A DNA stretch of 23,839 nt from a virus: positions 1-23,839 of the IMG/VR virus record IMGVR_UViG_3300009431_000138, one strand, 5' to 3'. How positions within the stretch are numbered: the stretch's first letter is position 1; each line of letters begins with the position of its first letter. The position numbers and the translations under genes are program-made. Below the pieces are notes generated by a model. That model had not been told where the DNA came from. It saw only the letters and a list, made by a program, of their open reading frames with translations, and searched no databases. Shown one piece after another: positions 1-23,839 of this stretch.

Positions 1-12
1 AGGAAGAAGTAA

Positions 13-585
13 ATGCCCACGGTCATCAAGACGGAGCCGGAGGCCGAGCCGATCACCGTCGACGTCATGCAGGATCACCTCCGCGTCGATAGCGACGACG
101 AGGAAACCCTGATCGAGTCGCTGATCACGACGGCCCGGATCACGGTCGAGCACTGGACGGCGCGGCAGCTCATCACCGCCACCTGGAACCTCTACCTCGA
201 TGCCTTCAAGGCGGAGATCCGCGTCCCCTATCCGCCGCTCCAGTCCGTCTCCTCAATCAAATACTACGACACCGGCGGCACCCAGCAGACCCTCGATTCC
301 TCAGTCTACACCGTCGACACCTACGCCAAGCCCGGGCGCGTCGTCGAGGCCTACTCCCAGACCTGGCCCAGCACCCGCTCCATCATCAACGCGGTCGATG
401 TCGAATTCGTGGCCGGCTATGGCGCCGCCGGCTCCGACGTGCCCGAGCCGCTGCTGCAGGCCATGAAGCTCCTGGTCGGGCACTGGTTCGAGAACCGCGA
501 AGGGGTCCTCATCGGCGTCACCGCCCGCGAGCTCCCCCTGGCCGTCCAGAGCCTCATCTTCCCCTATCGAATCTGGAGCACCTGA
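13..585 (+). CDS. Phage head-tail connector (HK97 gp6-like)
   Basis: This 190-residue protein has the pattern of the phage gp6-like connector/adaptor family: an N-terminal helical part with acidic residues (HLRVDSDDEETLIESLI), then the family-typical helix continuing into a Trp-containing segment (VEHWTARQL), a central beta-rich insertion, and a C-terminal helical part with a Trp-Phe-Glu-Asn motif. The family forms a 12- or 13-mer ring docked under the portal and bridges it to the tail. The ATG is preceded by AGGAAG at 1-6. It is the first gene of a run in the canonical order connector, closure, gp10, tail terminator, tail tube, which supports the assignment. The next gene starts inside its stop codon (TGATG). 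Confidence 0.85.
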   Translation: MPTVIKTEPEAEPITVDVMQDHLRVDSDDEETLIESLITTARITVEHWTARQLITATWNLYLDAFKAEIRVPYPPLQSVSSIKYYDTGGTQQTLDSSVYTVDTYAKPGRVVEAYSQTWPSTRSIINAVDVEFVAGYGAAGSDVPEPLLQAMKLLVGHWFENREGVLIGVTARELPLAVQSLIFPYRIWST

Positions 586-965
586 TGCGCGCCGGCAAGC
601 TCAGACATCGCGGACACGTGCAATCGCCCGTCGAATCCGACGACACCGACGGCGCCGTGGTCATAGACGAATGGGACACCATCGGCATCCGCTGGATGTC
701 CGTCGAATACCTCTCCGGCCGCGAGCTCTTCCTGGCCCAGCAGGTCCAGGCCAATGTCAACGTGCGGATCCGGATGCGCTATCTCGCCGATGTGCTCCCG
801 CGCTATCGCGTCGGTCTCCTCACCGCCTCTGCCAGCGCCACCGCCACAGCGACCGGCACAGGCGGCGACGAGACGGACTTCGACAAGATCTTCAACATCG
901 AGCACGTGAACGATGTCGAGGAGCGCCATCGCGAGCTCATCCTCCTCTGCAAGGAGGCGCCATGA
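585..965 (+). CDS. Phage head closure / head-tail adaptor protein with Ser-Thr-Ala insertion
   Basis: This 126-residue protein resembles the SPP1 gp16 / HK97 gp7 head-tail adaptor family. It has an N-terminal arginine-rich start (MRAGKLRHRGHVQ), a central beta barrel with E-x-x-S-G-R-E-L-F, and a C-terminal strand pair ending RELILLCKE. Family members close the DNA channel and connect to the tail. The odd feature is a low-complexity stretch at about residues 79-98 (TASASATATATGTGG followed by an acidic tail), placed where the family usually has a short turn between strands. The gene overlaps both neighbours by one to four bases and is translationally coupled to them. Confidence 0.8.
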   Translation: MRAGKLRHRGHVQSPVESDDTDGAVVIDEWDTIGIRWMSVEYLSGRELFLAQQVQANVNVRIRMRYLADVLPRYRVGLLTASASATATATGTGGDETDFDKIFNIEHVNDVEERHRELILLCKEAP

Positions 966-1390
966 GCCCCTATATCGACATCTCCCTGACCGGCGACAAG
1001 GCGCTCCAGAAGAAGCTGAACCGCCTCCCCAAGGTCATGCAGAAGAAGATCGTCCGCAAGGCCCTCCGGGAGGGGGCCCGCCCGGTCCTGGCCTCCGCCA
1101 GATCCAAGGCGCCCGTCCGCACCGGCGCCATGAAGAAGTCCCTCAAGCTCCGCGCCCGCCGTGCCCGTCGCGGCAACTTCGGCGTGGAGGTCCGCACCGG
1201 CACCCGCGCCGAGCTGGGCATCCCCGAAAACGACCCCGGCTACTACCCCTTCTCCGTCGAATTCGGCCACGGCAACGTGCCGGCCCAGCCCTTCATGCGG
1301 CCCGCCCTCGATGAGAACCGGGAGCCGGCCCTCAAGATCATCGGCCGCGAGATCGGCCGCGGCGTCGAGCAGGAGGGCAAGAAGGCATGA
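962..1390 (+). CDS. HK97 gp10-like head-tail / tail completion protein
   Basis: This 142-residue protein is recognised as HK97 gp10-like. It shows an N-terminal helix rich in Lys/Leu (ALQKKLNRLPKVMQKKI), the family-typical KAPVRTGAMKKSL segment, a beta region ending YPFSVEFGHG, and PAQPFMRPALD before a final helix. These proteins are needed for head-tail joining or tail completion in siphoviruses. The ATG overlaps the stop of the closure gene (ATGA), which fixes the start; an in-frame open stretch further upstream lies inside the previous gene and is not used. The protein is strongly basic. Confidence 0.9.
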   Translation: MSPYIDISLTGDKALQKKLNRLPKVMQKKIVRKALREGARPVLASARSKAPVRTGAMKKSLKLRARRARRGNFGVEVRTGTRAELGIPENDPGYYPFSVEFGHGNVPAQPFMRPALDENREPALKIIGREIGRGVEQEGKKA

Positions 1391-1815
1391 GCTTCCGCGA
1401 GGCCCTCAACTACCAGCTCCGCAACGGCACCAACACCCAGCCCGTCACCGGCGCACGCTGCTGGCCGGCCGGGAATGTGCGCCAGAGCACCCGCGTCGCC
1501 GACGGCGCCTACCTCACGTATCAGATCATCAGCAACGTGCAGACCCACCACCAGGCGGACAATGCCTCCCTCTCCCGGGCCCGCGTCCAGATCAATGCCT
1601 ATGGCGTCACCCCCAAGATCGCCGAGGCCGCCCGGGACGCGGTCAAGGCGGATCTCGACACCCTCCGCGGCGCCATGGGTGAGACCGGATCCACCGTCAC
1701 CGTGCGCAAGGCCTATCTCGAGGCCGACCACGACAGCTTTATTCCACCGATCGATGCGAGCCAGCGTGGCCCGCAGTTCAAGATCATGGACTTTGTTTTC
1801 TGGTTCGTCGAATAG
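1387..1815 (+). CDS. DUF3168-like tail terminator / tail completion protein
   Basis: This 142-residue protein matches the DUF3168 family (SPP1 gp17 / lambda gpU-like tail terminators) by length, position and pattern: N-terminal helix, a strand with the family's tyrosine-rich TYQIISN segment, R-x-Q-I-N-A-Y strand, a helix, and a C-terminal strand ending FVFWFVE. Tail terminators cap the growing tail tube and provide the interface to the head. It overlaps the gp10-like gene by ATGA, so the two are probably co-translated. Confidence 0.8.
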   Translation: MSFREALNYQLRNGTNTQPVTGARCWPAGNVRQSTRVADGAYLTYQIISNVQTHHQADNASLSRARVQINAYGVTPKIAEAARDAVKADLDTLRGAMGETGSTVTVRKAYLEADHDSFIPPIDASQRGPQFKIMDFVFWFVE

Positions 1816-1828
1816 AAAAGGAGCTGAC

Positions 1829-2239
1829 ATGCCAGAAGCCAGCCCGAGCGTGGACATTGGCACTGGGATTACGATCGCCTTCGGAACCAGTGGCTTCTCC
1901 GCGCAAATCATGGATGTGACCCCGCCCGGTCAGGAGCGGGAGTCCATCGAGACCTCCCACCAGGGGACGGTCAACGGCAAGACCTTCACCCCGGCGGATC
2001 TCTACGATCCGGGCGGACTCGAATTCGAGATCCACTTCAACCCGGACACCGTGCCGCCGATCGACGATGCGGTGGAAGAGATCATCATCACCTGGCCGGC
2101 CGGGGCCACGTGGACCTTCGACGGATTCATGACCGGCTACGCGCCCAGCGCCCCGCTCAATGACAAGATGGTCGCGACCGTCACCGTCAAGGTCTCCGGC
2201 GAGATCGACATCGACGGCGCCGCGACTGCTTCGGCCTAG
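1829..2239 (+). CDS. Major tail tube protein
   Basis: This 136-residue protein has the size and pattern of siphovirus major tail proteins: a short N-terminal arm, GTGITIAFGTSGFSAQIMDV as first strand pair, a loop with E-S-I-E-T-S-H-Q, and a C-terminal Ig-free end. The residues GGLEFEIHFNPD are typical of the tail tube fold. It polymerises into the tail tube. The start is an ATG with a good ribosome site (AAAAGGAG, 1816-1823). It sits directly between the tail terminator and the tail assembly chaperones, which is the expected place. Other in-frame sequence upstream overlaps the previous gene and is rejected. Confidence 0.8.
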   Translation: MPEASPSVDIGTGITIAFGTSGFSAQIMDVTPPGQERESIETSHQGTVNGKTFTPADLYDPGGLEFEIHFNPDTVPPIDDAVEEIIITWPAGATWTFDGFMTGYAPSAPLNDKMVATVTVKVSGEIDIDGAATASA

Positions 2240-2270
2240 TCCAGGACCCAAGCCACCGAAAGGAGGAATC

Positions 2271-2741
2271 GTGGGCGAGAACGATCCCCTCGTCAAAGAG
2301 GGAAAGCCCGTCTGTGCTCAGATCAAGCCGCAACCGCAGGAACCGGATGCCGTCCCGGAGGTCGACCTGACCAGGGACGCCATCCTGGCCGCCGAGGATC
2401 GGCCGATCCGGCGCGAGGCCGTGCCCGAGTGGGGCGGCTACGTCCATCTCCGCACCATGACCGGCGCCGAGCGCGATCAGTATGAGATCGCCTGCACCCA
2501 GGCCGGCCGGATCTCCGTCAGGAACGCCATCGCCCGGCTCCTGGCCATGACCCTCTGCGATGCCGCCGGCACGCCGCTCTTCGTCCTGAAGGATATCGCC
2601 GCGCTCAATGCGAAATCCTCCAAGGCGCTCGGGCGGATCTTCGAAATCGCCAGCTCCATGAACGGCCTCAGTCAGCGCGATATCGAAACCCTGGCGGGAA
2701 ACTCCGCCGGCGACCAGAGCGACAATTCTGGTTCAGACTGA
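2271..2741 (+). CDS. Tail assembly chaperone, G-type (upstream frame)
   Basis: A 156-residue protein starting at GTG, with AAAGGAGG at 2259-2266 as a strong ribosome site. It corresponds by position and size to lambda gpG (140 residues): just after the tail tube and just before the tape measure. The middle part (RTMTGAERDQYEIA) is typical of chaperones in this slot. The last third contains the heptamer GGGAAAC in the correct phase for a -1 shift. The frame then ends after a short acidic tail (DQSDNSGSD), while the -1 frame continues with a T-type domain. The chaperone coats the tape measure protein and recruits tail tube subunits. Confidence 0.85.
   Translation: MGENDPLVKEGKPVCAQIKPQPQEPDAVPEVDLTRDAILAAEDRPIRREAVPEWGGYVHLRTMTGAERDQYEIACTQAGRISVRNAIARLLAMTLCDAAGTPLFVLKDIAALNAKSSKALGRIFEIASSMNGLSQRDIETLAGNSAGDQSDNSGSD
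2696..2702 (+). promoter_or_regulatory. Programmed -1 ribosomal frameshift site GGGAAAC
   Basis: The bases read G GGA AAC in the frame of the G-type gene, an exact X XXY YYZ heptamer and one base from the lambda G/GT slippery site GGGAAAG. After a slip the reading continues at 2702 in the -1 frame, which is open to 3082 and encodes a recognisable T domain. The predicted fusion is 144 + 126 = 270 residues, close to lambda gpGT (279). Confidence 0.85.
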
Positions 2742-3082
2742 CCCTCGCCCTGGGCCATCGTTCGGTCGCCGAAGCGCAAGAGTGCATCAGCTCGGCCGAG
2801 TTCGCCGAATGGTGCGCCTATGACCGGCTGAGCCCGATCGGGCCGGATCGCGCCGACTGGCGAGCCGGGATGATCGCCGCAACCGTCGCGAACACCTGGC
2901 GGACCAAAGGGCGGCCGGCCACGGCCGAGGACTTCATGCCGAAGTTCCAGGGCCGCCGCGAGCGCCGGTCCGCTGAGGAGATACAGGCCGTGATGACGCA
3001 ATGGGCCATCGCCCACAACCGACGCATCCGCAAGGAGCGCGAGAAGGAGAAGAAGTCGGATGGCCACTGTCGCCAATCTTAA
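2702..3082 (+). CDS. Tail assembly chaperone T domain (C-terminal part of G-T frameshift fusion)
   Basis: This 126-codon open stretch lies in the -1 frame relative to the G-type gene and has no good start of its own at its beginning. It encodes FRLTLALGHRSVAEAQECIS, then SAEFAEWCAYDRLSPIGPDR, WRAGMIAATVAN and AEDFMPKF. This is the pattern of the DUF4035 / gpT-like domain (E-W-x-A-Y-x-R-L-x-P-x-G, then D-x-R-A-x-M-I-A, then P-x-D-F-M-P). It is expected to be made only as the C-terminal part of the G-T fusion through the slip at 2696-2702. The end is charged and coiled-coil-like (RIRKEREKEKK), and its final 23 bases overlap the tape measure gene. An internal ATG at 2870 would give only a fragment. 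Confidence 0.85.
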   Translation, partial: LRRRPERQFWFRLTLALGHRSVAEAQECISSAEFAEWCAYDRLSPIGPDRADWRAGMIAATVANTWRTKGRPATAEDFMPKFQGRRERRSAEEIQAVMTQWAIAHNRRIRKEREKEKKSDGHCRQS

Positions 3083-4856
3083 CGTCGCCGTCACCGCCCG
3101 CACCCGAAAGTTTCGCCGCGGAATGAAGCGATCGCAAGGGATCGTCTCGCGGTTCGCCGGCACCGTGGCTCGCGCCGGGGTCAAGCTCGCGGCTTTCAGC
3201 GCTGTCTCCGCGGCCGCCGGCGCGACGGTGCTCGGCTTCTTCGTCCGCAAGGAAATGAAGGCCGTCGACGCGACGGCCAAGCTCTCTGATCGCATCGGCA
3301 TCGCCACCGAGAAGCTCGTCGGTCTTCAGCACGCCGCCGAGATCACCGGCGCCGGCACCGAGGTCCTCAACAAGGGCCTCATGTTCCAGTCCAAGGCCCT
3401 GGGCGAAGCCAAGCAGGGCATCGGCGAGGCGCGCTATGCCCTCGACGCCCTCGGCCTCAAGGTCGACGACATCATCAAGATGTCGCCGGACCAGGCCTTC
3501 CTCACGATCGCCGAGTCCATGAAGGGCCTGGCTACCCAGTCCGAGCGGAACTATGTGGCCACCAAGCTCTATGGCCGCGCCGGCCAGAAGCTCGTCAATA
3601 CCCTCTCGCTCGGGAGCGCCGGCCTCCGGGAGATGGTTGAGGAAAGCCGGAGACTCTATGGCTCTCTCACGCGCGTCGACGCGCGGAAGATCGAGCAGGC
3701 GAACGATGCGATCCAGCGCACGAAGACCTCCTTCCGGGGTCTGATTCGCGGCCTGGCTGTGCGCATGGCGCCGACCATCACGAAGGTCGCCAATGTCATC
3801 ACGCGAGGCTTCATTCTGATTCGCGAGAAGGTTGCGCCGATTGTCGGCGGGATCGCCACTATGGCGCGCGAGAAGCTCAGCCGCCTGGTCAAGTGGGCCA
3901 TGCCACTGATTCGTGCCTATGGCGCCGTGCTCGTCTCCTATTTCGGCATGATCTGGGAGGGCATCAAGATCGTCGGCAACTTCATCGGCCGGATCTTCAC
4001 CCGACTCTTCCCCCAGGTGAAAGGCTTCAGCAGCGCCATGACCGACATGCGGGATCTGGTGATCTTCTCCCTAATCACGGTGCAATTCGTTTTTCAAAAC
4101 TGGCGCGACTACGTCCGGCTCTATCTGGTTCAGGGCGCCTACAACATCGAGAAGTTTGCGAACCAGGTCAAGCACATCTTCACTGTCGCCATTCCCACCT
4201 ACGCCCGATATCTCCTGAATTCCTTGGGCGCGCTCAATCGAAACATTGACAAATTGTTCCGCAACCTCGGTGGCAACCTCGGCCGCTTCGCCACCTCGTT
4301 GCCTGCCCTCATCACCGGCAAGCTTAAGATTGGCGATATCTGGCAACCGCTTCTGGGCGGCATGGAGACTGTCTTCGGGAAGATGCCCAAGATCGCCGAG
4401 CGCAAGATCGGTGTCATTGAAAAGGTCCTCGGCGATAGGGCGAAGGACCTCAAAGATGCCCTGGGTGGCAAGTTCCAGAAGTTCTTCGCCGAGCGCATGA
4501 AGGAGCTTGGCAAGCTCCCCGAATGGCTCGCGGGCCTCCTCAAGGACTGGAACGAGCTTGGCAAGAAGCCCAAGGACGGGCAGGACATCACCGGCACCGG
4601 GGGACAGGAGGAAGCCGGGGCTGGTGGAGAAGCGACGGCGCTCCCGACGACCTCGCCCGCGGCGCTGCAGAAGGGCACCGTGGCGGCCTATTCGGCGATC
4701 ACCAAGGCGCAGGTCCAGCATCAGGCCCGGGCTCTCAAGGCCGCCGAGCGCACGGCCACGAATACGGCGAAATCAAATGAGCTGCAAAAGGACCAGGTCG
4801 ACCATCTCAGCACGATCAGTGAATCCCTGAGCGGCCTGCAAGTAGTGGAGATCTGA
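3060..4856 (+). CDS. Tail tape measure protein
   Basis: This 598-residue protein follows the G/GT chaperones directly, the invariant place of the tape measure. The N-terminus (residues 1-40) is basic and amphipathic, followed by a hydrophobic stretch at about 42-62 (LAAFSAVSAAAGATVLGFFV) and a helical region containing the family-like KLSDRIGIATEKLVGLQHAA and LYGRAGQKLV motifs. A second hydrophobic segment lies at about 283-310. A Gly/Glu-rich low-complexity linker at about 508-535 precedes a final helical tail. The start is ATG 3060 with AAGGAG at 3044-3049. It fixes tail length and is ejected into the host. At roughly 1.5 angstrom per residue it predicts a tail near 90 nm (inference). Confidence 0.9.
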   Translation: MATVANLNVAVTARTRKFRRGMKRSQGIVSRFAGTVARAGVKLAAFSAVSAAAGATVLGFFVRKEMKAVDATAKLSDRIGIATEKLVGLQHAAEITGAGTEVLNKGLMFQSKALGEAKQGIGEARYALDALGLKVDDIIKMSPDQAFLTIAESMKGLATQSERNYVATKLYGRAGQKLVNTLSLGSAGLREMVEESRRLYGSLTRVDARKIEQANDAIQRTKTSFRGLIRGLAVRMAPTITKVANVITRGFILIREKVAPIVGGIATMAREKLSRLVKWAMPLIRAYGAVLVSYFGMIWEGIKIVGNFIGRIFTRLFPQVKGFSSAMTDMRDLVIFSLITVQFVFQNWRDYVRLYLVQGAYNIEKFANQVKHIFTVAIPTYARYLLNSLGALNRNIDKLFRNLGGNLGRFATSLPALITGKLKIGDIWQPLLGGMETVFGKMPKIAERKIGVIEKVLGDRAKDLKDALGGKFQKFFAERMKELGKLPEWLAGLLKDWNELGKKPKDGQDITGTGGQEEAGAGGEATALPTTSPAALQKGTVAAYSAITKAQVQHQARALKAAERTATNTAKSNELQKDQVDHLSTISESLSGLQVVEI

Positions 4857-4857
4857 C

Positions 4858-5706
4858 ATGGCGGACATCGTGAAGGAATGGACGAAGGGGGCCACGGCCG
4901 GCAGGAGCCAGGACGGCCGCCAATATCGTCGCGTCTTCCAGGTGCAACTTGAAACCCTGGGCGATTATCCGGCCAAGGACGCCCGCGAGGCTACGGGCAT
5001 CCCCACCGTCGGCGACGCGCATCCCGACGACAGTGCCGCCAAGGTTCGCCGCGTCGAGGCGGCCGGCACGGGCAACCGGAAAATCTGGATGGTCAACGTC
5101 GACTATGAGAAACGCTACGGCACGGCCGTGGACTATCCTGACGATCCACTCGATGAGGATCCCAAGATCAGGTGGGGCGCGTGGACGCACACCGTGGCCA
5201 TTGAGAAGGACAAGTTTGGGATTGGTGTCTACAACACGGCCGGTAGTCGCTTTGACCCGCCGCTTCAGCGCGACGCCTATGAGCTCGAGGTGACCATCAC
5301 CCGCAACGAGGCCTCCTATAGTCCCTCCACGGCTCGCAGCTTCCTCGGCAGTGTAAATGCTGCGCAGACCGAGATCGCCGGCTACGTTGCCGGCTACCGC
5401 AAGGCCAAGATCGTCGAATACTCCGGCCAAGCGGCCAACCGCAACGAAGTCAACTATTACATCGTCACCTACAAGATCCAGTTCAATGAAGACCGCTGGG
5501 ATTTCCGTCCTCTCAGCCACGGGCTCTATCGCATTCGGGACGGTGTGCACGAGCGGTGCACCGATGATCGCGGAAAGCCGGCGGTCTCGTCGAAGCTGCT
5601 GGATGAGGATGGCGACCAGTTCATAGTGCAGGGCCTCTTGCAGCATTTCATGCAAAAGCGCGTGTTCCCGGAGAAGGATTTCTCCACCCTCAACTTGGAC
5701 ATCTAG
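4858..5706 (+). CDS. Putative tail tip / baseplate protein, unknown family
   Basis: This 282-residue protein starts two bases after the tape measure stop. No named domain is recognised. It is beta-rich, with a segment resembling proteins in this slot of other siphoviruses (TGIPTVGDAHPDD, then a long beta stretch GNRKIWMVNVDYEKRY), and a repeated alternation of Asp/Tyr/Trp through NYYIVTYKIQFNEDRWDF. Position after the tape measure and before the putative fibre suggests a distal tail or hub component. It has no signal peptide or membrane segment. Function is inferred from gene order only. Confidence 0.6.
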   Translation: MADIVKEWTKGATAGRSQDGRQYRRVFQVQLETLGDYPAKDAREATGIPTVGDAHPDDSAAKVRRVEAAGTGNRKIWMVNVDYEKRYGTAVDYPDDPLDEDPKIRWGAWTHTVAIEKDKFGIGVYNTAGSRFDPPLQRDAYELEVTITRNEASYSPSTARSFLGSVNAAQTEIAGYVAGYRKAKIVEYSGQAANRNEVNYYIVTYKIQFNEDRWDFRPLSHGLYRIRDGVHERCTDDRGKPAVSSKLLDEDGDQFIVQGLLQHFMQKRVFPEKDFSTLNLDI

Positions 5707-5709
5707 GCC

Positions 5710-7449
5710 GTGGTTCAAGGCGCCATATTCAGTCAGGACTCGGCACAGCGCATCGCCGATGTGGTCCGCTTGATCGAGCGGCTGCCGCCGGAGTTGCGAG
5801 AGCGAGCGGGTAGCATCTGGCCTGAATCGGACACGCGCCTCGTCGACATCCACGACGTCGGGGGCATTTATGCCCCGGCCGGGTCCCTGGTTTGGCTCTA
5901 TGAGTGGGATGCCACGGACTATGAATTCGACACCAAGCAGCCGGAAGTGGGCGGGCTTGCCCAGATCGGGATTACCCTCGAGGCTATCGAGGCGAACGAC
6001 CAGGGCGCAGCGTGGATCCGCGGCTCGCATCAGATCGAGGTCGTCCTCGAGACCGGCGAGACCCTGAGCCAATGGGAGCGCGTCGGGCCGCGGCGCTTCT
6101 CCTGGCAGGGGCAGAAGTCGAAGCTCGGAATCTTCATCGTCGAGAGGATCATCAGCCAGGCCGGGCTCGTGGTCACGGCCCAGGTCCGCTTCCTCGAGGA
6201 GCGCGGCGGCTGGAGTTATCTCGAGGACGGGGACGATGTCGACGGGCCCTTCACCGTTTGGGTATTCAGCGATGACTATGAGATGGACGATTACACGAAC
6301 GGCGTCCTGACCGTCGACGTGGACGGCGGCGCCGGCGGTGTCGCGAATACGCTCTATTTCCCCTCCCCGATCACCATTGTGGTCGAGAAGATCCCCTATG
6401 CCGTCTCGGCGCTCAAGGTCACGGCCGCGGTCGGGCTCAGCCAGGATGCGGACTACGTCACCACCTGCTCCGACACCGCGACCGACATGGGCGACGGCGT
6501 CCTCCTCATCGGCGCGACCCCGACCAATACCGGCGCCCCGACGGGCGATGGCACTGGAGATGCCACCGGGGATGGGACAGGCGACGGAACCGGGGACGCG
6601 ACAGGAGACGCAACCGGCGATGGCGACGGGACCGGAGATGGCGACGGGACCGGAGATGGCGACGGGACCGGGAGCGACACCGGCACGCCCACGGACACAG
6701 ACACGCCCACCGCTACCGCGACGGCGACTCAGGCGCCCACCTGCATCGACCTGGTCTGGACCGATGACTTCGACCGCGCCAACGACCCCAATCTCAACGC
6801 CAACACCGGCGCAACCTGGTATCACGAACGCGCCAACTATGACCACTTGGAAATCAAGGACAATGAATGTCGTCTTTACTGGGACGATGCCATCGGCTCA
6901 CCCTCGTCGACCCCCCATTTCGGCTATGCGACCGTTGGGCCTCTATGCGACCCCCAGAATGGCATCGGCCAGCCGGATGAGGTCAGGGTCAAGATGGCGA
7001 GCTGGACTGGCGACGACCATGTCTCCTATACGGGCAGGATTTATGTGCTCCATCGCCTGTTCGTCCTGTACAGTTCACACGGCGCTGGCAATCCTTTTGC
7101 GGCGGGAATGACGGGATATTATCAACATTTTGCGAAGGGCTACGGCGGCGCTGGAGATACACGCAAGATCTACCGCCGTGATGATGGCAGCACCACGGAG
7201 ATCGACAGCGGCGGCGCTTGTAATGAGGGCGAACAGTGGATTCAGTATTTCGAGGGCGCGAACCCATCGATCAAGACTTCAAGCGCTGCCGACACGCGCA
7301 CAGTCCATGACACTACCTATACCAGCGGGCTCTGGGCGGGAATCTACTTGGGATTATCGCAGAGCATTAGTTCACCAGCGGGAGATATTGCCGCTGGCAG
7401 CTACGTGCAAATGGGCGACTTCTCGCTCGATCTGGCGCAGGCTCCGTAA
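5710..7449 (+). CDS. Putative tail tip / receptor-binding protein with Thr-Gly-Asp repeat and beta-sandwich-like C-terminus
   Basis: This 579-residue protein starts at GTG, three bases after the preceding stop. Residues 1 to about 275 form a mixed beta domain of unknown family that probably attaches it to the tail. Residues 278-322 are a Thr-Gly-Asp repeat (TGDGTGDATGD-like units), followed by a Thr/Pro/Ala stretch at about 322-347 (TGTPTDTDTPTATATATQAP). From residue 350 a domain begins (DLVWTDDFDRANDPNLN, then GATWYHERAN) with the look of the concanavalin/LamG-type beta sandwich often used for glycan binding. The layout anchor, flexible linker, binding domain fits a receptor-binding protein. 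The linker is also a plausible acceptor for the glycosyltransferase two genes downstream (inference). Confidence 0.65.
   Translation: MVQGAIFSQDSAQRIADVVRLIERLPPELRERAGSIWPESDTRLVDIHDVGGIYAPAGSLVWLYEWDATDYEFDTKQPEVGGLAQIGITLEAIEANDQGAAWIRGSHQIEVVLETGETLSQWERVGPRRFSWQGQKSKLGIFIVERIISQAGLVVTAQVRFLEERGGWSYLEDGDDVDGPFTVWVFSDDYEMDDYTNGVLTVDVDGGAGGVANTLYFPSPITIVVEKIPYAVSALKVTAAVGLSQDADYVTTCSDTATDMGDGVLLIGATPTNTGAPTGDGTGDATGDGTGDGTGDATGDATGDGDGTGDGDGTGDGDGTGSDTGTPTDTDTPTATATATQAPTCIDLVWTDDFDRANDPNLNANTGATWYHERANYDHLEIKDNECRLYWDDAIGSPSSTPHFGYATVGPLCDPQNGIGQPDEVRVKMASWTGDDHVSYTGRIYVLHRLFVLYSSHGAGNPFAAGMTGYYQHFAKGYGGAGDTRKIYRRDDGSTTEIDSGGACNEGEQWIQYFEGANPSIKTSSAADTRTVHDTTYTSGLWAGIYLGLSQSISSPAGDIAAGSYVQMGDFSLDLAQAP
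6541..6675 (+). repeat. In-frame minisatellite encoding Thr-Gly-Asp repeats
   Basis: The stretch is built from 6-bp and 12-bp degenerate units coding for TGD and GDGTGD. It includes two exact copies of the 18-bp unit GGCGACGGGACCGGAGAT at 6622-6639 and 6640-6657, and a third diverged copy from 6658. All units keep the reading frame, so slippage or recombination would change only linker length in the tail protein. Confidence 0.85.
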
Positions 7450-7464
7450 TGGGGAAGAAATAAC

Positions 7465-7971
7465 ATGGCGCAAGTGACGATCTGGGTGCCCATCCAAGAG
7501 CGGGCCGATGCCGAGCAGGGAATCATCCGCCGACCCGACGTCCCGGAGGCCATCCCGTTTACGACCCGCGAGGGCATTCCCGCCGATTTCGTGACCGAGA
7601 CGCGGCCCACGCCCCTGGCGATCACCCACGCCCAGATCGTCGTCGACGAGAGGGACGTGGACAAATGCCCCAAGCGCGTCCAGGAGCGCGACGTCGCCGA
7701 GCGGGATCGCCTCCTCGTGCGCATGCTGCAGGAGTGCGGCGGAGACTATGAGCGGAAGGCCGACGCCTTCTTCGACAGCGTCCCGGATATCGCGACGGGC
7801 ACGGAGACGCGCAAGCGCATGGCCGCCCGGCTTCTGCTGCAGGCCGTGGCCCGGGGTCTGAGGCCGGCCAAGGCGGTCGCCATCTCCGAACGCCACAACT
7901 TCAAGGATGTCGACCCCGGCGAGCGACCGAGATCGGCGCCGGGAGGGGGCGCCCGTGGCCCGACTCGCTGA
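7465..7971 (+). CDS. Conserved-looking phage protein of unknown function
   Basis: This 168-residue soluble protein has no recognised domain. The first half is beta-rich (MAQVTIWVPIQERADAEQ). The middle part is highly charged, with a cluster of Asp/Arg (VVDERDVDKCPKRVQERDV), and is followed by helices ending in RLLLQAVARGLRPAKAVA. The C-terminus is basic and Gly/Pro/Arg-rich. It lies between the tail tip protein and the glycosyltransferase and overlaps the latter by 17 bases (with GTG 7955) or 65 bases (with ATG 7907). It may be a tail-associated chaperone or accessory protein; nothing firmer can be said. Confidence 0.6.
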   Translation: MAQVTIWVPIQERADAEQGIIRRPDVPEAIPFTTREGIPADFVTETRPTPLAITHAQIVVDERDVDKCPKRVQERDVAERDRLLVRMLQECGGDYERKADAFFDSVPDIATGTETRKRMAARLLLQAVARGLRPAKAVAISERHNFKDVDPGERPRSAPGGGARGPTR

Positions 7972-10303
7972 TCAGATCCGGACGCTCAGCGCCAGGAGGA
8001 CCAAGGAGGAATGTCTCGACTGCCAGCTGGCCGCCGCCGGCCTGGTCCCCATGTCGATCGTGATCAATTCCCACAATGAAGGACTGCGCCTGAAGGCCAC
8101 CGTCGAGGCCTTGCGGCGGAACGTGCGCGGTCAAGACTTCGAGCTGATCGTCATCGACGACGGCTCCACCGACAAGAGCGCCGAGGACCTCGGCGAAGAC
8201 ATCTGCATCGTGCGCAATGCCCAGCGCATCGGGTGCGGCCTGTGCAAGGGACAGGGGGTGGAGGCCGGCCAGGGCTCGGTCTTCGGCTTCTTTGATGCCC
8301 ACTGCAACGTGGTCGATGGCCGGCTGGCGGATCTCGCCGTCCTGGCCGCCCGGGAACGCGCGATCATCTGCCCGATCGTCCGCAATGTCCAATTCGACGA
8401 GGACTGGAACTTCCGCCCGCCGAGCGCCACCTACCTCTGGCCCAGCGGCAATGGCCTCCGGCGCGAGAAGCAGCAATATCAGGCCGTGGCCAAGGTCTCC
8501 ACGAAACCGCACCGCCTCGTCGAGGTCGACATGATCACCGTCGGCTGCTTCATGTCCCGCGAGACCCTCGAGGCCCTGGGCGGCTGGAACAACTACGAGG
8601 GCCTCCACGGCTCCCAGGAGCGTGGCATGGCCCTCCGCGCCTTCATGGCCAAGATCCCGATCAAGGTCTTCACCGGCGTGCAGGTCGGCCATCAGTTCCG
8701 CAAGGGCAAGTGGCCCTATAAGCCCCCGCCCCGCAAGCACCAGCTCCGCAACCTGTGGCATGCCTTCGGCGTGGTGGCCTCGCCCGAGACCTTCGAGGCG
8801 CACTTCCGCAAATACCTCACCCGCGGCAATGGCGGACTCGGCCGGCACGTCCTCGGCACCAAGGCCTTCAAGCGCGATCGCGACCACTTCCAGGCCCACT
8901 GCAAGAAACGCTCCGACCGGGAGCTCCTCGAGAAGCTCGACCTCGTCGACTCCCCAAGCCCGAATCCCAAGCCCCGAGCCCGAAGCTCCATCCCTCTGGC
9001 CCCGCATCCCAAACCCCAGGCCCCGAATCCCCAGTTGCCCGGCATCGACGTCCGCATCTGCTACGAGCCCGGAGGCCGGCTCGGCTTCGCCTACAACCGC
9101 GCGATCCGGAATTCCTGGGCCGACTGGGTCCTCCTCCTCGACCACGACGTCCTGCTCCTGAATCCGAACTGGTATGAGATCTGCCAGCGCGTGATCAAGG
9201 AGCACCCGCGCGCCGGCATGTTCACCTGCTGGACCAATAACATCGGCTGCAAGAAGCAGAAGCTCAAGGAGGCCCCGCGCGGCCACGATCTGAAGAAGCA
9301 CCGCGAGAAAGCCCGCGAGATCTGGGAGCGATTCGGCCTGCAGACCACGCAACTTCGCCGCCAGCTCATCGGCGGCTTTCTCATGCTCGTGCGCAAGTCG
9401 GCCTGGAAGAAGATCGGCGGCTTCGTCGAGACCGGCTTCTTCGGCGTCGACAATGACTTCCACCACTGCCTCCACAAGGCGGGCCTCGAGGTCTGGCGGA
9501 TGGACGGGCTTTATTGCTACCACCTCCGCGAGCGGAAAGACCGAACCTGGCTGAAGGGGACTTGCCTCGCCTCGGCGCACGAGCTCAAGCGCACCCCCGA
9601 GGAGCTGCGTCGATCCACCCTAACCCCCAACCCCCAACACCCAAGCCCTCGAGTCGTCTACACGGTCGTCACCGGCAGATATGATCGCCTCCCCAAGGTG
9701 CCGGCCTTCCCCGGCTGGGACTATGTCGCCTTCGTCGCCGAGGACTCGCTCGAGTTCGCCGGCGAGCGGGAGCCCTGGCAGATCCGCACGCTCGATACGC
9801 GCGGGCTCGATCCCATCCGGGCGAGCCGCCTGCCAAAGATCCTGCCGCAGTTCTATTTGCCGCAGTATGAATACTCGCTCTATTGTGATGCGAACCAGCG
9901 GCTCCGGCAAGATCCGACGCGGATGGGCGAGAAAGCCCGCTGGCCCGACTGGATCATGAGCCGGCATCCGAATCGGTCCTGCGTCTATGAGGAGGCCAAG
10001 AGCTGCGTCAGGATGAGTAAGGCCAGCATCATGGCGGTCGAGACGCAGATCCAGCGCTATCGCGACGCCGGCATGCCGGAGAATCTCGGCCTCACGGCGA
10101 ACGGGATCATGCTCCGGCGGCACAAGGCGCCGGCGGTCATCGAGTTCGCGAAGCGATGGTGGGAAGAATACGCGGCGGCCGAGACCTCGAGGGATCAGCT
10201 CGCGCTGCCGTTTGTGCTTTGGAAACACGGCTTCGAGATCCGGACCTTCTCCGTTACCGAGAGAAACCGCTTCTTCCGCAGGAAGAACCATGCACGAGGA
10301 TAG
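7955..10303 (+). CDS. Three-domain glycosyltransferase (GT27/GT2-like, GT2-like, TOD1/MUCI70-like DUF616)
   Basis: The start is GTG 7955 with GGGAGG at 7941-7946; ATG 7907 would overlap the previous gene by 65 bases. The product is 782 residues. Domain 1 (about 34-320) is GT-A: SIVINSHNEG, DDGS at 68-71, a DAH metal motif at 114-116, and GHQFRKGKWPY at 245-255. The DAH plus GHxFR...PY combination recalls polypeptide GalNAc-transferases (GT27). Domain 2 (about 364-540) is another GT2-like unit with LLLDHDVLLLNPNW and GGFLMLVRKSAWKKIGGF. Domain 3 (about 566-782) has the DUF616 pattern: VYTVVTGRYD, YSLYCDANQRL, RHPNRSCVYEEA, GLTANGIMLRRH, SRDQLALPFVLW. Two Pro-rich linkers separate the domains. 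There is no signal peptide, so it should act in the cytoplasm, perhaps on virion proteins. Confidence 0.85.
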   Translation: MARLADQIRTLSARRTKEECLDCQLAAAGLVPMSIVINSHNEGLRLKATVEALRRNVRGQDFELIVIDDGSTDKSAEDLGEDICIVRNAQRIGCGLCKGQGVEAGQGSVFGFFDAHCNVVDGRLADLAVLAARERAIICPIVRNVQFDEDWNFRPPSATYLWPSGNGLRREKQQYQAVAKVSTKPHRLVEVDMITVGCFMSRETLEALGGWNNYEGLHGSQERGMALRAFMAKIPIKVFTGVQVGHQFRKGKWPYKPPPRKHQLRNLWHAFGVVASPETFEAHFRKYLTRGNGGLGRHVLGTKAFKRDRDHFQAHCKKRSDRELLEKLDLVDSPSPNPKPRARSSIPLAPHPKPQAPNPQLPGIDVRICYEPGGRLGFAYNRAIRNSWADWVLLLDHDVLLLNPNWYEICQRVIKEHPRAGMFTCWTNNIGCKKQKLKEAPRGHDLKKHREKAREIWERFGLQTTQLRRQLIGGFLMLVRKSAWKKIGGFVETGFFGVDNDFHHCLHKAGLEVWRMDGLYCYHLRERKDRTWLKGTCLASAHELKRTPEELRRSTLTPNPQHPSPRVVYTVVTGRYDRLPKVPAFPGWDYVAFVAEDSLEFAGEREPWQIRTLDTRGLDPIRASRLPKILPQFYLPQYEYSLYCDANQRLRQDPTRMGEKARWPDWIMSRHPNRSCVYEEAKSCVRMSKASIMAVETQIQRYRDAGMPENLGLTANGIMLRRHKAPAVIEFAKRWWEEYAAAETSRDQLALPFVLWKHGFEIRTFSVTERNRFFRRKNHARG
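8951..9040 (+). repeat. C-rich low-complexity repeat encoding first inter-domain linker
   Basis: Degenerate units of the kind CCCAAGCCCCGAATCCC run through the segment and encode a linker rich in Pro, Asn, Lys and Ala between glycosyltransferase domains 1 and 2. The composition differs sharply from the flanking coding sequence. Confidence 0.7.
9614..9652 (+). repeat. C-rich low-complexity repeat encoding second inter-domain linker
   Basis: A short run of CCCTAACCCCCAACCCCCAA-like units encodes TLTPNPQHPSPR between domains 2 and 3 of the glycosyltransferase. It resembles the first linker repeat in composition and unit length. Confidence 0.6.
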
Positions 10304-10808
10304 TCTAAAAGAGATGAGCCGGATCGTCCAGGACGAATTGAAGCCCGCGCACGCGCGGGCCCTCCGCGTCCTCGACGTGGGCAGCCGCTGCGTCAATACC
10401 GACTTTCCTCATACATACCGCGAGCTCATGCCCCCGTCCTGGACTTATCTCGGCGCCGACTTGGAGCCCGGCCTGAATGTCGACCTGGTCATGGCGGGCC
10501 CGTATAGTCTCCCCGCCCGCTCCGGCCGCTTCGATCTCATCATCTCCGGCCAGGTCCTCAAGCACGTCAAGAATCCGTTTCGGCTGCTCGCCGAGATGGC
10601 CCGCGCCCTCAATCCCGGGGGGACGATCGTCCTCGCGGCGCCCTGGCGCCACGACAAGGTCCATGACCATCCGGTCGATTGCTGGCGGATCCTCCCCGCG
10701 GGGATGCGCGCGCTGCTCGAGGAGGCCGCCCTGAAGCCACGCGCCGTCTATATGGTCAAGAACGACACCTGGGCGATTGCCGACAAGAACGGAGATCCGG
10801 AGCGATGA
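10290..10808 (+). CDS. Class I SAM-dependent methyltransferase
   Basis: This 172-residue protein has a class I methyltransferase pattern of the methyltransferase-11 type: motif I region VLDVGSRC at 28-34, an acidic residue after strand 2 (LGADLEP at 54-60), FDLIISGQVLKHV at 81-93, the helix AEMARALNPGG at 101-111 and the strand TIVLAAPW. A His/Asp-rich loop (RHDKVHDHPVDCW) may contribute to substrate binding. The ATG has AGGAAG at 10280-10285 and overlaps the glycosyltransferase end by 14 bases, and its own stop overlaps the next ATG. Co-translation with the glycosyltransferase suggests that it methylates a sugar or another product of that pathway. The substrate is unknown. Confidence 0.8.
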   Translation: MHEDSLKEMSRIVQDELKPAHARALRVLDVGSRCVNTDFPHTYRELMPPSWTYLGADLEPGLNVDLVMAGPYSLPARSGRFDLIISGQVLKHVKNPFRLLAEMARALNPGGTIVLAAPWRHDKVHDHPVDCWRILPAGMRALLEEAALKPRAVYMVKNDTWAIADKNGDPER

Positions 10809-11464
10809 CCTCGATCCCCGACGAGCAGGTCCTCTCGCAGGCGACGCTGTACGGCGTCTGCCGTGCCGAGGGCGTGCGCTCCTCCAAGAGCTTCGGCTGC
10901 GGCGTGCTCCTGCCGAGCCTCCTCTGGTGCTGGGATGCCTCGGCCGTCATCGAGATCGGCACCTATGAGGGATTCAGCAGCCTGGCGATCGGGATGCAGC
11001 TCCAGCTCATGGGCCCGACCGGGACAGGCGCCCGTCGGCGCCTGGCGGTCTGCGATATCGAGGATGAATGCGTGGCCGAGTCACTCCGCCTCCTCGAGGA
11101 ATATGCGCCCGACGTCGACGCCGAAGGAATCGTCTTTGACAGCGCTGCCGTCGACTGGCGGAGCTGGGGCCAGTTCGATTTCGCCTATATCGACGGCGAC
11201 CACTCCGGGCCGGCCATGGCGGCGGATCTCCGCCAGGTCGTGCCGGCCATGGATCCCGACAAGGCCGCGATCCTCATGCACGATTATTGCCCGCGCTATC
11301 CCGGCCTGGTGGCCGCCATCCAGGAGTTCATTCACTCCTCGCCCGAGTGGAGCATGGCCGCCTTGCCCTCGAAGCTCTCATACCCCATGGCGCTCGCAAC
11401 GCGCTCCGCGCCCGCCGGCCTGGAAGTCGGCAAGGAAGGCCGCATGCGCGTCGCCGGAGTTTAG
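10805..11464 (+). CDS. Class I SAM-dependent methyltransferase (TylF / methyltransferase-24-like)
   Basis: This 219-residue protein shows motif I as VIEIGTYEGFSSLAIG, an acidic strand-2 end (VCDIEDE), and FAYIDGDHSGPAMAADL followed by ILMHDY. The last two are typical of the methyltransferase-24 / TylF and cephalosporin-hydroxylase-like group, whose members often methylate sugar hydroxyls with a divalent metal bound near the Asp/His residues. It overlaps the first methyltransferase by ATGA. The pair, together with the glycosyltransferase, forms a compact modification cassette inside the late operon. There is no signal peptide. Confidence 0.8.
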   Translation: MTSIPDEQVLSQATLYGVCRAEGVRSSKSFGCGVLLPSLLWCWDASAVIEIGTYEGFSSLAIGMQLQLMGPTGTGARRRLAVCDIEDECVAESLRLLEEYAPDVDAEGIVFDSAAVDWRSWGQFDFAYIDGDHSGPAMAADLRQVVPAMDPDKAAILMHDYCPRYPGLVAAIQEFIHSSPEWSMAALPSKLSYPMALATRSAPAGLEVGKEGRMRVAGV

Positions 11465-11479
11465 GAAAGGACACCACTG

Positions 11480-11881
11480 ATGCCGCCCCCTGAATTGAAT
11501 TCAAATGGTCGCAGGCACGTCGGCTATGGCGGCGAGGCGATCGAGGTCCTGATCGAGGAATGTGATTCAGCGATCGAGCGGATTAAGGCCCATCCCGGTA
11601 TCGAAGACTGTGCCGGTCACGGACCGCTCGTGAGCGGCGTAATCGTGCTGTTGCGGTGCGAGCGTGCCGAGTTGCAGCGCAAACACGCCCTGGCTCAGGA
11701 ATGGGTCGCCCTGGCCCAGGTGCGCGAGGCCGAAAAGCGACGCGCCGCTGAGGAGCGCGCGGCCGACAAGCGCCGAGCTCGCGCGCAGCTCATCGTCGCC
11801 ATCTGTGCGGGGGTCTTCCTCGCGAATCTTCCCGCGATCATCGGCGGGAGCAAGGCCGTGCTCGATCGCCTGGCCCCATGA
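11480..11881 (+). CDS. Small membrane-anchored coiled-coil protein, unknown function
   Basis: This 133-residue protein starts after AGGAAAGG at 11463-11470. The N-terminal half is soluble and acidic. Residues about 60-102 form a charged helix likely to be coiled-coil (REAEKRRAAEERAADKRRAR). A single hydrophobic segment follows (LIVAICAGVFLANLPAIIGG), and the protein ends soon after. It opens a group of four small membrane proteins that stands where siphoviruses keep lysis genes. It could be a spanin-like or holin-associated protein, but no family is recognised. Confidence 0.6.
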   Translation: MPPPELNSNGRRHVGYGGEAIEVLIEECDSAIERIKAHPGIEDCAGHGPLVSGVIVLLRCERAELQRKHALAQEWVALAQVREAEKRRAAEERAADKRRARAQLIVAICAGVFLANLPAIIGGSKAVLDRLAP

Positions 11882-12063
11882 GGACCGGAGACTCATGCCC
11901 GCTGAAACGGATCAGGACCAAAGGGCACGTCGGCTGGGAACGCCGCTGGCGAATCCTCTGGCCAGCGAACTTGCGCTATCTCAAGATGTCCCTCGAAAAG
12001 TTCTGGCAAGGCCTGCGCATCGTGCGCGGGCGACAAATAGCGCTTGAATCGAAAGGAGAACCG

Positions 12064-12261
12064 ATGAGCGCTCTGTTGAAGTCGAAGAAGTTTAAGGTCC
12101 TGATCGCCGCCGTCCTCATCGCGGCGGCTTCGGGAATCACCGGGACGCAGGAGTGGGGCACGGCGGTCCAGCAGATCGTCGCCGCGCTGCTTGTTTACAT
12201 TGGCGCCCAGGGCGTCGCCGACTTTGGCAAAGGGGCGGCCGAGGTCAAGAACGGAGGTTGA
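12064..12261 (+). CDS. Putative small holin
   Basis: This 65-residue protein has two hydrophobic segments (KVLIAAVLIAAASGITG and IVAALLVYIGAQGVADFG) separated by a short polar turn, with a basic N-terminus (SALLKSKKFK). The size, topology and position in a cluster of small membrane proteins after the tail genes suit a holin. The chosen ATG has the excellent site AAAGGAG at 12052-12058. The frame is open further upstream to an ATG at 11878 that overlaps the previous stop (ATGA). That would give a 127-residue form with a basic, Trp-rich 62-residue N-terminal extension. A dual-start holin/antiholin arrangement is therefore possible. Confidence 0.6.
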   Translation: MSALLKSKKFKVLIAAVLIAAASGITGTQEWGTAVQQIVAALLVYIGAQGVADFGKGAAEVKNGG

Positions 12262-12268
12262 TCCCGCG

Positions 12269-12544
12269 ATGAGAGAAAAGCTCGAAGTCGCGGTGGCGGT
12301 CCTGGCGATCATCATCTGCCTGGTCGGGCTCGCGGCCCTCTTCTGCGGCTGCACGCCTCATAAGGCATTCGTCCTCGCCATCGACCAGCACACCGCGGTG
12401 ATCCTGCCCGAATATAAGGGCTATGTCGAGGGCGATCCGGCCCTCGACGAGACGAGTAAACGGATCCGGCTCGAGAGCTGCGGCGCGCTCCGCTCGCTCA
12501 TCGAGACCGCCAAGAAGGAGGCCGGGATCCATGCCCCCGATTGA
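12269..12544 (+). CDS. Small membrane or lipoprotein, possible spanin component
   Basis: This 91-residue protein has an N-terminal hydrophobic segment (VAVAVLAIIICLVGLAALF) ending in CGC, a weak lipobox (F-C-G-C), followed by a hydrophilic domain of about 55 residues. A cleaved and lipidated product would be about 60 residues, like outer-membrane spanins such as Rz1, which would imply a Gram-negative type envelope. The lipobox is imperfect, so a simple membrane anchor is an alternative. The ribosome site CGGAGG lies at 12252-12257, and the end overlaps the next gene by 14 bases. Confidence 0.55.
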   Translation: MREKLEVAVAVLAIIICLVGLAALFCGCTPHKAFVLAIDQHTAVILPEYKGYVEGDPALDETSKRIRLESCGALRSLIETAKKEAGIHAPD

Positions 12545-12860
12545 AGAAGAAGAGCTCCAGCGCATCCTCAACGAGGCGCTGGAGCATTTCCTCGGCGGCC
12601 TCTGGGACAAGGACCAGGCCGCGGCCATCGCCCAGCGCTATGCCCACGATCTCGCCGAGCAGCACATCCTCGCCATCACCGCCGCCACCGAGGAGGAGAA
12701 GGCCAAGCACATGCGGAACATCCAGCATCTCCTCGTCACCATGCGGACCGAGGCGGCCGAGCAATATATCCGCCGCTTCGGCCAGCAAGGCAAGCAAGTG
12801 GTCATCGGCGCCGCCAAGGCGATCGCGACCATCCTGATTGCGGCGCTGCTCGCCGCATAG
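12531..12860 (+). CDS. Helical protein with C-terminal membrane segment, unknown function
   Basis: This 109-residue protein starts within the end of the preceding lipoprotein gene, after AAGGAGG at 12513-12519. It is almost wholly helical and acidic at first (PPIEEEELQRILNEALEHFL), then has repeated Ala/Glu/Gln helices. It ends with a hydrophobic stretch (VIGAAKAIATILIAALLAA) that looks like a C-terminal tail anchor. It is the last rightward gene before the convergent integrase. It could be an antiholin or another lysis accessory, but no family is recognised. Confidence 0.6.
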   Translation: MPPIEEEELQRILNEALEHFLGGLWDKDQAAAIAQRYAHDLAEQHILAITAATEEEKAKHMRNIQHLLVTMRTEAAEQYIRRFGQQGKQVVIGAAKAIATILIAALLAA

Positions 12861-12895
12861 GCTTGCTTCTCGTGGCCGGCTGGAGAGGAGGAACT

Positions 12896-12943
12896 ATGGT
12901 GGACGCGAAGAGGACCAGGACCAGCATCATCAGCCATACTTAG
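12896..12943 (+). other. Very short ORF behind a strong ribosome binding site
   Basis: GAGGAGGAAC at 12885-12894 is an unusually strong Shine-Dalgarno site placed just before ATG 12896, but the frame closes after 15 codons (MVDAKRTRTSIISHT). The last part overlaps the 3' end of the opposite-strand integrase. It may be a remnant of a gene truncated when the integrase module joined the genome, or a genuine micropeptide. Confidence 0.3.
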
Positions 12944-14381
12944 CCACGGTGCGAACCATGGGCCAGAGCCAAAGCTCAAGGTCATCATCGGTTATGGTGA
13001 TGCGGCGGATGATGGTGTGAAGCCACTGCCGCTGCTCCTCTGAGTCGCCGAGCTGCAAATGCTCGGCGACCTTTTTAACGAAGGCGGCTGGATCGATCTC
13101 CTCGTCCTCGCGCTTCTCCATGGCCTCGAGCTCGTCGGCCAGGGCGTCGACGCGCATCGCCGCCTTCTCCCGCACGGCGGTCCACCGCTCGAGCTCGTCA
13201 TTCCATGAGGCCTGATTCCCCCCGCTGATGTGCCCCTCGGTGGCGAGCTGCATGAGGTTGCCGTGCCTGCGCTCGGCCTGGTGGAAATCGCGCCGGGCGA
13301 TGGCGAGCTGCTCCGTGAGCGCGGCGATCCCCTCCTCCTGGCGCTGGGCCGCATCCTGGGTGGCGGATTTCAGAAGCAAGCTATTTCCGGCCAGGGCACA
13401 GAGCTCCTTGATGATGAGGTCCTCGATCTTCTCAGCATTGATCGGTTTCTGCGGACACTCCAGTCCGCGATCCTTGGTGGTGCAGCGATAGTAGAAATAC
13501 CGCCGGCCGCGCCCGCTGCCGGCGGAGCAGCTCATGTGCCTGCCGCATTGGCCGCAGCGGATCAATCCGTCCAGGCGGTAGAGGTATTTTCGTTTGGCGA
13601 TGTTCCGATCGATCGGACCGTTGCTCCGGGAGGCAAGCCGTTTCTGCGCGGCGTCGAAGGTGGCGGCGTCGACGATCGGGTCATGGGTCGACTGATAGGT
13701 TTTGCGCTGCCAGATGATCTTGCCGCGGTAGACCGGGTTGCGGAGCACATAGAGGACGCCCTGCTTGCCGATGCGGTGGCCGCGCGAGGCGATCTCCCGC
13801 GCGATCGCCGGCGAGGCGTGGCCCTCAAGATAGAGGCGGAAGATCTCGCGCACGACGGATGCCTTGTCCGGATCGAGCACGAGCTGCTTCTCCTCGACGC
13901 GGTAGCCCAGGGGGATCCCCCCGCCGCCCCACTTCCCCTTCTTGGCGGCCGCGAGCATGGTCTCGCGCACGCGCTCGGCCGTCATCTCGCGTTCGAACTG
14001 GGCGAACTCGAGGAGCATGCCGCGCATGAGCCGGCCGGCCGGGGTCGAGGTGTCGACATCCTGGGTGACGGCGACCACGGCGACCTCGAACTCCTCGAGC
14101 TGGGCGAGGAAGGAGTAGAAATCCCGGGCGGTGCGTGAGAGACGATCGACCTTGAGCGCGGCGATCGCCTGGAACCGGCCCTTGACCATGTCGCGAAGCA
14201 TCTCCTGGAAGGCGGGCCGCTTCATGTCCTTGGCGGAATAGCCGTCGTCGCAGTAGACCTCGACGACCTGGGCGCCCTTGCCCTGGGCCCAGGCACGGCA
14301 CCGCGCTTCCTGGAACTCGAGCGACATGCCGGAGCGCGCCTGCTCGATCGTCGACACGCGGGTATAGATCGCGACGTTCAT
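12930..14381 (-). CDS. int: Large serine recombinase / integrase
   Basis: This 483-residue large serine integrase catalyses attP x attB recombination. The N-terminal resolvase domain shows the catalytic Ser10 in AIYTRVST and the arginines of KVDRLSR (80, 83). A recombinase domain follows (about 155-260; GIPLGYRVEEKQ, LRNPVYRGKIIW). A zinc ribbon lies at about 273-310 with Cys276, 279, 285, 300 and 309, then a coiled-coil region (about 325-430) and a C-terminal tail. Length is typical of the family (450-550). The start codon directly follows the stop of the secreted-protein gene (TGAATG), and no good separate ribosome site is seen, so it is probably translated by coupling within the leftward lysogeny operon. 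Confidence 0.95.
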   Translation of the reverse strand: MNVAIYTRVSTIEQARSGMSLEFQEARCRAWAQGKGAQVVEVYCDDGYSAKDMKRPAFQEMLRDMVKGRFQAIAALKVDRLSRTARDFYSFLAQLEEFEVAVVAVTQDVDTSTPAGRLMRGMLLEFAQFEREMTAERVRETMLAAAKKGKWGGGGIPLGYRVEEKQLVLDPDKASVVREIFRLYLEGHASPAIAREIASRGHRIGKQGVLYVLRNPVYRGKIIWQRKTYQSTHDPIVDAATFDAAQKRLASRSNGPIDRNIAKRKYLYRLDGLIRCGQCGRHMSCSAGSGRGRRYFYYRCTTKDRGLECPQKPINAEKIEDLIIKELCALAGNSLLLKSATQDAAQRQEEGIAALTEQLAIARRDFHQAERRHGNLMQLATEGHISGGNQASWNDELERWTAVREKAAMRVDALADELEAMEKREDEEIDPAAFVKKVAEHLQLGDSEEQRQWLHTIIRRITITDDDLELWLWPMVRTVAKYG

Positions 14382-15413
14382 TCAGAAATCATCCTTCGCC
14401 TTGATGGCCGCCGCGGCATCGTCGATCTGCTCCTGCTTGTGAATGGGATCATAGACCATCTGGACCTCGGTCTCGTTGCCGAAGCCCTTCTCCAGGATGA
14501 TCCAGACGTTTGGCCCAACCCACTGGTATTTTTCAATGAACTCGTTGGGCTGAGAGGGCCTGCCATAGTGCGCAATCATGCTCAGAAGAAGCGCCTTGGA
14601 GTTCTCCGAGCCCTTGCAGGTGATGGCGACCATGCCGAGGCGATCCTTGTAGTAGGCAAAGCCAATCATCTCAAGCTGAGCGTTCCCGATCTGCAACCGC
14701 TCTCCGTCCCGGAGATAGACTTTATAGCTGCCGATCTTTCCCTTGGCGTCCACTCGGCCGGCCAGCTCGGTAATGTGCGATCCCCACTTCACTCCACGGA
14801 ACCCCTGCCATTTCTCAGCTATCTTCGGCTTAGGTCTGGGCTTTCCCTTTGCAAGGATGCGGCGCTCCCTTCTTGGCGTCTTGACTCGGTCGAGGTGAAG
14901 ATTCACATACCGGCCTGGTGATGGGAGGTTGGGCACGCCACCCAGGATCTCGGTATAGAACATGATCTTGCCGAAGCCTTTCCAGCCTTTGGGGGTTGGT
15001 CGATTCCCGGAATAGAACGAGACCTCGTCCTCATGCTTCCAGGAATAGCCGACGAAGAGACGTCCTCCAGGGAAGTGAAACCTCCAGGAGGTCCACTCGC
15101 CAGGGTGGGCTGCCATCAGGGGGAGCGATGTCTTCAGCAGCTTGTCCGGGATCCCATCGCGATCGGTATCGAGCCACGCCGCGTGACGAATCGCGCCGGG
15201 TTTGCCGCTGGCCTGGTGCTGGACGCGGAGCTCATAGGTGCCGCCCTTGACCGGCGCCGTCACCTCCCATGCCCGGGCATGATGCGGCGAGGTGGTGGAG
15301 GACTTGACCCCTTTGCCGCAGGTGGCGACGCTTTCGACGATCCATTTCTTCTCAGCCGCTTCCGCGACGAGAGCGCTTGCGCACAGAACGATCACCAGCA
15401 TGAGCTTCCTCAT
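14382..15413 (-). CDS. Secreted protein, candidate lysogenic-conversion gene
   Basis: This 343-residue protein starts with a clear Sec signal peptide (MRKLMLVIVLCASALVAEA, cleavage likely after AEA). Residues about 25-170 are beta-rich, with AWLDTDRDGIPD resembling a calcium-binding loop of the dockerin/thrombospondin-3 type. A basic linker with KGKPRPKPK follows, then a second domain with KWQGFRGVKWGSHITEL and repeated Tyr/Lys strands. The ribosome site AAAGGAG is inside the end of the repressor gene. It sits between repressor and integrase in the leftward operon, so it should be expressed in the lysogen and exported by the host. The function is unknown; an envelope or exclusion role is an inference. 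The second domain (GVKWGSHITE) recalls short secreted proteins of unknown function in Gram-negative bacteria. Confidence 0.8.
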   Translation of the reverse strand: MRKLMLVIVLCASALVAEAAEKKWIVESVATCGKGVKSSTTSPHHARAWEVTAPVKGGTYELRVQHQASGKPGAIRHAAWLDTDRDGIPDKLLKTSLPLMAAHPGEWTSWRFHFPGGRLFVGYSWKHEDEVSFYSGNRPTPKGWKGFGKIMFYTEILGGVPNLPSPGRYVNLHLDRVKTPRRERRILAKGKPRPKPKIAEKWQGFRGVKWGSHITELAGRVDAKGKIGSYKVYLRDGERLQIGNAQLEMIGFAYYKDRLGMVAITCKGSENSKALLLSMIAHYGRPSQPNEFIEKYQWVGPNVWIILEKGFGNETEVQMVYDPIHKQEQIDDAAAAIKAKDDF

Positions 15414-15425
15414 GGCGTGCTCCTT

Positions 15426-16055
15426 TCATACCCACGTGCCCTTGATCTTGTAGATGTGGCGGACCTCCGATCGCTTGAGGGTGATCGGCCGATACTTGGG
15501 GTCCTGGTTCACGGACTGGCACTGGACCTTGCGCCAGTCCTCCTTGCGGTCGAAGTAGACGCGCTTGAAGAGGACCTCGCCATTCTTCTTCTCGATCACG
15601 GCCAGGCCGCCGTCCTCGGGATCCTCGCGGAGGACGAAGACCTGCTGCCCGTCCAGGGCGGTGGGGCTCATGCTGTCGCCGGAGACGAGCACCATGTGGA
15701 CATTCGCCGGGAACCGGAAGAGGCGGTCATAGCGCTCGACCCCGTCGCTCACGGCATGGACCCGGCCATTGGCCGCGCTGGCCGTGGCCAGGACGGGGAT
15801 CCCCTCGGCCTGGGCGCGAACCTCCGGGACCATGGGCCCCTCCCCGGAGATCAGCCAGGCTGGGCTGCAGCCTAGCCCGCGGCAGATCTTGTCGATCCGG
15901 TCGGCCTGGGGAATGCTCTCCCGCCGGACCATGCTATCGAGATCGTGATAGCTGATGCCCACCTTTGTGGCCGCTTCCTGCATCCCGCCCGACTCCTCGA
16001 CCAACTGACGCAACCTGCCCGAAAATTTTCTTGCAAAGATAACGTTTTTGGCCAT
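15426..16055 (-). CDS. CI-like repressor with S24 (LexA-type) peptidase domain
   Basis: This 209-residue protein has an N-terminal HTH (about 10-65; EAATKVGISYHDLDSMVRRE) and a C-terminal S24 domain with Ser128 in SGDSMSPT and Lys164 in VLFKRVYF, the catalytic pair of LexA/CI self-cleavage. The usual Ala-Gly or Cys-Gly cleavage dipeptide is absent between the domains, where SAANGRVHA may be the scissile region. No ribosome site is visible before the ATG, so it could be translated from a leaderless message as lambda cI is from PRM. It is divergent from the early operon and heads the leftward operon with the secreted protein and integrase. Confidence 0.92.
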   Translation of the reverse strand: MAKNVIFARKFSGRLRQLVEESGGMQEAATKVGISYHDLDSMVRRESIPQADRIDKICRGLGCSPAWLISGEGPMVPEVRAQAEGIPVLATASAANGRVHAVSDGVERYDRLFRFPANVHMVLVSGDSMSPTALDGQQVFVLREDPEDGGLAVIEKKNGEVLFKRVYFDRKEDWRKVQCQSVNQDPKYRPITLKRSEVRHIYKIKGTWV

Positions 16056-16099
16056 CGGCTTTTACCCGCCGGCTGATAACCGCTCGCCTAATTTTGGAC

Positions 16100-16128
16100 T
16101 TGACAGGTCAGGCAGGCGACTATATGAT
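16100..16128 (+). promoter_or_regulatory. Rightward early promoter (PR-like), near-consensus sigma-70
   Basis: TTGACA at 16100-16105 and TATGAT at 16123-16128 are separated by 17 bp: a perfect -35 and one mismatch in the -10. The start would be near 16135. It lies between the divergent repressor and the early operon and points to the early genes, as lambda PR does. Confidence 0.8.
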
Positions 16129-16131
16129 CGC
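16101..16131. promoter_or_regulatory. Operator-like dyads overlapping the early promoter
   Basis: TGACAGGTCA (16101-16110) is TGAC-N2-GTCA and overlaps the -35. GCGA-N2-ATAT-N2-TCGC (16116-16131) is a 16-bp imperfect dyad overlapping the -10. The two are spaced so that they would sit on adjacent turns. They are plausible repressor sites, but short dyads occur by chance and no third copy was found. Confidence 0.45.
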
Positions 16132-16134
16132 CCG

Positions 16135-16441
16135 TGACAACTGGACCGCCGGAGGCAATCATGAGACCAAGACCAGAAACGAGCGCGCCAGGGCAATCCC
16201 TCACGGGACCTACCACACGGCTCCGGTCGGATTCAGTTGTCAGCTTTGGCGCGCTCTTCTCTTCACGCTGCCTGCAGCATACTCCAGGGCATAGGTCGAG
16301 TCAAGGATTACTTGGGGCGGGCATCCAAGATGTGAAGGTCCTCCTGACGGGCCCGTCCAAGCGGAAAAGGCATGTCCACGGCAGTGGACTTGCGTCCAAG
16401 CCCATGTTCGCTGGGCTGGAACCTTTTTTCGGAGAAGAATC
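16135..16441 (+). promoter_or_regulatory. Leader of the early operon ending in an intrinsic terminator (about 300 nt)
   Basis: From the predicted start near 16135 to the first clear early gene at 16442 no recognised protein is found. The leader contains a perfect palindrome GACGGGCCCGTC (16346-16357), a direct repeat CGTCCAAGC (16354 and 16393), and three mutually exclusive hairpins near its end, including a terminator. A 98-codon ORF with a good ribosome site runs through it but does not look like a known protein. It may be a transcription attenuator, an antitermination target, or the source of a roughly 295-nt noncoding RNA. Confidence 0.5.
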
Positions 16442-16457
16442 ATGGATAAGTGGCTGA
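16161..16457 (+). CDS. Leader ORF of uncertain coding status
   Basis: Ninety-eight codons follow the site GGAGG at 16151-16155 with a 5-base spacer, just downstream of the strong promoter. The protein (beginning MRPRPETSAPGQSLTGP) matches no family I recognise, and its third codon positions are much less GC-rich than those of the neighbouring genes. It runs through the terminator and overlaps the next gene by 16 bases. A ribosome on this ORF would cover the terminator hairpin, so even if the protein is unimportant its translation could control read-through. Confidence 0.3.
   Translation: MRPRPETSAPGQSLTGPTTRLRSDSVVSFGALFSSRCLQHTPGHRSSQGLLGAGIQDVKVLLTGPSKRKRHVHGSGLASKPMFAGLEPFFGEESWISG
16395..16429 (+). 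terminator. Intrinsic terminator / attenuator before the early operon
   Basis: The arms TCC-A-AGCCCA (16395-16404) and TGGGCTGGA (16412-16420) form a 9-bp stem with one bulged A and a 7-base loop, followed three bases later by T6 (16424-16429). It lies only 12 bases before the start of the first early gene, an unusual place for a simple terminator. Confidence 0.7.
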
Positions 16458-16798
16458 TCGCCCGGATCGTGCGCGCGGCCGTGGCCTCGATCCGCCGCCA
16501 CCGGGAGCTGCAGGTCGAGGCGGTAAAGGACAAGATGGCGAGGATCGCCAAGGAGCTCGATGTCGGCCGCTCCTCACTTTACAACTGGGGCAAGGTCCAG
16601 AGCGACCAGGTCCCGGACGTGATCCAGATCATGCGGCTGCTCTGGCTGGCCTCGCCCGAGGTGCGGGCCGAGGCGATCACCGCACTGAGTAAGCAGCTCG
16701 GCATCTACGCCGAGATCAAGATCGAGGGCGCCGTATCGAAGAACCTCACCCAGGAGATCGACTGGGATGCGCACCAGTGCGATGAGGAGGCGGCATGA
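16442..16798 (+). CDS. Small HTH transcriptional regulator (Cro- or CII-position)
   Basis: This 118-residue protein has a helix-turn-helix in KMARIAKELDVGRSSLYNW (about residues 29-49), followed by an acidic helical C-terminus. The ribosome site GGAG at 16431-16434 lies directly after the terminator. As the first gene of the operon expressed from the PR-like promoter, it occupies the place of Cro or CII in lambdoid phages. The sequence is not clearly either one, and the HTH with the following Ser-Ser-Leu-Tyr-Asn-Trp recognition helix is also common in small phage regulators. Its stop overlaps the next start. Confidence 0.7.
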   Translation: MDKWLIARIVRAAVASIRRHRELQVEAVKDKMARIAKELDVGRSSLYNWGKVQSDQVPDVIQIMRLLWLASPEVRAEAITALSKQLGIYAEIKIEGAVSKNLTQEIDWDAHQCDEEAA

Positions 16799-17067
16799 GC
16801 GGGGAAGGCAAGCTGGCGACGCGGGTGCATGAGGTGACGATCGATCGGCTTACCAAGGAGAACGCGAACCTGAAGCGGACGGTGGCCGAGCTCACGGGGA
16901 TCAACTCCACGATGCAGAGCCGGCTCCGGATGTTCGAGGTGATCCTGCGCAAAGCCGAAGAAGTACTGACCTTCATGTTGAGCCACCCGGGCCTTCCCCA
17001 ACGGGTCATTCATGAAGCGGTGGATCGCTATCTGGCCGAGCGCCTCGGCCCCAAGGAGGAAGAGTGA
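16795..17067 (+). CDS. Small coiled-coil protein, unknown function
   Basis: This 90-residue hypothetical protein overlaps the regulator gene by ATGA. Residues about 14-48 form a heptad-like helix (TIDRLTKENANLKRTVAELT), and a second helix follows (RVIHEAVDRYLAERL). There is no membrane segment, zinc motif or known domain. It may act as an oligomeric partner of a neighbouring early protein. Confidence 0.6.
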   Translation: MSGEGKLATRVHEVTIDRLTKENANLKRTVAELTGINSTMQSRLRMFEVILRKAEEVLTFMLSHPGLPQRVIHEAVDRYLAERLGPKEEE

Positions 17068-17369
17068 GCCCGAAGTTCAAGCAGATCGTGCGGCGCCGGC
17101 GGAGGCCGGATGAGATCCCGATCGCCCGAGTGGCGATGCGGAACTTCTGCCTCGAATGCGTCGGCTATGTGGCCAAGGAGGTCGAGCTGTGCACGGACCC
17201 GGAATGCTGGCTCTTCCCCTGGCGGTTCGGGAAGACCCCGAAGGCGCTCAAATCTGCAGGCAAGTCAGCATCAGGACGCCGGGCCGCCGCCAGACTGAAT
17301 AAACAAGACGGGTTGAGCCGGGATTCTAGCCCGAAACAGGCCATCGGAGCGCAGGAGGGCAGTATATGA
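17064..17369 (+). CDS. Small zinc-binding phage protein
   Basis: This 101-residue protein starts at GTG overlapping the previous stop (GTGA). The core has four cysteines in the arrangement FCLECVGYVAKEVELC then TDPECWLFPWRFG. This matches a small zinc-binding protein family common in phages and prophages (C-x2-C ... E-V-x-x-C-x-x-x-x-C-x-L-x-P-x-R-x-G), whose function is unsettled. The N-terminus is Arg-rich and the C-terminal third is a low-complexity Lys/Ser/Ala region, probably disordered. Confidence 0.7.
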   Translation: MSPKFKQIVRRRRRPDEIPIARVAMRNFCLECVGYVAKEVELCTDPECWLFPWRFGKTPKALKSAGKSASGRRAAARLNKQDGLSRDSSPKQAIGAQEGSI

Positions 17370-17998
17370 GCCCCAAACCGATCGGAAGCGATTCTAGCGC
17401 GCAAAAGCCGCCCGTGCGCGGGGGACGGAAGTGGCAGCGGCATCCGCGCAACCCGCCACGATGGATGGACCCGAAGAACTGGACGATCAAGGTGGCGCCC
17501 TGGGACGAGGAGGCGGAGCGCATGTTCGAGAAGCGGCGCGAGATCGAGCTGCGGATCGCGAAGCGGATCCGCGCGAAGGAGAAGCGGCAGGCCCGGCGGG
17601 CAATGGCCACGTGCCTTGTCCTGCTCCTCGGCCTGGTGGCGGCGCCGGCGGCCGGCCAGGACAACCTATGGCGAGCCATCTGTGCCGTGGAGAGCGGTGG
17701 GGATCCCCGGGCGCACAATGCCCGCGAGCAGGCGGTCGGGGTGGCACAGATTCGTCCGATCTGCGTCAGGGATGCGAACCGAATCGTCAGGTCCAAGCGC
17801 TGGAGCCTGGCGGACCGATACGACCCGGCCAAGTCGCGGGCGATCTTCGAGGTCTACGTCGGCCACTACATGAAGCACTATCAACTCAGCGGCCCGGAGG
17901 CCGCGGCCAGGATCTGGAACGGCGGACCCCAAGGCTGGCGCCGGCGGGGGACCCTGGCCTATTGGCGGAAGGTGAAGGCAAGAATGGAGGACCAATGA
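17366..17998 (+). CDS. Lytic transglycosylase-like (SLT) protein with N-terminal cytoplasmic extension
   Basis: This 210-residue protein starts by ATGA overlap. Residues 1-79 are charged and basic. A hydrophobic segment follows at about 80-97 (MATCLVLLLGLVAAPAAGQ), then a lysozyme-like SLT domain from about 98. The catalytic Glu109 lies in AVESGG, GVAQIRP at 125-131 matches the family Gly-x-x-Gln-x-x-P, and AARIWNGGPQGW corresponds to the Tyr-Asn-Gly-Gly element. An alternative start at 17603 would turn the hydrophobic part into a signal peptide but has no good ribosome site. The enzyme would cut peptidoglycan after export. Its place is in the early operon rather than beside the holin. Confidence 0.8.
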   Translation: MSPKPIGSDSSAQKPPVRGGRKWQRHPRNPPRWMDPKNWTIKVAPWDEEAERMFEKRREIELRIAKRIRAKEKRQARRAMATCLVLLLGLVAAPAAGQDNLWRAICAVESGGDPRAHNAREQAVGVAQIRPICVRDANRIVRSKRWSLADRYDPAKSRAIFEVYVGHYMKHYQLSGPEAAARIWNGGPQGWRRRGTLAYWRKVKARMEDQ

Positions 17999-19191
17999 AG
18001 GCAAGTGAATCGACGGTAGTGGACGAGCCCCGGCGGGGGCGCGACGCGAAGGGGCGATTCGTGCCGGCGGTGAAGGAAGCGACGCCGGTCCAGGAGATCC
18101 AGCAACCGACCGCCCAGGTGCCGGCCCTCCGCCAGGAGCGCCGCCTCGATGCCTATGAGCAGACCCCGGAGCAGTTCGCGGCCTCGCTCGAGATCCACCG
18201 GGAGAAGCGCAGGGCGCTCCTCGACTATGTCGCCTCCGACCTGATCGCCGGCGTGGACTATGGCCTCATCCACCGCAAGATCAAGCTCGACAACGATAGG
18301 CGGATGGACTGCAGCTATGACGGCCAGACCTCGATCCGAAACGACGCCGGCAAGCTGATCCTCTGCCCCGACTGTGGCGCCAAGTACTCGCTCTGGAAAC
18401 CGGGCAGCGAGAAGATCAATGGACACATGGACGTGGTGCCCCTCTTCAATGTGGACGAGGAAACCATGGCGGCCCTCGAGCTCAGGGGCGCCTCCGTGGC
18501 CTATCGCTGTCAGCTCGTTTCCTTGCGTACTGGCCAGGTGCTCGCCGAGGGTCGCGGCGCGGCCACGCTGGACAAGAAAAGCCCGCGAGCAAACACCACG
18601 ATCAAGATGGCGGAGAAGTCCTCCATGATCGACGGCACCCTGCGGCTGGCCGGCCTCTCGGCCCTGTTCACCCAGGACATTGAGGACATGAGTCCCGCGC
18701 AGCTCCGGGCCTATCGCGGCCAGGGCAATGGCAAACCATCCGGCAGAGGGGCGGGATCGCGGCGCGCTTCCCCCTCAGCGCCACCAGGGACCGATCCCGC
18801 CCCAGCCGATCCGGACGCGCCGACGTGCGCCCAGTGCGGCCTGGCCATGAAGAAGCGCAAGAGCAAGAAGACCGGCTGGTTCTTCTGGGGCTGCAGCGGC
18901 TTTCCCAAGTGCCGGCACATCGTGCCGATCCCGAACCAGAAGGGCAATGGCAAGCCCAAGCCGAAGGAGGGCGATTTCGACGCCATGTCGATCTCCATAG
19001 ATCAGAAGAATCGGATCGCAGATCTCGGTGGTCAGCTCGGGCTCACCCGCGAGGACGGCATCGAGCTGCTGAAGAAGTATCGAGTGAAGGGCCTCTCGGA
19101 CCTGACCGCCGCCCAGGGCGACGAGATCATCAAGGACCTCGAGGCCGAAGTCGAGAAGAACGAAATGAACCAGGCCGGGGCGGAGGAGTGA
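17995..19191 (+). CDS. Single-strand annealing / recombination-associated protein with topoisomerase C4 zinc finger
   Basis: This 398-residue protein has a core (about 55-235) matching a widespread phage protein group related in layout to Rad52/Sak-type annealing proteins: GVDYG at 86-90, LWKPGSEKI at 133-141, VAYRCQLVSLRTGQVLAEGR, then NTTIKMAEKSSMIDGTLRLA and LFTQDIEDM. Unusually, a zinc-like insertion (Cys106, Cys124, Cys127) separates GVDYG from the PGSEKI motif. A Gly/Pro/Ser-rich linker leads to a topoisomerase-type C4 finger (Cys278, 281, 300, 306) and a helical C-terminal domain with LGLTREDGIELLKKY. It probably takes part in phage recombination or replication of single-stranded DNA. 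The start overlaps the previous stop (ATGA). Confidence 0.7.
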   Translation: MKASESTVVDEPRRGRDAKGRFVPAVKEATPVQEIQQPTAQVPALRQERRLDAYEQTPEQFAASLEIHREKRRALLDYVASDLIAGVDYGLIHRKIKLDNDRRMDCSYDGQTSIRNDAGKLILCPDCGAKYSLWKPGSEKINGHMDVVPLFNVDEETMAALELRGASVAYRCQLVSLRTGQVLAEGRGAATLDKKSPRANTTIKMAEKSSMIDGTLRLAGLSALFTQDIEDMSPAQLRAYRGQGNGKPSGRGAGSRRASPSAPPGTDPAPADPDAPTCAQCGLAMKKRKSKKTGWFFWGCSGFPKCRHIVPIPNQKGNGKPKPKEGDFDAMSISIDQKNRIADLGGQLGLTREDGIELLKKYRVKGLSDLTAAQGDEIIKDLEAEVEKNEMNQAGAEE

Positions 19192-19193
19192 GG

Positions 19194-19571
19194 ATGAGGC
19201 GATCGCATGAGCGAGTCGGAGGGCCGCACCCGCAGGATCCGCCGCTCCTGGTGGGCATCGAGGCGGGGAGCCGGTCGACGGATCCCGTCACGAGCTTCAT
19301 GGCCGCCGATAATATCGAGCGTTCCGGTCGGGCCGATCGCCGGCGGAAAGAAGTACTGCACGAGCTCATGCTCGTGCCCGGGCTGACCTCGGCGGAGGTC
19401 GCCCGGAACCTCCGTCTCGACCGGCACGATCCGGCGAGGCGGCTGCCGGAGCTCGAGAAAGCCGGCCTAGTCCGCAAAGGCCCTCGCCGGCAATGCTCGG
19501 CTTGCCGGAACTCGTGCGTGACGTGGTATGCGGTCCGCCGCGACCCGAATGGACAGGCGAGGTTTCTATGA
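19194..19571 (+). CDS. Winged-helix DNA-binding protein with Cys motif
   Basis: This 125-residue protein has a winged-HTH in the middle (KEVLHELMLVPGLTSAEVA, then RLPELEKAGLVRKG), a MarR-like arrangement. It is followed by a Cys motif (C-SA-C-RNS-C) that may bind zinc. It follows the recombination protein by two bases, with GGAGGAG at 19182-19188 as ribosome site. A role in regulating early expression or recognising replication DNA is possible. The N-terminus is Arg/Pro-rich and probably disordered. Confidence 0.6.
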   Translation: MRRSHERVGGPHPQDPPLLVGIEAGSRSTDPVTSFMAADNIERSGRADRRRKEVLHELMLVPGLTSAEVARNLRLDRHDPARRLPELEKAGLVRKGPRRQCSACRNSCVTWYAVRRDPNGQARFL

Positions 19572-19786
19572 CGGAGCTCGAGGAGATCCACTTCCAGCGC
19601 TGCTGCCGGCTGCGGTCGCATCGCTGCTCGCTCCCGGGGGCGCGGCAGATCACGGCCCTGGTCGTTCCGGCCATCACGCGGCCGATATTCTGGGCGATGA
19701 GTATCTACCACGGCGTGGCCGGCGGCGGCGTGATCCGCGAGGACAAGAAGCTCAGAGTAATCATTCCGATATGGCTCTGGAACTGA
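19568..19786 (+). CDS. Small hypothetical protein
   Basis: This 72-residue protein starts by ATGA overlap with the winged-helix gene. There are three cysteines near the N-terminus (CCRLRSHRC) and a hydrophobic middle (ITALVVPAITRPIFWAMSIY) that could be one membrane-associated helix or a buried core. No family is recognised. The overlap and codon use support real translation. Confidence 0.5.
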   Translation: MTELEEIHFQRCCRLRSHRCSLPGARQITALVVPAITRPIFWAMSIYHGVAGGGVIREDKKLRVIIPIWLWN

Positions 19787-19797
19787 AAGGAGACGAG

Positions 19798-20277
19798 ATG
19801 ATCGGAGAGCCGACAGGCGCCATGCAAGAGCAGGAGGCCGTGGCGCCGGCAGAGGTCGTCGGACCGGAGGCGATCGAAGAGCCGAAGGCATCAACACCGC
19901 TGCTACATGAGTGTCCCGAATGCGGTCAAGGATTCAGCGGACGGTCGGGGCTTGGCCGGCATCGAGCCAAGGCTCATGGCTGGGTCAGCCCGACGGCCAA
20001 GTATCGGAAGAAGGCGAAGAGAAAGCACAAGAAGCGCACGCCCCGGACAGCGCCCAAGGAGGCTGGCGGTTTCTCCCCGATCGTGGAGGTCTTCCGGCAG
20101 GTGGCGGTCGAGGTTCAGGGTCATGCCCAGCTCGGCGCGGCTTTCACCGAGGGGCTCTCGATCCTGGCGAAGGCCGTCCATGAGCTGCGCAAGGTGGGGA
20201 TCCAGAACCGGAGCGAGATCCGGAAGCTGAAGAAGATGCTCGCGGCTCGCCGCGACGCACGAAAGCATTTCGACTGA
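19798..20277 (+). CDS. C2H2 zinc-finger protein
   Basis: This 159-residue protein starts at ATG after AAAGGAG (19786-19792). An acidic disordered N-terminus is followed by a single C2H2 finger (about 39-60): C-P-E-C, then Phe, Leu and H-R-A-K-A-H. A very basic stretch (KYRKKAKRKHKKRTPR) and a helical C-terminal domain follow, ending in Arg/Lys helices (RSEIRKLKKMLAARRDARK). It is a likely DNA-binding protein. C2H2 fingers are uncommon in bacteria but known in some phages and in Ros/MucR proteins; this one does not have the Ros layout. Confidence 0.65.
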   Translation: MIGEPTGAMQEQEAVAPAEVVGPEAIEEPKASTPLLHECPECGQGFSGRSGLGRHRAKAHGWVSPTAKYRKKAKRKHKKRTPRTAPKEAGGFSPIVEVFRQVAVEVQGHAQLGAAFTEGLSILAKAVHELRKVGIQNRSEIRKLKKMLAARRDARKHFD

Positions 20278-20357
20278 TCGGTCGACCTGGACCGGGGGCT
20301 TCTTGCCTTTTTCTTCACCCCGGCCAGGCCGGCCCATGACATGAAGGGAATCATCCC
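20278..20357 (+). other. Short intergenic region before the replication gene
   Basis: The 80 bases contain GGCCAGGCCGGCC-type repeats and a CCGGGG/CCCCGG pair about 20 bases apart, but no T tract follows them, so it is not a convincing terminator. The site AAGGGA at 20344-20349 may serve the GTG at 20358. Confidence 0.4.
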
Positions 20358-21110
20358 GTGAAGGAGAGCACTACAGGCAACCCGCAGCCAGCCATCATGT
20401 TCTTCGTCGGCGACTGGCTCAGGGAGTCTGGCCTGCGGATGTGCGGTCTGGCGGCCCGCGGCCTCTGGATCGAGCTCCTCTGCCACATGCACAAAATGGA
20501 ACATCGGGGCGAGTTGCGCCTGAACGGGAAAGCACTTGGCAAGCAGGAAATCGCCGCGCTCGTTGGAAGTTCCGAAAGCACAGTGGAAGCAGCCTTGAAG
20601 CAGCTTCTGGATTACGGCGTAGCCGAAAAGGACGACGACGGCACGATTTATAGCCGACGCATGGTCCGCGAGGAGAAGCAGAGGCTAAGCAAAGTGGAAG
20701 CAGGGCGCAAGGGAGGAAAGAAGAAAAAGAAGAAGCAGAAGCGAAGCAAAGGCGAAGCAGCCCTTGAATATGAATATGAATATGAAAAGGACGTTAATGA
20801 TTCTACCGCGCGCACGCGCGAAGACGAGGAGGAGGATTCGCCGCCGCCGGTGACGAGCAGCTCGGCGGCGATGCAGGAGGCGCACTTCCTCGCGGGCGAC
20901 TTCAAGCGCCTGAGCAAGAGCGAGATCCACCAGCCCCGGATCCAGCGAGAGATCGCCAAGTGTTTCGAGATGGGCTTCAGCCTCGAGGAGATCCGCGCGG
21001 AGGTCGAGAAGACGGAAGTGAACGACGCGCCCTGGGACATTGCCAAGCGCCTGAAGGAGGCGAAGCGGACGCGGCCGGATCCGGAGTTCGATCTGAAGAG
21101 GACGGGATGA
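20358..21110 (+). CDS. Phage replication initiator-like protein (winged-helix, DUF1376-like)
   Basis: This 250-residue protein starts at GTG 20358. The first 120 residues have the pattern of phage replication proteins with N-terminal winged-helix (FFVGDWLRESGLRMCGLAAR, then GLWIELLCHMHKM, EIAALVGSS, LLDYGVAEKDDDGTIYSRRM), as in the DUF1376 / replisome-organiser group. A Lys-rich stretch (KGGKKKKKKQKRSKG) and a Glu/Tyr repeat (EYEYEYE) form the linker to a helical C-terminal domain. It probably binds the origin and recruits the replicative helicase. The linker holds a GAATAT hexamer repeat (about 20765-20785) and an alternating CGCG stretch shortly after. Confidence 0.75.
   Translation: MKESTTGNPQPAIMFFVGDWLRESGLRMCGLAARGLWIELLCHMHKMEHRGELRLNGKALGKQEIAALVGSSESTVEAALKQLLDYGVAEKDDDGTIYSRRMVREEKQRLSKVEAGRKGGKKKKKKQKRSKGEAALEYEYEYEKDVNDSTARTREDEEEDSPPPVTSSSAAMQEAHFLAGDFKRLSKSEIHQPRIQREIAKCFEMGFSLEEIRAEVEKTEVNDAPWDIAKRLKEAKRTRPDPEFDLKRTG
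20765..20785 (+). repeat. GAATAT hexamer microsatellite inside the replication gene
   Basis: Three consecutive GAATAT units followed by GAA encode EYEYEYE in the linker of the replication protein. Being in frame with a 6-bp period, gain or loss of units would alter only linker length. Confidence 0.8.
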
Positions 21111-21409
21111 TGGTGCGGTTCGCGACCCATGAGATATTAGCGGCCCATGCCTACGCGGCCAAAGGCGGCCAGGCTCTGCACGTGTGGGAAGGGACGCACT
21201 GGCCGGGATCGTCTCCGGCGTGCTTCAGAGTGTCGCACCAGTGGGGGCATCTGATCGACGCAGACGAGGAACGGCTGATCGCCACGGCGCGGCGGTTAGG
21301 CGTCCGGAAAATTCATGTCTCAAAGCCCGGCCGGCAGGGGCAGCATATTGACCTGTGCGGGGCGCCCCTGCGCAAGGCGATCGCCGAAGCGATCGAGAAG
21401 GAGGAGTGA
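21107..21409 (+). CDS. DUF4031-like protein
   Basis: This 100-residue protein starts by ATGA overlap. The pattern FRVSHQWGHLIDADEERLIATARRLGV followed by K-I-H-V-S and QHIDLCGAPLRKAIAEAI fits the DUF4031 family (Ser-His-Leu, Asp-x-Glu-Glu, His-x-Asp-Leu). DUF4031 proteins are found in phages and bacteria and their biochemical role is unknown. His and Asp residues cluster, so metal binding is possible. Confidence 0.7.
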   Translation: MMVRFATHEILAAHAYAAKGGQALHVWEGTHWPGSSPACFRVSHQWGHLIDADEERLIATARRLGVRKIHVSKPGRQGQHIDLCGAPLRKAIAEAIEKEE

Positions 21410-21714
21410 TGGACTGGCTGAGTGACAAAGGCCGCAAGGCAATCGAGATTATGGGGTGGCCCTGTATTGATCCAGAGAAGGGCAAGCGCACGGGCACGGA
21501 CATCACGCGCATCTATGGGGTGCCGATAGACAGCGTTCCCGGCGAAGCAATCTTAGAGAAGCGGGCGCGCGCCTGGCTGGAGGCGCGTTACGCCACGATC
21601 ACTATGCAGGAACGCTACGCGTATATCAGTGGCCCCGGCGTCGCCGTTGCGAGGAGCAGCTTCGTCGAAGCCCTGATCGAAGCCATTATCAGCATCGATC
21701 GAGAGGAGGACTGA
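21409..21714 (+). CDS. Small hypothetical protein
   Basis: This 101-residue protein overlaps the previous stop (TGATG, with GAGGAG at 21400-21405 as ribosome site). It is mixed alpha/beta with Lys/Arg-rich segments and a Tyr-containing centre (MQERYAYISGPGVAVAR). No domain is recognised. It is followed by the next gene with a one-base overlap. Confidence 0.55.
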   Translation: MDWLSDKGRKAIEIMGWPCIDPEKGKRTGTDITRIYGVPIDSVPGEAILEKRARAWLEARYATITMQERYAYISGPGVAVARSSFVEALIEAIISIDREED

Positions 21715-22451
21715 TGCAGAAGCATGAATTCGACGAGATCTGGGAGAAGGTGATCGCCCAGCACTGGAACTATGGCCGGAACGACGCCGGCATTCTCTGG
21801 AGCCACAAGCAGCAGATGCTGCTGGATATCCCGGTGAGCATCTTCAAGGCGGTGGCCATGGAACTCGTCGTGGGCGGGGACAAGAAGCCGAGGCTCGAGG
21901 ACTTCGTGAAGCCCGCCTATGCGCGCCACCTGGACGCGGTGGGCTCGTTTCGGGACCGGGAGAATCCCTGGTGGGATCTGCCGCGTGGCTTCCGGGAGCT
22001 GGTGCGGGATTTCGAGGAGGGGCAGATCGACATGGTCCGCCTCATCGAGCCGCGCGAGGACCGGGGGCCGAACTTCCAGATCCGCGGCGTCGGCACCGAC
22101 GATCATGGCCGCAACTATGGCCTCCTGGTCGAAGACGTCGGCGACCGGAAGAAATTCGTGATCAAGCCGGACCAGGCGGGGCTCTTCGAGACCTTCGAGT
22201 CGGAGGAGCTCGTGAAGAGAAAGGCGCGGATCCAGGCACGCGACGAGGCGGCGCGCAAGCGCCAGAAGGAGATCGACCAGCGCCTGCTCGCGTCGAAGAA
22301 GCTGGCCAAGGGCCGGCACATCCCGAAGCCGGTTTTGCCGAAGACCGTCGGCCAGGCCCTCGAGAACCTGCCGGTGCCGGCGGCGAAGAGCGCCGAGATC
22401 CCCGAGGAGGAGATTCCATTCGCCGCGACCGCGGCCAGGGAGGGAGCATGA
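21714..22451 (+). CDS. Replication-associated protein of unknown family
   Basis: This 245-residue soluble protein is tightly packed between the early hypothetical gene and the RusA gene. The N-terminal domain (about 1-65; EFDEIWEKVIAQHW, then LLDIPVSIFKAVAMELVVG, KKPRLEDFVKPAY) has the general look of helicase-loader/G39P-type N-terminal helical domains, but the match is weak. A middle beta region with NFQIRGVGTDDHGRN and a C-terminal Lys/Arg helix (KRQKEIDQRLLASKKLAKG) follow. It lies three genes after the replication initiator, which fits a helicase-loading partner (inference). Confidence 0.55.
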   Translation: MQKHEFDEIWEKVIAQHWNYGRNDAGILWSHKQQMLLDIPVSIFKAVAMELVVGGDKKPRLEDFVKPAYARHLDAVGSFRDRENPWWDLPRGFRELVRDFEEGQIDMVRLIEPREDRGPNFQIRGVGTDDHGRNYGLLVEDVGDRKKFVIKPDQAGLFETFESEELVKRKARIQARDEAARKRQKEIDQRLLASKKLAKGRHIPKPVLPKTVGQALENLPVPAAKSAEIPEEEIPFAATAAREGA

Positions 22452-22879
22452 GCACAGAGCGCGTGATCGAGTTTTTCGTCCCGGGCATCCCGGGCCACTA
22501 TACCCCGAGGAAGACCGAGAACTATGAGAGTCTCATCCGGGATGCCTTTCGCGCGGCCAGCCCGCACTGGAGACGGCCGCATGAAGGGCCGATCTTCCTG
22601 GAGGCCATTGTGATCTTCCCGATTCCGAAGAGTTGGCCGAAATGGAAGCGAGAGCTCGCTGAGAGCGTCGGCCTGGCGCATACGACTCGACCCGATTGCG
22701 ACAACATCGTCAAGGCCGTCACCGATGCCTTGAACGCGGTGGCATTCCGGGACGATCGCCAGGTGGCCACGGCGGTGATTCAGAAAGTCTATGGAGCGTG
22801 CCCGGGACTGAAAGTGAAGATCGAATTGATTCCGTTGCTCGAGCGGAGGATCGGGTGGCCGCCGTGGAGGAAGATCTGA
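22448..22879 (+). CDS. rusA: RusA-like Holliday junction resolvase
   Basis: This 143-residue protein has the RusA pattern: a beta-rich N-terminus (EFFVPGIPGHYTPRK), AIVIFPIPKSWPKWK, then TTRPDCDNIVKAVTDALN with the metal-binding Asp83 and Asp85, and VAFRDDRQVATAVI with further Asp residues. RusA dimers cut Holliday junctions to resolve recombination intermediates of phage replication. It overlaps the previous stop (ATGA), and the next gene starts within its stop (TGATG). Confidence 0.9.
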   Translation: MSTERVIEFFVPGIPGHYTPRKTENYESLIRDAFRAASPHWRRPHEGPIFLEAIVIFPIPKSWPKWKRELAESVGLAHTTRPDCDNIVKAVTDALNAVAFRDDRQVATAVIQKVYGACPGLKVKIELIPLLERRIGWPPWRKI

Positions 22880-23079
22880 TGGGGATCAACTACTTCTGGC
22901 ACAGGGACGTCTGCCCGCACTGCGATCGGCCGGCGGAGATTCGGCACATCGGGAAGAAATCGGGCGGCTGGCAATTCGCCTTTCGGGGATATTATGAGCC
23001 TTTTCTCCTGATGAGCTGGCAGGACGTGCTGGCGAGTTCTGGGCAATCCGCCGCGCTGTGCCAACCGATATGCCGCTAA
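22879..23079 (+). CDS. Small zinc-knuckle phage protein, possibly frameshifted at the C-terminus
   Basis: This 66-residue protein overlaps the RusA stop by TGATG. The N-terminus (GINYFWHRDVCPHCDR, then HIGKKSGGW) fits a phage family characterised by G-T-N-Y-Y, a C-x2-C pair and H-I-G-K-S-S-G-G-W. Family members are usually longer, around 100 residues or more. Here the frame ends after SAALCQPICR, while the -1 frame is open from 22998 to a stop at 23151-23153 that abuts the next ATG. A frameshift or sequencing error near 23000-23040 would restore a normal-length protein, but this is not certain. Confidence 0.65.
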   Translation: MGINYFWHRDVCPHCDRPAEIRHIGKKSGGWQFAFRGYYEPFLLMSWQDVLASSGQSAALCQPICR

Positions 23080-23153
23080 CGTGGCATGCAGACCGCGAGG
23101 ACTTCACCATCATTGCCAAGGCCAGCGCTTGTGGCGCTACAGAAGGAGACTGA

Positions 23154-23375
23154 ATGGACGAAGCGCATGGACGAGTTCTGACCGGCTGGAAGCAGATCGG
23201 AAAATACCTCGGTCTGTCGCCTAAGACGCTGCGTCGGTTTGAGCGGGAGCAGGGGCTGCCGGTCTACCGTCGCGGCCGCACGGTGTTTGCGCACACCGCT
23301 CAACTCGACGTCTGGCTGAGCGGGAATAAAGGGACAATTGCGGACATAAGCAGGCAACTTGGGACAACCCCTTGA
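23154..23375 (+). CDS. MerR/AlpA-type HTH protein (candidate excisionase or small terminase-like)
   Basis: This 73-residue protein is a compact HTH of the AlpA / MerR-like type: GWKQIGKYLGLSPKTLRRFE (helix-turn-helix), then REQGLPVYRRGRTVFA and QLDVWL. Proteins of this type act as excisionases, transcription regulators, or the Nu1-like DNA-binding end of small terminases. It is the last gene of the early operon and lies just before the HNH and packaging region. The ribosome site is AGAAGGAG at 23141-23148. Either excision factor for the serine integrase or packaging-related role fits. Confidence 0.7.
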   Translation: MDEAHGRVLTGWKQIGKYLGLSPKTLRRFEREQGLPVYRRGRTVFAHTAQLDVWLSGNKGTIADISRQLGTTP

Positions 23376-23403
23376 CAACCTGCGCATTCTGGGGCACTAC
23401 TTA
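23372..23403 (+). promoter_or_regulatory. Possible promoter before the packaging region
   Basis: A perfect -35 TTGACA at 23372-23377 is followed by only weak -10 candidates (CACTAC at 23395, TACTTA at 23398). With a start near 23408 and the terminator at 23436-23473, it would give a very short transcript unless the terminator is bypassed. Confidence 0.3.
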
Positions 23404-23435
23404 GGCGATTGATCCGGGGACGCCCGGAAGAGTTT

Positions 23436-23473
23436 AGCCCTCGACCCTAGTACTAGGGGGTCGAGGGCTTTTT
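23436..23473 (+). terminator. Strong intrinsic terminator at the end of the early operon
   Basis: The arms AGCCCTCGACCC (23436-23447) and GGGTCGAGGGCT (23458-23469) pair over 12 bp. Inside the loop the palindrome CTAGTACTAG extends the stem, with two unpaired G on one side. The T tract 23469-23473 follows at once. It closes the early operon before the HNH gene. Confidence 0.9.
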
Positions 23474-23490
23474 CTTTCGCCTGAGACTAC

Positions 23491-23802
23491 ATGCCACAGA
23501 GAGCAGCCTCACACCGGGCACGAATGCGGGGGACGCTGCCGCGCATTCCAGAGGACCGACCGAGTGCGGCAAAGCGCGGCTATGGCCGGCGCTGGCAAAA
23601 GCTGAGAGCGATGCAACTGCGGCGCGAACCGCTGTGCCGGACATGCAAGGGAATGGGCGAGGTGGTCGTCGCGACGGAGGTCGACCACGTGGTGGCCAAG
23701 GCGCGCGGGGGGATCAACTCGCTCGGCAACCTGCAGAGCCTGTGCCACATGCACCACTCCCAGAAGACGGCACGCGACGACGGAGGGCTCGGGCATGGGT
23801 AG
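23491..23802 (+). CDS. HNH endonuclease of the packaging region
   Basis: This 103-residue protein has a Cys pair (CRTC, 49 and 52), the HNH core VDHVVAKARGGINSLGNLQ (Asp65, His66, Asn80) and a second zinc half (CHMHH). Phage HNH proteins beside terminase genes, such as HK97 gp74, are known to assist terminase cutting at cos. The start at 23491 has no clear ribosome site; ATG 23524 is an alternative. Its place at the start of the packaging block is typical. Confidence 0.85.
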   Translation: MPQRAASHRARMRGTLPRIPEDRPSAAKRGYGRRWQKLRAMQLRREPLCRTCKGMGEVVVATEVDHVVAKARGGINSLGNLQSLCHMHHSQKTARDDGGLGHG

Positions 23803-23820
23803 GGGGGTAGAAATCTCTAC
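23802..23820 (+). other. Possible cos-like motif after the HNH gene
   Basis: A run of six G (23802-23807) is followed by the inverted repeat GTAGA-AATC-TCTAC (23807-23820). Similar G-runs with a short AAATCT(C)TAC element are familiar from the HNH-terminase junction of other phages. The assignment rests on recollection and place and is uncertain. Confidence 0.35.
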
Positions 23821-23839
23821 AGCCTGGGCCACAGTAGAC

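Follow-up and report, generated by a model that had tools for sequence, protein, structure and literature searches.

How does a temperate phage set its repressor gene against its early genes when a long stretch with no recognisable gene lies between the two? The question arises from a 23,839-bp virus record, analysed here at its full length (the window), which belongs to a temperate phage with tail genes, a serine integrase, a CI-like repressor and rightward early genes. An earlier note on this DNA had described the stretch as the leader of the early transcript and had seen in it an RNA attenuator that might act as the decision switch.

The intergenic region between the repressor and the early genes

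The gap at 16056-16441 is, with 386 bp, the longest between called genes of the window, and the repressor gene and the early genes point away from each other across it. The features of this region, together with the integrase, are as follows.

12930-14381, minus strand: serine integrase gene
15426-16055, minus strand: CI-like repressor gene, 209 aa, with an S24 peptidase domain and a Cro/C1-type HTH (Pfam and phrog matches)
16100-16128, plus strand: candidate rightward early promoter PR, TTGACA-17-TATGAT, predicted start near 16135
16135-16441, plus strand: leader of the early transcript, classed as untranslated
16276-16304, minus strand: leftward promoter match TTGACT-17-TATGCT, facing PR, predicted start near 16269, towards the repressor gene
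16442-16798, plus strand: first early gene, 118 aa, an orphan with a possible HTH (IAKELDVGRSSLYNW)

The repressor is recognised by Pfam PF00717 (E 1.3e-9) and by the transcriptional repressor family phrog_4 (E 5.8e-29). On the other side, the rightward genes from 16442 include replisome-organiser and RusA genes, as well as one that we take, from our own reading of its sequence, to be ERF-like. The leader thus has the repressor to its left and the early genes to its right, which supports its placement in front of an early operon, in a decision region. The first early gene has a strong codon signal (third-position GC 0.90) and a weak best family match (phrog_2538, E 4.5e-4); no Pfam family and no PDB sequence matched it, and a structure model of the 118-aa protein was discarded as useless (pLDDT 41). 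Elsewhere in the window, a large glycosyltransferase-like gene and two methyltransferase-like genes, labelled by reading their sequences, lie at 7907-11464 (plus strand) between the tail genes and the integrase side, an unusual cargo for a small phage.

Searches for relatives that could show covariation of the leader stems gave nothing usable for the repressor in viral and genome collections, for the first early gene in the viral collection or phages, or for the genes at 16795, 17366 and 4858, and the leader DNA found no relative among phages and plasmids. Relatives of the integrase, RusA and ERF-like genes were found, yet they do not carry this control region and so supplied no homologue of the leader. 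In Rfam 15, no family reached its gathering score anywhere in the window; the best sub-threshold match, the sRNA BcKCsr2, was rejected: it scored 15.1 bits where 40 are required, and aligned best at the terminal hairpin.

Two promoter matches that face each other

PR agrees with the consensus at 11 of 12 positions around a 17-nt spacer. Scored with a promoter matrix that served for ranking, and whose consensus may not suit the host and its sigma factor, PR reaches 18.0, the highest value for any promoter-like site on either strand of the window, with 0.01 such sites expected per shuffled window. The near-consensus promoter of the earlier note is therefore present where it was placed, and the leader downstream of it is about 307 nt long, close to the 300 nt of the note. 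A dyad, GGCGA-N8-TCGCC (16113-16134), flanks the -10 element of PR and may be a repressor operator.

A second site, overlooked at first reading, lies on the opposite strand inside the leader (16304-16276). With a score of 14.8 it ranks second in the whole window, and a consensus scan lists it as well; it was equalled on the minus strand in 0.1% of shuffled leaders, and 0.14 such sites are expected per shuffled window. The next-ranked promoter-like site scores 13.2 (12793-12763); within the gap, the leftward site that comes next reaches 6.7. The same scoring gave no leftward site above 5.9 from the repressor start up to PR, and no good divergent PRM-like site is found there. The ranking was unchanged with a uniform background. 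As a control, the regions above distantly related repressor genes were scored in the same way at nine other phage loci, several of which are related to each other; in 8 of the 9 the top pair consisted of one rightward and one leftward site, placed back-to-back. Since these loci give sensible pairs, the scoring method appears sound, and it is the convergent order that sets the present window apart.

These observations fit a lysis-lysogeny control region between the repressor gene and the early genes, built from convergent promoters and ending in a weak 3′ terminator or a structured translation start, a reading to which we give about an even chance. PR would start the early transcript near 16135, with the early genes read rightward and the CI-like repressor leftward, while the opposing promoter would give rise to an RNA that begins at about 16269, crosses PR and enters the repressor gene. 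With a predicted distance of about 134 bp between their starts, the two promoters, if both fire, would be expected to interfere with each other: an active PR would hold repressor synthesis down, and once PR is shut the leftward promoter would sustain the repressor. The distance of some 300 nt to the first early gene may be explained in part by the opposing promoter, which would occupy space in the leader. A promoter that faces PR and reads into the repressor gene is one mark of a convergent-promoter switch, and here it is recognised by sequence match; such a promoter would provide a decision switch that needs no RNA attenuation. Against this explanation, the untranslated 5′ part of a leftward transcript would be 213 nt long, and the ribosome site of the repressor gene is weak.

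The open reading frame of the leader

An open reading frame that passes through the whole region had been taken to be translated, as an attenuator would need.

16161-16457, plus strand: leader ORF, 98 aa, extending into the beginning of the next gene; unlikely to encode a protein

The start signals stand: a good SD, GGAGG (16151-16155), precedes the ATG at 16161, some translation from this ATG is plausible, and the frame runs through all the pairing segments described below. The coding signal does not. GC content by codon position is flat (0.59/0.58/0.57), against a third-position GC of 0.75-0.90 in most genes, codon-position bias is absent from the leader in all six frames, and an open frame of this length arose in 336 of 1000 shuffles. 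Its codon composition led us to reject the ORF as a probable protein gene.

Attenuators of the trp/his type encode a leader peptide with regulatory codons and have a stop codon between segments 1 and 2. The leader studied here shares with them the order 1:2, 2:3, 3:4 before a T-run, and differs in having neither such a peptide nor such a stop, and in the weakness of its terminator. Since the frame contains no codon run and meets no stop before 16457, past the terminator, the classical attenuator layout is absent.

Alternative pairings at the 3′ end of the leader

All secondary structures below are on the plus strand.

16175-16262: long helix, arms 16175-16190 and 16247-16262, 14 of 16 positions paired
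16370-16393: hairpin 1:2, GCATGTCCAC/GTGGACTTGC, also a DNA dyad (GTCCAC-GGCA-GTGGAC), -13.6 kcal/mol
16385-16398: alternative hairpin 2:3, -5.3 kcal/mol, prevailing only with segment 1 masked
16395-16429: weak terminator-like hairpin 3:4 with T6 run, -12.0 kcal/mol, or -12.8 kcal/mol with flanks

The four segments and their three pairings were all recovered at the positions first given for them. Hairpin 1:2 is a strong one, equalled by 0.5% of the 24-mers of the window, and the free RNA forms 1:2 and 3:4 in the folding model. When segment 1 was masked as if by a ribosome (16355-16384 or 16350-16382) and the transcript ended at 16429, the probability of the outer 3:4 stem fell from 0.74 to below 0.02, and that of 2:3 rose to at least 0.98. 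The model thus contains one defining trait of an attenuator, pairings 2:3 and 3:4 that exclude each other, with 1:2 restoring 3:4. The exclusion is nevertheless limited to the outer four pairs of 3:4, the inner five to six persisting in the 2:3 state, and with the transcript end at 16422 one of the masks left 3:4 at 0.8. A second register of 2:3 (16385-16392 with 16397-16404) was set aside as transient: with segment 1 masked, its probability reached about 0.5 in transcripts ending at 16407-16410.

Controls in which both hairpins were kept and their base pairs permuted showed the same switch in 40 of 682 terminator-forming cases (6%), and the 1:2/2:3/3:4 topology before a fixed T6 arose, under relaxed thresholds, in 11 of 600 shuffles (1.8%). 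According to these models, the pairing switch is modestly above chance. Folding of the leader as a whole has a z of -1.6 to -1.8, and 12% of the other 307-nt windows sampled in the contig reach -1.6. Its best-supported helix is the long one at 16175-16262, with a local folding z of about -2.7; 2 of 100 shuffled leaders contain a repeat of this kind. The arms of this helix and the inverted repeat 16135-16143/16234-16242 cross and could form a pseudoknot; at the DNA level, the latter consists of two inverted 9-bp copies (TGACAACTG).

The hairpin 3:4 had been called an intrinsic terminator 12 bases before the first early gene. It has that position, and it is followed by the only T6 run of the window (16424-16429). 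In quality it falls short, with a bulge in the stem and three nucleotides (ACC) between stem and T6; on a d'Aubenton-Carafa-type scale its score d lies between -9 and -31, according to where the stem is taken to end, below the usual cut-off, and the terminator scan of the window did not list it. On the same scale, two comparison hairpins score about +48 to +56 (23436-23469) and +15.6 (13044-13070). The hairpin 3:4 is weakly terminator-like, and the T6, standing before GGAG and the ATG at 16442, may just as well be a U-rich element of the translation start. The two adjacent hairpins before the T6 and the start site of the first gene would be a weak, leaky terminator, a structured translation start region, or both, rather than a ribosome-driven attenuator.

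The comparison hairpins are of interest in their own right. That at 23436-23469 (plus strand) is a strong intrinsic terminator of 13 bp with a T-rich tail, lying between 23375 and an HNH-like gene at 23491; of the 307-nt windows sampled, the one that contains it folds most strongly (z -4.5). That at 13044-13070 (plus strand) is a good rightward terminator of 10 bp with T5, located within the 3′ end of the leftward integrase gene, and could end transcripts of the structural operon.

Weighing the alternatives

If a ribosome stalled on the leader ORF, it would cover segment 1, hairpin 2:3 would form, 3:4 would fail and the early genes would be transcribed. The change of pairing on masking at end 16429 and the start signals at 16161 speak for this mechanism, but a moving ribosome would melt all segments, the ORF lacks codon bias, has no run of a single amino acid and does not stop between segments 1 and 2, and the structural case is weakened by the surviving inner stem, the retention of 3:4 at end 16422, the permuted controls that switch equally and the sub-threshold terminator; we regard it as quite doubtful. 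A terminator relieved by a protein or RNA factor is unlikely, if worth serious thought. Candidates for the factor are a phage antiterminator (N/nut or put type), Nus factors acting at the boxA-like CGCTCTTC (16252-16259), and an antisense RNA; the RNA of about 290 nt released by termination may itself serve as a small RNA, as IsrK of Gifsy-1 does (PMC4825925). The order of promoter, boxA-like octamer, small hairpin GCTGCCTGCAGC, terminator-like hairpin and first gene is suggestive, the octamer is one base off the lambda CGCTCTTA, and the leftward transcript would be antisense to 16135-16269. The 7-mer CGCTCTT, however, occurs 6 times in the window against 5.0 expected, the neighbours searched include no recognisable N-like gene, and the Rfam search, BcKCsr2 included, also counts against it.

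The repeats may instead matter as DNA. GTCCA occurs at 16355, 16374 and 16394, with spacings of 19 and 20 bp, there is the perfect dyad GTCCAC-N4-GTGGAC, and the window contains just two copies of TGGACTTG, one at 16095 that overlaps the -35 element of PR and one at 16385. If GTCCA and TGGAC were half-sites of operators bound by the repressor or by the first early protein, the RNA pairings would be a mere by-product, since repeats of GTCCA and its complement would produce 1:2 and 2:3 by themselves, and the T6 would serve, in front of the SD GGAG of the gene at 16442, as a U-rich enhancer of ribosome binding. These motifs were, however, picked after the fact, and the position of the dyad, about 110 bp upstream of the predicted leftward start and 240 bp downstream of that of PR, is unusual for an operator; we consider this reading improbable. 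Factor-dependent termination or a small RNA, DNA operators and ribosome attenuation could in some cases coexist with convergent promoters. One such combination, in which the leader RNA shared by convergent promoters is a conditional terminator and ribosome traffic or the antisense leftward transcript decides passage of 16429, seems to us very unlikely. Very little probability likewise goes to an ordinary long 5′ untranslated region whose hairpins and leftward promoter match are due to chance in GC-rich sequence. Whole-leader folding is not exceptional, and with no relatives of the region found, no feature is backed by conservation; the rarity of the leftward match, the hairpin topology and the long helix among shuffled sequences argues against it.

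Known systems and significance

Convergent promoters have precedents in the decision switches of phages 186 and lambda. In phage 186, whose switch has pL and the CII-activated pE convergent with pR, pR and pE are 340 bp apart and interfere; in lambda, PRE faces PR, the cI transcript is antisense to early sequence, and PR interferes with PRE (PMC6593788). The phage studied here resembles 186 in having a lytic promoter faced by one that reads towards the repressor gene. It differs in the shorter, predicted distance between the starts, in its S24 self-cleaving repressor and unrelated genes, and in that no CII activator was recognised. The layout recalls lambda in that a promoter faces PR and its transcript would be antisense to early sequence, whereas PRE lies beyond cro and needs CII, and the leftward site here is near consensus and lies before the first early gene. 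On the RNA side, the leader of IsrK in prophage Gifsy-1 has alternative structures and a terminator, and can give either a short RNA or a longer mRNA (PMC4825925). Compared by description, the two leaders are alike in combining alternative structures with a terminator, here a weak terminator-like hairpin, but no antQ-like gene was recognised here.

The analysis recasts a claim about an RNA switch as a simpler, testable promoter layout, in a phage for which the collections searched hold no close relatives. Should the convergent layout prove real, it would extend the interference switch of the 186/lambda type to a phage that combines an S24-type repressor with a serine integrase.
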